Positions 1-64,000 of a DNA stretch of 64,000 nucleotides are shown piece by piece. Position numbers and translations under genes: made by a program. Source of the DNA: Trichothermofontia sichuanensis B231 (GTDB lineage: Bacteria > Cyanobacteriota > Cyanobacteriia > B231); NCBI RefSeq assembly GCF_026240635.1, contig NZ_CP110848.1, forward strand, positions 1,428,501 through 1,492,500. The letters are read 5' to 3'. Each line of letters begins with the position of its first letter. The first letter of the stretch is position 1. The notes beneath the pieces are model-generated. The model made no database searches. It was not told the origin of the DNA and saw only the letters and a program-made list of their open reading frames with translations.

Positions 1-493
1 CTGTGGATGGGCGATCGAGCTACCACCACTTGCCGTGACACTCATGTGATTTCAAAAGCTCCCTTATCGATTACAGCTGCATCAGAATCTGAACCAAAGT
101 GCCTGATCAAGACGTTCTTTGTCAGTTTCCCTAAACAGGTAGGAAATTTAAGAAAGTTTACTAGGATGACGCCTGAAAATGAGACAACTCAATTCAATAG
201 ATTAAAAGGTTTTGGGTAGTTCCTCCTAAATATTAAGAACTATGTAGATCGCTCTCTAGGGCGTCGTTAGGGGCGGGATTGCCTAGAGAACTAGGATAAT
301 GGCTAGAATCCCTCAAAAACTCAGGTCATAGCGCCTAGAAACCCACCAATATTTGCTCCAAACCCAGATTAATGAATGTAAAGAAATATAAAGATATTAC
401 CACCGGATAGTTCATCTTGGGAGGATTCCAGTTGGCAAGCCCCATCCCCTAACCCCTGCGGATGCTGCCCCAACGCTTTGCTCAACTTACCGC
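1..493. other. Intergenic stretch, no supported gene
   Basis: I see no convincing coding region. A 70-codon open frame at 7-219 has no ribosome-binding site, no recognisable motif and atypical composition. The stretch is downstream of mreD (minus strand), and no clear terminator hairpin could be identified. Confidence 0.4.
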
Positions 494-1159
494 CTAGGCA
501 TCGGGTTTGGTGGCTTCCAGGTGCCGCTCCCACAGCCGATTGAGAGGATAGTAAACGACGGGTGCCCACAGGCTACTCAGGATAGCTGAACTCAAGGCCA
601 CTCGTTGGTGATGGGTCCAAATTTCGCTCAGGGTATAGTAGCTGTGTTCGAGTTCCTGGTTCGTGGCTGCCGGGGGGAGCGAGCGGGGAGGTAAGAGTCC
701 TTCGCTAATCCAATCGGGCTGGGTAGGCAAAAGGTGATGTAGGCAGAATTGCAAGGCAACAACGGTTTCAGCAACCACCGCCATGCCAAAGACAATTAGG
801 GCGACGGAAATAAAGTCTTCCTGGATGTATTTGGGCTTCTGCAAGCGAGCTGTGAGGACACCTACCACCACTAAACTCAATACATGGGTGGGGTTGGGAC
901 TACTTAAGCCATCCTGGATCAGCCCCAGAACAAGGCCCGCGAAGGCACCCTGCCAAATTGATCGCTTCACACTCCAGGCCACTACCCAAATCAGGGGCCA
1001 GTTAGGTCCCACCCCCGCCAAGCTCATGCCGGGAAGGCGGACAAACAGGAGAAGACAGCACAAGAGGGCCGATCCCCCGGTCAGTAGCCCACTCAGGATC
1101 AACTGGGTGCGGGGATGCCAATACCAGGAAGGGAACTGCACAGGGCTGGACTTGAGCAT
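494..1159 (-). CDS. mreD: Rod shape-determining protein MreD
   Basis: This is a 221-residue membrane protein, third gene of the mreB-mreC-mreD set. MreD is the integral-membrane partner of MreC and links the cytoplasmic MreB filament to the peptidoglycan elongation machinery. Several hydrophobic segments are visible, at about residues 17-40, 52-66, 75-82, 91-105 and 117-140, and the C-terminal part is more polar. The sequence is poorly conserved, as is normal for MreD, so the call rests on the topology and on its position 121 bp downstream of mreC on the same strand. The start is ATG at 1159. The 120-bp gaps in the operon are longer than usual but contain no obvious terminator. Confidence 0.85.
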   Translation of the reverse strand: MLKSSPVQFPSWYWHPRTQLILSGLLTGGSALLCCLLLFVRLPGMSLAGVGPNWPLIWVVAWSVKRSIWQGAFAGLVLGLIQDGLSSPNPTHVLSLVVVGVLTARLQKPKYIQEDFISVALIVFGMAVVAETVVALQFCLHHLLPTQPDWISEGLLPPRSLPPAATNQELEHSYYTLSEIWTHHQRVALSSAILSSLWAPVVYYPLNRLWERHLEATKPDA

Positions 1160-1280
1160 TCAGAACCAGGAGAAAAGGCGGAAGGGAGAGGCGCAGTTGC
1201 CAGTTTAGCAGTCAAGCTTGGCGCCAGGAGCCGGGAGCAGGTGTTTGCTCCTAGCAGGTAAAGCCAGGAGGGAGACTCGT

Positions 1281-2129
1281 CTAAGGGATCATCGGGTTAG
1301 GGAGGGGAGGGGGATTGCCCGTCATGTTCGGATCGGAACGATGGGCCGGTTCGGTAGAGGCGGGAAGTTCTAAGGCTGGGTCAGGTTTGTCGTTCGGGTA
1401 TAGGATCGCCCATTCCAAATTTTGGATCGGAGCCGAAAGTTTGACGATCGCAATCGGCACTGGACTGCGACTGAGATCAACCGACTCAATTTGCCCAATC
1501 GGTAAGCCCGCTGGATACAACTGGCTAAAGGCCGAGGTCGCCACCATATCCCCCGGTTTCACATCGGGCACTTTATCAAAGAATTCAATCACGGCGCGAT
1601 CGCTATCTTGTCCCCGCATAAATCCCATCGCTCGACTGCGGCTAATAGTGACACCGACACGGCTGGTCGGATCGCTGATCAGCAGCACCCGACTCGTATT
1701 GGGGGTAATGCCGACCACTCGACCAACTAATCCCCCAATCCCCAGAACAACATCCCCTTCCCGCACCTGGTGGTTACTTCCCCGCCCCAGGGTGATATGG
1801 TGCCACCAATCGTCGGCACTACGGCCAATCACAGGCGCAGTCATACCTGGTTGGGGTTGCTTGGCTGCATAGTCAATGAGGGTGCGCAGTTTTTGGTTTT
1901 GCTGCTCCAGTTCCACCAGTCGCCCTTGCAACTCCAGAATGCGAGCATTGACAAGGGTTTCTGGCGAAACCGGTGGCATGTGGAAGGGACGGCTAATCCA
2001 GTTATACAGTTCCAATAGGGCGGCTCCCTGGGTTTGCCGCAAATACCAGCCGCTACCGAGAACAACAACCATGAGGACACATTGCACCCCATATCGTTCC
2101 CACCAGCGGCGAAAGCTATACATCATCAT
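1281..2129 (-). CDS. mreC: Rod shape-determining protein MreC
   Basis: This is a 282-residue bitopic periplasmic scaffold of the elongasome. There is a short cytoplasmic N-terminus, one membrane segment at about residues 14-30, a coiled coil at about 59-86 (ILELQGRLVELEQQNQKL) and then the paired beta-barrel region, with the typical stretch GVTISRSRAMGFMRGQ near 150-165. The last 35 residues are Pro/Asn-rich, which is common in cyanobacterial MreC and probably disordered. It lies between mreB (118 bp upstream) and mreD. The start is one of three consecutive ATG codons at 2129-2121. MreC dimerises and is known to contact MreB, MreD and class B penicillin-binding proteins. Confidence 0.95.
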   Translation of the reverse strand: MMMYSFRRWWERYGVQCVLMVVVLGSGWYLRQTQGAALLELYNWISRPFHMPPVSPETLVNARILELQGRLVELEQQNQKLRTLIDYAAKQPQPGMTAPVIGRSADDWWHHITLGRGSNHQVREGDVVLGIGGLVGRVVGITPNTSRVLLISDPTSRVGVTISRSRAMGFMRGQDSDRAVIEFFDKVPDVKPGDMVATSAFSQLYPAGLPIGQIESVDLSRSPVPIAIVKLSAPIQNLEWAILYPNDKPDPALELPASTEPAHRSDPNMTGNPPPLPNPMIP

Positions 2130-2247
2130 GGTCCGTGCGTCCTCTGCAATGCGGGATTATCCAACTGCTCATCCGCCTAGGTGGCCCATGCCCTCACTTT
2201 ACCCAAGCACCTAGCTGGCAGGGCAGCAGCATTGACAATCGGAGGGA

Positions 2248-3285
2248 CTAACGCGAACGGCCACTGAAGACGCGCTCCAGTTGCTTGAAGTTTTCCAAGA
2301 CCCGCCCCGTCCCCAACACCACACAACTAAGGGGATCGGCTGCCACATGGGTCACAATCCCCGTTTCGTGGCTGATCAGGGTGTCCAGACCCTTGAGCAG
2401 GGCACCCCCACCGGCCAGCATGATGCCGCGATCGATAATATCCGCCGCGAGTTCAGGGGGCGTTCGTTCCAGGGTCCGTTTGACCGCTTCGACGATGACT
2501 GAAAGGGGTTCCGACATGCTTTCACGGATTTCCGGTGCCTTGATGGTCACCGTGCGGGGCAGGCCAGACAGCAGGTGCAGACCCCGCACTTCCATCGTTG
2601 CCTCATCTATGTCAGTGGTGGGATAAGCCGAGCCAATCTGAATCTTGATCTCTTCAGAAGTGCGCTCCCCAACTACTAGGTTGTGGACCTTCTTCATGTA
2701 TTGGGTGATGGCTTCACTCAGTTCATCCCCCGCCACCCGCACGGACTCACTGAGCACAATCCCTTGGAGGCTGAGGACTGCCACTTCCGTGGTTCCACCC
2801 CCAATATCAATAATCATGTTCCCTGTGGGTTCGGCGACAGGCAGGCCCGCTCCGATCGCGGCAGCAACCGGTTCATCGATCAAATACACATCCCGTGCCC
2901 CCGCTTGAGCCGCCGCTTCCATCACTGCCCGCCGTTCAACGCCGGTGACGCCACTGGGAATGCCAATGACAATGCGGGGGGAAACCAAGGTGCGCCCTTC
3001 GTGCACACGGCGAATAAAGTGCTTGAGCATTAGCTCTGCCGTGTCAAAGTCAGCGATGACGCCATCCCGCAGGGGACGCAGGGCAGTGATATTACCCGGT
3101 GTCCGACCGAGCATTTTTTTCGCATCTTCCCCAACAGCCAGGGGGACTTTCGTCTCCTGATCGATCGCAACGACGGATGGCTCTTGCAGGACAATCCCTT
3201 TACCCGACACGTAGACCAAGGTATTCGCAGTACCTAGGTCAATGCCCATATCCCGTGACAGTGAAAAACGGCTGAAGAAACCCAC
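2248..3285 (-). CDS. mreB: Rod shape-determining protein MreB (actin-like)
   Basis: This 345-residue actin-family ATPase forms membrane-bound filaments that direct lateral wall synthesis. The phosphate-1 motif [11 protein letters not shown] is at about residues 17-27, the phosphate-2 motif [13 protein letters not shown] is near 160-172 and the adenosine motif is near 285-300 ([15 protein letters not shown]). The hydrophobic, basic N-terminus ([14 protein letters not shown]) resembles the membrane-anchoring helix of MreB. The length is normal for the family. The start is GTG at 3285. It is the first gene of mreBCD. The region upstream to ssb is about 600 bp and also contains a family 2 repeat. 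Confidence 0.98.
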
Positions 3286-3608
3286 CAGTGTCTATGCCCC
3301 CAAGCTATAGATGTACGTTCGGACAGTCCCAACACGAAGACAATCGAGGAGAATTCTATAATGTTTTCTACTGGGAGTCTAGTCAGAAAGGCTGATTGAC
3401 TTTTCGGGATGAGGGGTGCTTAAGCTAATGTCATCCCACTCCCGTGGCCTATCCCATCTGGCCAGTTTACAGTCAATGATTCCACCGCTGGACTTGCCAG
3501 TCAGGATAATTTTATAAATTTGGGGACGGTTACAAATTTGGGGATGGGTGACGGTTGGTTGAGGAAACGCGAGTGACATCGGATGGGTCAGGCTGAGGGA
3601 AGTACTAC
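3286..3608. other. Intergenic region upstream of mreB
   Basis: No gene is supported. The minus-strand promoter of mreB should lie here, but I could not place -35/-10 boxes confidently. A short open frame at 3379-3579 on the minus strand has no recognisable features. Confidence 0.3.
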
Positions 3609-3825
3609 AGGCTTTACCTCAATCATAAAGTACAGTTTTACCTAGGTAGGCTGGATGCAGCCCCCTGGTGCGGCCCTCACCCTAAATCCCTCTCCCAGAG
3701 TGGGCAAAGGACTTGAAAATAAGGCTCCCCTTCACCCTATTTGGGAGAAAGGAGTGGGAGATGAGGCTGCCGGTCGGATCTCGATCCAGACCTTAACGGT
3801 GTACTGAGTCAATTAGGTAAAGGCT
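3609..3825. repeat. Family 2 MITE-like element, copy 1
   Basis: The left end AGGCTTTACCT (3609-3619) is an inverted match, with one mismatch, to the right end AGGTAAAGGCT (3815-3825). The interior is shared with 14525-14785: a stretch around TCAATCATAAAGTACA, then a G/C-rich hairpin-prone core (ccctaaatccctctcccag), then GTGTACTGAGTCAATT just before the right end. There is no open frame of its own. It lies immediately upstream of ssb and may influence that gene's promoter. Confidence 0.7.
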
Positions 3826-3907
3826 GTAACTCCACACGGGATTTTTAGCGTCTAGCCAAGTCACTGTTGATGTTGTACATTTGTACTGTAGCCTTTTATC
3901 GAGAACC

Positions 3908-4273
3908 ATGAGTTTAAATTCTGTGGTATTAGTTGGGCGGGTCGGTGGTGATCCAGACGTGAAATATTTTGAGTCTGGTAGTGTCGTCTGTCGGCTAACG
4001 CTTGCGGTGAACCGGCCCACCCGCAATACGGATGAGCCGGATTGGTTCAATTTAGAAATGTGGGGTAAGACGGCTGAAGTAGCTGCTAATTATGTGCGTA
4101 AAGGTAGTCAAATCGGGGTAACGGGAGCATTGAAGTTTGAATATTGGCAGGATCGCGCGACTGGGGCTAACCGATCAAAACCTGTGATTGTGGTTGATCG
4201 CATGGAGCTATTAGGGTCTAAGCGAGATAGCGAAGTGGGTTCGATGCCTAACTATAGCCATGATGAGTTTTGA
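3908..4273 (+). CDS. ssb: Single-stranded DNA-binding protein
   Basis: This is a 121-residue OB-fold protein. The N-terminus MSLNSVVLVGRVGGDPDVKY is the typical SSB opening strand, followed by the core WFNLEMWGKTAEVAANYVRKGSQIGVTGAL. SSB coats ssDNA during replication and repair. The acidic Phe-ending tail (YSHDEF) matches the conserved C-terminal tip used to recruit partner proteins, although it is shorter than in E. coli, as is common in cyanobacteria. The ATG at 3908 is preferred over one nine codons upstream because homology begins there. The gene stands alone, downstream of a family 2 repeat. Confidence 0.95.
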   Translation: MSLNSVVLVGRVGGDPDVKYFESGSVVCRLTLAVNRPTRNTDEPDWFNLEMWGKTAEVAANYVRKGSQIGVTGALKFEYWQDRATGANRSKPVIVVDRMELLGSKRDSEVGSMPNYSHDEF

Positions 4274-4358
4274 AGGCTAGTCAGTGAGTTTGGGGGATGA
4301 GCCTGGGGATTTTAGGTGATTCTAGGAGGATGCATCGGCGCTGAGTTAAAAAATTAAT

Positions 4359-4457
4359 TATAGTCATTGCAATTTAGGCTGAAACAGCACCCTCACCCCC
4401 GCTCCCGCTCTGGGAGCGGGGCGTCAAAAACTGCATCGTTCTTATTTGGATTGACCC
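4359..4457. repeat. Family 1 MITE-like element, copy A
   Basis: It begins TATAGTCATTGCAATTTAGG and ends with the inverse of TCAATCCAAATAAGAACGAT. Between them is a hairpin-forming core (CTCCCGCTCTGGGAGCGGGG). It matches copies at 8386, 42967 and 47376 end to end. It lies in the gap between the convergent ssb and transketolase genes. Confidence 0.75.
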
Positions 4458-4459
4458 TA

Positions 4460-4566
4460 CAAGGGTGAGGGGCGCACCAGGGGGATCACTTGTTTGACCG
4501 CCAAATCTTTTCCCCTCATGCCTAAATCCCTTCTCCGACAAGGGGCGAAGGGACTTTAACGGTGGG
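4460..4566. repeat. Family 3 element, partial inverted copy
   Basis: The segment contains cctaaatcccttctccgaca followed by ggggcgaagggactttaac. The same words recur, in one or other orientation, at 13690-13760, 18730-18770, 34875-34905 and 57165-57200. It abuts the family 1 copy at 4359-4457. Confidence 0.5.
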
Positions 4567-4573
4567 ACGGACA

Positions 4574-6481
4574 TCACGCAATCATTGACTTGACCTTTGC
4601 CATGATGCCCACGGGGTCAAGGCCCTGGTAGGGATACTGTTCCCAGAGGCCCCCGCAACCTTCCTCATGGGTTCCTAGATAGGCATATTTTGGCGCAAAC
4701 CCCCGCTCCAACAACCAGGAGCCGAAGCGACTCCCCAGGCCTGTTTTCCGGTTAAACGCTTCCACTACCAGGACAAAGGGTGCCTTGCCAATCTTGGCCA
4801 TCATGTCCTCATCAACCACATTGAGGGTCGGTTTATTGATCAGCCCGACATCAATGCCCTCCTGCTTGAGGCGCTCGACCGCATCCAGGGCACGGTACAG
4901 GGCATCCCCAAAGCTGACGATATAACCCGCAGTCCCCTCGCGAATCACCTCATCTTTGCCGGGGGCAAACAGGTAGTCACCACCGAAGATTTCCTGGCCT
5001 TCGGTATCCAGGATCATGGGCACCTTCGATCGCGTCGAAAAAACAAAGCGCAGGCCCGGTTGGTGGAAAATCGTCTCAATACAGGCTGCCATCTGGCGCG
5101 GATCGGCGGGGAAATAGAGCCGGGTTTCGTAGCCATCCTCTAGGCCATTGTCGGCGAAGAAGTTATTCAGGCCAAAGTGGCAGGTGTTGTCGGCCATGTC
5201 GTCAATCCCGGCGTGGGAGAAGTGGCACAACACGTTGGAGTTGTTCAGCCGCGCCATTGTAATTTCGGAAATGATCATCTCCAAGAAGGCGCTGAAGGTG
5301 GCAAAAATCCCCTGCCGATCCTCCTCCATGCCAAACCCTGCCGCCATCGAGAAGTTGCCCCGCTCCATAATGCCGCCGCTGACAAAAATTTCCGGAAATG
5401 CCTTGCGGATTTGCGCCAACCCACAGGACCCCTCCAGGTCACTATCAACGCACAGCACTTTTTGCCTGCGATCTTCCTCGCTCATGCGGCCAAGGATCGA
5501 GACCACCACATCGCCAAAGACATTGCGGTTAGCCCCGGTTTCGCTGCTTGACCCCAGGAAGGTGTAGGTATTTTGCGGCTTTTCAATGCGCTTGAGGTAT
5601 TCCACCGCTGCCGTGCGACCCCGCGCCTCCAGGTATTGCAGCGCCAATTTCACCGAAATCACATCATGGCCATGATTCGAGCCTTCCAGCCCCTCAATTC
5701 CCACTGCCATTGGCCGTTTGTTAATGACGGCGATCGGTCCTGGGGTGTTAATCGCTTGGCAAATGCGGCTATAGAGACCCTCCAGATCTTCTCCATCGCC
5801 TTCTAAGACTGTTAACCCATGACCCGCTAACGTTTTTGCCAGATTGAAACCAGGGAGATAGTGGGAAGGGTGTCCGGCGATCGTGACATCGTTGTCATCA
5901 ATGAGTAGCTTCACATTGATGTTTTTGGCTACAGCCATGCGGGCAGCCTCTGCATCATTGCCCTCCTGTTGCGAACCATCCGATCCCAGGCAGAACACGA
6001 CCTTATCGGGATGGGCCAGGGCCACCCCATTCACATAGGGCCACAGGTGCCCTAAACGACCGGAGCTAAATTTTACCCCTGGGGTTAAGCCTAACTCTGG
6101 GTGACCGGGGAGGGTAGAGTGGGCTTCGCGATAGCGCAGCAACTGCTCTGCTGGTAGGTCATGGTTCAGCGCTGCCATTAGGTATTGGGTGGCGACCCGG
6201 TGACCCGCTTCATCAAAAAAGATCGGCACAAACTTATCCGGTGCACCCCGGAAAAGGGCATCCAGGATCACCACTTCCGGTACCGTATCGTAGGGACCGC
6301 CCGTATGCCCGCCGACGCCCTTAGCCGCGCCAGTGGCAGTGAAAAAGACGATCGCATCCCGACAGAGTTGGATATTGGCCTGGAGGGCAGCTTTCTGGTC
6401 TGGGGTCAGGGCCGGCTGCGTGGGATCCAGCTTAATCCGTTGGTAGGCACTTAGATCGATCGGGAAGTTGGCACTGGTCAT
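4574..6481 (-). CDS. Transketolase family protein (ThDP-dependent)
   Basis: This 635-residue protein has the three-part transketolase layout. The N-terminal ThDP-binding domain includes GGHTGGPYD at about 57-65 and SDGSQQEG at 167-174, followed by LLIDDNDVTIAGH. The central pyrimidine-binding domain has DLEGSCGLAQIRKAFP, the EXXGRGNFSMAAGFG-like stretch and FATFSAFLEM. A transketolase C-terminal domain starts at about 500. Transketolases transfer two-carbon ketol units in the Calvin cycle and pentose phosphate pathway. The ThDP motif differs from the usual GDGxxxEG(x)5-6EA form, and the length is about 30 residues below the main cyanobacterial TktA, so this is probably a paralogous transketolase of uncertain substrate. 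The ATG at 6481 is preceded by CAGGAAA, a good ribosome-binding site. Confidence 0.8.
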   Translation of the reverse strand: MTSANFPIDLSAYQRIKLDPTQPALTPDQKAALQANIQLCRDAIVFFTATGAAKGVGGHTGGPYDTVPEVVILDALFRGAPDKFVPIFFDEAGHRVATQYLMAALNHDLPAEQLLRYREAHSTLPGHPELGLTPGVKFSSGRLGHLWPYVNGVALAHPDKVVFCLGSDGSQQEGNDAEAARMAVAKNINVKLLIDDNDVTIAGHPSHYLPGFNLAKTLAGHGLTVLEGDGEDLEGLYSRICQAINTPGPIAVINKRPMAVGIEGLEGSNHGHDVISVKLALQYLEARGRTAAVEYLKRIEKPQNTYTFLGSSSETGANRNVFGDVVVSILGRMSEEDRRQKVLCVDSDLEGSCGLAQIRKAFPEIFVSGGIMERGNFSMAAGFGMEEDRQGIFATFSAFLEMIISEITMARLNNSNVLCHFSHAGIDDMADNTCHFGLNNFFADNGLEDGYETRLYFPADPRQMAACIETIFHQPGLRFVFSTRSKVPMILDTEGQEIFGGDYLFAPGKDEVIREGTAGYIVSFGDALYRALDAVERLKQEGIDVGLINKPTLNVVDEDMMAKIGKAPFVLVVEAFNRKTGLGSRFGSWLLERGFAPKYAYLGTHEEGCGGLWEQYPYQGLDPVGIMAKVKSMIA

Positions 6482-6802
6482 GATGGTTTCCTGGACAATG
6501 CGGACTAACGTCCATCTTCAGGGAGAATGATCCCCTCTGTCTACTAACCCAACGTTAACTTTTGAGGGAATCGGGGAGCGAGCAGCCTCGCGTTCTCTCC
6601 GCTAGGGAGAGCGTCAGCCGGATGTGACGAATTTTAAGCAACGGGTCCTGACCAACTTCAAGCAAACTGACGTTTTGGGGAGCGAACGGGTTAACTAAGG
6701 TTAACTAATTAATTAATGTTTAATGATGAATGTTAATGATGAAGATTGATGAGGGGACGATCGGGTCCCAGGTATCTACGGCGCAGAGAGAGCGCGATCG
6801 CC
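6482..6802. other. Divergent intergenic region, transketolase/comM
   Basis: It presumably carries promoters for both flanking genes. At about 6690-6760 it is AT-rich with reiterated taatga/gatga words (ttaatgatgaatgttaatga). No gene or certain promoter boxes are visible. Confidence 0.3.
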
Positions 6803-8332
6803 ATGCTTGCGAGAGTCTGGAGTGCATCCCTGGTTGGCATTGATGCGGTGAAGGTGGGGGTTGAAATTGATGTGTCCGGCGGCTTACCAGGGATTACCGT
6901 GGTTGGGTTACCCGATGCTGCCGTGCAGGAGTCGCGGGAACGGGTACGGGCAGCGTTGAAAAATGCGGGCTATGCCTTTCCCATGCGTAAGGTGGTGATT
7001 AACCTGACACCAGCGGATTTACGCAAAGAAGGTCCCAGTTTCGATTTACCGATTAGTGTGGGAATTCTGGCGGCCTCGGAACAGGTGAGCGCGGAACGGT
7101 TGGAAGAATTTTTATTCCTCGGTGAAGTGTCGCTGGATGGGAGCTTACGGGCGATCGCAGGGGTGTTACCGATCGCGGCGACGGCCCAACAGTTGGGGAT
7201 ATCAACCCTGGTAGTCCCTGCCGATAACGCCCAGGAAGCAGCGGTAGTGAAGGGCCTCAAGGTCTACGGGTTTAAGCATCTTGCGGACGTGGCCGATTTC
7301 CTCAATAATCCCGCTGCCTACGCACCCACCCAACTCGACCCTAGAGAAGAATTACTCCACCAGCAACGGAGCTATCTTGATTTAAAGGATGTTAAAGGTC
7401 AGGCCCATGCCCGTCGGGCGTTGGAAATTGCCGCCGCTGGGGGCCATAACCTGATTTTTGTGGGACCGCCCGGTAGTGGGAAAACCATGCTAGCTCGTCG
7501 GCTGCCAGGGATCTTGCCGCCCTTGACCTTTGAGGAAGCCCTGGAGGTAACCCAAATCCATTCCGTGGCCGGGTTACTCAAGGAGCGGGGTCGGCTCGTG
7601 GGAACGCGACCGTTTCGCAGCCCCCACCATTCCGCATCCGGCCCCTCCCTCGTCGGTGGCGGCAGCTTTCCGCGACCGGGGGAAATTTCCTTGGCCCACC
7701 GGGGGGTATTGTTCCTTGATGAACTCACAGAATTTAAGCGGGATGTGTTGGAGTTTCTGCGCCAACCCCTAGAGGATGGGCAGGTTACCATTTCTCGCAC
7801 CCGCCAATCGGTGATGTTCCCAGCCCAATTCATGCTGGTGGCCAGTACCAACCCCTGTCCCTGTGGCTACTTCGGCGACACGATGCAACCCTGTACCTGT
7901 TCGCCGCGCCAACGGGAGCAATACTGGGCCAAACTGTCGGGTCCCCTGATGGATCGCATTGATCTGCAAGTCGCCGTAAACCGGCTCAAGCCAGAGGAAA
8001 TTACCCGCCAGCCGCAGGGAGAAGCCTCAAGCACGGTGCGCGATCGCGTCCAAACAGCTCGTGCCCTTGCCCAGCAGCGATTTCAGGCTGAACCCAGCGT
8101 GCGCTGTAATGCGGAAATGCAAAGTCGTCATTTGCGCCAGTGGTGCCGCTTAGATGAAACCAGCCAAACCTTATTAGAAGCGGCGATTCGGAAATTGGGA
8201 TTATCGGCACGGGCCACCGATCGCATCCTCAAGGTCAGTCGTACGATCGCCGATCTGGCCGGGGAGGAACAGATCCAGAGCCAACACGTGGCGGAGGCGA
8301 TCCAGTACCGGACGATCGATCGCATGGCCTGA
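6803..8332 (+). CDS. comM: YifB/ComM family Mg-chelatase-like AAA+ ATPase
   Basis: This is a 509-residue protein. It has an N-terminal ChlI-type fold (about residues 20-165), a central AAA+ Mg-chelatase-like domain with Walker A GPPGSGKT at 221-228 and Walker B LFLDELTEF near 305, and a C-terminal Mg-chelatase subunit domain ending near AEAIQYRTIDR. The Cys-rich stretch NPCPCGYFGD is typical of the family. ComM is a hexameric helicase that promotes branch migration during natural transformation. Whether this organism is competent cannot be told here. The ATG at 6803 (MLARVWSASLVGID) is preferred because family homology begins there, not at the GTG/ATG codons up to 57 bp upstream. Confidence 0.93.
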   Translation: MLARVWSASLVGIDAVKVGVEIDVSGGLPGITVVGLPDAAVQESRERVRAALKNAGYAFPMRKVVINLTPADLRKEGPSFDLPISVGILAASEQVSAERLEEFLFLGEVSLDGSLRAIAGVLPIAATAQQLGISTLVVPADNAQEAAVVKGLKVYGFKHLADVADFLNNPAAYAPTQLDPREELLHQQRSYLDLKDVKGQAHARRALEIAAAGGHNLIFVGPPGSGKTMLARRLPGILPPLTFEEALEVTQIHSVAGLLKERGRLVGTRPFRSPHHSASGPSLVGGGSFPRPGEISLAHRGVLFLDELTEFKRDVLEFLRQPLEDGQVTISRTRQSVMFPAQFMLVASTNPCPCGYFGDTMQPCTCSPRQREQYWAKLSGPLMDRIDLQVAVNRLKPEEITRQPQGEASSTVRDRVQTARALAQQRFQAEPSVRCNAEMQSRHLRQWCRLDETSQTLLEAAIRKLGLSARATDRILKVSRTIADLAGEEQIQSQHVAEAIQYRTIDRMA

Positions 8333-8385
8333 TTGTTGACATCCTCCACCGTCCTAAAGAACAGGGATTCCCAGTCTGCCAGCAC

Positions 8386-8492
8386 TATAGTCAATCCAAA
8401 TAAGAACGATACAGCTCTTTGCTCTCCTCTCCCGCTCTGGGAGAGGGGCTGGGGGTGAGGGTGTTGTTTCAGCCTAAATGGCAATGACTATA
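8386..8492. repeat. Family 1 MITE-like element, copy B (full length)
   Basis: This 107-bp copy begins TATAGTCAATCCAAATAAGA and ends with the inverse of TATAGTCATTGCCATTTAGG. Aligning the two 29-bp ends as inverted repeats gives 20 matches by eye. The core CTCTCCCGCTCTGGGAGAGG can fold. It has no coding capacity. Confidence 0.8.
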
Positions 8493-8609
8493 AATCCCTC
8501 TTCGGCTCTGGGAGAGGGATTTAGGGTGAGGGCCGCACCCGTGGGCTGTACCCAGCCTACCCAGGTAAAACTGGACTTTATGATGGACTTTATGATCAAG
8601 GTAAAGGCT
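8493..8609. repeat. Family 2 element, inverted half copy
   Basis: Read on the minus strand it begins AGCCTTTACCT (8609-8599), continues through TGATCATAAAGTCCA and the shared gtaggctgggtacagccc block, and stops in the ccctaaatccctctcccag core. The other half is missing. It directly abuts family 1 copy B. Confidence 0.65.
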
Positions 8610-8750
8610 GTCGTTTGATACGTATTAGGTCTCTGAACCGAGGTCGAGTGATGTTTACCCTTGTCTGGCGAACGAGGCAATTTCAACTCTTATTAGACTT
8701 TTTGAAGCTGGGCTGAGATAATCTCACTTCTGTACCGATGCGCTAGTAGC

Positions 8751-9926
8751 ATGTACTTGAAAAAATTACATCTGCACCAATTTCGTAACTATCAGGATCA
8801 AGAGATTATCTTTCAGGCCCCCAAAACAATCCTGGTGGGTGAGAACGCGCAAGGGAAATCCAATTTACTGGAGGCGGTTGAATTATTGTCAACCCTACGA
8901 TCGCACCGGGCCAGCCGCGATCGCGATCTGGTCTTGCAAGGGGCCAGTACTGGCCGAATTCAGGCCACCCTAGAGCGGGCTACAGGTACGATCGAACTCG
9001 GCATGATCCTCAGGGTTAACGGGCGGCGCACCGTCTCACGTTATCAGGAAATCCTCCGGCGCCAATTGGATCTCCTGGGTTCCCTCAACACCGTGCAGTT
9101 TTCCAGCCTGGATCTCGATCTGGTGCGTGGTGGACCTGAACCGCGACGTCGCTGGCTTGATACCCTACTCATCCAACTTGAACCCGTCTATGCCAGCATC
9201 CTCCAGCAGTATCATCAAGTCCTGCGTCAGCGCAATGCCCTGCTCAAGGGCCGCTTGCCGGAAACCCAAACGGTCTCCCCGAACCCCGATCTCCCTTCCC
9301 AATTAGCACTTTGGGATGCGCAATTGGTGAGTACGGGGATTCGGGTCATTCGTCGTCGTCACCGCGCGATCGCCCGCCTGGCCCCGATCGCCCAACGCTG
9401 GCACCATACCATCAGTCATCACCGTGAAAATCTCACCATTACCTATGTTCCTAATGTTGGTCAGCCATCAATGGCAATCGCCTCAGACCGGCTACCTAAC
9501 CCGGTGGCTGACCAAGAGGAGCCAGAAGTCATCCAGCAGTTGTTTTTTGAACACTTGCAACGGCGGGCGATCGCGGAATATCACCAGGGAACTACCCTTG
9601 TGGGTCCCCATCGGGACGATATTAACCTGACCATTAATCAAACCCCTGCCCGCCAATACGGATCGCAAGGCCAGCAGCGCACCTTAGTCTTAGCTCTGAA
9701 ACTAGCTGAATTAGAACTGATTGAAAGTGTGATTCAAGAACCGCCCCTGTTACTCCTTGATGATGTCTTAGCCGAACTTGATTTGAATCGCCAAAATCAA
9801 CTGTTGGCGGCGATCCAGGATCGCTTTCAAACCCTGATTACCACTACCCACCTCGGCGCATTTGATGCCCAATGGTTGCGATCATCACAAATTCTCACGG
9901 TTCAGGCAGGGCATTTGAGTACCTAA
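8751..9926 (+). CDS. recF: DNA replication/repair protein RecF
   Basis: This is a 391-residue SMC-like ATPase that helps load RecA at ssDNA gaps together with RecO and RecR. The N-terminus [15 protein letters not shown] is characteristic. Walker [10 protein letters not shown] is at about 30-38, the family motif VGPHRDDI at about 283-290, the signature region GSQGQQRT near 303-310 and Walker [12 protein letters not shown] near 335-345. The length is normal for cyanobacteria. The ATG at 8751 is the only start that includes the conserved first strand. The gene stands alone rather than in the dnaA-dnaN-recF arrangement known from other phyla. Confidence 0.97.
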
Positions 9927-10063
9927 GGCCGTAGGGTTTACGATTTTACAATGCCCTTGAATGGCACCCCCTATGAGGGAGGATCACCCTCGGGCGGAGA
10001 TCTGCGTGCCCAACCGGGTAGTTCCGCTGGCCGCACTACACAGGGAGCAATCAATCGGGAGCG

Positions 10064-12373
10064 ATGGAATATCCAAATCAGGGAACATTGCCCTATACCC
10101 AGGCCCAATGGCAGGCCCTCATGGCTCTGGGTGAAACCGTGGAAGCCGATTTACAACGCCTCAATGTCCAGTTGATGATGGGCGGTGAACCCACCTTTGT
10201 GGCGATCGATGATTTTGAGTCCCCAGAATGGCGCACGGAAGCCTTGGGAACCGAAAAACGCCGTCGAGCCGCCACCCTGCGCGATCGCCTCGCGGCCCAA
10301 TTCGCACCGCCCGGTTATCTGCCCTATGACGGGTTTGGCAAGCGATACCCCGGTGAAGTGAACCCCCGCTGGGCCTTGGCTGCCTACTGGCGAGCGGATG
10401 GTATCCCCCTCTGGCCGATGCCACCCAACTCCCCGCTGACTGTCCTTGATTCCCCTGGCAGTGCCTATGTCCTAATCACCCAACTGGCCGAGCACCTCAC
10501 CGTGCCCACCGACTTGATCCAACCTGCCTATGAAGCGGATACGGGGGACATACCAGAACCAGTGGGCTATATTTTGCCATTGTTGCCAATCGGGAACCAG
10601 AACCAAACCGCGAACGCTCCGGCGGAACTACACTGGAGCAGTTGCCGCTGGACCTGGGAAACAGCGGCTTGGCGGCTCTATCCCGGCGATGAGCCGATCG
10701 GCCTCCGTTTACCCCTGGAACGTTTAGTGCCAACCGAGCGTGATCTCCTACGGGAAGCTACCCTGTCCTTACAACCTGGCCCACCGAATGCCCAGCATCC
10801 CTTCCAACTGGCCCCCGACAATACCATCCAGGTAGCCTTAACGGTTGAGGTTCGCGAGGGCTACATCCAGGTATTTTTACCCCCTTGGGGATCGGCCCAG
10901 GGGTTTGTCGATCTGGTGGCCGCGATCGCCCATGTGGCTACCCAGTTACGGCTCCCCGTCAGGTTGGGGGGCTACCTACCCGCCACCAGTCAGGGATTAG
11001 TCGGCTTTCAGATCACCCCCGATCCCGGCGTGATTGAAGTCAACATCCATCCCGTCGCCACGTGGCCAGCGCTCGTCACCCAGACCCTCACCCTTTATGA
11101 AACCGCAACCCAGTGTCAGCTAGGGACCGAAAAATATGGCTGGGATGGGCAACGCTTAAGTACGGGGGGGGGTGCCCATATTACCGTGGGCGGGATCTGT
11201 CCTGAGGACAGCCCCCTCCTGCGGCGGCCCGATTTGCTGCGCAGCTTAATTACCTATTGGCAACATCACCCTAGCCTCTCCTATCTATTTACCGGTCTCT
11301 TTGTTGGACCCACAAGTCAATCCCCCCGTGTGGATGAAGGTCGCCACGAGAGTCTCTATGAGTTAGAGGTGGCCTTCCAATCCTTGTTGCCAGGGTCCGA
11401 TATCCCCCCCGCCGTTGTCGATCGTCTGCTCCGCAACCTGCTGATTGATGTCACTGGCAATACCCATCGGGCCGAGTTTTGCATTGACAAACTCTACCCG
11501 GTGGACAATCCCTGCAATCAACTGGGCATCCTGGAGTTCCGCGCCATCGCCATGCCCCCCAACGCCCCAATGCGCTTAGTGCAACTGCTGTTGATTCGCG
11601 CCCTTATCGCCCGGTTTTGGCAACAGCCCTATACCCGACCTCTAGTGCGCTGGGGCACAATGTTGCACGATCGCTTTCTGTTACCTCATTACCTAGAGCA
11701 GGATCTCCAGCAGGTGTTAATGGACTGCCAGGAAAGTGGCTATCACTTTGACCTCGACTGGTTCCAACCCTTCTTTGCCTTTCGCTTCCCGATCTATGGC
11801 ACCATAACCCTAGATACGGGGCACGGCCCCCTGTACCTGGAATTGCGACACGCGATCGAACCTTGGCACGTGCTGGGGGAAGAGATGCAGAATGGCCGCA
11901 CAGCGCGTTGTGTAGACGCATCCCTGGAACGGCTCCAGGTCCGGCTCCAGAGCCTTGCCGCGAATTCGCCCAACGCCGATGGTCTGAGCGATCGCTATCA
12001 GGTCCTTTGCAACGGTCAGCGTGTCCCCCTGCGTTCCACAGGGCGCTTGGGGGAATATGTCGGTGGGGTGCGGTTTCGGGCACGGCAAACCTTGCAGATG
12101 TTACATCCAGGGATCGCTCCCCATGCCCCCTTGCACTTTACTGTGGTCGATACATGGCATGGGCCACAGGCGTTGGGAGGCTGCGTTTATCATGTGCAGG
12201 CTCCTGATGGGCAGATCTATCCCACCCTCCCCCCCACGCCAGAAATCGCGGCCCAACGCCGTGCCGAGCGGTTCATGCCCCTACCTCCCCAACCGGGAAA
12301 GGTGACCGTTCCCCCACTCCACCTGAATCCGGAGTATCCGCTGACACTGGATTTACGCCGGGAGATTCGGTAA
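10064..12373 (+). CDS. DUF2126 protein (transglutaminase-associated C-terminal domain, standalone)
   Basis: This 769-residue protein matches the DUF2126 region usually fused behind a transglutaminase-like domain. The hallmark MMGGEPTFVAIDD is at about residues 39-51, followed by GFGKRYPGEVNPRWAL, GAHITVGG, DVTGNTHRAEFCIDKL, GILEFRAIAMPP and GGCVYHV. No Cys-His-Asp transglutaminase core is seen at the N-terminus, so this copy is the C-terminal module alone. The biochemical role of DUF2126 is not established. The ATG at 10064 follows GGGAGCG. The next gene downstream is an Anbu peptidase. Anbu is known from the literature to co-occur with transglutaminase/DUF2126, alpha-E and circularly permuted ATP-grasp genes, which supports a functional link. 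The ATP-grasp and alpha-E partners are not in this window. Confidence 0.85.
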   Translation: MEYPNQGTLPYTQAQWQALMALGETVEADLQRLNVQLMMGGEPTFVAIDDFESPEWRTEALGTEKRRRAATLRDRLAAQFAPPGYLPYDGFGKRYPGEVNPRWALAAYWRADGIPLWPMPPNSPLTVLDSPGSAYVLITQLAEHLTVPTDLIQPAYEADTGDIPEPVGYILPLLPIGNQNQTANAPAELHWSSCRWTWETAAWRLYPGDEPIGLRLPLERLVPTERDLLREATLSLQPGPPNAQHPFQLAPDNTIQVALTVEVREGYIQVFLPPWGSAQGFVDLVAAIAHVATQLRLPVRLGGYLPATSQGLVGFQITPDPGVIEVNIHPVATWPALVTQTLTLYETATQCQLGTEKYGWDGQRLSTGGGAHITVGGICPEDSPLLRRPDLLRSLITYWQHHPSLSYLFTGLFVGPTSQSPRVDEGRHESLYELEVAFQSLLPGSDIPPAVVDRLLRNLLIDVTGNTHRAEFCIDKLYPVDNPCNQLGILEFRAIAMPPNAPMRLVQLLLIRALIARFWQQPYTRPLVRWGTMLHDRFLLPHYLEQDLQQVLMDCQESGYHFDLDWFQPFFAFRFPIYGTITLDTGHGPLYLELRHAIEPWHVLGEEMQNGRTARCVDASLERLQVRLQSLAANSPNADGLSDRYQVLCNGQRVPLRSTGRLGEYVGGVRFRARQTLQMLHPGIAPHAPLHFTVVDTWHGPQALGGCVYHVQAPDGQIYPTLPPTPEIAAQRRAERFMPLPPQPGKVTVPPLHLNPEYPLTLDLRREIR

Positions 12374-12427
12374 ATAATGAGGAGGTTCCCGAAAACGGCC
12401 AGGGTTACTCAAGTCTCCCGAACCCGG

Positions 12428-12574
12428 ATTGACTGATAAAACTTGCAGGACTCTCACTGCAACTCCGCTCCCAATGCGGGGAAGGTGGTCATCGCCAGGG
12501 TTTACAGGGCAAGGCTCTTCGCCTCTGGTGGGCGAAGCGGCTTAGGGATGAGGGGAAAAGATGTGTCAGGTAAC
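12428..12574. repeat. Family 3 element, copy
   Basis: It starts near TTGACTGATAAAACTTGCAG and ends near GAAAAGATGTGTCAGGTAAC. The interior has the shared 'gtggtcatcgccagggttta' and 'ggcttagggatgagggg' blocks also seen at 57130-57225. It separates the DUF2126 gene from the Anbu gene. Confidence 0.5.
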
Positions 12575-12660
12575 CAGCTTCCGAAGCTGGAAAAGCCGAT
12601 CGCGGTTTGAGGAAACGTGGCACGATGAATTAGGTAAAGACTACGGGTAATGGATTGGCT

Positions 12661-13434
12661 ATGACCTACTGCTTGGGAATTATGACGCGCTATGGCCTAG
12701 TAATGGCCTCGGATTCCCGAACTAATGCGGGAGTAGATTATATTTCAACCTATCGCAAGTTATTTGATTTCTCCCAAGCAGGCGATCGGGTGATTATCAT
12801 CTGTGTCTCTGGTAACCTGTCGATCACCCAAAATGTGCTCACAGGGTTATATAAAGACATTAAAACCCAGGCCGATATTAGTCTGTATACGCTGCCTAGC
12901 TTATACGAAGTTTCTCGCTACATTGGTCAGAAAATTCGCCAGAACCTGGAGCAAGATAGTGAGTGGTTGAAGCGCGATCACATTGACTACACCTGTAGCT
13001 TTTTGCTGGGGGGGCAAATCCTGGGCGAGGATCCGGAACTGTACCTGATCTATAGCCAAGGAAATTGTATCCACGCCACCCCAGAAACCCCTTTTCTGCA
13101 AATCGGAGAAACAAAATATGGCAAGCCCATTTTAGATCGGACCCTTAGCTTTGATACCCCTCTAGAAGCGGCGGCAAAGTGCGCCCTATTATCGATCGAT
13201 TCGACGATGAAATCCAATATTTCTGTTGGACCACCGATTAATTTAGTCATGTACTATGCTAATAGTTTTAAGCTTAAGCATCGCTTGGAACTGCGGCTGG
13301 GTGATCCCTATTTAGCAGAAATCCGGCGGTTGTGGGAAGGGTCGCTGAAGAAAGCGTTTGAACAAATGCCGGATTTAAACTGGGAATACTATGAAGATGC
13401 AGCAATCCCTAAACAAGATGTGTTAATCGACTAG
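12661..13434 (+). CDS. Proteasome-type protease, Anbu family
   Basis: This is a 257-residue Ntn-hydrolase fold peptidase (ancestral beta subunit). I chose the ATG at 12661 rather than the TTG six bases upstream because it gives the N-terminus Met-Thr, and removal of Met exposes Thr1 as the catalytic nucleophile, as in characterised Anbu proteins. In mature numbering Asp17 (within SDSRTNAG) and Lys32 (STYRKLF) complete the proteasome-like active site. The length is typical of Anbu and longer than HslV. Structural work on other Anbu proteins reports open ring or lock-washer assemblies, but the natural substrate is unknown. The gene follows the DUF2126 gene by about 290 bp, the gap being partly filled by a repeat, so they may or may not share a transcript. 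Confidence 0.92.
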   Translation: MTYCLGIMTRYGLVMASDSRTNAGVDYISTYRKLFDFSQAGDRVIIICVSGNLSITQNVLTGLYKDIKTQADISLYTLPSLYEVSRYIGQKIRQNLEQDSEWLKRDHIDYTCSFLLGGQILGEDPELYLIYSQGNCIHATPETPFLQIGETKYGKPILDRTLSFDTPLEAAAKCALLSIDSTMKSNISVGPPINLVMYYANSFKLKHRLELRLGDPYLAEIRRLWEGSLKKAFEQMPDLNWEYYEDAAIPKQDVLID

Positions 13435-13484
13435 ATGGCCTTGCCAGCCGGAGGTCGCTCCTTGCCAAGGGGAAAAGGGGCTAG

Positions 13485-13840
13485 TTGGCTAACCAATTTT
13501 TCCCCCTCACGGAAGGGGAGAGGAGTGAGGTAAGAAGGCAGAAAACCCCGCTGTCCGGGTTGACTGAGCAGTCTTTGCCCCTTTCACGAGGAGAGAGAAC
13601 AGAAAACAGAAATAGTTACTCAGTTGCCCTCAAGTTGCCCTCACTGCTCACTGCTCTATCCTCATTCCTAAATGCCTTCTCCCTCCAGGGGCAAAGGGAC
13701 TTTGCTTGGCCCCCTCATCCCTAAATCCCTTCTCCCACTAGGGGCGAAGGGACTTTAACCCAGAACCCTGGTCGATGGACACCTCGCCCGTGCTGGGAGC
13801 GGGGTTGGGGTAAGGGCAATTCGTTGAGTTTTTTCAGTCA
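13485..13840. repeat. Composite family 3 repeat region
   Basis: The region holds overlapping copies of the words found in other family 3 elements: ccctcatccctaaatccctt, ggggcgaagggactttaac, agagaacagaaaacagaaat with 'agttactcagttgccctca', and 'gggttgactgagcagtcttt'. Several insertions, some inverted, seem to be nested here. There is no gene. Confidence 0.5.
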
Positions 13841-13931
13841 ATTAGGGAACAGGGGAAAGGACCTACCGCCCCCTTGGGTCCCAATACTTCAGATTTCAAC
13901 TGTTTATGGGTATTCATCAGGGGTAACAGCA

Positions 13932-14459
13932 ATGGCGATCGAGATTGAGCGTAAATTTCTGGTTCAGGGTGACACTTGGCGCTCCCTAGCGATCGAGGTA
14001 CTCGATTACCGGCAGGGGTATATCAGCCGCGGCAAAGGTTGCACGGTTCGGGTACGACGAGCCGGCGATCGCGCCTACCTAACGATTAAAGGCGCTACCA
14101 TTGGCATTGCGCGCTCGGAATTTGAGTATGAAATTCCAGTGGCCGATGTTGAGATCATGCTCTCAACCCTCTGCGATCGACCCTTGATCGAGAAAAAACG
14201 CTATCGGATTCCGATTGATGATCTCATTTGGGAAGTAGACGAATTTTTAGGCGAGAACCAGGGATTAATTCTGGCTGAAGTTGAACTCCAACAGGCCGAG
14301 CAGTCCATCCCCCTACCGGACTGGATTGGTCAAGAAGTCTCTGATGATCCCCGCTACTTTAACGCCAACCTCGTTACGCATCCGTTTACCCATTGGTCGG
14401 ATACTCACTCAACCAAAACGAAGGGCCAGCCCCTTCCTATTGAAGTCACTGGCCCCTGA
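13932..14459 (+). CDS. CYTH domain protein (triphosphate tunnel metalloenzyme)
   Basis: This 175-residue protein begins MAIEIERKF, the ExExK signature of CYTH proteins, followed by the alternating charged strands of the tunnel fold (YISRGKGCTVRVRRAGDRAY, LTIKG, EFEYEIP, IEKKRYRI, WEVDEFLGENQGLILAEVEL). Small single-domain members hydrolyse tripolyphosphate or other triphosphates using divalent metal ions. The exact substrate here cannot be assigned. The ATG at 13932 matches the start of the fold and is preferred over an upstream in-frame codon at 13824, which would add 36 residues translated from a repeat. Confidence 0.92.
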   Translation: MAIEIERKFLVQGDTWRSLAIEVLDYRQGYISRGKGCTVRVRRAGDRAYLTIKGATIGIARSEFEYEIPVADVEIMLSTLCDRPLIEKKRYRIPIDDLIWEVDEFLGENQGLILAEVELQQAEQSIPLPDWIGQEVSDDPRYFNANLVTHPFTHWSDTHSTKTKGQPLPIEVTGP

Positions 14460-14524
14460 GTCGAGCAACCTTTAATTGACATGCTTCCAACGTCTATCTC
14501 CAAACATCTAGACGTACCAGATAT

Positions 14525-14785
14525 AGCCTTTACCTGGATATAGCCTTTACCTCAATCATAAAGTACATTTTACAGGGGTAGGATGGGTGCAGCCGGCTGG
14601 TGCGGCCCTCACCCTAAATCCCTCTCCCAGAGCGGGAGAGGGACTTGAAAATCCGGCTCCCCTTCGCCCCCTCCCCCCGCAAACGGGGGGTTAGGGGGGC
14701 TGGGAGAAGGAGGTGGGGGATGCGGGCTGCGGGTCGGATCGAGATCCAAACCTTAACTGTGTACTGAGTCAATTAGGTAAAGGCT
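14525..14785. repeat. Family 2 MITE-like element, copy 2
   Basis: AGCCTTTACCT occurs twice at the left end (14525-14535 and 14542-14552), and AGGTAAAGGCT closes the element at 14775-14785, a perfect 11-bp inverted pair. The interior matches copy 1 at 3609-3825 and contains an extra G/C-rich block (cccccgcaaacggggggtta). The doubled left end suggests a nested or reiterated insertion. Confidence 0.75.
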
Positions 14786-14847
14786 ATATATGACGTGCCG
14801 AAGTATCTGCCCCTAGCAGATCCCCAGCACTGACCTGACCCCTGGCA

Positions 14848-15285
14848 TTACCAGGAGTAAATGCCATTGTTCAGGCGATCAAACCCTTCCACCAAAGCCT
14901 TCTCTGGGGGGGTAGCCGTAAAGTTGTCAAGGTTGCTTTTTAGCGTTTCTTTCTGGCGTTCGCTCAAACCAGGAATGTTGAGAACATCCTCAACCTTCTC
15001 ATAGGGAGCATTTTCTACGATCTTGCGAGCCAATGTGGGATACAAACCGGGGTAATTGATAAACGCCCGAACATTAGAGTTGTTCAGGTCAACTTTCCCA
15101 GCAGTCTCAATTAATTTGTCATCCGCAGCATTTCGGATACCGCCTTCATCGACGGCAACCAACAACGGCGTATTCAGTGAAACATTCCCCAGGTTCAGAG
15201 CGGCTGCCCGTGGGATTTGCCAACCCAGAACACAGACTGCGCATAAACTCAAAACCATTAACCCGCGAACTAGGCGTTTTAGCAT
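14848..15285 (-). CDS. psbU: Photosystem II extrinsic 12 kDa protein PsbU
   Basis: This is a 145-residue precursor of the lumenal PSII subunit that stabilises the oxygen-evolving cluster together with PsbO and PsbV. The first ~30 residues form a Sec-type signal peptide (basic MLKRLVRG, hydrophobic [14 protein letters not shown], likely cleavage after AAA). The mature part has the two helix-hairpin-helix units of Psb[21 protein letters not shown] and [16 protein letters not shown], and ends [11 protein letters not shown]. The ATG at 15285 is chosen because AAGGG lies about nine bases upstream. In-frame ATGs at 15294 and 15306 are possible. Confidence 0.96.
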
Positions 15286-15306
15286 GAACAGCATCCCTTG
15301 GTACAT

Positions 15307-15646
15307 TGATACATCTAAATACTATTTACACAATTTCTTAACCCTAGAGTACCGTAGTCCAGGACCTGTGGTAAATGTCTAAGGCACGGAACTTAGACAA
15401 TTGGTGGACAATATGTATTTATACTTAATAGTCTGGCCGTACGATCGCCCACCTCAAGCTGGATAGAGCCAAGGGTTAGCTGTCTGGTTGACCTTGGTTC
15501 TAGTACTGGGGCGATCGCCAGTCACTCTACAGCCTGAGGAACCCGCCCCTTGACCCTGATGGGGACAGCCCCAGGACTATCCCATATTGGAGGGGCGAGC
15601 ACGAGGGCAGGGCACGAGGGGCGAACATCTGGATCAACAACCGGGC
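15307..15646. other. Intergenic region upstream of psbU
   Basis: It should contain the psbU promoter on the minus strand. No boxes could be assigned with confidence, and no gene is seen. Confidence 0.3.
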
Positions 15647-16681
15647 CTATTCGACGATGGCAATTTCTAAGCGGCGATTGCGCTGGCGATCGCTATCGGT
15701 TCGATTAGGGGTTAGGGGTAGGGCCTCCCCGTAGCCCAGCAGTACCCAACGGTAGCGATCCCCCAGAACACTTCCCAAATAGTTGGCAATTGTTTGAGCT
15801 TGCTGCAAGGACAAGTCTCGATTCTGTTCACTGGTCCCCAGATCATCAGTATGGGCGGCGATCTGAACCGTTGCCTGGCGGTGGCGGCGGAGGTCAGCGC
15901 TGATATTGGCTAGGATTGATAGGCTTTCCGATCGCAGTGTGCTTTCGCCAGGGGTAAAGAGCGCATCACTGGGCAGAGTGACAGTAAACGGCTTGGGATT
16001 CGTCAAGACCTGCCAACTGGCTGCTAAACCGCGAGGCGGTGGGGAACTGCTGGTGCTCTGGGCCAACCGTTGCAAGCGTTGTTCGAGGGGTAAACTAGGG
16101 TGCTGGCCATCCAGTTGAGCTTCTAACACAGCAGCACGGAGGGTGAGGTTATCGAGTTCGACTTGCAGTTGACTCACATCCGCCTGTAGTTGTTGCCGTT
16201 GAGCATCGGTAAGCGCCGTTGACGGAGGTGTTGGCTCGCTCAAGGCAGCAATGGCGGTGGTCATGGCATGGGGGAGGCGCTGGCCCAAACGACGCAGGTG
16301 ATCGGCTTGCTGCAAGACCGTGGCGATTGCGGGTGGCTGTGCCAAACCGGGTAAGGAGAACAGGGACTCCCCGATCGCCTTTTCTGCCAACACACTTCCC
16401 ACTAGAAAAGCTACCCCCCCAGCGAAGGTTAAAACCCCAGCCCGCCAGAAATAGGTTGCCCAACCGGGACGGGAACGGGCGATCGCGGGAGACGGGGCAG
16501 GGGGAACTGGGAATAATTGCAACCCCTCTGCATTCGCGGAGGGGGTATAGGGGCCAGCTTTTAGCAAGGCAGCGAGGACCTCTGGGGTTAAGGGCGTTGT
16601 TCCCAGCGATGGGCCGTGGGGAGGGAACACTGGCGGCGCTGGCATGACAGGTGCATCAGTGTGGGTAGGAGCGGTGGACAT
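15647..16681 (-). CDS. OmpA family protein, single-pass, periplasmic OmpA/MotB domain
   Basis: This is a 344-residue protein. The first ~80 residues are Pro/Ala-rich and probably cytoplasmic. One membrane helix follows at about 82-104 (ATYFWRAGVLTFAGGVAFLV), then a linker with coiled-coil tendency around 165-210 (QQLQADVSQLQVELDNLTL). The C-terminal 110 residues are an OmpA-like domain with the peptidoglycan-binding pattern TDDLGTSEQNRDLSLQQAQ and GYGEALPLTPNRTDSDRQRN. It most likely anchors to the cell wall. The ATG at 16681 is preferred, as GAGGAG lies upstream at good spacing; a TTG two codons earlier is the alternative. Confidence 0.88.
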   Translation of the reverse strand: MSTAPTHTDAPVMPAPPVFPPHGPSLGTTPLTPEVLAALLKAGPYTPSANAEGLQLFPVPPAPSPAIARSRPGWATYFWRAGVLTFAGGVAFLVGSVLAEKAIGESLFSLPGLAQPPAIATVLQQADHLRRLGQRLPHAMTTAIAALSEPTPPSTALTDAQRQQLQADVSQLQVELDNLTLRAAVLEAQLDGQHPSLPLEQRLQRLAQSTSSSPPPRGLAASWQVLTNPKPFTVTLPSDALFTPGESTLRSESLSILANISADLRRHRQATVQIAAHTDDLGTSEQNRDLSLQQAQTIANYLGSVLGDRYRWVLLGYGEALPLTPNRTDSDRQRNRRLEIAIVE

Positions 16682-16924
16682 GGTCAAGAATCTCCTCAGA
16701 ACACCCGCACGATGACAGCAACAGTAACGGCAACCTGCCCACCGTCATCGGCGGCTCGTCAAACTTGGCGCGTATGCTAGCGCAACTTTGGCAGTCCTCC
16801 CACCCATCGGGGAAAATCCTGTTAAATTATGGCGAGTCATGGCAGTATCCCCTAGCCTGTCAGGCATAGGTCAGGGGGAGCCTCCAATCCCCGTTTGGGA
16901 GTCCACCTCTGGGAGATCCGTGTA

Positions 16925-18523
16925 ATGACTTACCTTAATCTCATTTCCTTTTTTGGGATCTTTGGCCTGTGTGCGATCGCATGGCTATTTTCCGAAAACC
17001 GGCGCGTGATTCCCTGGCGCGTCATGATTGGAGGTATTGGTTTACAACTGATCCTGGGGGCACTGGTCTTTTGGTTCCCCCCCACCCGTGATGGCCTACA
17101 AGTGTTTAGCGGTCTGCTGGATGGCGTCTTCACCGCCGCCGATGCCGGTGCTCGCTTTGTCTTTGGCCCCACGTTAGTCCCGAATCCCGATCGGCCACCG
17201 GCAGTGGCCATTGGCTATGTGTTGGCCTTTCGTGCCCTGCCGGCGGTGATCTTCTTCTCCGGCTTGATGGCCTTGCTCTATAACCTGGGCGTGATTCAAC
17301 TCATCACCACGGTCTTTGCCGATATTTTTTACAAAACCATGCGGCTGAGCGGGGCTGAATCCCTGAGCGGGGCAGCCAATATTTTTGTGGGGATCGAGGC
17401 GGCGATCGCCGTTAAACCCTATATTGCCCAGATGACGCGCAGTGAACTCTGTGCCATCCTGGCGTGTTGTTTTGGGACGGCGGCCTCTTCAACACTCGCC
17501 ATCTACGTTAGTTTTTTGCGACCCATATTTCCCAATATCTTGGGTCACCTGGTTTCAGCATCCATCATGGGGATTCCTGCCTGTTTTGTCCTGTCTAAGC
17601 TGCTTGTACCAGAGACAGAGGTGCCCGTAACAGCGGGTGGCATTCCCACCCAAGTCCAGGCAGCGTCAACCCCTGAGCCAGAGGCCGATCCCGAAGCTCC
17701 GCCCCAGGAGTATGTAGCTGGGGAACCGATCGAACGCGTCAGCCCAATGGATGCAGCAATTTTGGGTGCTCTAGAGGGAGTCCGGATGGCCGTCTCGATC
17801 GCTGCCGTCTTGATCTTGATTGTGGGGATGGTGTCACTGATTAATCAGATGTTTGAAGGGTTAGCGACGCTTCCTGCTCCGATCGGCCCCCTTTTCCAAG
17901 TGGTGACCCTACAGAACATTCAGGGCGTCCTGTTTTATCCCCTGACGCTACTGACCGGCGTACCCTTTAATGAGTCCTGGGAAGCCTCGGTCATCATTGG
18001 TCGCCGCCTGTTAGAAACCGCGATTCCATCCTTTCGTGCCCTCGCGGAAGCCGGCGCCCGCCCTGAGAATCCCCTGAGTCCGCGCACCATTCTCATTGTC
18101 AGTTATGCCCTATCGGGGTTTGCCCATGTGGCCTCGGTCGGTATTTTTGTGGGGGGAACTATCGCTCTGGCCCCTTCCCGACGGAAGGATATTACGGAAC
18201 TCGGTTGGAAAGCACTGTTTGTAGGTACCCTGGCAACCCTGATGATTGCTTGTGTTGCCGGCTTTTTTGACAACGGTAATCCCTCGATTATCGGGACATC
18301 CACACCCAATGCGATCGAGCAAACGGCCCCCGCTTCACCGACAGCCTCTCCCGCCACCGCGCCCACCAACCCTCCCCTCGCTTCCCCCAGCCCCCCAGCC
18401 TCCCCGACCAGCACCCCGATCAGCCCGCCCACCGTCTCGCCTGCGGCCTCGCCCACCGTCTCGCCTAACCCTGCACCGACGGGTTCGCCCACCCCCGCAC
18501 CGCTGCCCTCACCCACCCCTTGA
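16925..18523 (+). CDS. Concentrative nucleoside transporter (CNT/NupC family)
   Basis: This is a 532-residue inner-membrane carrier that imports nucleosides by cation symport. It shows the three CNT regions: N-terminal Nucleos_tra2-like helices, a central gate-like domain with ALPAVIFFSGLMALLYNLGV and GAANIFVGIEAAIAVKPY, and the C-terminal domain with GVPFNESWEASVIIGRRLL and LSGFAHVASVGIFVGG. After the last helix there is an unusual Pro/Ser/Thr/Ala-rich tail of about 70 residues. The ATG at 16925 is preferred to a GTG 30 bases upstream. Substrate specificity and cation are not evident from the sequence. It stands alone; a strong hairpin follows at 18582-18626. Confidence 0.9.
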   Translation: MTYLNLISFFGIFGLCAIAWLFSENRRVIPWRVMIGGIGLQLILGALVFWFPPTRDGLQVFSGLLDGVFTAADAGARFVFGPTLVPNPDRPPAVAIGYVLAFRALPAVIFFSGLMALLYNLGVIQLITTVFADIFYKTMRLSGAESLSGAANIFVGIEAAIAVKPYIAQMTRSELCAILACCFGTAASSTLAIYVSFLRPIFPNILGHLVSASIMGIPACFVLSKLLVPETEVPVTAGGIPTQVQAASTPEPEADPEAPPQEYVAGEPIERVSPMDAAILGALEGVRMAVSIAAVLILIVGMVSLINQMFEGLATLPAPIGPLFQVVTLQNIQGVLFYPLTLLTGVPFNESWEASVIIGRRLLETAIPSFRALAEAGARPENPLSPRTILIVSYALSGFAHVASVGIFVGGTIALAPSRRKDITELGWKALFVGTLATLMIACVAGFFDNGNPSIIGTSTPNAIEQTAPASPTASPATAPTNPPLASPSPPASPTSTPISPPTVSPAASPTVSPNPAPTGSPTPAPLPSPTP

Positions 18524-18581
18524 CCCCCCCGCTGCTTCTCCTTGGAGCAAGGGGTCATCCCCTATTCCCCACTGGCACACA

Positions 18582-18626
18582 ACACCCGCGTCTGTGGGTT
18601 GCGACAATCCCCACAGACGCGGGTGT
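18582..18626. terminator. Long hairpin downstream of the CNT transporter
   Basis: Perfect 17-bp arms (ACACCCGCGTCTGTGGG and its complement) flank an 11-base loop. No U-tract follows, so it may act as a weak terminator or as an mRNA-stabilising structure. Confidence 0.6.
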
Positions 18627-18642
18627 GACCGATGTTAGCAGT

Positions 18643-18863
18643 TATAGTCATTGCAATTTAGGCTGAAACAGGACCCTCACCCCAAGCCCTCTCCCAAAGC
18701 AGGCCAGGTGCTCATCGTGCCAGGGCTTTGGGTCAAAGTCCCTTCGCCCCTAGTGGGAGAAGGCATTTAGGCGTGAGGATAGAGCAGTGAGGGCAGCTGA
18801 GTAACTATTTCTGTTTTCTGTTCTCTGTTCTCTCTCCTGGTGAAAAAAGATTGGTCAGTCAAC
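18643..18863. repeat. Composite repeat: family 1 half copy plus family 3 copy
   Basis: It opens with the family 1 end TATAGTCATTGCAATTTAGG. After about 45 bp it switches to family 3 interior (agtcccttcgcccctagtgg, then agtaactatttctgttttct). It ends GATTGGTCAGTCAAC, the family 3 terminus. The hybrid suggests insertion of one element into another, or recombination between them. Confidence 0.6.
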
Positions 18864-18919
18864 TAGCCGAAGGCCCTGATCCTTATCTCCCGATTTGGGC
18901 GAAGGGGACTGATCACGCG

Positions 18920-18955
18920 CCTCTGTAGCCCCCCGTATACGGGGGGCTACAGAGG
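18920..18955. terminator. 36-bp perfect palindrome downstream of petH
   Basis: The segment equals its own reverse complement over 36 bases, with a central GTATAC and arms made of CCTCTGTAGCCCCCC. It lies 42 bp past the petH stop codon and could stop transcription from both sides. Confidence 0.6.
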
Positions 18956-18997
18956 CTGGGCTAGCGACGATACTTCGGTTTAACTAGCGTGGTCTAC

Positions 18998-20691
<1,694 letters not shown>

Positions 20692-21702
20692 ATGACCAGT
20701 AAGCCAGACCGTGTGGTACTGATTGGCGTCGCCGGAGATTCTGGGTGTGGCAAGTCTACCTTCTTGCGCCGCCTGACCGATCTCTTTGGCGAAGAACTGA
20801 TGACCGTGATCTGCTTGGACGACTACCACAGTCTGGACCGGAAGCAACGGAAGGAGAAGGGCATCACGGCCCTTGATCCCCGCGCAAATAATTTTGATCT
20901 GATGTATGAGCAAATCAAAGCTCTGAAGGCGGGTAACCCCATTGACAAACCGATTTATAACCACGAAACTGGCACGATCGATCCGCCAGAACGTGTTGTC
21001 CCCAGGCCGATCGTGGTGATTGAGGGGCTGCATCCGATGTATGACGAACGGGTGCGAGCGCTGCTTGACTTTAGTGTGTATCTGGATATTAGTGATGATG
21101 TCAAAGTTGCCTGGAAGATCCAGCGGGATATGGCTGAGCGTGGCCACCGCTACGAGGATGTGATTGCCGCGATCAATGCCCGTAAACCTGACTTCACGGC
21201 CTATATTGACCCCCAAAAGCAATATGCGGATGTTGTCTTGCAGGTCTTGCCGACAAAGTTGCTACCGGAGGAGCAGGACAAGGAGCATAAGTTCCTGCGG
21301 GTGCAAATGATCCAACGGGATGGGATTGAGGGATTTGAACCGGCCTACTTGTTTGATGAAGGCTCGACGATCGACTGGGTACCCTGTGGTCGCAAACTCA
21401 CCTGTCCCTATCCTGGTATTAAGATGCACTATGGTCCGGACAACTACTACGGTCACGACGTCTCAGTGCTCGAAGTGGATGGTCAGTTCGATAATTTAGA
21501 AGAACTCATCTACATCGAAGGCCATCTCAGTAATACTTCGACTAAATACTACGGTGAATTGACGCACCTGTTGCTCCAACACCGCGATTACCCCGGTTCC
21601 AATAACGGTACGGGTTTGTTCCAGGTATTAACCGGGTTAAAAATGCGGGCTGTTTATGAACGACTGACAGCGGCTGAATTGAAAATGCCGGCTAAGGTCT
21701 AA
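20692..21702 (+). CDS. prk: Phosphoribulokinase
   Basis: This 336-residue Calvin-cycle enzyme phosphorylates ribulose 5-phosphate to ribulose 1,5-bisphosphate. The P-loop GVAGDSGCGKSTFLRR is at about 12-27, and the pair of cysteines used for thioredoxin/CP12 redox control is present (Cys19 in the P-loop and Cys41 in VICLDDYHSLDR). Also present are the substrate-binding stretch ALDPRANNFDLMYEQ and IEGLHPMYDERVR. The length is as in other oxygenic phototrophs. The start is ATG at 20692 after AGAGGGA. A rho-independent terminator follows at 21752-21780. Because both regulatory cysteines are present, light-dependent redox control with CP12 is expected from knowledge of the family. Confidence 0.98.
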   Translation: MTSKPDRVVLIGVAGDSGCGKSTFLRRLTDLFGEELMTVICLDDYHSLDRKQRKEKGITALDPRANNFDLMYEQIKALKAGNPIDKPIYNHETGTIDPPERVVPRPIVVIEGLHPMYDERVRALLDFSVYLDISDDVKVAWKIQRDMAERGHRYEDVIAAINARKPDFTAYIDPQKQYADVVLQVLPTKLLPEEQDKEHKFLRVQMIQRDGIEGFEPAYLFDEGSTIDWVPCGRKLTCPYPGIKMHYGPDNYYGHDVSVLEVDGQFDNLEELIYIEGHLSNTSTKYYGELTHLLLQHRDYPGSNNGTGLFQVLTGLKMRAVYERLTAAELKMPAKV

Positions 21703-21751
21703 GTTCACGGGTCCCCTGACAAGCTTTGATGATCAGTTCTGTGCTGATCGG

Positions 21752-21780
21752 GAGGGTGGGTACTGCCTGCCCTCTTTTTT
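21752..21780 (+). terminator. Rho-independent terminator of prk
   Basis: A stem starting GAGGGTGGG pairs with GCCTGCCCTC through several G-U pairs and is followed directly by six T. A smaller hairpin, GATCAG/CTGATC, lies just upstream at 21731-21749. Confidence 0.75.
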
Positions 21781-21785
21781 AGGGA

Positions 21786-22475
21786 CTAATCGATTTCATC
21801 GGCCTCCCAATCTCGCGCTCGACGGGGAGATTGGGCTAGCTTTCGGCTCACCTCCACAAATGCGTCTCGTCGTAAGTAGGGATAGTCGCTTACCCAAAGA
21901 TCATGGCTAGGAATATAAATATCTGATATCTTCGCCACTCGACTCAAATCTGGACGCCCTGACAACACCAACATTTCCGCCAATTGGCCAGGCCGAATGA
22001 CCTTGTGGGCGCGTTTCAAGGGCACCTGCAAGCGCGCCCGAAAACCTGTTTCATCCCCGACTTCAAGATTGAGTCGACGTTCACGATTTTCGACAATCAC
22101 CAGTTCACCCTTGGCATTGACTGTTTCCTCCTTGCCAATGAGTTCTTCCGTTACAAAGACATCCAGCACTTCCCCCTGCCAAAAGCCACAGTAGGGTAAC
22201 TTGCGATATTCCGCATTGCGACGGTAGGCCATATAGATGGGTGCCCAGAGCCAATAGAAGCCAATAATGGCCCCGATCGTAAAGGGCAGAATACTCGCCG
22301 TCACTTGCCCGCTCAAAAAAATCCGTCCCAGGACAATCACTAGCCCCCCAACCACCGAGATCAGCAAGCGGCGTAATAAATCCGGCACCTTCCCCCAGCA
22401 ATAGATGTACTGCGCCCCCGTTGCTAATGGCGGAATCAGTTCCTCAAAAGTTTTGCGGGTCAGCGGAATTAACAT
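21786..22475 (-). CDS. Conserved cyanobacterial membrane protein of unknown function
   Basis: This is a 229-residue protein. Two hydrophobic segments lie at about residues 35-55 and 62-82, and a soluble C-terminal domain follows. The opening MLIPLTRKTFEELIP and the stretch YRRNAEYRKLPYCGFWQGEV are features I recall from a widespread cyanobacterial family. Databases sometimes label that family 'phosphate ABC transporter permease', but nothing in the sequence (no permease EAA-type loop, too few helices) supports that label. It lies 61 bp downstream of dapB on the same strand and may be co-transcribed with it. Function is unknown. Confidence 0.8.
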   Translation of the reverse strand: MLIPLTRKTFEELIPPLATGAQYIYCWGKVPDLLRRLLISVVGGLVIVLGRIFLSGQVTASILPFTIGAIIGFYWLWAPIYMAYRRNAEYRKLPYCGFWQGEVLDVFVTEELIGKEETVNAKGELVIVENRERRLNLEVGDETGFRARLQVPLKRAHKVIRPGQLAEMLVLSGRPDLSRVAKISDIYIPSHDLWVSDYPYLRRDAFVEVSRKLAQSPRRARDWEADEID

Positions 22476-22536
22476 GGTCGCTGGAGCCAGACAGGCTGCT
22501 GTTTCATTTAGCTAGGTGTTCTAATAACTCAGTGCT

Positions 22537-23364
22537 CTAAAGGATCTTTTCAAGGCCATAGACTAATGATTTTAGGGATAATACCTTGCGAATGGCCAGC
22601 AATACCCCCGGCATAAAGCAGGTGCGATCAGTTGTATCATGGCGCAGGGTATAAATCTGCCCCGGTGCGCCGAAGATAACTTCTTGGTGTGCAATCAATC
22701 CCGGCAGGCGTACACTGTGGATCCGAATCCCCTCCTCAGCAAGGCTGCCCCGTGCTCCCATCATTTTCTCTGTTTCCGTGACGATCGCGCGATTATAGGT
22801 TTTACCCAATCCCGCTAGCAGTTGGGCGGTTTGGATCGCCGTCCCACTGGGGGCATCCGCCTTCTGATTATGGTGTAGCTCGATAATTTCCACATGATCA
22901 AAATACTGGCTGGCCTGGGCCGCCGCCTGTTGTAACAGGATCATGCCGATCGCAAAATTGGGTGCCACAATGCAGCCGATACTGGCCTTCTCGGCAAACT
23001 CAGCCAGATCTTGTAACTGAGCTGGACTTAATCCCGTGGTCCCGACAACGGGCCGCACGCCATAGGCGATCGCCGATCGCACATTGTCATAAACCGCATC
23101 TGGATGCGTGAAATCCACCAACACTGCCGGTTGCTTCTCCTGCGATGCCAACACCAACATTCCTTGCAAATCATCGGTTAACGGTACCTCCAGGGGACCT
23201 ACCCCCGCCAGAATGCCCGCATCCTCACCGACCACATCGGCCCGATGGTCAATCGCGCCCAGCAAAGTCATATCGTCAGCTTGGGCCACAGCCTTGACCA
23301 CCTCGCGGCCCATCTTGCCAGCCGCACCAGCGATCACTACGGGAATTGGAGAGGAGTTCGTCAT
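22537..23364 (-). CDS. dapB: 4-hydroxy-tetrahydrodipicolinate reductase
   Basis: This is a 275-residue NAD(P)H-dependent reductase of the diaminopimelate/lysine pathway. The Rossmann motif [14 protein letters not shown] is at the N-terminus, followed by [18 protein letters not shown], and the active-site loop [15 protein letters not shown] with its conserved His pair and Lys. The C-terminal dimerisation part contains [15 protein letters not shown]. The ATG at 23364 ([13 protein letters not shown]) gives the usual length; an in-frame codon 24 bases upstream is less likely. Confidence 0.97.
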
Positions 23365-23669
23365 CGGTTTAAGGGAGCGCAAACGCACGTTAGTTTCTCA
23401 AGATATAGCAATCCTGAAGGAGTATGGCAATGAGCATCCCCGGCGGTGTCAGTCAACCAGCTTAAAACCCTAGTGCCCTCTTGAGCGAGAAGGGGCAACT
23501 AGGGTTGATGGACAGGTGAATGCTGGGTCAATATACCTGAGTGAATACACCCACTCTCCCCCTCCCTACGCCGAGGGCTAACCTCAACGAGGGGGAGCGA
23601 CGTCGGTTGTCGCAGCCGTAGAGAGATTCCTCAGGCGTAGGCAGGATAACGACCCCGTCTTTGCAGCGT

Positions 23670-24317
23670 CTAAGGGCGCGCGATCGGGTGTTTTTCCGTA
23701 CTAGGATGGGCATCGTGACCCTGGCGACTAGTGCGGCCATTGTCGTTGCCTTGGCGGGGCTGGATCACACCATATCCCCCGTGGTTCCGCTCGTAAATGA
23801 CGTTGATTTCATTCGTTTCAGCATTGCGGAACATATAGAAATCATGATCAACCAATTCTAACTGTTCCAGCGCTTCCTGGACGGTCATCGGTGGCATAGC
23901 AAAATACTTGGTCCGAACCACTTCTTCCGGCAGGCTGGGGGTTTTGCCGGCCAAGAGATCGGCCACAGGTTGCTCGGCAACCGCCGCGCCGGTCTTGGGT
24001 TGAGCCTGCACCTTGCGATCGTGCCGTTTCTCTTTATACTTGCGCAACTGACGGGCAATCTTGTCAGCTACCAGATCAATACTGGCATAGAGATTCTCGC
24101 TGCTCTCTTCAGCCCGGATGACGGTACCGTTGGCATACACCGTGACTTCTGCGGTCTGCTTGGGGTTTATCCGAGGGTTCCGCGCCACTGACAGGTGCAC
24201 ATCGATCTCGGTAATCAACGCCTGAAAATGGCTGACGGCTTTCTCAATCTTTTGAAGCACATAATCATGAATCGCTTCAGTAATCTCAATGTTTTTTCCC
24301 TGGATAACAAGCTTCAT
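23670..24317 (-). CDS. hpf: Long-form ribosome hibernation promoting factor (light-repressed protein LrtA)
   Basis: This is a 215-residue protein. The N-terminal HPF/YfiA domain (residues 1-100) starts [20 protein letters not shown] and has the basic helix [11 protein letters not shown] variable linker follows, and the C-terminal dimerisation domain (about 135-190) includes [20 protein letters not shown] and [15 protein letters not shown]. Long HPF joins 70S ribosomes into inactive 100S dimers. In Synechococcus the orthologue lrtA is repressed by light. The start is ATG at 24317, with a strong GGGAGGAAG ribosome-binding site. The upstream region is AT-rich and could hold the long leader known for lrtA, but I see no defined structure. 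Confidence 0.95.
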
Positions 24318-24552
24318 AAAAGCTTCCTCCCCTCATAATTGGGTTGTTCCTTTACTGTAGCAGACCGTGTTTTAGCTTACATCGCTCCTTTAAAATCCTT
24401 TGCATCTCGTAAAAAAAACGCTGAAACAGTGGCCCTTTTCCCTAGGGTATTTCTGTTAACTAGCCACCAATTTTAACATCTCTATTATACACATTTTTTA
24501 ATAAATCCTCTGGGGATTTTAATCGCTTGAGTTACCAAATATACACGGTTCC

Positions 24553-25269
24553 ATGTCTAATCATCGTATTGATACGGATGAAAATAAACCCCTTATGGCC
24601 AGGCATCGCGGTTACCTTTGTCTGGCGGGGTACCTGGATTATCGTGTTGCGCTGACCTGGCAACAAAAGTTAATGGCTGCCCGTCGCGATCGCCCCGATT
24701 TGGCCGATGTCCTGCTGCTGCTGGAACATCCGCCCGTCTATACCCTGGGCCAAGGAGCCAGTGAGGCCTATCTCAAATTTAGCGCTGATGCGGCACCTTT
24801 CCCCGTCCATCGCATTGAACGGGGGGGCGAAGTCACTTACCACGGTCCCGGCCAACTGGTGGGATACCCGATCCTGAACCTGCGTCGCTATCGGATGGAT
24901 TTACACTGGTATCTGCGGCAATTGGAGGAAGTGATCATTCAAACCCTTGCGACCTATGATCTGAGCGCTTATCGGGTACCAGGATTAACCGGCGTCTGGT
25001 TAGAAGGACATAAGTTGGCGGCGATCGGGATTAAGGTGAGTCGTTGGATCACGATGCATGGGTTTGCCCTTAATGTCTGCCCGGACTTGAGCCATTTTGG
25101 CGCGATCGTTCCCTGTGGCATTACCGATAAACCGGTTGGCAGCCTTGCGCAATTCCGCCCTGGCATTACGATCGCCGATGTCCAGCCTCACCTAATTGCT
25201 GCTTTCACCGATATATTTGGCATTGACTGGCAGACCCTTTCCCTATCTGAGCTGGCAACCCGTGAGTAG
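24553..25269 (+). CDS. lipB: Octanoyltransferase LipB
   Basis: This 238-residue enzyme moves the octanoyl group from acyl carrier protein to lipoate-dependent enzyme domains, the first step of lipoate synthesis. Motifs present are [20 protein letters not shown] (about 96-115), [21 protein letters not shown] with the conserved Lys, and the catalytic Cys in VPCGI (near 196). There is no good ribosome-binding site at 24553; the in-frame ATG at 24595 is an alternative start that would trim 14 residues before the conserved fold. Confidence 0.95.
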
Positions 25270-25302
25270 CATAGTCATGATTAGCGTGCATCATTTGCGG
25301 CA

Positions 25303-26802
25303 CTAGTGCCAGATGTTTAACTCATCGGCAGCCAGAGGGGTTTTAGGGGCTGCGGGCCAGTCTGTCCCCACGCGAATGGTCAGATCAGATTCAACATCGC
25401 CGATCGAGGCGGCTTCGACCCGTCCGAGACCCAGAATTGCCTGCATCCGCTCGGCTCCCCGCAAATCACCTTGTTGGGCAATAATCTCAGTATGGCGCAG
25501 GGTATCGGGCCAATCTTCAATAATATAGACGTTGTCAAAGCCTTTCTCTTGTAAATAGGCCGCAACTCGGTGGCCAACATTAGGCTGACCGGACGCATTT
25601 TGCACTGCAATGCGCATCCCCGTCAGTTCTTCGCGACTATCGGCCAGCGTGGGGGCTGTCTGCCACAGATCCCGGTTAGGGGTAACCTTAAAATAGGTTT
25701 GCAAGACACGATCGCGACGATCGGCATCCACGAGCCAGTAACTGGCGGCAAACTCACTGGGATCACTGAAGTGTCCCGGCAACATCACCATCTTGACACT
25801 ATCCTGATCCAGATTCAACCCAAAACTGACTAAAGCCAGGGTTTCCTCCAGGCTGAGGTTGGTGTCGATATAGCGCTGCATCAGGCGAACAATCTCTGGT
25901 AGTTTGGGCAACACGGTTGGGCTGGTTAAGCGCTGTCGCAGGGCCGCCAACAGCATCTGTTGACGCTGGACCCGGCCAATATCGCCGTAAATCGTGCCCC
26001 GAAACCGGGCGAACTGTTCTGCTTGCTCACCATTAAGGGTTTGCCATCCCTGATCGAGATTAATTTCAAGTTTTTGGGTTACATCCCGATAGGACATGGC
26101 TTTGGGGACAAAGACTTCTACCCCACCCAGTAGATCAACTAATTCTCGCAGGGCATCCGTGCTGACCCGAATATAGCGATCGATCTCAATATTCCCCAAC
26201 TCGCGACTGACCACCCGCGCCGTCAGAGCTGGCCCCCCCAGAACATTCGCATGGTTGATTTTGGTCAACCCAATCCGGGGGATTTCCACCTGGGTATCCC
26301 GCGGAATCGACAAAATGCTCAGGGAATAATCACTGGGGTCGAAGCGCAGCAGTAACATCGTATCGCTGCGTCCGGTGAACACTTCGGGCGAATCCGGCGG
26401 CACATCCGGCACGCGATCAATCCCCATCACCAAAATCTGAACTGGTCGGGTGAGGCGATATTGGAACCCTCCCCGCCACGGATTGGCTGGCTGCCCAGTC
26501 CCTAGCCCGGCACGATTGGCCAATCCCACGGGAGGTAAGGGAGTCACCAGCATAAGGACCGCTCCCAAGGTAGCCGAGACCGTTGTCGCCAGTACAAAGG
26601 CAAAGCTCCAAAAGAGCCAGTGCGCTAAACTACTGCGGCGAGCGGATGGTGGCATCGCTGCAGGTGGCGTTGGCGGCAGTTGTGTCGCCTCAGATATCGG
26701 TACTGCGGGATCCGTTCTCCCCTCACCTGGGTCTGAATGCTCATTGACCGGATTCATGCCTTCAAGCACGCTTACCTCACTTTGAGTCGGGGAATAGGGC
26801 AT
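25303..26802 (-). CDS. LytR-CpsA-Psr (LCP) family protein with LytR_C domain
   Basis: This is a 499-residue membrane-anchored protein. A cytoplasmic, Pro-rich N-terminus is followed by one membrane helix at about 66-90, then the LCP catalytic domain (VQILVMGIDRV, RSDTMLLLRFDP, LSIPRDTQVEIP, KINHANVLGG) with the Asp/Arg residues that bind the polyprenyl-pyrophosphate substrate, and a C-terminal LytR_C domain (GMRIAVQNASGQPNVGHRVA). LCP enzymes transfer lipid-linked glycans onto peptidoglycan or other acceptors. The ATG at 26802 is chosen. ATG 26757 is also possible. The longer frame from a TTG at 26877 reads through a tandem 15-bp repeat and is unlikely. Confidence 0.9.
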   Translation of the reverse strand: MPYSPTQSEVSVLEGMNPVNEHSDPGEGRTDPAVPISEATQLPPTPPAAMPPSARRSSLAHWLFWSFAFVLATTVSATLGAVLMLVTPLPPVGLANRAGLGTGQPANPWRGGFQYRLTRPVQILVMGIDRVPDVPPDSPEVFTGRSDTMLLLRFDPSDYSLSILSIPRDTQVEIPRIGLTKINHANVLGGPALTARVVSRELGNIEIDRYIRVSTDALRELVDLLGGVEVFVPKAMSYRDVTQKLEINLDQGWQTLNGEQAEQFARFRGTIYGDIGRVQRQQMLLAALRQRLTSPTVLPKLPEIVRLMQRYIDTNLSLEETLALVSFGLNLDQDSVKMVMLPGHFSDPSEFAASYWLVDADRRDRVLQTYFKVTPNRDLWQTAPTLADSREELTGMRIAVQNASGQPNVGHRVAAYLQEKGFDNVYIIEDWPDTLRHTEIIAQQGDLRGAERMQAILGLGRVEAASIGDVESDLTIRVGTDWPAAPKTPLAADELNIWH

Positions 26803-26845
26803 TAAATGGGGCGAGTAGGGAATGACAGACAATCTAATTCGCCGT

Positions 26846-26875
26846 AGGCGACTTCGCAACAGGCGATTTCGCAAC
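26846..26875. repeat. 15-bp tandem direct repeat
   Basis: Two adjacent copies of aggcgaNttcgcaac differ at one base. They lie just upstream of the LCP gene start. This type of short tandem repeat is common in cyanobacterial intergenic DNA. Confidence 0.6.
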
Positions 26876-26879
26876 AATC

Positions 26880-27289
26880 TTTAACATTACAACCCACAGC
26901 GATTATAAGATACTGTGCGGAATCTTGTGGGATCTCCCTGTAGCCATGCAAACAACGGCTCGTGGCTAGTCAGGATACTCTACTTTGGGGGTAACCCTCC
27001 GTTCCCGGTACGGCTATCCCTCTCCCGTTCAGCTCAGGCGTTATTGCATGATTTAGATCCCCATTGATGGGTATACATTTCATCCAGATAGACTTGAGCG
27101 ATCAATAACGATCCCCGCTCAGTCTTGTCTACGTCTCATTTAGGTTTGGTCGAGGTCCTGTTGATAATGACGGTTGCCAAGGTTGTCCCCGTTGCGGCTG
27201 CCAACCCTGACAGCCGGATGGCAGTGAATCCGAGGGCAGCGATCGCTGACACCCAGTACCAAACTATACCGCCAGGAGGAGGACTGACC
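26880..27289. other. Intergenic, upstream of Trp-rich mini-ORF
   Basis: This is divergent space between the LCP gene and the plus-strand transcript that seems to end at 27404. No promoter boxes can be assigned firmly. Confidence 0.3.
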
Positions 27290-27397
27290 ATGCGGCATTG
27301 GTTACAGTGGAATCTTAAATGGTGGGCAGGGTTTGCCTGCACGGGGTTCCCCACGCTTTGTTTTGGCCGATTGGCACAAATTCACCCAACTGGGTGA
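27290..27397 (+). CDS. Candidate 35-residue Trp-rich small ORF (possible leader peptide)
   Basis: The ATG at 27290 is preceded at seven bases by AGGAGGAGG (27274-27282), the strongest ribosome-binding site I saw in this part of the window. The 35-codon frame begins MRHWLQWNLKWWAGFACTGF, with four Trp in the first twelve residues, and its TGA lies inside a hairpin that is followed by a T-run. That layout (strong site, short peptide, terminator) fits either a small membrane-active protein or a leader peptide that controls downstream transcription. The next gene is a group 2 sigma factor about 300 bp away. I know of no family for it, and chance cannot be excluded. Confidence 0.45.
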   Translation: MRHWLQWNLKWWAGFACTGFPTLCFGRLAQIHPTG

Positions 27398-27404
27398 ACT
27401 TTTT
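27381..27404 (+). terminator. Rho-independent terminator or attenuator upstream of sigma factor
   Basis: Perfect arms TTCACCC and GGGTGAA flank the loop AACT, followed by CTTTTTCCCC. The stop codon of the 35-codon ORF is inside the right arm. Confidence 0.6.
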
Positions 27405-27705
27405 CCCCACTACGACCGTCTAAACTGAAGTGAATCGATCAAACTGAAGTCATACCGACTTCTACATAAGGGGGTCTTCTCGGTAAGGTGTTAAGTAACG
27501 AGTTTGAGTCTTGGAGTGTACTGAGTTCCCCACGCTGCTGATTACCCCCCCCCACAACTTGGGAGGCTGCCCGTTAGAGCCTGTCAAGTTGTCTGAGGGT
27601 TCGGGCTTGGGTCGAGATGGATACGGACCAGGGCTTGCCTGTGTCCTGAAGGCCATTGGTTCTGTCCGTTTTTTGATCGCTAAATTCCGTTCGTTAGGTA
27701 TCACC

Positions 27706-28683
27706 ATGAAAAAAAAGGACTCTGCAACAAAGGACTCTGCACTCAAAACCGATATGGTCCGGACGTACCTGCATGAAATTGGTCGGGTGCCGCTGCTCAC
27801 GCCTGAGCAAGAGATTGAATACGGCAAACAGGTTCAACAGATGATGGCCCTCCTAACGGCGAAGGAAAAGCTGGCAAAACGTCTAAACCGAGAACCGACC
27901 CATGCGGAATGGGCAGAGGCTGTGAAGCTGGACGAGACGGAACTCCAGCGACAACTGCGCCAGGGGCAGCGGGCTAAGCAAAGGATGATCGAGGCAAATC
28001 TGCGGCTGGTGGTGTCGATCGCGAAGAAGTACCAACGGCGCAATCTGGAGTTTTTGGATCTGATCCAGGAGGGCACTCTGGGCCTAGAGCGAGGGGTGGA
28101 AAAGTTCGATCCCATGCGGGGTTATAAGTTTTCGACCTATGCCTACTGGTGGATTCGCCAAGCCATTACGCGGGCGATCGCCCAACAGGCCCGGACGGTG
28201 CGCCTGCCGATTCACATCACCGAAAAGTTGAATCAAATTAAACGGGTGCAGCGGGAACTTGCCCAAACGCTGGGACGGAGTCCTACCGCAGCCGACATTG
28301 CTAAGGCGCTGGATCTAGAACCGGAGCAAGTGCGGGAATATCTGATCATGGCCCGTCAGCCCGTGTCTCTGGATGTCCGGGTGGGCGATAACCAGGATAC
28401 GGAACTTCAGGAATTGCTGGAGGACGAAAATACCTCGCCGGAGGAATTCACGACCCAGGAAGCCCTGCGCCAAGATCTGCGGAATCTGATGGATGAGCTG
28501 ACTCCCCAACAGCGGGAAGTGTTGAGCCTGCGCTTTGGCCTGGAGGACGGCTATAGCCTATCGCTGGCCAAGGTCGGCGAACGGATGCGCCTCAGCCGGG
28601 AACGGGTGCGCCAACTGGAACGCCAGGGCCTCGATCACCTGCGTCGCCGTCGGGCAATGGTGCGGGAGTACTTAGCGAGTTAA
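27706..28683 (+). CDS. Group 2 RNA polymerase sigma factor (RpoD-like)
   Basis: This is a 325-residue sigma-70 family protein without the large non-conserved region of the housekeeping factor. Region 1.2 is [20 protein letters not shown], region 2 includes [16 protein letters not shown] and the -10-binding stretch [20 protein letters not shown], region 3 follows, and region 4.2 carries the helix-turn-helix [20 protein letters not shown] for the -35 box. Length and sequence fit the cyanobacterial group 2 sigmas (SigB-E) that direct responses to light, nitrogen and stress. I cannot tell which one. The ATG at 27706 ([10 protein letters not shown]) is chosen because homology starts soon after; the frame is open 195 bases further upstream but is not conserved-looking. 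Confidence 0.93.
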
Positions 28684-28876
28684 GTGCCCTACCCTCATCG
28701 CTGGCCCTGCGTCCTGCCCTCCCGTGAACGGCGGGTGGAACACAGAAGCGTGTCGGGGTCCTCCTGCTTCCAGCTTGGGAGAAAGGGCTGGGGAATGAGG
28801 GCCTTCAGTGCCTGACCAAGCCGTACCCAGGCAAGCAATCCCCAGGCAAGCAATCCCCAGGGTGGACCTCCCAGGG

Positions 28877-29794
28877 TTAGGGTCGGAGATCTGCGTGGGC
28901 AGCTGCCACCACTGCCTGCACGATTGCTGGTGTCCAACTCGCCTGGGGGCGGGGATCGTTATCTGCTTCCCGTAGCCAGAGAAGGTACTCGATATTACCG
29001 GCAGGTCCCAGGATGGGCGACCACGTTAGGCCACAAAAGGACCAGTTTAAGGGGGGGGGGGCCGTTTGTTTAGGGTCTCCCCAGGTGAATTGTGCAGAGG
29101 GGGCTGTCGCAGAGGAGGTCGAACAGGCGTTAGCAGCCTCGCCGGTTGCGGCGGTAAGCACCTGGACGATCGCGGCAACCTGATCCGCAGGGTCACGAAC
29201 CACGCCCTTTTTCCCCACCCGATCGCGTCCGACTTCAAACTGGGGTTTAACCAGCAAAATCACTTCACGGGGCGATCGCAACAACCGCCAGAGGGCCGGG
29301 AGGATTTTTACTAGCGAGATAAACGAGACATCTACAACGGCCAGATCGGCGGCAGGGGCACCATCGGGATACAGGCTTTCCGGTTGCAGGTGGCGTAAGT
29401 TCGTACGCTCATGGACGATCACGCGGGGATCTGTGCGCAGTGTCCAATCGAGTTGGCCATACCCCACATCAATGCCATAGACCTGGGTTGCCCCTGCCTG
29501 CAGCAAACAGTCGGTAAAGCCGCCCGTGGAAATGCCGCCATCCAGGCAAATGCGATCGCGAACGGGAATCGCAAATTCAGCCAGGGCTTTAGCAAGTTTT
29601 TCGCCGCCCCTGGAAACATAGGGCGGACGGTGTTGCACCTCAATCTGGGCCGATCGGGACACCTCCGTACCGGGTTTATCTACCACAGTGCGATCAACCC
29701 GCACCTCCCCCGCCCGGATACATCGCTGGGCTTGCTGGCGCGAGGAGCACAGGCCCCGTTCGACTAACAGTACATCAAGGCGTTGTTTGTTCAA
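28877..29794 (-). CDS. TlyA family rRNA 2'-O-methyltransferase / hemolysin-like protein
   Basis: This 305-residue protein has an N-terminal S4 RNA-binding domain (RLDVLLVERGLCSSRQQAQR) and an FtsJ-like methyltransferase domain (YVSRGGEKLAKAL, ICLDGGISTGGFTDCLLQAG, VDVSFISLVKILPAL, LVKPQFEVGRD). TlyA methylates 16S/23S rRNA in mycobacteria. The cyanobacterial activity is inferred. In the C-terminal part, between about residues 220 and 250, there is a low-complexity insertion (CSTSSATAPSAQ ... TAPPPLNW) encoded partly by an 11-C run, before the conserved GPAGNIEYLLWL end. The start appears to be TTG at 29794. Confidence 0.9.
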   Translation of the reverse strand: MNKQRLDVLLVERGLCSSRQQAQRCIRAGEVRVDRTVVDKPGTEVSRSAQIEVQHRPPYVSRGGEKLAKALAEFAIPVRDRICLDGGISTGGFTDCLLQAGATQVYGIDVGYGQLDWTLRTDPRVIVHERTNLRHLQPESLYPDGAPAADLAVVDVSFISLVKILPALWRLLRSPREVILLVKPQFEVGRDRVGKKGVVRDPADQVAAIVQVLTAATGEAANACSTSSATAPSAQFTWGDPKQTAPPPLNWSFCGLTWSPILGPAGNIEYLLWLREADNDPRPQASWTPAIVQAVVAAAHADLRP

Positions 29795-29851
29795 GGCAGG
29801 CGGACGAGTGCAACAGACTTCTCTTGAATTATGGCCTGCTTGATGGTCAGA

Positions 29852-30499
29852 TTAGGGCGTCCGCTCGGAAATCGGATAGGCAGCCTTGCAAACCTCTAAC
29901 ATTCGTCGATCGTTTTCACTGACCGTGGCCAAGGGGTAATAGCCCTCTAGATTGAATCCCCTTGCCGCCGTTGGGGTTTGGGCGGCGATGGGTGAGGGGG
30001 GGGCAAGGGCGATCGCATAGGGATGACGGCCTTGCCCATAGCTATCAATCACCGTTAACGCCAATTGGTCGGCTTGAAAGCGCCCATAGGTGCAGTCAAA
30101 CTCAGAGGATGGCATATAAAAGGCCCCGATCACGGCCCCCTGGGTCACTTCAAAGACCAGGTAGGAACGCCCCAATTGATCAGGCTCTGGGGATTCACCG
30201 TATAGATAGACCCCATCTGCTAACGGGGGTGCCGCTACCCTGGCGTCAGCGGCGGCTACGACAGCTGCTTGGGTGTGGGGGCGCTCCGTGACTCCCTCGG
30301 CCTGGGGACTAGTGATGATCGCGACCAAGGTACTTCCCCCCAAGCCTATCGCTAGACCTGCCATTAGCCACCCTAGTCTGGATCGGCTGCGTTTACGCAA
30401 CTGCGCCCAATGGGGTTGCAACTGCTTCGCTATCTGGGTTATTTGTGCTATCGGTGCTATCTGCTTAATGATGTGCTGTTGTCGATCGTGCGATGTCAT
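29852..30499 (-). CDS. Conserved cyanobacterial protein with one membrane helix, unknown function
   Basis: This is a 215-residue protein. A basic N-terminal third leads into a membrane helix at about 43-62 (LGWLMAGLAIGLGGSTLVAI). The outer domain carries DGVYLYGESPEPDQLGRSYL and GAFYMPSSEFDCTYG, a pattern I recognise from unannotated cyanobacterial proteins. The topology suggests a periplasmic or lumen-facing domain. The ATG at 30499 is preferred over a GTG 33 bases upstream because GGGGGAGG stands five bases before it. It lies 57 bp upstream of tlyA on the same strand, so co-transcription is possible. Confidence 0.8.
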   Translation of the reverse strand: MTSHDRQQHIIKQIAPIAQITQIAKQLQPHWAQLRKRSRSRLGWLMAGLAIGLGGSTLVAIITSPQAEGVTERPHTQAAVVAAADARVAAPPLADGVYLYGESPEPDQLGRSYLVFEVTQGAVIGAFYMPSSEFDCTYGRFQADQLALTVIDSYGQGRHPYAIALAPPSPIAAQTPTAARGFNLEGYYPLATVSENDRRMLEVCKAAYPISERTP

Positions 30500-30532
30500 G
30501 ACAACCTCCCCCTGCGAAACCACGACCACCAC

Positions 30533-30959
30533 TAGCTAGATCAACAGTGACAAAACGTTAATTTGCGTATAGCTTCATCAAAAATTCATCCTGACTGTAG
30601 CTGGCCCCGGTTGACCGCTCTTGGGCATCGGTGATGGCTCAAACTGCCTCTGAATCTGCTGTTTGGCTTGAACGGAAAGGGTGCGATCGCCTTCAGGCTA
30701 GCATTGGCCTGCTTCTCACATCCCTGGGGCAAGCCTTCGACATTCCTAATCCAGACCGCTATACTGGCGGAGATCTAGCTCGAAATCGTCCTTACGCTTT
30801 CATTGTAGGATGGTCCCCGCCGCGAACGGGGGCTGCTTTGAGATTCGTGACATTCCGCCAGTCCTAGAGCGTTTCCCCTGCGCCTTAGGTACGGGCTACC
30901 TGCACGGCTGAGTATGTCCTGATTTTTGGTAGAATCATTCGTCGTAATGGAGAATCTCA
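30533..30959. other. Intergenic region upstream of ppa
   Basis: It is divergent space between the unknown membrane protein and ppa. An open frame at 30631-30867 lacks a ribosome-binding site and shows no recognisable domain, so I do not call it. Confidence 0.3.
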
Positions 30960-31472
30960 GTGGATTTAACCCGTATTCCGGCTCAGCCCAAACCCGGTCT
31001 GATCAATGTATTGATCGAAATTCCTGCCGGGAGCCGCAATAAGTATGAGTTTGATAAGGCGCTGAATGCCTTTGCCCTCGATCGCGTCCTCTATTCGTCG
31101 GTGCATTATCCCTACGATTATGGGTTTGTCCCCAACACGCTGGCGGATGATGGCGATCCCCTAGATGGGATGGTGATGATGGATCAGCCCACCTTTCCGG
31201 GTTGTGTGATTGCTGCCCGTCCGATTGGGATGTTGCTGATGATTGATGGCGGCGATCGCGATGAAAAGATCCTCTGTGTCCCGGATAAGGATCCGCGCTA
31301 TGCCGATGTCAAGTCTCTCAAGGATGTGGCCTCCCATCGGCTCGATGAAATTGCTGAGTTTTTCCGCAGTTATAAGAATCTAGAAAAGAAAGTGACGGAA
31401 ATTTTGGGTTGGGAGGATGTCGATCGCGTGGCACCCCTCGTTGAACAGTGTGTGCGGGCGGGGCAAAAGTAG
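30960..31472 (+). CDS. ppa: Inorganic diphosphatase (family I)
   Basis: This 170-residue soluble enzyme hydrolyses pyrophosphate and so drives biosynthetic reactions. The family I signature [10 protein letters not shown] (about residues 63-72) holds the metal-binding Asp residues. Other active-site elements are [24 protein letters not shown] and DKDPRYADV. The length is normal. The start is GTG at 30960 with GGAG about 8 bases upstream. The PP2C gene begins 35 bp downstream, so a two-gene operon is likely. Confidence 0.97.
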
Positions 31473-31507
31473 ACCCAAACCTGTCGGGGAACCCGGGGAA
31501 ACCAACC

Positions 31508-33406
31508 ATGAATGAGGCCAGCCTTAACCCACCTCGCTACCTTTGGGCTGTGGGCGATCTGGCAGCACAGATTCCTGTTGGCGAGCGGGTCGCCGACCGC
31601 TACGAGGTGGTGGCCCCCCGCCTCTGGCAGGATACCCAGCCCGAAAGCCTGCCGGAAATTCCCCGTGATTTGCCCGATCGGGTCCGGCCCTATCTCTACC
31701 TCTATCCCCTGCGCTTACATCTACCTGTGGCCTATGGCTTTTGCCACTGGGAACTGGCTGCCGATCCCCAGGCGAGCATTCTCTTGCTGGACCATGTGCC
31801 TGTTAAAGCCAACGGTCAACTGTATCCCACGGTGACGGAAAGCTGGCCCTATGCTACGGCCCTGCGTCAGGTCTATTGGTTTTGGCAAATCCTGGAATTA
31901 TGGACGCCCCTGTCGGAACAAGGGGTGGTTTCGAGCCTGTTGCACCCGGATAATGTGCGGGTGGAGGGCTGGTGTATTCGGCTGTTAGAACTCTATCCAG
32001 ATAATCCCCATGATCCCTATCCGCCTTCGCTGGCGACTTTGATGGATAACTGGGCACCCTGGCTACCGCTGGCCCAACCGGCGATCGTGCCCAAGCTGCA
32101 ACTATTGGCCGAAGAACTGCGATCGCAAACGGTCAGTCTCGGAGCCGTCCTCGCCCGGCTGAATCAACTTCTGCTTCAGCAATCCGCCGAGGTGCCGCTG
32201 CGACTACGAGTGGCAGGGGGGACCGATCCGGGTCCTAACCAAACCCATAACGAGGATAGTTGCTATCCCACGGAGCGGGAGCTTCAGCAAAAGGATTTGC
32301 CCCCGCACAATCGGTTAATTCCTGCCCTCAGCTTGGTGTGTGATGGCATCGGTGGCCACGAAGGGGGCGAGGTGGCCAGCCAGTTGGCTGTGCAAACTCT
32401 CAAGCTTCAGATACAGGCCCTGTTAACAGAGGTGGCCAGTCAGGAGCAACCGCTGGCACCGGAGGTGGTGAGTGAGCAAATTGTGGAAGCGATCCGGGTC
32501 GTGAACAATGTGATTGCGGCCCAGAATGATCAGCAACAGCGATCGTCGCGACAGCGCATGGGGACCACCCTGGTTATGGCGCTGCAACTCCCCCAACGGG
32601 TCAATGCGACGCAAACAGCCCACGAACTCTATCTGGCCTGGGTAGGGGATAGTCGGGCCTACTGGATCACTGAAGATTATTGCCAGCCATTAACCCTAGA
32701 TGATGACGTGGCGACCCGCGAGGTGCGGTTGGGGCGAGCTTTATACCAGGAAGTGCTGCGGCAACCGGATGCTGGTGCTCTTACCCAGGCGATCGGGACC
32801 CGCGAAGCTAGCTTGCTCTATCCCACCGTGCAGCGCCTGATCATTGACGAGGATGGCCTCCTGCTCCTGTGTTCCGATGGTCTGAGTGATCATGGCCTGG
32901 TCGAGCAGTGCTGGCAAACCCACCTGCTACCGGTCCTGCGGGGGGAACAATCGGTGAGTGGGGCCGTGCCAGCCCTAATTGCTTGGGCCAATCAACACAA
33001 TGGCCACGATAATACCTCCGTTGTCCTCACCTACTGCCGGGTCTCGCCGGAATACCCGGTTCTTATCCATCCCCTGACAGTGGCCTCGGATCTGCAACCT
33101 AGCCCTGCACCTATATCCACCGCCGATCTAACCCTGCCAACGGAGGAACTGACAGCGGCCTCAAAGGCACTCCTCTACGAGACGGAGCCAGCGACAGACC
33201 CCGGTTCCCCGTCGGCCCAACCCACGCCGAAGCAACGGCGATCGCCCTTCAGAGCAGTGCTCTCGATCGGGGGCCTGTTGGTTTTGGTGCTCTTGGGTGG
33301 CAGTGTGGGCCTTTTGGCCTGGTCACAACTGTATCCAGAGAGTTTCCAAGAGCTTCGCCTGAACCTACCGTCATCTGTGGGGAACGGGGAGCGCGAGGGA
33401 AATTAA
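31508..33406 (+). CDS. PP2C-type serine/threonine phosphatase with N-terminal kinase-like region and C-terminal membrane helix
   Basis: This is a 632-residue protein. Residues ~1-235 include a stretch that recalls a degenerate protein-kinase lobe (VVSSLLHPDNVRVEGWCIRL in the place of the catalytic loop, lacking the HRD Asp). The PP2C domain (about 240-535) has the metal-binding motifs GPNQTHNEDSC, VCDGIGGHEGGEVAS, WVGDSRAYW, CSDGLSDHG and HNGHDNTSVVLT. A Pro/Ser/Thr-rich linker leads to one helix at about 580-602 (AVLSIGGLLVLVLLGGSVGL) and a short outer tail. It should dephosphorylate Ser/Thr in cytoplasmic proteins. The ATG at 31508 is preferred to a codon upstream that overlaps ppa. Confidence 0.92.
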   Translation: MNEASLNPPRYLWAVGDLAAQIPVGERVADRYEVVAPRLWQDTQPESLPEIPRDLPDRVRPYLYLYPLRLHLPVAYGFCHWELAADPQASILLLDHVPVKANGQLYPTVTESWPYATALRQVYWFWQILELWTPLSEQGVVSSLLHPDNVRVEGWCIRLLELYPDNPHDPYPPSLATLMDNWAPWLPLAQPAIVPKLQLLAEELRSQTVSLGAVLARLNQLLLQQSAEVPLRLRVAGGTDPGPNQTHNEDSCYPTERELQQKDLPPHNRLIPALSLVCDGIGGHEGGEVASQLAVQTLKLQIQALLTEVASQEQPLAPEVVSEQIVEAIRVVNNVIAAQNDQQQRSSRQRMGTTLVMALQLPQRVNATQTAHELYLAWVGDSRAYWITEDYCQPLTLDDDVATREVRLGRALYQEVLRQPDAGALTQAIGTREASLLYPTVQRLIIDEDGLLLLCSDGLSDHGLVEQCWQTHLLPVLRGEQSVSGAVPALIAWANQHNGHDNTSVVLTYCRVSPEYPVLIHPLTVASDLQPSPAPISTADLTLPTEELTAASKALLYETEPATDPGSPSAQPTPKQRRSPFRAVLSIGGLLVLVLLGGSVGLLAWSQLYPESFQELRLNLPSSVGNGEREGN

Positions 33407-33556
33407 CGCCTGAGGATTTCCTGGATGATCCTCACCCAAGGTTTTTCTCCTCCTAAATGTTCACCCTGCTCTCCTTAGCTGGAAGAGGGCACCAGGACAA
33501 AATCTCCACAGAACACGGCAACAGAACCGACCACAGAGTCGTCATCCTTCTGAGAC

Positions 33557-33973
33557 CTAAGCACATGGTTTGTTTTCAAAAGTGTAGTTTCCAAAGGCAA
33601 TTTCTTCTCGAAATTTCGCACCAACGATCGCCTTTAATTCCTCATCATAGTATTTTGCATAGTGATCACGGCAAGACTGATTGCGTTTCGGTAGCGGCGA
33701 ATAGGGAATATCTAGCTTTTCACAAACCAACTTAAAATCATGCTCTAGGCGCTCAAACCGCATGAGAAAGTCAATATCACCGTCCAAAGGCTTGAACTGA
33801 TCATTCATAGGATTAACCAGTCTTGGCCCAAAGGCAAGCAGGGGCTGCAATGTAGGCTGGGCAGCTTCGCAAATGTAGTATCGTAGGGGGGGTACCCCAC
33901 GCAGCAGCGCCAAAAATTCATTCCGCTTAAACTCTGTTACCCCTCGATGGGGTGAAAAGTAAAAAGATATCAT
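33557..33973 (-). pseudogene. 5'-truncated sulfotransferase family 2 remnant
   Basis: The 138 codons match only the C-terminal half of a PAPS-dependent sulfotransferase: DFLMRFERLEHDFKLVCEKL, then HYAKYYDEELKAIVGAKFRE and a Phe/Tyr-rich end. The N-terminal PAPS-binding loop is missing, and stop codons lie just upstream of the first Met. A tandem 10-bp repeat (agatatcatc twice, 33965-33984) sits at the broken 5' end. It faces another damaged sulfotransferase on the plus strand 110 bp away. It could be expressed as a fragment, but no activity is expected. Confidence 0.7.
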
Positions 33974-34083
33974 CAGATATCATCTTCTCTAGCTTGGCTT
34001 GGCTGTTGATCAGTGTTTCGGTCAGGATTCGATATAATCGAACATAACAATTATGCGTCCAAGAATGCAAACAGGAATTGTCA

Positions 34084-34613
34084 ATGCTGGTCAGCCATCG
34101 TCATAAGTTTATTTATACGAAAACAGTAAAAACCGGTGGAACCTCGGTTGAATCCTATTTTGAACGGTTTTGTATGCCCCCTGAGCAATGGAGTCTGAGC
34201 CATGAACGTAATCAATCCATCTCAGAGGTGGCATTGTTGGGTATAGAGGCCCTCAGGTACCACAAGGCTGTTGCTGTGTCCAACAGCCCCAGCGTGCTTT
34301 TACCCTCCCGATTGATCGGGATAAGTATATAGTTAATGGCCAGTTTTGTTTGGACGGTATTATTCGCTATGAAAACTTGACAACTGATATGGCTAGGATA
34401 TGTGAGCATCTGGATTTGCCTTGGGACCCGTCGCTACTGCCGAAATTTAAGGCTGGTATTCGCCCCCCATTGGCAAAAGTCACTGACCTTTATACGCCAA
34501 CGGCTAAAAAGATTGTTGAAGCAGTATTTGCTTTTGAACTCGCTTTTTTTCAATATACATTTCCCACAGAAGAGGATGCGGTGCTCCTGAATGGCGAAAA
34601 TCTAGCTTCATAG
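34084..34613 (+). pseudogene. Sulfotransferase gene with internal deletion and frameshift
   Basis: The 5' part from ATG 34084 (after an ACAGGA site) encodes a sulfotransferase N-terminus with the PAPS-binding loop KTVKTGGTSVESYFERFC. At about 34230-34310 the frame runs into non-homologous codons and a stop (34332). The C-terminal third resumes in another frame as DRDKYIVNGQFCLDGIIRYE and continues to the stop at 34613 (YTPTAKKIVEAVFAFELAFF). About 175 codons remain of a family whose members usually exceed 220, and the middle is missing. So one internal deletion has joined the two ends out of frame. Confidence 0.75.
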
Positions 34614-34785
34614 TGCCCTAAGATATCAATCATCGAGATCGTCTCAAACTATTGGCGATCTGAATACATCAGTGGCCGAATGCTGCAAACGGGCCGTAGG
34701 TAGATTTAGGGTTTCCAGACCAGATATGCTCGATCGCGCTGAGCAATCGGGCATCCTTGAACTAGAGTATGGGGTGAACTAGCTG
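34614..34785. other. Intergenic, no feature seen
   Basis: This is the spacer between the sulfotransferase remnant and a family 3 element. No gene is supported. Confidence 0.3.
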
Positions 34786-34975
34786 ATTGACTGACAAAAC
34801 TCGGACTGCCCTCACCCCCACCCCTCTCCCAGTGCGAGAGAGGGACTTCGAGCCAGGGGGTTGGGGTTAACGTTCCTTCTCCCACGAGGGGCGAAGGGAT
34901 TTAGGAGTGAGGATAGAGAAGTGAGGGCAACTGAGTGACTATCTCTGTTCTCTTGACGGAGACTGTTATGGAAGG
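34786..34975. repeat. Family 3 element, copy
   Basis: It begins ATTGACTGACAAAACTCGG and continues with ccctcacccccacccctctc, the 'ggcgaagggatttaggagtg' block and 'gggcaactgagtgactatct'. It shares these words in order with 18660-18863 and 53608-53744. The right end is degenerate. Confidence 0.6.
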
Positions 34976-35152
34976 CGCTGCCGCACCCCTGTCTGTCTGG
35001 CAACGACTACAAGACAGGAGTTTGAAATTTAAAATTATGAATTGCAACCTGCAACTCGTGAATTGTGAATTATGAATTGACCCTTTACGCTTTACCGTTA
35101 CTGAACTACAAAGTAAACAATACTAACGACTGACCACTAATAGGGGGGATAT

Positions 35153-35599
35153 ATGAGTCAGGGGGTTTATAAAGGTCCGTTTATCCTGGGGATTCTGAGT
35201 GAAAGTGACATCTGCTGGTTGCGAGAGGTGGGCACGATCGAGGAAATTCCTGCTGGTACTGTTTTGATCGAAGGGGGTAAACCGCTAACCTCGTTCTATA
35301 TCATCCTGGGGGGAAGGCTTAGTGTCTCGGTCCAGGAACCGGAACCCCACGAGGTTACCCAGATTAGTGTGGGCGAAGTGCTAGGAGAAATGTCTTTTGT
35401 CGATACAACCCCCCCCTTAGCCACTGTGACCGCGATCGATGATTGTTTAGTCCTATCGGTCTCCCATTACAAACTTGCCTCCAAGTTCCAGCAAGATACG
35501 GGGTTTGCCTATCGTTTTTACCGGGCGATCGCGCTGTTCCTTTCCAGTCGCCTACGGCGGACAACGGCCCAATTGGGGTACGGCGGTACCCACGAGTAA
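35153..35599 (+). CDS. Standalone cyclic nucleotide-binding (CNMP) domain protein
   Basis: This 148-residue protein is almost entirely one cNMP-binding beta-roll: FYIILGGRLSVSVQ, then the phosphate-binding-cassette-like region ISVGEVLGEMSFVDTTPPLA and the C-helix CLVLSVSHYKLASKF. No DNA-binding or kinase domain is attached. The canonical Arg of the phosphate cassette is not obvious (TTPPLATVTA), so ligand binding is uncertain. The start is ATG at 35153 after a GGGGGGA site. It converges on the GIY-YIG gene, with 21 bp between the stop codons. Confidence 0.85.
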   Translation: MSQGVYKGPFILGILSESDICWLREVGTIEEIPAGTVLIEGGKPLTSFYIILGGRLSVSVQEPEPHEVTQISVGEVLGEMSFVDTTPPLATVTAIDDCLVLSVSHYKLASKFQQDTGFAYRFYRAIALFLSSRLRRTTAQLGYGGTHE

Positions 35600-35620
35600 A
35601 CAAAACTGAGAACTCAACAT

Positions 35621-36205
35621 TTAGGTTTTTCCCACAAACGGGGTAGCCCAAAGGTCCCAATTTTCTTTATTGAAGGGCGATCGCCATTTTTCAATCAAGG
35701 CAAGTTCAAGTTTTTGGCGGGCACGCCGATCGCGGGGCGCATGGGGCCAAAAGCGAATATTAACGGTAACGGGTAGCGCATGAGGACGGTGGGCGGCAAG
35801 GTAATTGTGGAGATAACGTTTACAGTCGTGTTCGCCTTTCCAGCGTTGATTCGATTTGATCGTTTCCCCCACATACAGTAAGAGGGGCCATTCATCATCA
35901 ATGACAAAATACAGGGCCGCAACCCCCGTACTATCAAATTTGTTGCGCCAAAATTCCGTGTTCTGGGGGAGAAGTTGAAAGGGGTCAATTGACCAGGGAG
36001 CGATGGTCTCGGTTGGGGCGGTCTCCCCCATAAACAAGTTACCCTGAATCAGAAGCGGCGTTTGACGAACCTGCTGTTGGAATTGGAAAACACGGCGTTT
36101 CCAGGCTTGTAGGGCTGCCACTCCCATGCGCAAGGGATCCACTGGACAATGGTAAGTGCTAAGGACTTGCTCCCGGATTGAAAAGAGTGATAACTGCTTC
36201 GACAT
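35621..36205 (-). CDS. GIY-YIG nuclease family protein
   Basis: This is a 194-residue protein. The GIY-YIG-like core lies at about 92-180: ALYFVIDDEWPLLLYVGET supplies the two short strands, followed by the helix with NQRWKGEHDCKRYLHNY and, further on, the conserved Glu and Asn in QKLELALIEKWRSPFNKENW. Such domains cut DNA in repair, recombination or homing. The substrate here is unknown. The ATG at 36205 lies four bases after the stop of the photolyase gene, and its AAGGG ribosome-binding site is within the last photolyase codons, so the two are almost certainly translated from one mRNA. A repair role is a reasonable inference. Confidence 0.85.
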   Translation of the reverse strand: MSKQLSLFSIREQVLSTYHCPVDPLRMGVAALQAWKRRVFQFQQQVRQTPLLIQGNLFMGETAPTETIAPWSIDPFQLLPQNTEFWRNKFDSTGVAALYFVIDDEWPLLLYVGETIKSNQRWKGEHDCKRYLHNYLAAHRPHALPVTVNIRFWPHAPRDRRARQKLELALIEKWRSPFNKENWDLWATPFVGKT

Positions 36206-36209
36206 CAGG

Positions 36210-37649
36210 TTACCCTTGGCGATTTTTTTGTCGCTGATACAGATCTTTAAACCGCTGCTGTTGTTGGTGATGATCCACGATCGGAGTTACATAACCCCAG
36301 CGATCGCACTCCCCTGGCTCGATTTTCCCCGTAACCAATGCTGCCGTGTCCACACTGCGCAACTCTGGTAACCATTGACGGATATAGTCCGCCTCCGGGT
36401 CAAATTTGCTGGCCTGACTGGCAGGATTAAAAATGCGCAGGGGTTTGGGGTCCATGCCGCAGGAAGCACTCCATTGCCACCCCCCATTATTTGGGGCTAA
36501 ATCACCATCAATCAGGTGTTGCATAAAGTACTTTTCTCCCCATTGCCAATCAATTAGCAAATCCTTGGTTAAAAAACTGGCCACAATCATCCGACAGCGG
36601 TTATGCATCCAGCCCGTTTCGTTTAACTGGCGCATGGCCGCATCGACGATCGGATACCCCGTCCGCCCTGCACACCAAGCTTCAAAATGGTCCTCATTAT
36701 TCTGCCAGGGGAAATCAGCAAAAATGCGATTGTAGGGACCTTGGGTCAGTTCGGGAAAGTGGTAAAGGGCATGGTGATAAAACTCCCGCCAAGCCAATTC
36801 CTGCTGCCAAGTGCGAATACTGATCAGGGCTTCTTCGCTGCGGACCTGGGTAGCCACCTCACTGGCCGCCTGCCACAGGGTCCGAATCCCGATCGCGCCT
36901 AACTTCAAGGCAGCACTTAGTTGCGAAGTACCTGCAATACCCGGAAAATTGCGCTGTTCGGCATAGCTGGTAAGGGCACGATCGCAAAACGCATTCAACA
37001 TCCGCTGGGCAGCCCCTTCCCCCGGTTCGATCAGCAACTCACCCGCCCACGGAAAACCCAAGGCTTGCGCCGTTGGCAGTTGGGTGAAACAACCGGATTG
37101 GTCTGCTAGGTCCTGTTCAGCGGCAGTTAACCCCTGGAGGCAAGCGGGACGATCGCTAGGAGTTGCTTTGGGATGGCTAGACCAATTTTTCCAGAACGGT
37201 GTATAGACGGTATAAGGCGTTCCCGTAGCTGTAGTAATAGCGTCCGGGGGATGCATGAGGTGATCCCAGGTTTGACTGGCGGTAATCCCCCGTGCTTGAA
37301 GCGCCGCAGCGACCTGGGCATCCCGCGATCGGGCGTAGGGTTCCACATCCCGGTTCCAGGCAACGCCGGTAGCGCCGAGGGTAGTGGCGATCGCCGGAAT
37401 CGCTTGGACAGGATCAGCCTGTAGCAGTAAGAGCTGACTGCCGAGGGCTTGATAACTAGCCTGGAGACTCTGAAGACAACCGAGCAGGTAAGCAATCCGT
37501 ACTGGGGCAACATCATCCTGCTCCAAGAGGTTGGGATCAAAGCAGAATAGCCCAACGATCTTAGGACTGCGTTGAAAGGCTTGGCTAATGCCCCAGTTAT
37601 CTGTTAGGCGTAGATCGCGACGATGCCAAAAGAGAATGAGTTCCGGCAT
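36210..37649 (-). CDS. phrA: Deoxyribodipyrimidine photo-lyase, class I CPD type
   Basis: This 479-residue flavoprotein uses light to split cyclobutane pyrimidine dimers. The N-terminal antenna domain opens [18 protein letters not shown], and the C-terminal FAD domain carries [40 protein letters not shown], and [20 protein letters not shown] with the Trp residues of the electron-transfer chain. Length and motifs match cyanobacterial photolyases with an 8-HDF-type antenna. The cofactor itself is inferred. The start is ATG at 37649. It lies 42 bp downstream of the fraE-like gene and 4 bp upstream of the GIY-YIG gene. Confidence 0.96.
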
Positions 37650-37691
37650 AGGTGAACCAAGAGCGATAAAAAGAGGCTAGAGAACACCCGC

Positions 37692-38465
37692 TTAGAATTG
37701 TCGTCGTGAAAAGATCAAACTCGCTAGCAGCAGTAACAGCAGGGTATAGAGCAGCGCATAACCCGCGCTAGCCGCCAAGGTCATCGGGTCAGGTATCACG
37801 CCATATACCGCTTCATTCCTCAAGTTAAGACGACTTAAGTCGGGCAAGATCAGGTAAAACTTCTGAATAATTGCCTGCATTTGGGGATTTTTACTCAAGG
37901 CCGCTAAGGCAACAATATCCTGGCTCAGGTGCCCCATTAGGTAAATTGCAAAGGTCATTAAGGTGGCTAATAGGGGGCTGGTAAAAACCCCAAATACAAT
38001 AGCAACAGCAGTGATCAGCGAGAGTTCAAGAAAAAGATACAAAACTGCCACGATTAGGCTAACAATTGGATAGCTAATATGATTCAAGGTTAGGATTAAA
38101 AAATAAATTGCAGTAGTTGCCAGCACCAAAACTGCTACAACCGCAGATAAGCCCAGATGTTTGCCAAAGATGAATTCCGCTCGGCTAATTGGCTTCGATA
38201 GTATTACTAGAACCGTACGTTTTTCGATCTCCTTATTGACCAGCCCCGTACCGACGAAGACGATCACGACTAAACCCAACGCCCCGATCGCGGCAATACC
38301 CAAGTCTAGCAAGATACGATCCTCCTCCCCAGCCGCTACCCAGGGGATGAGTTGATTCGCAGCAGCCAGAAAGATTGCAAAAAAGGCAATCAGGTATAGG
38401 ACCCGATCACGGATGACCTCCTGGAAAACATTGGCCGAGATCACAAATAATCTACCCAGATTCAC
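37692..38465 (-). CDS. fraE: ABC-2 type permease, FraE-like (filament integrity operon)
   Basis: This is a 257-residue polytopic membrane protein of the ABC-2 permease type, with about six helices. It has the stretch GLVNKEIEKRTVLVILSKPI between helices 2 and 3, which is typical of NosY/FraE-like permeases. In Anabaena, FraE is encoded third in fraC-fraD-fraE and is needed for filament integrity and diazotrophic growth. The gene order and strand here are the same, which is the main reason for this name. GTG at 38465 has AAGGAGAG at seven bases; TTG at 38471 is the other candidate. No ABC ATPase is adjacent. Confidence 0.8.
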   Translation of the reverse strand: MNLGRLFVISANVFQEVIRDRVLYLIAFFAIFLAAANQLIPWVAAGEEDRILLDLGIAAIGALGLVVIVFVGTGLVNKEIEKRTVLVILSKPISRAEFIFGKHLGLSAVVAVLVLATTAIYFLILTLNHISYPIVSLIVAVLYLFLELSLITAVAIVFGVFTSPLLATLMTFAIYLMGHLSQDIVALAALSKNPQMQAIIQKFYLILPDLSRLNLRNEAVYGVIPDPMTLAASAGYALLYTLLLLLLASLIFSRRQF

Positions 38466-38525
38466 TGTCAATCTCTCCTTACCCTCTGGAGCAGTCCTGG
38501 TATCCAGACCAGGAACCTAGCTATT

Positions 38526-39101
38526 TTAGCGACTGGGATAACTCAGTTCAACCCACTTAGCAACAATAAAGTAAAATCGTAACCAACAACTGAGAATTAA
38601 ATTTCCTAGAACTAGCAACATAATATCACGACGGTTATCAATAATTTTTTGATATTTCTCCGGATCGTCATCGGTGCCCACAAACCGAACGCCGGGATCA
38701 CTGAAGCGGGGCCAGATCGCAATCGCTACCGAAACTAAGGGCCAACTGGCGGCGGTATAAATCAACACCCGATCGGGATAGGGCACAATCCATTCTTTTA
38801 GCAATACGAGACAAACCAGCAGACCTGTCAGCCAGGGGCCAATGAAAAACTGTTTAGCGATTGAAACTTTATCTGAGTTTTGGAAGGTCCACCAATGGAC
38901 ACTAATCAGGGCAAATAACCAGCCTAAAGTTTTAAGAATGATTTGCAGAAAGGGTGCATTGGCAAATTGAGCTAAGAAAAACGAGGAGATACTAACAAGA
39001 AAGAAAGTTTGCCAGGAAGAGGTTTGGGGTGGAATTAAAATTTTCACCCACTTATACAAAAAATCATCAATTTTCTGGATGTAATCTTTCAGCTTTTTCA
39101 T
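38526..39101 (-). CDS. fraD: FraD-like septal membrane protein
   Basis: This is a 191-residue protein with a charged N-terminal stretch (MKKLKDYIQKIDDFLYKW) and about five hydrophobic segments (SWQTFFLVSISSFFLAQF, LGWLFALISVHWW, FIGPWLTGLLVCLVLL, ASWPLVSVAIAIW, DIMLLVLGNLILSCWL). Anabaena FraD is a septum-localised protein involved in septal junctions and cell-to-cell transfer. That protein is longer, with an extra-cytoplasmic coiled-coil part that I do not see here. The name rests on topology and on the fraC-fraD-fraE order. The start ATG overlaps the TGA of the upstream gene (ATGA), so the two are translationally coupled. Confidence 0.7.
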   Translation of the reverse strand: MKKLKDYIQKIDDFLYKWVKILIPPQTSSWQTFFLVSISSFFLAQFANAPFLQIILKTLGWLFALISVHWWTFQNSDKVSIAKQFFIGPWLTGLLVCLVLLKEWIVPYPDRVLIYTAASWPLVSVAIAIWPRFSDPGVRFVGTDDDPEKYQKIIDNRRDIMLLVLGNLILSCWLRFYFIVAKWVELSYPSR

Positions 39102-39691
39102 CCCTGCATCCAACGTTTTATCCTCAAGTAGTTAATAAGCAATATCAGGATAATACAGGAAGTAAGTTGGCTGAGAAAAGTAGCAATAATAATAGTACCA
39201 TTTAGGCTACTCCAATTATCATTCTCCTGTTGACGATTTTTTTGTTGCTGTTTATAAGATTGATAAATCTTGATCGGTGCTGTATTCAGAGGGCGACTTG
39301 GAATAGCCTCTGTCGGCGAGAGTAATGCTAAAATAAATTCCAGTCCAATTCGTTTAATGACAGCATTTACTAGAAATATAACGAGATATAACATTACAAA
39401 CAAAACATGATTGATCAATATGGGTTCTTCAAAGGGTTCTTCAAACAAACTCAGACGAATCAATAGAGTTTGAATTTGGCCTTTCAAAAACGGCTCGATC
39501 GAAAAAAAGACTAACCACCCCAAGGCAGTTGCAAATAGATTATTGATCGTCCCATATTGAACACTAGTACGCTGGCTCCACTTTTGTTTGCGATGGAAAA
39601 CCCAGCTTTCGATCGTGATCGTGATCAACAGCAAAAGGACCTGAATTAATAATAAGCGTATCCACAACTGCAACGCGATTAACTCGGTCAC
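39098..39691 (-). CDS. fraC: FraC-like filament integrity protein
   Basis: This is a 197-residue membrane protein. The N-terminal helix WIRLLLIQVLLLLITITIES is followed by KQKWSQRTSVQYGTINNLFA and TALGWLVFFSIEP, a pattern that fits cyanobacterial FraC. Two further helices lie at about 92-112 and 170-190. In Anabaena, FraC localises to the septum and is needed to keep cells joined and for intercellular exchange of small molecules. It is the first gene of a run on the minus strand: fraC, fraD, fraE, phrA, GIY-YIG. GTG at 39691 is the likely start. Confidence 0.8.
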   Translation of the reverse strand: MTELIALQLWIRLLLIQVLLLLITITIESWVFHRKQKWSQRTSVQYGTINNLFATALGWLVFFSIEPFLKGQIQTLLIRLSLFEEPFEEPILINHVLFVMLYLVIFLVNAVIKRIGLEFILALLSPTEAIPSRPLNTAPIKIYQSYKQQQKNRQQENDNWSSLNGTIIIATFLSQLTSCIILILLINYLRIKRWMQG

Positions 39692-39948
39692 GCCTGCTGC
39701 TCCCGTTAACCCGTTGCTCTTAGCCTAGCGGCTGATAGTTAAATTGGGTAGAGGAGAGGATTCACGATTGTGCAATGGCTATGCTCAGCCTGACAATTCA
39801 TGAGCTGGCCTTGAGGCGCTGGTGACTGAGAGTATCGTCCTGCCGAAGCCGATCGCGCCTTGTGATCGAGTCGTTACACCTAGCCGCTAGAATGCTGTTA
39901 GACTGTTGCTGCACGATCGGTGGTGCGGAAGTACGGGAGTAAGCAGTC

Positions 39949-41100
39949 ATGACCAGAACAACCACCCGGATAGGGCTTGGGATCCGGACGGTCCAGGTTC
40001 GCCCAGAACGTCTGATAGGTCAGATCCATATCTATGATGGGTTGGGCAAGGGTAAATCCCAGGCGGCGCTGGGCGTGGTGCTGCGCTCGATCGGCTTGGG
40101 AATTCAATCCGCTCGTGAAAGTCGAGTGCTGCTGCTGCGTTTTCTGAAGGGGCCGGGGCGCACTTATGATGAAGATGCGGCGATCGAAGCCCTGCGGCGT
40201 GGGTTTCCCCACTTAATTGATCAGGTGAGTACAGGTCGCGCAGAATTTTTCGGCCCTGATGAGATTGGCCGCTTTGATCGCTTGGAAGCACAACGGGGTT
40301 GGGATGTGGCCAAGGGGGCGATTGCCTCTGGGTTGTACTCGGTGGTGGTATTGGATGAACTGAACCCAGTGTTAGACTTGGGCTTGCTACCAGTCGATGA
40401 GGTGGTACAAACCCTAAAAAACAAGCCAGAACATCTGGAAATTATTGCCACAGGCCGATCGGCCCCAGCCGCACTGCGGGAGATTGCCGACCTCCATTCG
40501 GAAATGCGCCCGGTCCAGTCCCTCGATAACAATGGCTGTGCCCACAGCATAGAAGGGATCGAAATTTACACCGGTGCAGGGAAAGGCAAATCAACCAGTG
40601 CCCTAGGAAAAGCCTTGCAGGCGATCGGGCGCGGTATTAGTCAGGATAAGTCCCACCGAGTTTTGATTATGCAGTGGCTCAAGGGCGGATCGGGGTATAC
40701 CGAAGATGCTGCGATCGCGGCCCTGCGCCAGAGCTACCCGGATTTGGTGGATCACCAACGCTGTGGCCGGGATGCGATCGTCTGGCGGGGTCAACAACAG
40801 GAATTGGATTACGTTGAAGCGGAACGGGGCTGGGAAATTGCCAGAGCCGCGATCGCCTCTGGATTGTATAAGACCATTATCCTGGATGAACTGAATCCCA
40901 CCGTAGATCTGGAGTTACTCCCACAAGAACCGATCGTCCAAGCCCTGCTACGCAAACCTCGATTTACCGAAGTCATCATTACCGGACGCTGCCTGAATCC
41001 GCCTGCCTATTTTGAACTAGCCAGTATCCACTCAGAGGTGTTCTGTCACAAACACTACGCCAATCAGGGCGTTGAACCCAAGCGTGGGGTCGATTTCTGA
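39949..41100 (+). CDS. Tandem BtuR/CobA-type corrinoid adenosyltransferase (two domains)
   Basis: This 383-residue protein is two CobA/BtuR-like P-loop domains in one chain. Domain 1 (about 20-195) has YDGLGKGKSQAALGVVLRSI, VLLLRFLKGPG, GWDVAKGAIASGLYSVVVLD and ELNPVLDLGLL. Domain 2 (about 203-380) has YTGAGKGKSTSALGKALQAI, VLIMQWLKGGSG, GWEIARAAIASGLYKTIILD and ELNPTVDLELL. Single-domain CobA adenosylates cob(I)yrinic acid diamide or cobalamin, using ATP. The duplicated form seems to be a cyanobacterial variant. Both P-loops look intact (GKGKS). No corrinoid riboswitch was recognised upstream. CobL is encoded elsewhere in the window. Confidence 0.88.
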   Translation: MTRTTTRIGLGIRTVQVRPERLIGQIHIYDGLGKGKSQAALGVVLRSIGLGIQSARESRVLLLRFLKGPGRTYDEDAAIEALRRGFPHLIDQVSTGRAEFFGPDEIGRFDRLEAQRGWDVAKGAIASGLYSVVVLDELNPVLDLGLLPVDEVVQTLKNKPEHLEIIATGRSAPAALREIADLHSEMRPVQSLDNNGCAHSIEGIEIYTGAGKGKSTSALGKALQAIGRGISQDKSHRVLIMQWLKGGSGYTEDAAIAALRQSYPDLVDHQRCGRDAIVWRGQQQELDYVEAERGWEIARAAIASGLYKTIILDELNPTVDLELLPQEPIVQALLRKPRFTEVIITGRCLNPPAYFELASIHSEVFCHKHYANQGVEPKRGVDF

Positions 41101-41368
41101 GCCGGCTCTTCTGGTTGCTCAGCTTCTCGTTTGGGGGCATTCGGCCAACCGCCAACCCGCGATCGCCACCCCTACCTCCAAAGCCTAACTGGTCACAGAG
41201 CAGCGCCGTGTACCCGTAACCCTTCTCCGGCTTTGGGAGTGCGAAGCTGGGACAGAATTCTGCCCCTTCCTCGTCCCCAGTTCCATCTCTACTGACTGAC
41301 AGCTTTTGCAATTTTATTGACGTTAGTGGCAGCAGTCCTGCGATCGCGGGAGTCTGCCAGGAGGTTTT

Positions 41369-42044
41369 ATGGCCAATTTTTCACGACGGAAGTTTTTAGT
41401 CACCGCAGGGGTATCTGCCGCCAGTTCAATTTTCTTGAAGGCGTGTGTGGGCAATCCCCCTTCGACCACTAACACAGGTACTGGCACGGGTACTGGAGCC
41501 AGTCCGAGTCCGACAGCCACACCATCGCCAGTTGCAGCCGGGGACACTCCTGAAACCACCCAAATCAAGCTGGGCTATCTCCCCATTTTTGAGATGACAT
41601 TGGGTTTATGTCAACTTTGACTGCCCAAATGTGGAAGTTCCATCCGGAAGAGTACCTAGCGATTCGTGCAGATTGGGTCGACAAAAATCCCAAGGCGACT
41701 AAGGCGCTCCTCAAGGGCTTAATGGAAGCGCAGCAGTGGTGTGACCAGCCGGAAAATCGGCCTGAATTGATCCAGATTGTGTCGGGTCGGAATTTCTTCA
41801 ATATCCCACCTACCATTTTGGAACCGCCCTTTGCTGGCAAGTATGAGATGGGTGATGGCAAGCCGGCAATTAACGATTTCAAGATGGGGCCGCTCTACTG
41901 GAAGGACGATATAAGGAAGCTGGGTTTAGTGCCGACATTCCTACCGACACCTCGCGTGGTGTTGAAACCTTCTTCGATGGTACTAAATTTGATCCGGCTA
42001 ATCCTCAAGCCTATCTCGACAGCCTCAAGATTAAGCGCATCTAA
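41369..42044 (+). pseudogene. Nitrate/bicarbonate ABC transporter substrate-binding protein (NrtA/CmpA), two internal deletions
   Basis: A good AGGAGG site precedes ATG 41369. The first 70 codons are a normal NrtA/CmpA N-terminus: twin-Arg-like SRRKFLVTAGVSAASSIFL, a lipobox Cys (LKAC), a Gly/Thr/Ser/Pro linker and TTQIKLGYLPI. The sequence then jumps, out of frame, to the C-terminal third ([20 protein letters not shown] ... MGPLYWKDD). After a second jump near 41919 it resumes in yet another frame as [20 protein letters not shown] and ends DSLKIKRI at 42044. About 220 codons from the middle and some 40 near the end are gone. I see no way to make a full protein. Confidence 0.85.
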
Positions 42045-42169
42045 AGGTTGACATTCACTCGCTTCTCCTTTGATCGGTTGGGTCAAACGCAATCAAGACT
42101 CAACCAAATCGCTCAATAGCCACGCAATTCGCCTGATTTACATCGCACTTATCTGGGAGGATTTTTATC

Positions 42170-42746
42170 ATGGTTAGCCAAGCCCGCAGTCGCAAACGTT
42201 CTAGCAATGGTCTATCGACTTCCCTACAAGCTTTTTGGGAGAAACGGCGCGGTGATATTCTGCCACCGTTGATTGGAATCTTGGCATTTCTCACCATCTG
42301 GCAACTCTTCTCCTGGTCTGGTCTGATGCGCCTTCCGGGTCCCCTCAGCCTCTGGACAGATCAGCGCACTCGTGGACTCTTACTCTATCCGTTCTATGAT
42401 TTAGGTGGATTAAATAAAGGTCTTTTCTGGCAAACCTTGGCTAGCTTAGGGCGGGTGGCTCAGGGGTATACTCTAGCAGCGATCGTGGGTATTTCAATGG
42501 GTGTTTTAGTGGGTACCAATAAAATTCTCCACAAATCCCTTGATCCCATTTTCCAATTTCTGCGGATGGTGGCCCCACTGGCCTGGGTTCCGATTGCTCT
42601 TGTGGTCCTGCAACAAAACCAGGCCACTGCCATTTTCGTGATCTTCATTACTTCGGTCTGGCCCATCTTGATTAATACGACAGAAGGGGGGCGTACTCGA
42701 TCGTGCAGTTGCTTACATCCAGCGCTTGATTGTCCCCGAAAAATAA
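42170..42746 (+). pseudogene. Nitrate/bicarbonate ABC transporter permease (NrtB/CmpB), internal deletion and frameshift
   Basis: It follows the NrtA remnant and starts with a good GGGAGG site. The first ~170 codons are a clean NrtB/CmpB N-terminal half: LLLYPFYDLGGLNKGLFWQT, RMVAPLAWVPIALVVLQQNQ, then ITSVWPILINTTEG. Immediately after TTEG the frame shifts and the reading frame that continues gives GGVLDRAVAYIQRLIVPEK and a stop at 42746, which is the normal C-terminus of the same protein. About 90 codons with the EAA loop and the last helices are lost. The junction has a run of seven G that could have served as microhomology. Confidence 0.85.
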
Positions 42747-42797
42747 ATTCCCTCATCCCCAGAACCTGGTTAGCTGACCCATCTTTTCCGCTTTCAT

Positions 42798-42881
42798 ATG
42801 GAAGATCCGGAATACTACAAATTACACAACCACGCCCTCGATTTCCTCTATAACCGCTTCTCCCACGATGACGCGGCCTAG
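42798..42881 (+). pseudogene. C-terminal remnant of NrtC/NrtD-type ATPase
   Basis: Twenty-seven codons, MEDPEYYKLHNHALDFLYNR and seven more before the TAG, resemble the very end of NrtD/CmpD (or NrtC/CmpC) ATP-binding proteins. Position right after the NrtB remnant agrees with the nrtABCD order. No Walker motifs remain. Almost the entire ATPase gene or genes have been deleted. Confidence 0.55.
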
Positions 42882-42966
42882 TTTTGCCAATTTCTTAGGG
42901 TCTTAGTGGAGTGGGGCACGATTAGCCTCGCTCTTTTCTTTTCACCACCCAACCACTCAAGACACT

Positions 42967-43073
42967 TATAGTCATTGCAATTTAGACTAAAACAGCACCC
43001 TCACCCCCAGCCTCTCTCCCAGAGCGAGAGAGAGGAGTGAAAAACTGTATCGTTCTTATTTGGGTTAACCATA
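42967..43073. repeat. Family 1 MITE-like element, copy D (full length)
   Basis: This 107-bp copy begins TATAGTCATTGCAATTTAGA and ends with GTATCGTTCTTATTTGGGTT plus AACCATA, an altered right end. Orientation is opposite to copy B. It lies 86 bp after the decayed transporter operon. Confidence 0.75.
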
Positions 43074-43186
43074 ATACCAGGGGAAAACCCTGCCAACAAA
43101 GGCGGTTGGGACGCATAGGCTGATCCCAACCGCTTCTCACCCAGGCTGCTAACCGATCCAGGGGGTCAATAGCGATAGGCTGATCC

Positions 43187-44422
43187 CTAGGAAGGATTAG
43201 TGGGGAGGTCACTGGTGCGGACTGCCAGTTGTTGGGTGCGATCGCCCCGCTGGATTTGGATTTGTAGTGCTTGGCCAACGCGCGTATTTTCCACAATACG
43301 CTGGACCTGTTCGGCTTTGGTCACGGGCTGGTTTTCAATCCGCAGGATCACATCTCCCCGCCGCAGGCCCGCACTCGCCGCTGGGCTATTGGGCATTACT
43401 TGCACAATCAAAACCCCCTCCACTTCCGGTAATAAGACAGTGGCATTGGGATCACGGTTATTGCGACGGGCTAACTCTGGGGTCAAATCCCGCATCCCAA
43501 TCCCCAGGTAGGGATGGGCAATTCGTTCACCTCGCTCTAACTGGGCCAAGATCCGCTTAACCCGATCAATGGGAATGGCAAAACCAATCCCGGTAGCATC
43601 GGCCCGAATAGCGGTGTTGATCCCAATCACCTCCCCATTTTCATTCAGCAGTGGCCCGCCCGAATTACCAGGATTGATTGCCGCGTCCGTCTGGATAAAA
43701 TCAATTCGCTTATCGGGGATGCCGACCTCGGCACTGGATCGATTCAGAGTACTGATGATCCCTAGGGTCACCGTATTGTCCAACCCTAGGGGATTCCCCA
43801 CGGCGATCGCCCAATCCCCCACCTGAACTTGGCTGGAACTACCAAGGGGCGCAACCGGTAAAGTCGCCCCTTTAGGATTGATCTTGATCACCGCCAGATC
43901 CGTCAGGGTATCGACTCCCCGCACCTGCCCTTCAAAACTGCGGCCATCGGTGAGCCGCACAGTCACGCGATCGGCGCGATCAACCACATGGGCGTTGGTC
44001 AGAACCAAGCCGGAGGCATCAATAATAAATCCCGATCCTTGCCCGCGCTGCAACTCTTCACGGGGAATGCGGGAGAAGAACTCCGGCCCCAAAAATCGTT
44101 GGAAAAAGGGATCATCAAAGAAAGGATCCAGTTGACGGGTAACCACTCGCTCCGTATCAATCCGGACCACAGCAGGACCCACCCGCCGCACTGCTGCTGC
44201 CACAAAGCTACCGGGAGCGATCGCTGCCCGCTGGGCTACGGTCACTGGAGGCGAGACGACCTCCGTGGGAGGAGAAGTTGCGGTTTCAGCAAGTATCGGC
44301 GTCGGTCCAGCAAGGGAAGGGAGCGTGGGCAGCCAGCCGATCACCAGCACCAGACTGATCCCCGCTACCCATAGCCGACGCGATGTGCGTTGGGGAAAAC
44401 GCCAAAACTTGAAGTCGCGCAT
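43187..44422 (-). CDS. HtrA/HhoA-type trypsin-like serine protease with PDZ domain
   Basis: This is a 411-residue periplasmic/lumenal protease of the Deg family. A basic start and hydrophobic segment at about 17-37 form the signal or anchor. The catalytic triad is visible: His145 in LTNAHVVD, Asp175 in TLTDLAVIK and Ser254 in NPGNSGGPL. One PDZ domain follows (about 310-400: GVLIVQVMPNSPAASAGLRR GDVIL). Deg proteases degrade or refold damaged envelope and photosystem proteins. Cyanobacteria usually have HtrA, HhoA and HhoB; length and single PDZ domain fit any of them, so I give no symbol. The start is ATG at 44422. Confidence 0.95.
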   Translation of the reverse strand: MRDFKFWRFPQRTSRRLWVAGISLVLVIGWLPTLPSLAGPTPILAETATSPPTEVVSPPVTVAQRAAIAPGSFVAAAVRRVGPAVVRIDTERVVTRQLDPFFDDPFFQRFLGPEFFSRIPREELQRGQGSGFIIDASGLVLTNAHVVDRADRVTVRLTDGRSFEGQVRGVDTLTDLAVIKINPKGATLPVAPLGSSSQVQVGDWAIAVGNPLGLDNTVTLGIISTLNRSSAEVGIPDKRIDFIQTDAAINPGNSGGPLLNENGEVIGINTAIRADATGIGFAIPIDRVKRILAQLERGERIAHPYLGIGMRDLTPELARRNNRDPNATVLLPEVEGVLIVQVMPNSPAASAGLRRGDVILRIENQPVTKAEQVQRIVENTRVGQALQIQIQRGDRTQQLAVRTSDLPTNPS

Positions 44423-44514
44423 AGGGAGTCTCTGCCATAAACGTTGCTATGACTCAGGATACCGATTGGGCCGCGGGTCTGACCACGTCGGAACACCGAA
44501 CCTGAGGATCCACA

Positions 44515-44992
44515 CTAGGCATGGGGAGCCAACCCATCTAACCCGCGCAGTACTCGCAGGTCCTGCTCGTCAAATTCAACCGGTGTGCCGCTCCGGATTA
44601 GTTCCGCAAAATCTTCGTTGGGCACCCTCATACAGAGGACATAGAGGCCAGAGGACATAGAGGCGATCGCGGCCCATATTTTCAATCACATGGGTACCCG
44701 TTGGCGGTACTAGTAAGCTATCCCCTGCCCGAATAGGGGTGGTTTTGCCATCGCAGGTAGCTTGCCCCTCACCCTTAAGGACAAAGAACAGTTCCACCGC
44801 CAATTGGTGCCGATTGGGAGGAGTTTTTCCCCCCACGTCGAAAATTTCCATGCATACGGTTAGCGAGATTTCGGATTGGCTAGGGTCAAAGACGATCGCT
44901 AACCGGTTTGTATCCTGGGGGCTGATCCGATAAGCTTGGTAGCCTTGGGGAGACTTAACGATCGGAATCATGCAGCATTCAGGGTTCACCAT
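44515..44992 (-). pseudogene. Cupin domain gene frameshifted by a 16-bp tandem duplication
   Basis: From ATG 44992 (GGAG six bases upstream) the frame encodes a cupin: ELFFVLKGEGQATCDGK and the second motif AGDSLLVPPTGTHVIENMG. Near the end, the 16-bp unit agaggacatagaggcc (44634-44649) is repeated at 44650-44665 with one base changed. With the second copy the frame ends at 44576 with an unrelated tail. Removing one copy restores LYVLCMRVPNEDFAELIRSG and continues, in frame, to a TAG at 44515. This shows a recent frameshift, or a sequencing or assembly error. The frame before the lesion is intact, so a shortened protein of about 138 residues may be made. Substrate unknown. Confidence 0.8.
44634..44665. 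repeat. 16-bp tandem duplication inside the cupin gene
   Basis: Two adjacent 16-bp copies match at 15 positions. The unit is not a multiple of three, so it breaks the reading frame of the cupin gene. Confidence 0.85.
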
Positions 44993-45144
44993 CGGTGTCT
45001 CCAACCACCGCTTGCCGCGGATAGATTACAACCCAATTTTCTCAACAAGCTTACAACCCAATTTTCTCAAGCTTAGCGCTTCTTCAGGTGCAGAATTTAG
45101 AATTGAAGATCCCAAAGAACTAGCCCGAAAAACACCCGCTCCAT

Positions 45145-45301
45145 GATTGCCTGACACAACTCGAACTGCCCTCACCCCTCTCTCACAGCGGGCGAAGTGT
45201 TCATCGAGCCAGGGTCTAGGGTTAAAGTCCCTCGCCAACAGGGGGCCAAGGGGGCTGGAAGAAGGGACATAGAAGTGAGGATAGAGGCGTGAGCAGTGAG
45301 G
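45145..45301. repeat. Family 3 element, copy
   Basis: It starts near GATTGCCTGACACAACTCG. Shared interior words include actgccctcacccctctctc, 'gtgttcatcgagccagggtc' and 'agtgaggatagaggcgtgag'. It lies between the cupin gene and psbX. Confidence 0.5.
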
Positions 45302-45451
45302 GAACCAATAGACGATGGGCTGACGTGTCAGCAAGCCCTCCAACAAGAGCAGGGTCAGCTTGTACCAGTAACCCATGCTCGATCAGGGGTAGAGAAGGGG
45401 CGAAGACCGTTACAATTTAAGAGTGAAAACCATGACTACATCACTAGAACT

Positions 45452-45574
45452 ATGACGCCATCATTAGCCAACTTCCTCTGGAGCCTGGTCTGGGGCACTG
45501 TGATTGTGGTAATTCCCACCGCAGCCGCCCTAATTTTCATCAGCCAAAAGGACAAAATCAAACGTTCGCTATAA
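45452..45574 (+). CDS. psbX: Photosystem II protein PsbX
   Basis: This is a 40-residue single-helix subunit of PSII. The N-terminus [20 protein letters not shown] and the end [12 protein letters not shown] match PsbX, which sits at the edge of the PSII core near cytochrome b559 and affects plastoquinone turnover at QB. The ATG at 45452 gives the standard length. A longer in-frame opening upstream (from 45296) runs through a repeat and is not part of the protein. There is no strong ribosome-binding site. ycf66 follows on the same strand about 130 bp downstream, with a hairpin between them. Confidence 0.96.
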
Positions 45575-45586
45575 CGGCTGAAGGGG

Positions 45587-45615
45587 GGGAAGGGTGCATG
45601 GCAGCATCCCTTCCC
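45587..45615 (+). terminator. Hairpin after psbX
   Basis: GGGAAGGG-TGC pairs with GCA-T-CCCTTCCC (one bulge), loop about six bases. No T-run follows, so it may be a partial terminator or a stabilising 3' end for the short psbX mRNA. Confidence 0.5.
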
Positions 45616-45707
45616 TGATGAGTGGGAAAGTGAGTAATTAGCCGCCAATGGGGTCTGTAGGGGTCGAAGTCTGATCCAAAATTCTGATCTAAATGTAGAG
45701 AGTTACG

Positions 45708-46688
45708 ATGGTCAATCTTGGGCTGAATCCAGCCAGTCTTCTTGGTATTGCGCTCGCAGGTGCTGGGCTGGGGCTGTACGTCTTACGCTCCATTCGTCCA
45801 GAACTCTCGCGGGACCATGACATCTTTTTTGCGGCGGTCGGGTTAGTCAGTGGCCTGATCCTGCTATTCCAGGGCTGGCGACTGGACCCCATCCTCCAGT
45901 TTGGACAGTTTCTGGTGGCTGGATCAGCGGTCTTCTTTGCGGTGGAAAGCATTCGTCTGCGTGGGGTTGCAACGGAACAGGCTAAACGCAATACCCCGAT
46001 CGTGGACGAGGAGCGACCGGTCAGTCGGGTTTACCGAGCTGAGTTGGATGATCTCGTCTCGTTTGATCAGCGATCGACGACCCGTCGGATTCGGGGCAGC
46101 CGCGACAGCCGCCTGAATGAGCGCTACGAGGACTACTGGGATGATGACTATAGTGACGATCGGCCCATTGTGCGATCGCGCAGTACTGGGGAGAGCGACC
46201 TCCCACGCCGCAGTGGCGATGATTGGGAGCGAAGCGAACCCAGCCGCCGTCCGCGCAAACGTCCACCCACCCGATCGGATGATGCTTCTGACACTGTGAC
46301 CAGTAGCCGTCGCGAGTCTTCTATTGGCTCCCGTGATGATCGGGAAGCGCCTCCCCGTCGTCGTCCACCGGTAGAGGATATTGACAGTGCTGAACGGGCT
46401 AAAACACGGACTACAGTTACGGATGTGCCGCCCCCCCGCCGCAAGCGGAAACGGCCCGCTGGTGAGAGCGCACCGGCTAACAGTCGGCGACCCGCCCCCC
46501 GTGCCGAGGATGAGATTCCAAATGCAGATTATGTAGCTTATCAACCGATCGATCCCCCAGATATGGAGGGGCGAGACGAGGCTCCCCCCGCCGATCGCGC
46601 TAACACTCGCCCTGATCGACCCCAGGATGACTACCCCGATGCAGAATATGACCGTGATCGGTCTCCTGCCGACGAGTTTGACCGCTAA
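45708..46688 (+). CDS. ycf66: Ycf66 family protein
   Basis: This is a 326-residue protein. The N-terminal ~90 residues hold the Ycf66 membrane domain with three hydrophobic segments (SLLGIALAGAGLGLYVLRSI, FFAAVGLVSGLILLFQGW, FGQFLVAGSAVFFAVESI). The remaining ~230 residues are rich in Arg, Asp, Ser and Pro, with many RR/DD runs, and look disordered. Ycf66 occurs in cyanobacteria and some plastids, and its function is unknown. It follows psbX, consistent with a photosynthetic context. Start ATG at 45708. Confidence 0.93.
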   Translation: MVNLGLNPASLLGIALAGAGLGLYVLRSIRPELSRDHDIFFAAVGLVSGLILLFQGWRLDPILQFGQFLVAGSAVFFAVESIRLRGVATEQAKRNTPIVDEERPVSRVYRAELDDLVSFDQRSTTRRIRGSRDSRLNERYEDYWDDDYSDDRPIVRSRSTGESDLPRRSGDDWERSEPSRRPRKRPPTRSDDASDTVTSSRRESSIGSRDDREAPPRRRPPVEDIDSAERAKTRTTVTDVPPPRRKRKRPAGESAPANSRRPAPRAEDEIPNADYVAYQPIDPPDMEGRDEAPPADRANTRPDRPQDDYPDAEYDRDRSPADEFDR

Positions 46689-46739
46689 CCTCCCGACAAT
46701 TGAACCAGACACTGTATCGTACACACCGACACATTGCCT

Positions 46740-47288
46740 ATGTTTAGGGTCGCCCGGTGGTGGCGAGATAAAGTCTTCCTGTGCTTGCTTAGTTGGGGCT
46801 GTCTGGGTTTGCTAACTGCCTGTTTCCCTGGCAACCAGAGTTTGGCACCGGTGGCCCTGAACAGTCGCACGAGGGATGAACAACCGGCCCTAAGTGGGGA
46901 TGGCCGCTATCTGGCACTGGTGTCTGATCGTAACGGGGGACGCAATATCCTGCTCTATGACCTACAACAACGCCAATTTATCAATCTCCCCCGCCTGAAT
47001 CGTCCTGACGCGATCGCCGAGCATCCCAGTCTGAGCCGCACTGCCCGTTATATTGTCTACATCGCTAGCGATCGCGGTAAACCGGAAGTTGAACTGTACG
47101 ATCGGGCGACCCAGCGGGTTGAGGTGTTGAGTACAGGGTATCGGGGGTGGGTGCGCAACCCTAGCATTAGCCCTGATGGACGTTATATTGCCTTTGAAAC
47201 CAGCCGTCGCGGCCAATGGGATATTGAAGTCTTCGATCGCGGTCCTGGCATTGAACTCGATGTGGCTGCGGGTGCTCCCCCCCAATGA
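46740..47288 (+). CDS. TolB-like beta-propeller lipoprotein (first of two tandem paralogues)
   Basis: This 182-residue protein has a lipoprotein signal peptide (hydrophobic segment, then LLTACFPGN with the lipobox Cys near residue 28) and three TolB/PD40-type repeats: QPALSGDGRYLALVSDRNGG, HPSLSRTARYIVYIASDRGK and NPSISPDGRYIAFETSRRGQ. Three blades are too few for a closed propeller, so it may oligomerise or be a partial form. ATG at 46740 is preferred to a TTG two codons earlier. It is 51 bp downstream of ycf66 and may be co-transcribed with it. The actual function is unknown; the name is by fold similarity to TolB. Confidence 0.85.
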   Translation: MFRVARWWRDKVFLCLLSWGCLGLLTACFPGNQSLAPVALNSRTRDEQPALSGDGRYLALVSDRNGGRNILLYDLQQRQFINLPRLNRPDAIAEHPSLSRTARYIVYIASDRGKPEVELYDRATQRVEVLSTGYRGWVRNPSISPDGRYIAFETSRRGQWDIEVFDRGPGIELDVAAGAPPQ

Positions 47289-47375
47289 TGGACTCACCGA
47301 GCTTAAGCGAATCTTGAGTGGGATAGACCCCTGCCTGCTAGGAAAAACAGTCTCTGTACCTCTGTTGCTGTGTTG

Positions 47376-47484
47376 TATGGCCAATCCAAATAAGAACGAT
47401 ACAGTTCTTCCCCCCCCCCTCTCCCGCTCTGGGAGAGGGGCTGGGGGTGAGGGTGCTGTTTCAGCCTAAATGGCAATGACTATA
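47376..47484. repeat. Family 1 MITE-like element, copy E (full length)
   Basis: It begins TATGGCCAATCCAAATAAGA (two changes from consensus) and ends ATGGCAATGACTATA. The core CTCTCCCGCTCTGGGAGAGG is preceded by a run of nine or more C. It sits between the two TolB-like lipoprotein genes and so separates a paralogue pair. Confidence 0.8.
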
Positions 47485-47525
47485 ACGCTGTTTATCGTAA
47501 TGGTGTTTGTCGTAACGGTGTTCAG

Positions 47526-48062
47526 TTGAAGCGCAGTCTGTCACTCCTCCTTAGCCTTGCCACCAGTCTTGCCCCCCTGCTGGGCGGTTGCACCGGCGCA
47601 GGGCGTCTGCTGAGCTTCCCCTTTGATCCGGTTGGGGGCCAAAGTCTTAATAGCCTGGGTAGTGATCTCAACCCCGCCGTCAGCGGTCGCTATTTGGCCT
47701 TTGCGTCTGATCGCCGGGGCAGTCAGGATATTTACCTCTTTGACCTCACTACGCGTCGCTTGGTGGATGTTCCTGGGCTGAATGCCCTCGATATGTTGGC
47801 CTCTGATCCCGCTGTGTCCGAAGATGGCCAAACGATTGTCTTCACGGGCAGCCGTCAGGGACGCACGGGTATCTATCTCTACGATCGCACCACCCGCCAG
47901 TTACGCCTGCTCACCAGTGGCCTAGAGGCCGAAGTCCGCAGCCCCACAATCAGTGCCGATGGTCGCACGATCGCCTTTGAAGCAGCGATCAATGGTCAGT
48001 GGGATATCCTGATTTACGATCGCAACGGACGCCCCCTGCGGGTAGGTGAATTAGGACCTTGA
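47526..48062 (+). CDS. TolB-like beta-propeller lipoprotein (second of two tandem paralogues)
   Basis: This 178-residue protein has a signal peptide with a lipobox Cys (APLLGGCTG, Cys near 22) and the same three-repeat plan as its upstream neighbour: NPAVSGRYLAFASDRRGSQD, DPAVSEDGQTIVFTGSRQGR and SPTISADGRTIAFEAAINGQ, each followed by a WDI/YLYDR-like strand. The start seems to be TTG at 47526; no ATG is placed suitably. The two genes are clearly duplicates of each other, split by a family 1 repeat. Confidence 0.85.
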   Translation: MKRSLSLLLSLATSLAPLLGGCTGAGRLLSFPFDPVGGQSLNSLGSDLNPAVSGRYLAFASDRRGSQDIYLFDLTTRRLVDVPGLNALDMLASDPAVSEDGQTIVFTGSRQGRTGIYLYDRTTRQLRLLTSGLEAEVRSPTISADGRTIAFEAAINGQWDILIYDRNGRPLRVGELGP

Positions 48063-48083
48063 GCATTGCCCAACACGGTTGGG

Positions 48084-48347
48084 TTAGCGTAAGCCGAGCC
48101 AGGTGAAAAAGTCTTGATGGGTGAAAAACTCCAGGATGAGCAGGGCGACAAAGCCAATCATGGCAAAGCGTCCATTCAGTTGCTCCGCATAGGCACTCCA
48201 GCCAAAAGCCGGGGTGGGACGAGCCGGATCCGGCGTCGAGGCTGAGACGGGCAATGGGGGGACTGAGCTTGAAGGTGAGATTTCTGGGGTGGGTGTCTCA
48301 GAACTCATAGACGTATGGGCACTCATATCGGGGGTATCTGGACTCAT
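48084..48347 (-). CDS. High-light-inducible protein (Hlip, one-helix chlorophyll-binding)
   Basis: This 87-residue protein has a Ser/Thr/Pro-rich N-terminal tail of about 45 residues and one transmembrane helix with the chlorophyll-binding signature AEQLNGRFAMIGFVALLILE. Hlips bind chlorophyll and carotenoid and protect newly made or damaged photosystems. The N-terminal tail is longer than in the shortest Hlips. A 19-bp tandem duplication spans the start codon; ATG 48347 is created at the duplication junction, and ATG 48326 is the alternative start. It is convergent with the TolB-like gene, with a gap of 21 bp. Confidence 0.9.
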   Translation of the reverse strand: MSPDTPDMSAHTSMSSETPTPEISPSSSVPPLPVSASTPDPARPTPAFGWSAYAEQLNGRFAMIGFVALLILEFFTHQDFFTWLGLR

Positions 48348-48364
48348 CGGGGGTATCTGGACTC
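48327..48364. repeat. 19-bp exact tandem duplication at the Hlip start
   Basis: The unit atcgggggtatctggactc occurs twice in a row. On the minus strand the junction of the copies makes an in-frame ATG upstream of the next Met codon of the Hlip gene. Confidence 0.85.
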
Positions 48365-48477
48365 AAAGGATAAGCCAACAGTCGCCTATTGTGCGACCCA
48401 ACAACATAAGCGTGTTGGATTTTGCAGGCTCGACGCCAATCTACAGCTCATCATTAGTTACACAGTAGTTACACAGT

Positions 48478-48548
48478 TATAGTCATTGCCATTTAGGCTG
48501 AAACAGCACCCTCACCCCCAACCCCTCTCCCAGAGCGGGAGAGAGACA
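48478..48548. repeat. Family 1 element, left half (copy F)
   Basis: It begins TATAGTCATTGCCATTTAGG and is recognisable through cccctctcccagagcgggag, after which it departs from the family. The right terminus is absent. Confidence 0.65.
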
Positions 48549-48666
48549 TCTCTTCCTAATCTGAAATAACTAAAATAACTATACAACTGATCATTCTAAG
48601 CCTGACGCTTTAAGTTATGATGGTCCATTCACGACCTTACCTCCAGACGACCTCACCCGCAGGGGA

Positions 48667-49749
48667 TTAGGAGGGAGCTGAGGATGGCTGATCGGGAACT
48701 GGCGCCCCCTCTGAATCAGCCGCTGCCTCATGGGCTAACCAGGCTTCGACGGATTCAATCAGCGATCGCACGGTTGCCGCGCCCTCAGAAGGTTCAAAAC
48801 GGAAGGGGAATTTACCCCGTACCAGCATTCGCAGGCCCAGAGGCCCCAGACTAGCCAAGCCACGCCAGTCCCGGAAGGAATTGCCCACCACCGTAACCCC
48901 AAAGCGACGTTCATCCACCCAACCGCCCTGTTTTACTAACTCAACCAACAGCTTACGGTGGCGGATCGGGCGGCTCGCCTGGGCATCATTCCGAGCTAAA
49001 ATTGCTTCCTTAATTTTGCCAATCTGATCCATCGGGGCTACCTCCATCGGACAAACCGTATTACAGAAATAGCAACGGGTACATCCCCAAACCCCCTGAC
49101 TGCCCTGGTTATACAGATCCAGACGCTCTTCCGTGCGATCATCCCGGTTATCAGCCACGAGGCGATAGGCTTTGGCTAGCGCATGGGGACCGACAAATTT
49201 CGGGTTCACCTCCCGCGCATTGCACTCGGAATAGCACGCGCCGCAGAGGATACAATTACCCACCTGATCTAACTTGGCCCGTTCCGCCGGTGATTGCAAA
49301 AATTCACGCTCAGCTTGAGCGTTGACCGCCGTCTCCTTACCAGTTGCTGTGGCCAAAGCTAACTGTCGGGCTGAAGAACTGACGTAGGGATCGACCACGG
49401 CCAAAGTGTCCCAAAAACTCTGCATATCGACGACTAAGTCTTTAATCACAGGGAGATTGCCCAGAGGGGCGATCGTAATTTCTGGGGGATCCGGAGAACT
49501 GAAACGGGCCAGTTCACTACCGACATTTTCCTTACAGGCTAGCGCCGAGCGGCCATTAATGCGCATGGCACAACTACCACAAATGGTATTCCGACAATTT
49601 TTCCGAAATGCCAGGGTGCCATCCTGCTCCCACTTAATCCGGTTTAAACACTCCAGAATTGTCGTGCCCGATTCCACTTCTAATGTATAGGTCTGAAAGC
49701 TAGGGGCGTTCTGGGGAGACTGGCGCTGGATTTTAAAGGAGACTTGCAT
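48667..49749 (-). CDS. sdhB: Succinate dehydrogenase/fumarate reductase iron-sulfur subunit
   Basis: This is a 360-residue iron-sulfur subunit. The N-terminal plant-type [2Fe-2S] site is CRNTICGSCAMRINGRSALA with a further Cys, and the C-terminal part has the two ferredoxin-like clusters CILCGACYSEC and CTRCYFCNTVCPME. It moves electrons from the flavoprotein SdhA to quinone. In cyanobacterial thylakoids SdhB-like proteins feed the plastoquinone pool. About 100 C-terminal residues beyond the last cluster are longer than in proteobacterial SdhB. No sdhA is adjacent. Start ATG at 49749. Confidence 0.95.
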   Translation of the reverse strand: MQVSFKIQRQSPQNAPSFQTYTLEVESGTTILECLNRIKWEQDGTLAFRKNCRNTICGSCAMRINGRSALACKENVGSELARFSSPDPPEITIAPLGNLPVIKDLVVDMQSFWDTLAVVDPYVSSSARQLALATATGKETAVNAQAEREFLQSPAERAKLDQVGNCILCGACYSECNAREVNPKFVGPHALAKAYRLVADNRDDRTEERLDLYNQGSQGVWGCTRCYFCNTVCPMEVAPMDQIGKIKEAILARNDAQASRPIRHRKLLVELVKQGGWVDERRFGVTVVGNSFRDWRGLASLGPLGLRMLVRGKFPFRFEPSEGAATVRSLIESVEAWLAHEAAADSEGAPVPDQPSSAPS

Positions 49750-50388
49750 GGCAATGAACGTAATAAAAGCAATGGGATAGGAAAAGCGATGGAAACAAGC
49801 GCAAGGGCAACGATCAGCGAGGCAAAACAGCCGGTATCTCTAGGGGATAATCCCACTGATCGCAATCGCCCCTAGCAAGGATCGACACACCCCCTCATGG
49901 GCGCGTTTCCCGTTCAGGTTTATTGTAACGCACTGCCCCTGCCTCGCCCGTTCACAGGGACAGTTGCTTGCAAATTTGGGACAAGTGATCAATGACCGGT
50001 AAATTAGGGCTTAAACAGTCCGCTTCTGACCGATTAGCTGGTACCTAAAATACCGGAATCGCCCTGCCACTTTCCGCCAGTGAGGGGCTTTATTCGGTGT
50101 AAAGGCTACCTGCCTAGGGCGCTATCCTCGACCCTCCTCGCCCCTGTCAGCCCGATCGTGGAAAGGATATAATCCCACTGAACGATCGTCAGTACGATTA
50201 CCGATAACGATCGTGGCGGTTATCGTAACAGGGAATGCCTCATCGACCAACCGGAAAATCTTCAGTCCATCCTCAAAAACTTGTCAAAAATACTTGCCAA
50301 TTTCGTGGGTTTTAAGGCTAATATTCTTATATAGAGTTGCCAATTCGGCACAAAAGATTGTCTTAGCAGGAGGAAAGTTTGTAAAATT
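49750..50388. promoter_or_regulatory. Divergent control region, sdhB/cyabrB
   Basis: Upstream of cyabrB I see a possible promoter, TTGCCA (50294-50299) and TAATAT (50319-50324), with 19-bp spacing (slightly long), and an inverted repeat CGATAAC...GTTATCG (50202-50225, loop 10). AGGAGGA (50368-50374) precedes the ATG by 14 bases. No gene is seen in the rest. Confidence 0.4.
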
Positions 50389-50793
50389 ATGCCTGACACT
50401 GCGACAGCCCCACTTACTGGCAAGGCGCTTCTTCAAAAAGTAAAAGAACTCTCAGACCTCTCGGTTCGGGAAAAGGCAAAGCGCTGTGGCTACTACACGG
50501 TCTCCAAGAGTAACCAGACCCGTGTCAATGTGGCTGACTTTTATAGTGCCCTCCTGGAAGCACGGGGGATTGAACTTGATCCGGAAGGTTCCAAGGATGG
50601 CCGGGGGCGCGAACCGACCTATCGCGTCAGCGTTCACAAGAATGGTCAAATCGTGATCGGAGCCACCTATACCCAATCAATGGGCTTGCAACCAGGGGAT
50701 GAATTTGAAATCAAACTCGGCTACAAGCATATCCATCTGATTCAGGTGGGTAATCCTGGTAAGGGCGAGAATAGTGCCGATGACGATGAGTAA
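50389..50793 (+). CDS. CyAbrB family transcriptional regulator (C-terminal AbrB-type domain)
   Basis: This is a 134-residue protein of the cyanobacteria-specific AbrB family: an N-terminal part with GKALLQKVKELSDLSVREKA and CGYYTV, then FYSALLEARGIELDP, then the AbrB-like swapped-hairpin domain RVSVHKNGQIVIGATYTQSM with LQPGDEFEIKLGYKHIHLIQ. CyAbrB proteins (CalA/CalB, Sll0359/Sll0822 in model species) bind upstream of nitrogen, carbon-uptake and hydrogenase genes. The sequence alone does not tell whether this is the A or the B clade. Start ATG at 50389, with a strong AGGAGGA site. Confidence 0.95.
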   Translation: MPDTATAPLTGKALLQKVKELSDLSVREKAKRCGYYTVSKSNQTRVNVADFYSALLEARGIELDPEGSKDGRGREPTYRVSVHKNGQIVIGATYTQSMGLQPGDEFEIKLGYKHIHLIQVGNPGKGENSADDDE

Positions 50794-51156
50794 TCTTGAT
50801 GGGTTGCACCCGTAGGATGTCCCCAGTTCTACCGTTTCCGTTCCTCAGCTTCAATGCAAACTTTGGATACAGAGCTGGGGAAGGAGCTTTGCCATTCCGG
50901 ATTACGATGTGAAAACTTTGGGGAGGTCATGTTACCTTTGCAGTCTCACCCTAAATCCCTCTCCTCTGGGGGAGGGAGCGGTTATTTTCGATCTTTTTAG
51001 CCCTCATCTCCAATTTTTTCGTCTGGATGGGGGAACGTTATCTTTTGTCCCCGTGACTTAGGGCGGGATGAGGTGGGGGAACGAGACAGGATCGTAGGGT
51101 GTGCAATCGACATCCAGCGATATCTGGAATTGGATTGTGATGCCGTGGGTTGACGG
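50794..51156. other. Intergenic, no supported gene
   Basis: It includes a short ccctaaatccctctcctctg stretch reminiscent of the repeat cores but without recognisable ends. Confidence 0.3.
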
Positions 51157-52068
51157 GTGTCTAACACCTGCCCTAGGGGTGATTGTGTGGTGTCTCCTGT
51201 AGGGGGTGTGAACATTAATCTGTTCTATAATCTGTTCCATAATATTTGGCAAACAGGAACGGGCGGGCAGCGGATTGGCCTTTTTGGGGTTGTCTGGATT
51301 TTGCTGTGGTTTCCGATCGCCCTATCGACTGCCTATTTTGTTCGTTGGCGACCGTTCCGACCCTTACAAATTTCGCAGAAACTCGCCCTACTCGCTTCGT
51401 TATATTGGCTGGGGCCGGGTTTAATTTGGTTGATTGCTAACAGCCAGGGCGGTTCGTTGGCTGATTACGGTTTGGTTTGGGGTGGGGCATTGTTGCGGGC
51501 GATCGCGATCGGGTTAGCGATTGCCCTCGGTGGTATTGGGCTGCTCTATCTCAGCCAGTGGCAATGGCTGATCTGGCCGCCATCCCCCCCAACCCTTACC
51601 CGGACTCTGGGGGAAAAACTCCTCAATTGGCTACTGCTGCCGGCCTTGATGGGTCTTTGGATTGGGGGCACCGAGGAACTGATCTTTCGGGGGTTTATTC
51701 TCACCGAGTGGTCCCAAGATTTCGGTCGGGTCACAGCCGCGATCGTTACCAGTCTGTTGTTTGCACTGAGTCATCTGCTCTGGACGCCCCGTGCTACCCT
51801 GCCCCAATTACCAGGGTTATGGCTGATGGGGATGGTCTTGGCTGTGGCCTGCTGGCTCACCGACGGCAGTATTGGGCTGGCCTGGGGGCTTCATGCCGGT
51901 TGGGTTTGGGGGCTGACCAGCCTGGATACGGCTCAGATTATTCACTATCGGGAGACCGCCCCCGCCTGGTTGATCGGTTATGATCGCCAACCCCTCGCGG
52001 GAGCGATCGGTCTCTTGCTCCTTTTCGCCACGCTGGGGGTGCTGGGGGTGAGTCAGGCGTATTTGTGA
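51157..52068 (+). CDS. CPBP family intramembrane glutamic protease
   Basis: This is a membrane protein of up to 303 residues with about eight hydrophobic segments. The CPBP motif 1, EELIFRGFILTEW, holds the catalytic Glu pair and Arg, motif 2 is LLFALSHLLW with the conserved His, and a third motif lies near GLHAGWVWG. Members are CAAX-type proteases or related; the substrate in cyanobacteria is usually unknown. GTG at 51157 gives the longest form; other GTG codons at about 51187 and 51208 are possible, since the first ~20 residues do not look conserved. Confidence 0.88.
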   Translation: MSNTCPRGDCVVSPVGGVNINLFYNLFHNIWQTGTGGQRIGLFGVVWILLWFPIALSTAYFVRWRPFRPLQISQKLALLASLYWLGPGLIWLIANSQGGSLADYGLVWGGALLRAIAIGLAIALGGIGLLYLSQWQWLIWPPSPPTLTRTLGEKLLNWLLLPALMGLWIGGTEELIFRGFILTEWSQDFGRVTAAIVTSLLFALSHLLWTPRATLPQLPGLWLMGMVLAVACWLTDGSIGLAWGLHAGWVWGLTSLDTAQIIHYRETAPAWLIGYDRQPLAGAIGLLLLFATLGVLGVSQAYL

Positions 52069-52173
52069 CCGGGTGAAGGGTATCGGTAGGGGTGGGTTGA
52101 ACCAGATTTGTCTTGGCAGTTGGAGGATGAGTCATAACCCGCCCTCCCAGAATAATTGGTATTACCCTTGGTA

Positions 52174-53445
52174 TTACCCCTGTCGCGTAACGGTCACAAT
52201 GGTGAGAGGGTTCAAAGGTTGCCAGCGGGTAAGACTGGCCACGGGCACTGATCGCGCTAAATTCACCTGAAGCCAGTGGGCAGTCCAGGTGGGCTGTGTG
52301 TCAGCCAATTGGCTAAGCCAGTCCTGGACGATCGCGCTATGTTCCAGCGTGGCCAGGGCAATAACGAGGGTGCCCTGGGGATGGAGGACCTGCTGGCAGG
52401 TGGCGAGAATCGCCGCTAATTGGCCCCCACTACCCCCAATAAAAATGCGATCCGGTTGGGGTAAATTCGCAAGCACGGCTGGGGCACTGCCGGCGATGGG
52501 ATAGACATTACTGACCTGAAAGCGATCGCAATTTTGGGCGATTAAGGCTTGGCCAGCCGCCGTTTGCTCGATCGCATACACCTGGGATGTGGGGCACAGG
52601 CGGGCAACTTCGATCGCCACGGAGCCAGTCCCCGCGCCGATATCCCAGACCACTTGCTGCGGTTGCAGGGCCAATTCCCCTAGGATGAGTAATCGCATTT
52701 CCCGCTTAGTCATCAGGCCGGGGCGATCGGCAAATCCCAAAAAGCTAGCATCCGGCAGCCCAACGATCGGCAAATTGGGATTGACTGGCTGGGCGATCAG
52801 GGTATCCCGCACTAAAACAACGATATTTAAAGGTGCAAAGTGCTGGGCTGGCACGGCATCCAGGGGCCACTGCTGCACTCGCTCTGTTTCCCCCCCCAGA
52901 TCTTCGCAAACCCAGAATTGGTAGGTTATCGGTAACGATAGGCTTGTGAGCAGGCGCGCGATCGCGGCGGGGGAATTATCCGGATCAGTCAAGAGGGCGA
53001 TCGGACTAGCACCCTGTTGCAGCAAGGGAATCAAAGGATCAAGGGGACGGCCATGCCCACTGAGGATCTGGGCCGTTTGCCAGGGCAACTTCAGCCGACT
53101 AAAGGCCAATTGCACCGAACTCAGGTGCGGATGAAAGGTTAACTCACTGGCCGGCAAAGCTTGTAAAAGGAGTCGCCCAACCCCAAAAAAGAGCGGATCA
53201 CCGGAAGCCAGAAAAACCAGATAGGTGCCGGGTTGCTGGCGAAGTTGGGTTAAGGCCGTTTGCAGGTAGGCGATCGCGGTGGAGAAATCCTCAACAGCCA
53301 CGTGCTCGCCCGGATGGTTCGGAAAATAGGCCAGGTGACGGGGACTCCCCACCAACCTCGTGGCCCGTTCAACCAGTTGGCGCGTCGGTTCGTTTAAACC
53401 GGCAGCCCCGTCTAGCCCAATCCCGACTACGTGAATCGCCGTCAT
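52174..53445 (-). CDS. cobL: Precorrin-6Y C5,15-methyltransferase (decarboxylating), CbiE-CbiT fusion
   Basis: This 423-residue bifunctional enzyme of cobalamin synthesis adds methyl groups to C5 and C15 and removes the acetate carboxyl. The N-terminal CbiE part begins MTAIHVVGIGLDGAAGL and has FLASGDPLFFGVGR. The C-terminal CbiT part has the SAM-binding motif WDIGAGTGSVAIEVARL and later RIFIGGSGGQLAAIL. A short hinge joins the halves at about residues 195-230. ATG at 53445 is preferred because the enzyme fold starts there; upstream in-frame codons run into a terminator hairpin. It has no adjacent cob genes; the BtuR-like gene is at 39.9 kb. Confidence 0.95.
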   Translation of the reverse strand: MTAIHVVGIGLDGAAGLNEPTRQLVERATRLVGSPRHLAYFPNHPGEHVAVEDFSTAIAYLQTALTQLRQQPGTYLVFLASGDPLFFGVGRLLLQALPASELTFHPHLSSVQLAFSRLKLPWQTAQILSGHGRPLDPLIPLLQQGASPIALLTDPDNSPAAIARLLTSLSLPITYQFWVCEDLGGETERVQQWPLDAVPAQHFAPLNIVVLVRDTLIAQPVNPNLPIVGLPDASFLGFADRPGLMTKREMRLLILGELALQPQQVVWDIGAGTGSVAIEVARLCPTSQVYAIEQTAAGQALIAQNCDRFQVSNVYPIAGSAPAVLANLPQPDRIFIGGSGGQLAAILATCQQVLHPQGTLVIALATLEHSAIVQDWLSQLADTQPTWTAHWLQVNLARSVPVASLTRWQPLNPLTIVTVTRQG

Positions 53446-53505
53446 GCCCTTGCGCATCATTGCCCTTGAAAAGTAGCGATTATAAAGACTCCTGAACATC
53501 TCCAT

Positions 53506-53531
53506 GAAAAAATCCCCCAAATTGGGGGATT
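53506..53531 (-). terminator. Rho-independent terminator (minus strand)
   Basis: Read on the minus strand, arms AATCCCCCAA and TTGGGGGATT, separated by one base, are followed by a run of T. It would stop transcription coming from the RTX gene before cobL, whose start lies about 60 bp further on. Confidence 0.75.
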
Positions 53532-53607
53532 GGGAAAAGCATGGGTAAACAAAAACTAGCCTTTAACAGCCGCAGGGCTAAGCCAGTAAGAGAGACACCA
53601 GCTTAGA

Positions 53608-53744
53608 ACCCCATTGACTGACAAAACGAGGCGTGAGGATAGAGGAATGAGAAGCGAGGGAAACTGAACGACGATCTCCGTTCTCTTTCCTCTCTTTCCT
53701 CTCTTCTCTCTTCTCACGAAAAGGCAAAAGATGGGTCAGTCAAC
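53608..53744. repeat. Family 3 element, copy with recognisable ends
   Basis: The left end ATTGACTGACAAAA and the right end GGGTCAGTCAAC are inverted repeats over about ten bases. The interior has the gcgtgaggatagaggaatga and 'ctccgttctctttcctctct' blocks. It lies between cobL and the RTX gene. Confidence 0.65.
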
Positions 53745-53749
53745 CCGGC

Positions 53750-55402
53750 TTAGAACACGATAATGTCTGTATTCGCCAGGGCTGGCGAACCTGCCAGCGT
53801 GGCAATCTGAACAGCGGCGGTGGCCCCATTCCCATCCGCATCAAAGAACAGATTGCCGCCATTGTAGATGAACCGATGATCTGCTGTTGTCGCGGCAGCT
53901 CCGGTTGTAAAGGCATTGACTGGTAAGACGCCTGCCACTAGCCCACCGCCCAACACAGCCGCTACGGCAATTACATCGGTGCCCGAAACAAAGCCATTGA
54001 TGGTGTCTACGCCTTCTGTCGTGGCATTAAACACGTAGCGATCGCTGCCAACACCACCCGTCAGAGTATCGTTACCAGGACCGCCCACGAGGGTATCATT
54101 GCCCTCGCCACCATCCAGGCTGTCATTGCCATCACCTCCGGTGATCGAGTCATTGCTGGCCCCACCGATCAAGGTATCATTCCCAGCATTCCCATTGATT
54201 GTGTCATTGCCAGCGCCGCCAGCAATTTGGTCGTTAAGGGCGGTGCCATTGAGCGTCGCCCCTGTGTCCACGGTGGCGTCATTTTCCGTGATGGTAATCG
54301 TGGCCGATGCACCTGGCCCTGCCGTGACGTTGTAGCCGGTACCTGCGAGTAGACTGACGAGCACCGATCGCCCCGTTTGTAACGGTTCCAGATTATCCGG
54401 CACGCTGACCGTAAACGTGGCCGTCGTTGCCCCGGCTGGGATGGTGACACTGTCAGTAGCGGGCGTAAAGGTGGCAGTGGCTCCCCCAGTAAACGATCGC
54501 GCATAGTTAATGGTTAGCCCCCCCGTCGGGGCTGGGGTACTCAGGATCACCGTGAATGTGGTGGGGTTGCCAGTGGACCCATTGACTGCACCGTCAGCAA
54601 CCGGCCCCTCCTGAATCGTAGCCGTTAGGGGCGTGAGACTGGCGACTGGACCCGTGATCGGTGGAGTGGGGGGGAGGGGGGCGATCGCAGTTGTAAAGTC
54701 GGCTTCGCTAATGCTAGCCGGTGCAACGCCCCGAATAATGGCGAGAAATTCCGGAGTAGCCCCTGCCAGGGTGTCCTGAATAATCGTACTGCCTGCCAAA
54801 ACGCCCGTCCCCTCAGTGATAACGAGATTGGCAAACGTCAGGCCACCCGTCAGACCGATAAGATCAACCCCGTCCTGGAAGTCTTCGATAATATCGGCGT
54901 CAGTGAGTAGGGGACCCCCAGTGGTCCGGGTGGTTTCTCCGGTGACCCGACCGAGCACAAATAGGTCACGTCCGGCCCCGCCAAACAGGCGATCGGTCCC
55001 TAGATCCCCAAACAGGACATCATTGTCATCGTCTCCGCTCAGGATGTCGTTCCCCTTGCCGCCGTAGAGGTTATCATCCCCTTTGCCGCCATAGATGCTG
55101 TCGTCGCCCAGATCGCCGCGCAGCAAGTCGCGATCGAGATCGCCGCGAATAAAGTCATTTTCTTTGCCCCCGTAGAGGGTGTCATCGCCTTTGCCGCCAT
55201 AGAGGCGATCGTCATTACGGGCACCATAAAGAATATCGTTGCCCTGGCCCCCGTAGAGGTGATCATTATCGCCCTCACCAAATAGGGTGTCATTACCAGT
55301 TAACCCAAACAGGGTGTCGCTGCCGGCCAAACCGCGAATGAGGTCGGCCTCGGCTGTGCCAACCAGGCGATCGGGGAGAAGTGTACCAATAATAACTGCC
55401 AT
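53750..55402 (-). CDS. RTX calcium-binding repeat protein with Calx-beta domain
   Basis: This is a 550-residue acidic, Gly/Asp-rich protein. Residues ~8-150 form nonapeptide RTX repeats (GGxGxDxLx type, for example GGKGDDTLYGGKENDFI), residues ~245-380 look like a Calx-beta domain (TATFTVSVPDNLEPLQTGRS, ITITENDATVD), and a second RTX block lies at ~385-450 (GGAGNDTINGNAGNDTLIGG). The C-terminal 100 residues end in aliphatic ANTDIIVF, a layout typical of type I secretion substrates. There is no N-terminal signal peptide. It is probably exported and bound to Ca2+ outside the cell; adhesion or surface-layer roles are guesses. No export genes are nearby. Start ATG 55402 with TTAGGAA. Confidence 0.9.
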   Translation of the reverse strand: MAVIIGTLLPDRLVGTAEADLIRGLAGSDTLFGLTGNDTLFGEGDNDHLYGGQGNDILYGARNDDRLYGGKGDDTLYGGKENDFIRGDLDRDLLRGDLGDDSIYGGKGDDNLYGGKGNDILSGDDDNDVLFGDLGTDRLFGGAGRDLFVLGRVTGETTRTTGGPLLTDADIIEDFQDGVDLIGLTGGLTFANLVITEGTGVLAGSTIIQDTLAGATPEFLAIIRGVAPASISEADFTTAIAPLPPTPPITGPVASLTPLTATIQEGPVADGAVNGSTGNPTTFTVILSTPAPTGGLTINYARSFTGGATATFTPATDSVTIPAGATTATFTVSVPDNLEPLQTGRSVLVSLLAGTGYNVTAGPGASATITITENDATVDTGATLNGTALNDQIAGGAGNDTINGNAGNDTLIGGASNDSITGGDGNDSLDGGEGNDTLVGGPGNDTLTGGVGSDRYVFNATTEGVDTINGFVSGTDVIAVAAVLGGGLVAGVLPVNAFTTGAAATTADHRFIYNGGNLFFDADGNGATAAVQIATLAGSPALANTDIIVF

Positions 55403-55725
55403 TTCCTAACCTCTTAGTCACTTGCGGGTTCTGTTGTCCAGATGCAGTCGGAGTGGACCCAAACTGCTGTGGTTCTGGCAGGCATTGTACACAATAGCTA
55501 GAGTTTGACAACTTCAAGTAGCGCTATATCTAGCGTCTAATACAAAGCCTGGGCGTTGGCAGGGGCCTAGGGCGTAACCTGCCAACGCGACCGGATCCAA
55601 CTCTCTAGAAAAGGCCGGGTAAATGTTAGGGTGTTGAGAGAGTGAGGGAACCCGTTAACGGCTTCATGTTTTCAACACCGTTGGGGGAGACTTCTTAAAC
55701 CATTGAGTAGTTCCAGCCAGAATCT
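55403..55725. other. Intergenic, divergent
   Basis: It lies between the RTX gene and the oxidoreductase gene. No gene or clear promoter can be assigned. Confidence 0.3.
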
Positions 55726-56817
55726 ATGCATCAGTCTGAGATCGGGGTTGCGGTAGTCGGCACAGGTTTTGGTCAAAAAGTCCATATTCCTGGTCTTCAG
55801 GCCCATCCCCGCACACGAGTGGTTGCGTTATATCATCGAGATCGGGAAACGGCAAGGGGGATCGCCGCCGCTAATCAGGTGCCGATCGCCTGCCAGAGTA
55901 TTGAAGAAATTGTGGCTCAACCAGAGGTGCAGGCGGTTAGCATTGCTACCCCGCCCTTTTTGCACTACGAAATGGCGAAGACCGTATTGCAGGCCGGGAA
56001 GCATTTATTACTGGAAAAACCAACGACTTTGACCGTGGAGGAAGCACGGGAATTATGGCAATTGGCCACCGCCCAAGGGGTGGCCACGGCGATGGATTTT
56101 GAATACCGGTGTGTCCCGGCTTGGCAGCGGTTGGCAGAACTCTTGGCGGAAGGGTATGTGGGCCAAAAACGGCTAATTAAGATCGACTGGTTGGCAGCCA
56201 GTCGCGCAGATGCGAGTCGAGCCTGGAATTGGTATGCTCGTAAGGATCAGGGGGGCGGTGCCCTGGGGTCCCTGGGATCCCATACGTTCGACTACATTGC
56301 CTGGTTATTTGGCCCGGTCAAGCGCCTGAATGCCCGTCTGATCACGACGATTGCCCAACGCCCTGATCCCCAGACGGGAGTAATGAAACCCGTGGATGCA
56401 GATGATACCTGCTTAATTACCTTGGAGTTGGCGGATGGTACTCCCTGTCAGGTATCGATTAGTGCCGTGACCTACCAGGGGCGGGGACATTGGATAGAGG
56501 TTTATGGCGATCGCGGCACCCTTATTTTGGGCAGTAACAATCAAAAAGATTATGTCCACGGGTTTCAACTGTGGGGGGCACCGGTGGGGAAAGCCTTAGC
56601 TGAGTTAGAAATTCCCAAACGTTTGGCCTTCCCCCAAGTGTTTGCCGATGGTCGGATTGCGGCGTTTATGGGCATTGTCGATCGCTGGGTAGCAGGCATC
56701 GAGCGCGGAGAACCGATCGTCCCTTCGTTGCGAGAAGGGGTTTATTCCCAACTGCTGATGGATCTGAGCCACCATTCCCACACAACCCAGCAATGGGTGG
56801 ACGTTCCCCCCGTTTAA
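55726..56817 (+). CDS. Gfo/Idh/MocA family oxidoreductase
   Basis: This 363-residue protein has an N-terminal Rossmann domain (IGVAVVGTGFGQKVHIPGL; then LLLEKPTTLTVEEAREL, carrying the EKP motif with catalytic-site Lys) and a C-terminal alpha/beta dimerisation domain (GGGALGSLGSHTFDYIAWLF with the conserved His). Family members oxidise or reduce sugars, inositols or related compounds with NAD(P). The substrate cannot be inferred from the sequence. Start ATG at 55726. It stands alone upstream of tRNA-Glu. Confidence 0.92.
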   Translation: MHQSEIGVAVVGTGFGQKVHIPGLQAHPRTRVVALYHRDRETARGIAAANQVPIACQSIEEIVAQPEVQAVSIATPPFLHYEMAKTVLQAGKHLLLEKPTTLTVEEARELWQLATAQGVATAMDFEYRCVPAWQRLAELLAEGYVGQKRLIKIDWLAASRADASRAWNWYARKDQGGGALGSLGSHTFDYIAWLFGPVKRLNARLITTIAQRPDPQTGVMKPVDADDTCLITLELADGTPCQVSISAVTYQGRGHWIEVYGDRGTLILGSNNQKDYVHGFQLWGAPVGKALAELEIPKRLAFPQVFADGRIAAFMGIVDRWVAGIERGEPIVPSLREGVYSQLLMDLSHHSHTTQQWVDVPPV

Positions 56818-56935
56818 CCTTTTGTATCCTTTGGGGCTTAACTTGTGAGCTTAACTTGTGAGCAGGTCTAGGGAGCCATCAGGCTCCTCCCGTCCCTCGC
56901 TTTTAGTGTATTTTTTATTAGCGTATTTTTTAGGA

Positions 56936-57008
56936 TACCCCCAGGGGAATTCGAATCCCCGTTACCTCCGTGAAAGGGAGGTGTCCTAGGCCTCTAGACG
57001 ATGGGGGC
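56936..57008 (-). tRNA. trnE: tRNA-Glu (anticodon UUC)
   Basis: On the minus strand the 73-base sequence starts GCCCCCATCGTCTAGAGGCC. The acceptor stem pairs GCCCCCA with TGGGGGT, the anticodon loop reads CTTTCAC (UUC) and the T-loop is TTCGAAT. The discriminator is A, and the 3' CCA is not encoded. In cyanobacteria Glu-tRNA(Glu) also feeds tetrapyrrole (chlorophyll, haem, bilin) synthesis. Confidence 0.95.
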
Positions 57009-57104
57009 GTGGTTTTGACCTTTTCCAGAATAGGGGACATGCAAACATTCTGTCAATACCTATGCTCCCAGGATTTCTGAGAAACTTTTCGGGTGGCGTC
57101 CCCT

Positions 57105-57228
57105 AATCGCCGCGGTCCCTCTCCCAGAGCAGGGCAGGTGCTCATCGAGCTAGATTTAGCGGTAGTCCCTTCGCCCCTGGTGGGAGAAGGGATTTAGGGA
57201 TGAGGGGCAAAGCATTGGTCAGCTAACC
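57105..57228. repeat. Family 3 element, partial copy
   Basis: It contains gcaggtgctcatcgagctag, the 'cccttcgcccctggtgggag' and 'aagggatttagggatgaggg' blocks and ends ATTGGTCAGCTAACC, a diverged terminus. It lies between tRNA-Glu and the small conserved gene. Confidence 0.5.
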
Positions 57229-57233
57229 AGGGG

Positions 57234-57521
57234 TTAGATTCCAGCCCCTAGGCCACGTGAGTTCCGCAGGCGGATCAGTTGGCGGCGCATTTGCGGAGAG
57301 GCGGCCAGTTCGCTAATGGGGGATGCCTTAGCTTCAATGTGGATCGGTTCGAGGTACTCATCCGCCCCACAGAGGAAGGCATCTAGGAGTAGTTCCAGAA
57401 GTTGGTCCCGATCAGTCATCGCCTCCCCTTCTTCCAACAGGTTGAACTTCAGGTGGATCTCGCACTCATAAATGCCAAGGTCATGCGTGATCGGAGGTTG
57501 GGGGGAGGTTTTAGATGACAT
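57234..57521 (-). CDS. Small conserved cyanobacterial protein (tentatively Npun_R1517-like)
   Basis: This is a 95-residue acidic protein without membrane segments. The block GIYECEIHLKFNLLEEGEAM followed by DQLLELLLDAFLCGADEYLE and the tail SPQMRRQLIRLRN fits, from memory, a small cyanobacterial family that includes Npun_R1517 and Asr1734. A member of that family has been reported to affect heterocyst development. I cannot confirm the match without a search, and nothing else here points to heterocysts. ATG at 57521. Confidence 0.65.
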   Translation of the reverse strand: MSSKTSPQPPITHDLGIYECEIHLKFNLLEEGEAMTDRDQLLELLLDAFLCGADEYLEPIHIEAKASPISELAASPQMRRQLIRLRNSRGLGAGI

Positions 57522-57981
57522 GTTAATGATTTCCTCTAGAATGCTGGAGGGGTGGCTTGGGAGATTGGTTGGGTCTGGAATGCGTGATTGTGGGAGCGTT
57601 AATACGCTTAAAACCCAGCTCTAGCCTTGATTATTCCATACTAGATTTGCCGATCTATATCCCTTTCCGGGAACTCATCGAAATTTAAAAAACGCTTACT
57701 TTATACAGACTTCATACTTTTAAGGACTGCCAGCGGCTAGCCTCCATTATTTTAGTTATTTTGGGGAATTTTTAGCCGATCGGGGCACACTGAGATCAAT
57801 CCATTGTTTAATTCATTACAGGCAAAGTAGAACAATAACGGCAAGTATTTACACAAGATTTAAAAATAGGGCCTGACCAGGGACCCAGTTACAGACTCTT
57901 AATTTTAAGGTTTTACTAAGTGATACCGGGCAGGATGTAGAGTCTCAGTAACCTTGTGGGGGCACCGGCCTCTAAATCATG
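57522..57981. other. Intergenic, no supported gene
   Basis: This AT-richer spacer lies between the 3' end of the giant TPR/glycosyltransferase gene and the small gene. I see no open frame with a ribosome-binding site and no hairpin with a T-run. Confidence 0.35.
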
Positions 57982-60900
57982 TCATGGGTAGAGATGACTG
58001 AGAGTCAGGAGTAGCTTTTGGATTTGATTTTCCCAGGTGAGGGAACGCATGAACTGGGCGGCCCGCTCGCCTTTTTGCCTGGCTGCTTCGCGATTTTGGT
58101 AAACCGCTTCCAACTGTTCGAGCACTTCTTCCACGGCGGATTCGCCCCAGCCATCCACGGCGGGGAAATGCGCATTGGGGCGAACGGGTCCCTGCGATCG
58201 CAATCCATAACAATGATCCAGGTTTAAATCGTCGCGAATTAGATCCAGGTGACCCGTATTGGCTGACAAGATTGTGGGCAGACCGGTGGCGAGGCATTCC
58301 ATGGCCACCAGATTGGTTCCGCCTTCAGCCCGATTGGTGAAGACGGCGACATCCGCTTCCCGCAGCAGGTTAGGCATCTGGTGATTGGGTACCATGCCGA
58401 GATCAATGACGGCTTCGTCTGGGATACCATTTTGCACTAACCAGGGCACAATCTCTAACTGGCGGTTACTCCCCATCGCAGGCAGTCCGATCACGTTGCC
58501 CGTCTGCTCCATGCCGCTCATATATTGGGGCCAGTGGGTTTGCCAAGCGGTGATGAGCAGGGCTTCAGGGTGGCGCTGCTGGAAGTGCTTAAAGGCGGCG
58601 ACGATAATATCTTGGCCTTTGCGGTACTCCAGTTTACCCCCGGAGAAGATGACAAAGCGATCGGGAAACAGGTTTAGCCGGGGTGCGGGATGGAAATAGG
58701 TGGGATCAATGCCCTGGAGGACGGTACTGACTCTGATTAACCCATGCTGTCGTAGGACGGCCTCATTCCAATGGGACCCGGCAATAATCCAATCGTATTG
58801 CTCGGCGATCGCGAGGGCCTCGGCAGTAAAACGAGTATTTTCCGAGAAGATGACCCCGACGGTGCGATCGCCGCGAAATGCTTGGAGGCGATCGGCCCCT
58901 GCAAAGTTATTGCCAAGGGCCTGGAGCACTGGCATACCGAGGACGATGGTTTGGCCGGGATGTTGGCTCGTAATTTGTTCAATCTGTTGATAGGTCTGGA
59001 AGTAGGGCAAGAGTAACCGTTGATAGAGGGGATTCAGGTCTTCTAGGCGCACCAGGGGTGGGCGCAGGGCAATGGGCTGGCAGGATTTATGTCGCAACAG
59101 TTGCAGGGCTAAGTTAAAGCCATAGACGCCCCAACCGCTGGTTAATTGCATCGACCAGTCGATCGCGATTTGTGCAGGGGCGGGTTTACCCATATCCTGG
59201 CTATTGACGGATACCCTGGATAAACTCGCCCCTACGATCGAGGGTGTCAGGATTTTAGGCTGAATCGCGATCGGGTTTGAAGACGTTTGCGGTTCAGTAA
59301 TTTCTAGAGGATTGTGAATTTTGAATTTTGAGTTTTGAATAACCAATTCCTCCAAGGCTGTTTTAACGCGCTCAATCACCCCTGCCCAATCCCCTGGTTC
59401 GGTTTGACGAAATAGCCGCATGGTGGGGTACCAGGGACTATCGTCGCGATCGAGCAACCAGCGCCAATCCGGAACATAAGAAAGGAGTACCCAGACAGGT
59501 TTTGCTAACGCACCCGCGAGGTGGGCCGCTGCCGTATCTACGGTAATGACCAGATCTAATTGTTTAATAGCGGCAGCCGTATCGGCAAAATCCTGTAAAT
59601 GAGGACTTAAATCCCATACGGTGATATCGGGGGGTAGCTCCGTCAATTGTGATGAAGCTGCCCCCACTTGCAGGCTATAAAAGGCAATATGGGGAACCTG
59701 GAGTAAGGGTAAAAATTGTGCAAGTTTGCACGATCGCAGGCGGTCTTTCGTATTCTGTGGATTACCAGCCCAGACGATGCCAACAGAGAGATGGGTATTT
59801 AGGGGAGGGGTTAACCGTAAACGATGCTCAGGCGGAGCTTGGAGGTAGGGAACAGAAGCAGGAATGGTGTCCAGGGTTGTCCCAAAAATCAGCGGCAAAC
59901 TCATTAAGGGAATATAGACATCAAAGGTGATAGCCGCCAGGTTGGGTTCATGCACCTGGATGACACCGGGAGCCGTAGCAAGAAGACGATGGAGGGAAGC
60001 ATGGCAAGCAACGATGACTTTTCCGCCGCGATCGGCAATCAGGGCTGCGTAGCGGATAAATTGGATCTTATCTCCAAATCCTTGTTCAGGATAGATAAGA
60101 ATACGTTTACCTTGTAGGGGACTGCCATCCCAGCGGCGTAACTGAGGTGAACTCTGTAAATTCTCTATACCCGAGAAACTATTCTTAAAACTACTCACTT
60201 TAAATCGCCATTCATAACCGACCCAACCCTGAAGGAAATCCCCTTGTAAAAGGTAGGTGGTTCCCAGTCCATAGTTGGCTTCCGGCAGATCAGGCTCAAT
60301 AGCCAGAGCTTGTCTACCGCAGGCGATCGCCGCCATTAAATTACCCTGTAACTGGTAAGCGTTTGCTAAATTACTGTAAGCCGGGGCTAGATCAGGGCGC
60401 AATTGAATCGCCCGCTGATAATAGGTAATGGCTTCCTCAAAGCGATAGTCTTCAGCAAGAAGACTACCCAGATTAATATAAAGTTCATAGGCATGAGGGG
60501 CCAGCGTGATTGCCCGCTGGTAATACTGAATCGCAAGATCCAATTGCCCCTGCTGTTGAAAAGCCCAGGCTAGCCCTTTAATGGCATGGAATGAGTCTGG
60601 TTGCCGTTGTTGAGCCATCTCAAAGGCGTGAATGGCTCCTGTCCAATCCTGGTTTTGGACACACTGATATCCCTGCTGCATTAAAATATCTACCGGGTCT
60701 GGTCCTGTCTTAGGAACGGGTTGAGCCATATCCTGGTTATTGATGGATACCTCAACCAAGAGGTGTGGGGTGTGAGACGTGAGGCTAGTCTCTGCGCTCA
60801 GGTCTCTTTCCACGTTTCTCTTGCCTCGCTTCTCTGCAATTTTTGACTTGTGAATTAACCCTTCTTCCAAGGCCGTTTTAATGCGCTGGATAACCCCTGC

Positions 60901-63900
60901 CCAGTCCCCCGGTTTTGTTTGGCGAAATAGCTGCATGGTGGGGTACCAGGGACTATCGTCGCGATCGAGGAGCCAGCGCCAATCGGGTAAATAGGCCAGC
61001 ATTACCCATACGGGTTTGGCCATTGCGCCTGCCAGATGGGCTACAGCCGTATCAATCGTAATCACTAAATCGAGTTGGTCGATCGCTGCGGCTGTAACTG
61101 CAAAATCCTGTAATTGCGGGCTGAGATCGTGAATAGCGATTGAAGGGGGTAAATCCGCAAGCTGCCGACTTTCTGGGCCAACTTGTAGGCTATAGAATGC
61201 TATATTCTCTAGAGAAAATAGGGGGAGAAATACCCGTAAGGGACAGGAGCGATCGGTGTTATTCACATTATCCGGACTACCGGCCCAGGCAATACCAATT
61301 TTCAGCACATTATCGCGGCTGGTTCCTAAATCGATCGCGACGCCTGGGGGAACTTGCAGATAAGGAATATCTGCCGGGATAGTAGCTAATGTGGTCTTAA
61401 ACAGACCGGGCAAACTCATGAGAGGGACATAAACATCGAACTCAGTGGGAGGTAAGGCTCTATCCGTTACACGATCGACACCCGGTAGCGTCGTAAATAA
61501 TCGCTTCAATTCCGGTGGACAGCCCATAATCACGTGTCCGCCCCTAGCTGCCAGAAGTGGCGCATAACGGGCTAGCTGAATCTTGTCCCCAAAGCCTTGT
61601 TCTGGATGAATAAAAATGCGTTTACCTTGTAAATCGTTACCATCCCACCGGCGGTCTTCACCACCAGGTAGTGGTAGGAGATACTTAGTAAAACTCTGGG
61701 CCTTAAAGCGCCACTCATATTCTGCCCAACCAGGAAGTAGGTCACCTCTGATCAATTGAGTTGTCCCCAGTGCAAAGTGAGCCTCGGCAAAGTCTGGGAC
61801 AAGCGCGATCGCCTGTCGTAAATGCTGCTCAGCGCGGTCTAACTCTAATCGTTGCTTATACAGCCAACCTAGCGAATAGTGGGCATTCGGTAAATCGGGT
61901 TGCAGGGCGATCGCGTTTCGGAAACAGGTTATGGCTGCATCCCATTGTTTATCGTTCAAATAGGTATTTCCCTGCTTGAGTAGGGCTGCGATCGTCGTTT
62001 CGATGGTCTTTTGTTCAGAGATATTCGGTTGGGTGCGAGCATCCCGTAGTTCTGTTAACGCTGCCACCACCCGCGTCATCACCTCAGCCCAATCCCCCAG
62101 GCGGGTTTGGCGGAACAGCCGTACCGTTGGGTACCAGGGACTATCTTCTCGCTCCAGTAACCAACGCCAATCGGGCAGGGCTGAGAGCAAAATCCAGGTT
62201 GGCTTGCCCAGGGCACCGGCCAGATGGGCTACTGACGTATCCACAGTAATGACCAGATCCAGTTGTTCAATGACTGCTGCGGTATCAGCAAAATCCCTCA
62301 GATGGGGACTGAGATCGGGGACGACCAGCCCATCGGGTAAATCGGCTAACTGGGCAACGGGACCACCGACCTGGAGGCTATAAAAACCAACGTTTTCAAC
62401 TGATAAAACTGGCAGAAATGCTCTTAAGGGACACGATCGCTTTTGATCCGTCGGATTTTGGGGATTCCCTGCCCAGACAATGCCAACCTTGAGGCGAATC
62501 TGGGCTGGGGCTTGCAGAATCAGGGGCGGAATGGCAGGTGCCTTGAGATAGGGAACGTGGGCCGGAACCGTATTGAGATCGGTTTGGAAAATAATGGGTA
62601 AATCCATCAACGGTAGGAAGGTATCAAAGGCCACCTCATGGTGGGTGACGGCCTGATCAACCCCTTCAACCGAGGCAATTAACCGCTCCAGTCCTGCATA
62701 ACAGGAGACAATCACCCGTCCGCCCCGTTGCGCCACCAAGGGGGCATAGCGGACAAATTGGATAATATCGCCATGACCCTGTTCCGGGTAGAGCAAAATC
62801 GTTTTGCCGGTTAGATCATTGCCGTCCCATTGGGGTTGTGAAAAATTGGGTAAGCCTTCGTCTTCTACTTGCCAACGCCAACGATATTCAGCAAAGCCTC
62901 GAACTAAATCCCCTAGGGTCAATAGGGATAGGCCAAGATTGCGATGAGCCGCACTCAGGCCAGGATCATGAGCGATCGCTTGTTCAAAATAGGCTATTGC
63001 TTCAGTAACTTTTCCACGTCGAAAATAGGCTGATCCAAGATTGTTATAGGCTGCTGCTTCCTGGGGGTAAACCTGTAGGAGTTGTTCATAACACGCTTTG
63101 ATCTCCTCAAAGGGGTCCTGAGGTGTAAAGAGTTTTTCCCAAGTGTCAGCCTGCGCCAGAATACTCCCCAGCCCATAGTACGGTTCTGGATAAGCAGGAT
63201 TGAGGGCAATCGCTTGTCGATAATGATCGCTAGCAGCTTGAAGATTTCCCTGTACTTGCAATGCCTTGCCCAAGTTGTGGTGGGCTTGGGGAAAATCTGG
63301 TTTTTGCCGGAGGGCTGCCCGATAGTAGGTGATGGCGGCATCAAGATCCCCAGCTTTGTGCAGAGCCACCCCCAAATTAGCCAGGGTATGGGGGAGGTTG
63401 GGGTTCAGGGCGATCGCTTGTTGATAGCAGGCGATCGCCGTTGGCCAATCCTGTTGCTCCAAAGCTTGGGTTCCTTCCTGGAGCAGTCGTTCCAAGGTTT
63501 GTCGTTGGGTAGCGGCTATGCGGGTCATATCCGGAGCGATCTGGCTCTGGGTATTGTTTGCCGTCGTGGCCGGTATGGTGTGGGAGGGTGAAGCTGTTAC
63601 AGGTTTTGCGATCGCTTGATCCTGGGAAATTGGGCGCGATTCTCCTGGGGAGACGCTACGCGAACGCGTCGCTTTGGATGTGCTTTTCGGCGTTATCTGG
63701 AAGCTTTTGGGGTTAGCAGTTGGCGTTGTTGATTGAGAACGGGATTTTTTCCCAGAAGTTGCCTGCTTTTTGGCTTTTGCTCTAGATTTTTTCGGTGTTG
63801 CCCGAACCTGCTGCCGTTTATCCTGCTGAGTTCCTGGATAGTCCTTAAGGGCTGCGATAACCTGGGTGATAACTGCCTCCCAATCCTGTCGTCGCGGTTG

Positions 63901-64000
63901 GCGGAAGAGGCGCAGGGTGGGGTACCAGGGGCTATCTTCGCGTCCCAACAACCAACGCCAATCGGGGATATAGGCCAGCAGCACCCAAGCGGGTTTCGCT
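57982..64000 (-). CDS. Giant modular protein: repeated TPR + GT9-like domains and a C-terminal GT4 glycosyltransferase (5' end outside window)
   Basis: At least 2,005 codons are open to the right edge, so the start is missing; the apparent start at 63984 is only an internal GTG. Counting from there, residues 1-50 are the tail of one GT9-like domain, 53-150 a Lys/Ser/Thr-rich linker, 160-370 TPR repeats, 385-640 a GT9-like (heptosyltransferase-fold) domain, 665-760 TPR, 780-1040 GT9-like, 1105-1270 TPR, 1290-1540 GT9-like and 1605-2000 a GT-B glycosyltransferase of GT4 type (GKLEYRKGQDIIVAAF, NRAEGGTNLVAMECLATGLP). Each GT9-like unit has PEQGxGDxIQFxRY, GIVWAGNPxN and VDTxxAHLAGAL. Glycosylation of protein, S-layer or extracellular glycan is likely but the acceptor is unknown. 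No signal peptide is visible in the part present. Confidence 0.88.
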   Translation of the reverse strand, partial: AKPAWVLLAYIPDWRWLLGREDSPWYPTLRLFRQPRRQDWEAVITQVIAALKDYPGTQQDKRQQVRATPKKSRAKAKKQATSGKKSRSQSTTPTANPKSFQITPKSTSKATRSRSVSPGESRPISQDQAIAKPVTASPSHTIPATTANNTQSQIAPDMTRIAATQRQTLERLLQEGTQALEQQDWPTAIACYQQAIALNPNLPHTLANLGVALHKAGDLDAAITYYRAALRQKPDFPQAHHNLGKALQVQGNLQAASDHYRQAIALNPAYPEPYYGLGSILAQADTWEKLFTPQDPFEEIKACYEQLLQVYPQEAAAYNNLGSAYFRRGKVTEAIAYFEQAIAHDPGLSAAHRNLGLSLLTLGDLVRGFAEYRWRWQVEDEGLPNFSQPQWDGNDLTGKTILLYPEQGHGDIIQFVRYAPLVAQRGGRVIVSCYAGLERLIASVEGVDQAVTHHEVAFDTFLPLMDLPIIFQTDLNTVPAHVPYLKAPAIPPLILQAPAQIRLKVGIVWAGNPQNPTDQKRSCPLRAFLPVLSVENVGFYSLQVGGPVAQLADLPDGLVVPDLSPHLRDFADTAAVIEQLDLVITVDTSVAHLAGALGKPTWILLSALPDWRWLLEREDSPWYPTVRLFRQTRLGDWAEVMTRVVAALTELRDARTQPNISEQKTIETTIAALLKQGNTYLNDKQWDAAITCFRNAIALQPDLPNAHYSLGWLYKQRLELDRAEQHLRQAIALVPDFAEAHFALGTTQLIRGDLLPGWAEYEWRFKAQSFTKYLLPLPGGEDRRWDGNDLQGKRIFIHPEQGFGDKIQLARYAPLLAARGGHVIMGCPPELKRLFTTLPGVDRVTDRALPPTEFDVYVPLMSLPGLFKTTLATIPADIPYLQVPPGVAIDLGTSRDNVLKIGIAWAGSPDNVNNTDRSCPLRVFLPLFSLENIAFYSLQVGPESRQLADLPPSIAIHDLSPQLQDFAVTAAAIDQLDLVITIDTAVAHLAGAMAKPVWVMLAYLPDWRWLLDRDDSPWYPTMQLFRQTKPGDWAGVIQRIKTALEEGLIHKSKIAEKRGKRNVERDLSAETSLTSHTPHLLVEVSINNQDMAQPVPKTGPDPVDILMQQGYQCVQNQDWTGAIHAFEMAQQRQPDSFHAIKGLAWAFQQQGQLDLAIQYYQRAITLAPHAYELYINLGSLLAEDYRFEEAITYYQRAIQLRPDLAPAYSNLANAYQLQGNLMAAIACGRQALAIEPDLPEANYGLGTTYLLQGDFLQGWVGYEWRFKVSSFKNSFSGIENLQSSPQLRRWDGSPLQGKRILIYPEQGFGDKIQFIRYAALIADRGGKVIVACHASLHRLLATAPGVIQVHEPNLAAITFDVYIPLMSLPLIFGTTLDTIPASVPYLQAPPEHRLRLTPPLNTHLSVGIVWAGNPQNTKDRLRSCKLAQFLPLLQVPHIAFYSLQVGAASSQLTELPPDITVWDLSPHLQDFADTAAAIKQLDLVITVDTAAAHLAGALAKPVWVLLSYVPDWRWLLDRDDSPWYPTMRLFRQTEPGDWAGVIERVKTALEELVIQNSKFKIHNPLEITEPQTSSNPIAIQPKILTPSIVGASLSRVSVNSQDMGKPAPAQIAIDWSMQLTSGWGVYGFNLALQLLRHKSCQPIALRPPLVRLEDLNPLYQRLLLPYFQTYQQIEQITSQHPGQTIVLGMPVLQALGNNFAGADRLQAFRGDRTVGVIFSENTRFTAEALAIAEQYDWIIAGSHWNEAVLRQHGLIRVSTVLQGIDPTYFHPAPRLNLFPDRFVIFSGGKLEYRKGQDIIVAAFKHFQQRHPEALLITAWQTHWPQYMSGMEQTGNVIGLPAMGSNRQLEIVPWLVQNGIPDEAVIDLGMVPNHQMPNLLREADVAVFTNRAEGGTNLVAMECLATGLPTILSANTGHLDLIRDDLNLDHCYGLRSQGPVRPNAHFPAVDGWGESAVEEVLEQLEAVYQNREAARQKGERAAQFMRSLTWENQIQKLLLTLSHLYP

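Follow-up and report, generated by a model that had tools for sequence, protein, structure and literature searches.

Cytoplasmic O-glycosylation of bacterial proteins is known chiefly for flagellins and, in some cases, adhesins. Among the closest described systems is FlmG of Caulobacter crescentus, a TPR plus ~288-aa GT-B protein whose N-terminal TPR domain binds flagellin, which the enzyme glycosylates in the cytoplasm (PMC7591256). Another is the NCBI "tetratricopeptide repeat-containing glycosyltransferase family protein" (WP_014189684.1, Azospirillum lipoferum), which has the same TPR + GT9-like module as the locus reported here and shares with its units the EQGxGD, DTxxxHLAG and PWY motifs; the family members viewed carry one module, rarely two, and the GT4 is not fused to them. 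No description of TPR + GT9 proteins or of tandem glycosyltransferase arrays was found in the literature searched, most subscription journals lying outside that search. The module is thus already known, from the NCBI family name and the FlmG layout, and its serial form with a terminal GT4 is common in cyanobacteria and undescribed in the literature searched.

The window, that is, the whole stretch of DNA analysed, comprises 64,000 nucleotides of Trichothermofontia sichuanensis B231 (C1:1428501-1492500 of a single-contig genome of 4,436,989 bases, 4.44 Mb). Its right end holds the 3' part of a megaprotein gene on the minus strand (57982-64000), whose frame (57982-63999) is open through the window edge for 2,005 codons, in agreement with the more than 2,000 codons stated in the first-pass annotation. 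When the sequence to the right of the window was read in the complete genome, as that annotation had recommended, the same frame was found to continue for 4,640 nt, up to 68640 in window numbering, with units 1, 2 and the rest of unit 3. The complete gene (C1:1486482-1497140, or L009:6482-17140, minus strand) has 3,552 codons counted from TTG, the ATG at codon 8 being the likelier start, and the 3,552-aa protein has neither a signal peptide nor a clear membrane span. It consists of six TPR + GT9-like units followed by one C-terminal GT4-type domain; the earlier reading of a serial array with a GT4 at its end therefore stands, and its count of at least three modules, made when about half of the array was in view, becomes six. 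A murE-like gene, identified as such by reading of its sequence, lies 240 nt upstream of the array gene on the same strand.

All features of the array are on the minus strand. Beyond the window lie the GT9-like domains of unit 1 (aa 325-591, 66868-67668) and unit 2 (aa 753-1071, 65428-66384) and most of that of unit 3 (aa 1336-1605, extending to 64635), whose C-terminal end occupies 63826-64000. A low-complexity linker between units 3 and 4, rich in Ser, Thr, Lys and Gln, was recognized from the sequence at 63484-63825. Then follow the TPR region of unit 4 (62833-63483) and its GT9-like domain (aa 1937-2202, 62035-62832, 25.1 bits to PF01075), the short TPR region of unit 5 (61651-62004) and its GT9-like domain (aa 2331-2598, 60847-61650), and the TPR region of unit 6 (60136-60708), which forms helical pairs in the structural model, with its GT9-like domain (aa 2836-3103, 59332-60135, 22.9 bits). 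The TPR regions of units 4 and 5 were delimited by Pfam TPR families together with the sequence, and that of unit 6 also matches Pfam TPR families. The terminal GT4-type domain (aa 3150-3552) closes the protein at 57985-59193. Taken singly, five of the six units exceeded the PF01075 (Glyco_transf_9) cut-off of 22 bits, unit 5 reaching 20.6, in alignments that cover model positions ~161-205 of 247, a stretch of 32-46 residues. The TPR, GT9-like (PF01075) and GT4-like (PF00534/PF13692) assignments made on first reading are thus backed by Pfam, and the four PDWRWLL...SPWYPT copies reported then were found at ~63.97, 62.18, 60.99 and 59.47 kb.

None of the six modules appears to have decayed. The residues of the EQGxGD, VGxxW, DTxxxHLAGA, DWRW, PWY and FRQ motifs are nearly invariant in 241 units from many genomes, those of GxGD, DTxxxHL, DWRW and PWY being retained in ~99% or more, and the six B231 units, including units 4, 5 and 6 in the window, retain all of them, which rules out decayed units and bears out the claim that the central units are not degenerate. 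The further claim that all central units carry PEQGxGD and TVDTxxAHLAG was right as to the integrity of the motifs and wrong in one letter, as unit 5 reads TIDT instead of TVDT. At 58 positions conserved in at least 93% of units, the six depart from the consensus at seven, all outside the motifs. Unit 2 reads AEQGLGD and has ~50 extra residues within its GT9-like domain, which, when placed on the unit-6 model, would fall in a loop that joins two strands in the N-terminal lobe. Pairwise protein identity among the six GT9-like domains, a comparison suggested by the first-pass annotation, is 53-69%, highest for units 1 and 2 (69%) and units 5 and 6 (65%), and the DNA of the units is 62-83% identical to a reference copy over the best 300 nt, so that neither recent gene conversion nor assembly duplication is indicated. 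A collapsed or duplicated repeat was also considered and ruled out, given the one-contig genome, the divergence of the units in DNA and the presence of the architecture in many genomes.

Unit 6 was modelled together with its TPRs from a 60-row alignment, with a pLDDT of 95.9 and a pTM of 0.93, and in the model ten TPR helices lead into a compact GT-B domain. Its best fold matches in the PDB are SPY and OGT (E 1e-14 to 1e-12), with TM-scores of ~0.36 and identity of 12-19%, scores to which the TPRs contribute. OGT and SPINDLY, the GT41 protein O-GlcNAc/O-fucosyltransferases, combine a TPR superhelix with a GT-B domain as the array unit does; unlike them, the unit has its sequence match in PF01075 (GT9) and a much shorter catalytic part, of ~268 aa, and low TM-scores accompany the low identity of the alignments. 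The Pfam scan returned PF01075 as the only catalytic family, with no sequence match to the GT41 catalytic domain, and neither the GT9 nor the GT4 profile found a significant sequence match in the PDB. The likeness to GT41 is therefore one of fold and layout, without a sequence match.

The terminal domain matches Pfam Glycos_transf_1 (PF00534) in its C-terminal lobe with 44.7 bits against a cut-off of 26.4, and is 52-60% identical to the terminal domains of nine other arrays. Its E..E motif reads EGGTNLxAME, in which both Glu residues are invariant and spaced as Ex8E in 10 sequences, the usual GT4 spacing being Ex7E. The model of this domain, of moderate confidence (pLDDT 76), has a GT-B fold and matches the retaining GT4 enzymes sucrose-phosphate synthase, MshA, HepE and PimA.

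The same architecture was sought in other cyanobacteria, as had been proposed, and proved to be widespread rather than a peculiarity of B231. Matches to the unit profile occur in 30 of 59 related genomes of the same class, and [TPR-GT9]n-GT4 proteins, read from regions of up to 20 kb, range from one to seven full units: n = 1 (G041), 2 (G002, G052), 3 (G024, G039, G053, G002, G026), at least 5 at a contig end (G050), 6 (B231) and 7 (G017, 4,144 aa). A count of eight units in Oscillatoria (L087) was discarded as unsure, just three matches being of at least 200 aa. Searching public genomes with the GT4 domain as query gave 215 relatives; among the best 80 of these, GT9-like units share the frame of the GT4 in 59 of 64 cyanobacterial loci and in 2 of 16 non-cyanobacterial ones, both labelled Gemmatimonadetes. 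When 291 genomes were sampled evenly across the class, 35 of them, from 25 of 130 genera, carried this GT4; of its 39 occurrences, 35 fall within frames of 596-4,169 aa, whose GT9 content is known for the viewed loci alone. Trees of 57 and 67 units, in which many deep branches are weakly supported, group the six B231 units together, and likewise the five of Microcoleus, the three of L087 and the three of L114. Most simply read, these trees would reflect repeated, independent multiplication of the module ahead of a single conserved GT4, with the copies retained afterwards.

Most cyanobacterial arrays have unrelated neighbours and no recognisable surface-protein gene beside them. A motif scan for pilin, RTX, PEP-CTERM and flagellin genes near these arrays was mostly empty, with pilin or RTX genes near a few, so no general cyanobacterial substrate emerges from it. 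An RTX gene 2.6 kb from the B231 array was examined as a substrate and set aside, as its position is not separable from chance in a genome with ~23 RTX ORFs. Several relatives are nonetheless associated with genes for secreted filaments or surface proteins. In G019 a TPR-GT9 gene lies 136 bp after a Pilin_GH type IV pilin, and in G039 the array is followed by the gene of a CAP/PPC/Calx-beta/PA14 protein; on a Pseudanabaena plasmid a TPR-GT9 comes shortly after a filamentous-haemagglutinin gene, and on a Synechocystis plasmid another adjoins a very large "choice-of-anchor Q" gene. In a Gemmatimonadota MAG (L139) a fused TPR-GT9-GT4 stands amid fliD and genes of the flagellin family, and the GT4 adjoins flagellin in a second MAG (L136), whose Akkermansia label looks doubtful. 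In Azospirillum thermophilum a TPR-GT9 adjoins hook and flgK genes, and several Azospirillum plasmids share a locus with TPR genes, GT4, GDP-mannose/GDP-fucose genes, type I secretion and a giant calcium-binding (RTX) protein gene, the giant gene being absent from the stretch viewed in A. ramasamyi. These RTX examples all come from a single locus conserved within one genus, and are not many independent cases. As a raw tally, a surface-protein neighbour was lacking in 5 of the first 12 plasmid regions viewed. In Azospirillum B510 and TSA2s the GT9-like and GT4 proteins are separate neighbouring genes, beside giant RTX and type I secretion genes, and the GT4 of both falls into the family of the cyanobacterial terminal domain, with scores of 384 and 369 bits, respectively. 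As judged from sequence comparison, two genes in these strains correspond to one protein in B231. The GT9-like and GT4 functions are thus coupled both by fusion and by neighbourhood.

Since relatives adjoin flagellin, pilin and giant surface-protein genes, glycosylation of secreted proteins is the most likely activity. We hypothesize, with slightly better than even confidence, that the array is a cytosolic, lipid-carrier-independent, FlmG-like protein glycosyltransferase that has been serially duplicated and acts on an exported acceptor before export. Each TPR superhelix would bind an acceptor destined for export, or a single segment of one that is long and repetitive, the TPRs choosing the acceptor as they do in FlmG; the GT9-like GT-B domains would add the first sugars, taking them from nucleotide donors and attaching them to the polypeptide or to a sugar that it already carries, and the terminal GT4, common to all arrays, would add a later one. 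The most likely benefit of having six modules would be higher avidity and the modification of several sites along one long acceptor, and the modules would diverge lineage by lineage. For B231 itself, the protein nature of the acceptor, the order of action and the role of multiplicity are our own inferences. The first-pass annotation had proposed a multi-acceptor glycosyltransferase as one option; the fold and the neighbourhoods point towards a protein glycosyltransferase, which is possibly multi-acceptor. A more elaborate, ruler-like version, in which a giant secreted acceptor has repeats that the modules match in number, one enzyme molecule modifying many sites in register ahead of export and each lineage evolving its own module count, seems to us decidedly doubtful.

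The same annotation had suggested an assembly line as the other option. In an ordered line of this kind, every GT9-like unit would contribute its own sugar in succession, the GT4 would cap the product and the order of modules would encode the glycan. The units do differ by 31-47% in sequence, the GT4 is last in every array seen, and in the genus g25 units 1, 2 and 3 each cluster by position over three species, a conservation within one genus that makes lineage-specific specialisation of modules possible. Between genera, however, position in the array (first, middle, last or only) shows no phylogenetic signal (38 changes, compared with a mean of 34.2 after shuffling), and most units have their closest relatives within their own array; copy number changes freely from one to seven in front of the same terminal GT4, and the motif residues are identical in all units. 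As a conserved arrangement the ordered assembly line is not supported, and as an explanation for this array we regard it as unlikely. To judge from the unit trees, the six copies would be there for avidity or for numerous acceptor sites, and not for six different chemical steps.

Rather unlikely, too, is a glycosyltransferase of polysaccharide or LPS, with the TPRs helping to assemble a complex at the membrane. Those PF01075 proteins whose function is known are LPS heptosyltransferases, polysaccharides are often built by GT4 enzymes, and the Azospirillum relatives adjoin sugar-nucleotide genes. Nevertheless, relatives occur in flagellin and RTX/type I secretion loci, the best fold matches are protein glycosyltransferases, and an HldD-type ADP-heptose epimerase (TIGR02197 over cut-off) was found in none of 18 array-bearing genomes, which argues against an LPS heptosyltransferase proper and leaves of the term "heptosyltransferase-like", used on first reading, its fold and not its function. 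A full-length NeuB match was present in one of these 18 genomes and absent in 17, which discards a nonulosonate donor as a general rule; ADP-heptose is therefore an unlikely donor and so, in most carriers, is a nonulosonic acid. By neighbourhood, the Azospirillum locus suggests a GDP-deoxyhexose. That the array is a non-catalytic scaffold or sensor, whose GT-B domains merely bind sugars or proteins, would agree with a Pfam match confined to so short a part of the GT9 model, but the near-universal retention of the motif residues is unexpected for a mere scaffold, and we find this explanation very improbable.

Cyanobacteria have no flagella, and under the favoured reading of a duplicated FlmG-like enzyme the arrays point to a little-studied glycosylation route in bacteria of this kind. 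In the cyanobacterial branch, proteins reach seven modules and ~4,100 residues, and the GT4 extends over about a fifth of the sampled genera; as array length varies by lineage, the benefit of repeating a catalytic module is directly testable. Microcoleus vaginatus HSN003 (n = 5, 3,325 aa), Trichodesmium (n = 5, 3,155 aa), Okeania and other cyanobacteria have the same architecture and the same terminal GT4 family as B231, and differ from it in module number, which was expanded separately. With FlmG, compared by its published description, the array unit shares an N-terminal TPR region, a short GT-B domain and the lack of a signal peptide (PMC7591256). The Caulobacter control genome gave a genome-level PF01075 match over the cut-off, and a relative of the array unit, a TPR-GT9, occurs in the pseG/pseI/flagellin cluster of Azospirillum brasilense Sp7. 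Unlike the array, FlmG has one module, lacks a GT4 and uses pseudaminic acid, whereas 17 of the 18 array carriers lack a full NeuB.

The megagene of T. sichuanensis B231 carries four copies of a 40-nt repeat, two at window positions 59176-59215 and 60712-60751 and two at positions 14552-14591 and 15329-15368 of L009, the genome region that holds the whole gene. Copies of this repeat are 75-90% identical and are translated as V-S/N-x-Q-D-x-G/A-x-P; those of the megagene lie in linkers, except for one that falls in the insert of approximately 50 residues carried by the unit 2 GT9-like domain. A fifth copy occurs in a hydantoinase-like gene (region L012, genome positions 4195858-4195897). The repeat looks like a small dispersed element that is carried in frame. 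On the same strand, 2.6 kb past the megagene end, lies the gene of a 550-aa RTX calcium-binding protein (window 53750-55402); with this one included, the genome has about 23 RTX ORFs.

The genome encodes a second TPR-GT9 protein (L011:7304-9802), in which one module is followed by further TPRs and a GNAT acetyltransferase domain. The terminal GT4 family is also represented by lone genes in two Rhodospirillales MAGs (L125:9513-11182; L134:9595-11182). As judged from sequence, the GT4 gene in both directly follows pdxJ/acpS-like genes and has era/recO-like genes downstream; no TPR-GT9 lies close by.

In the cyanobacterial relative G017, two arrays are adjacent (L036/L037, G017:C1:372000-407900): one protein has seven modules and a GT4, the other has four modules and lacks the GT4, and a single GT2-like gene separates them. 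In the Trichodesmium array (L066), units 2, 4, and 5 are mutually very close in the unit tree, and these short branches (lengths of 0.03-0.11) suggest recent duplication or concerted evolution, in contrast to the T. sichuanensis array.
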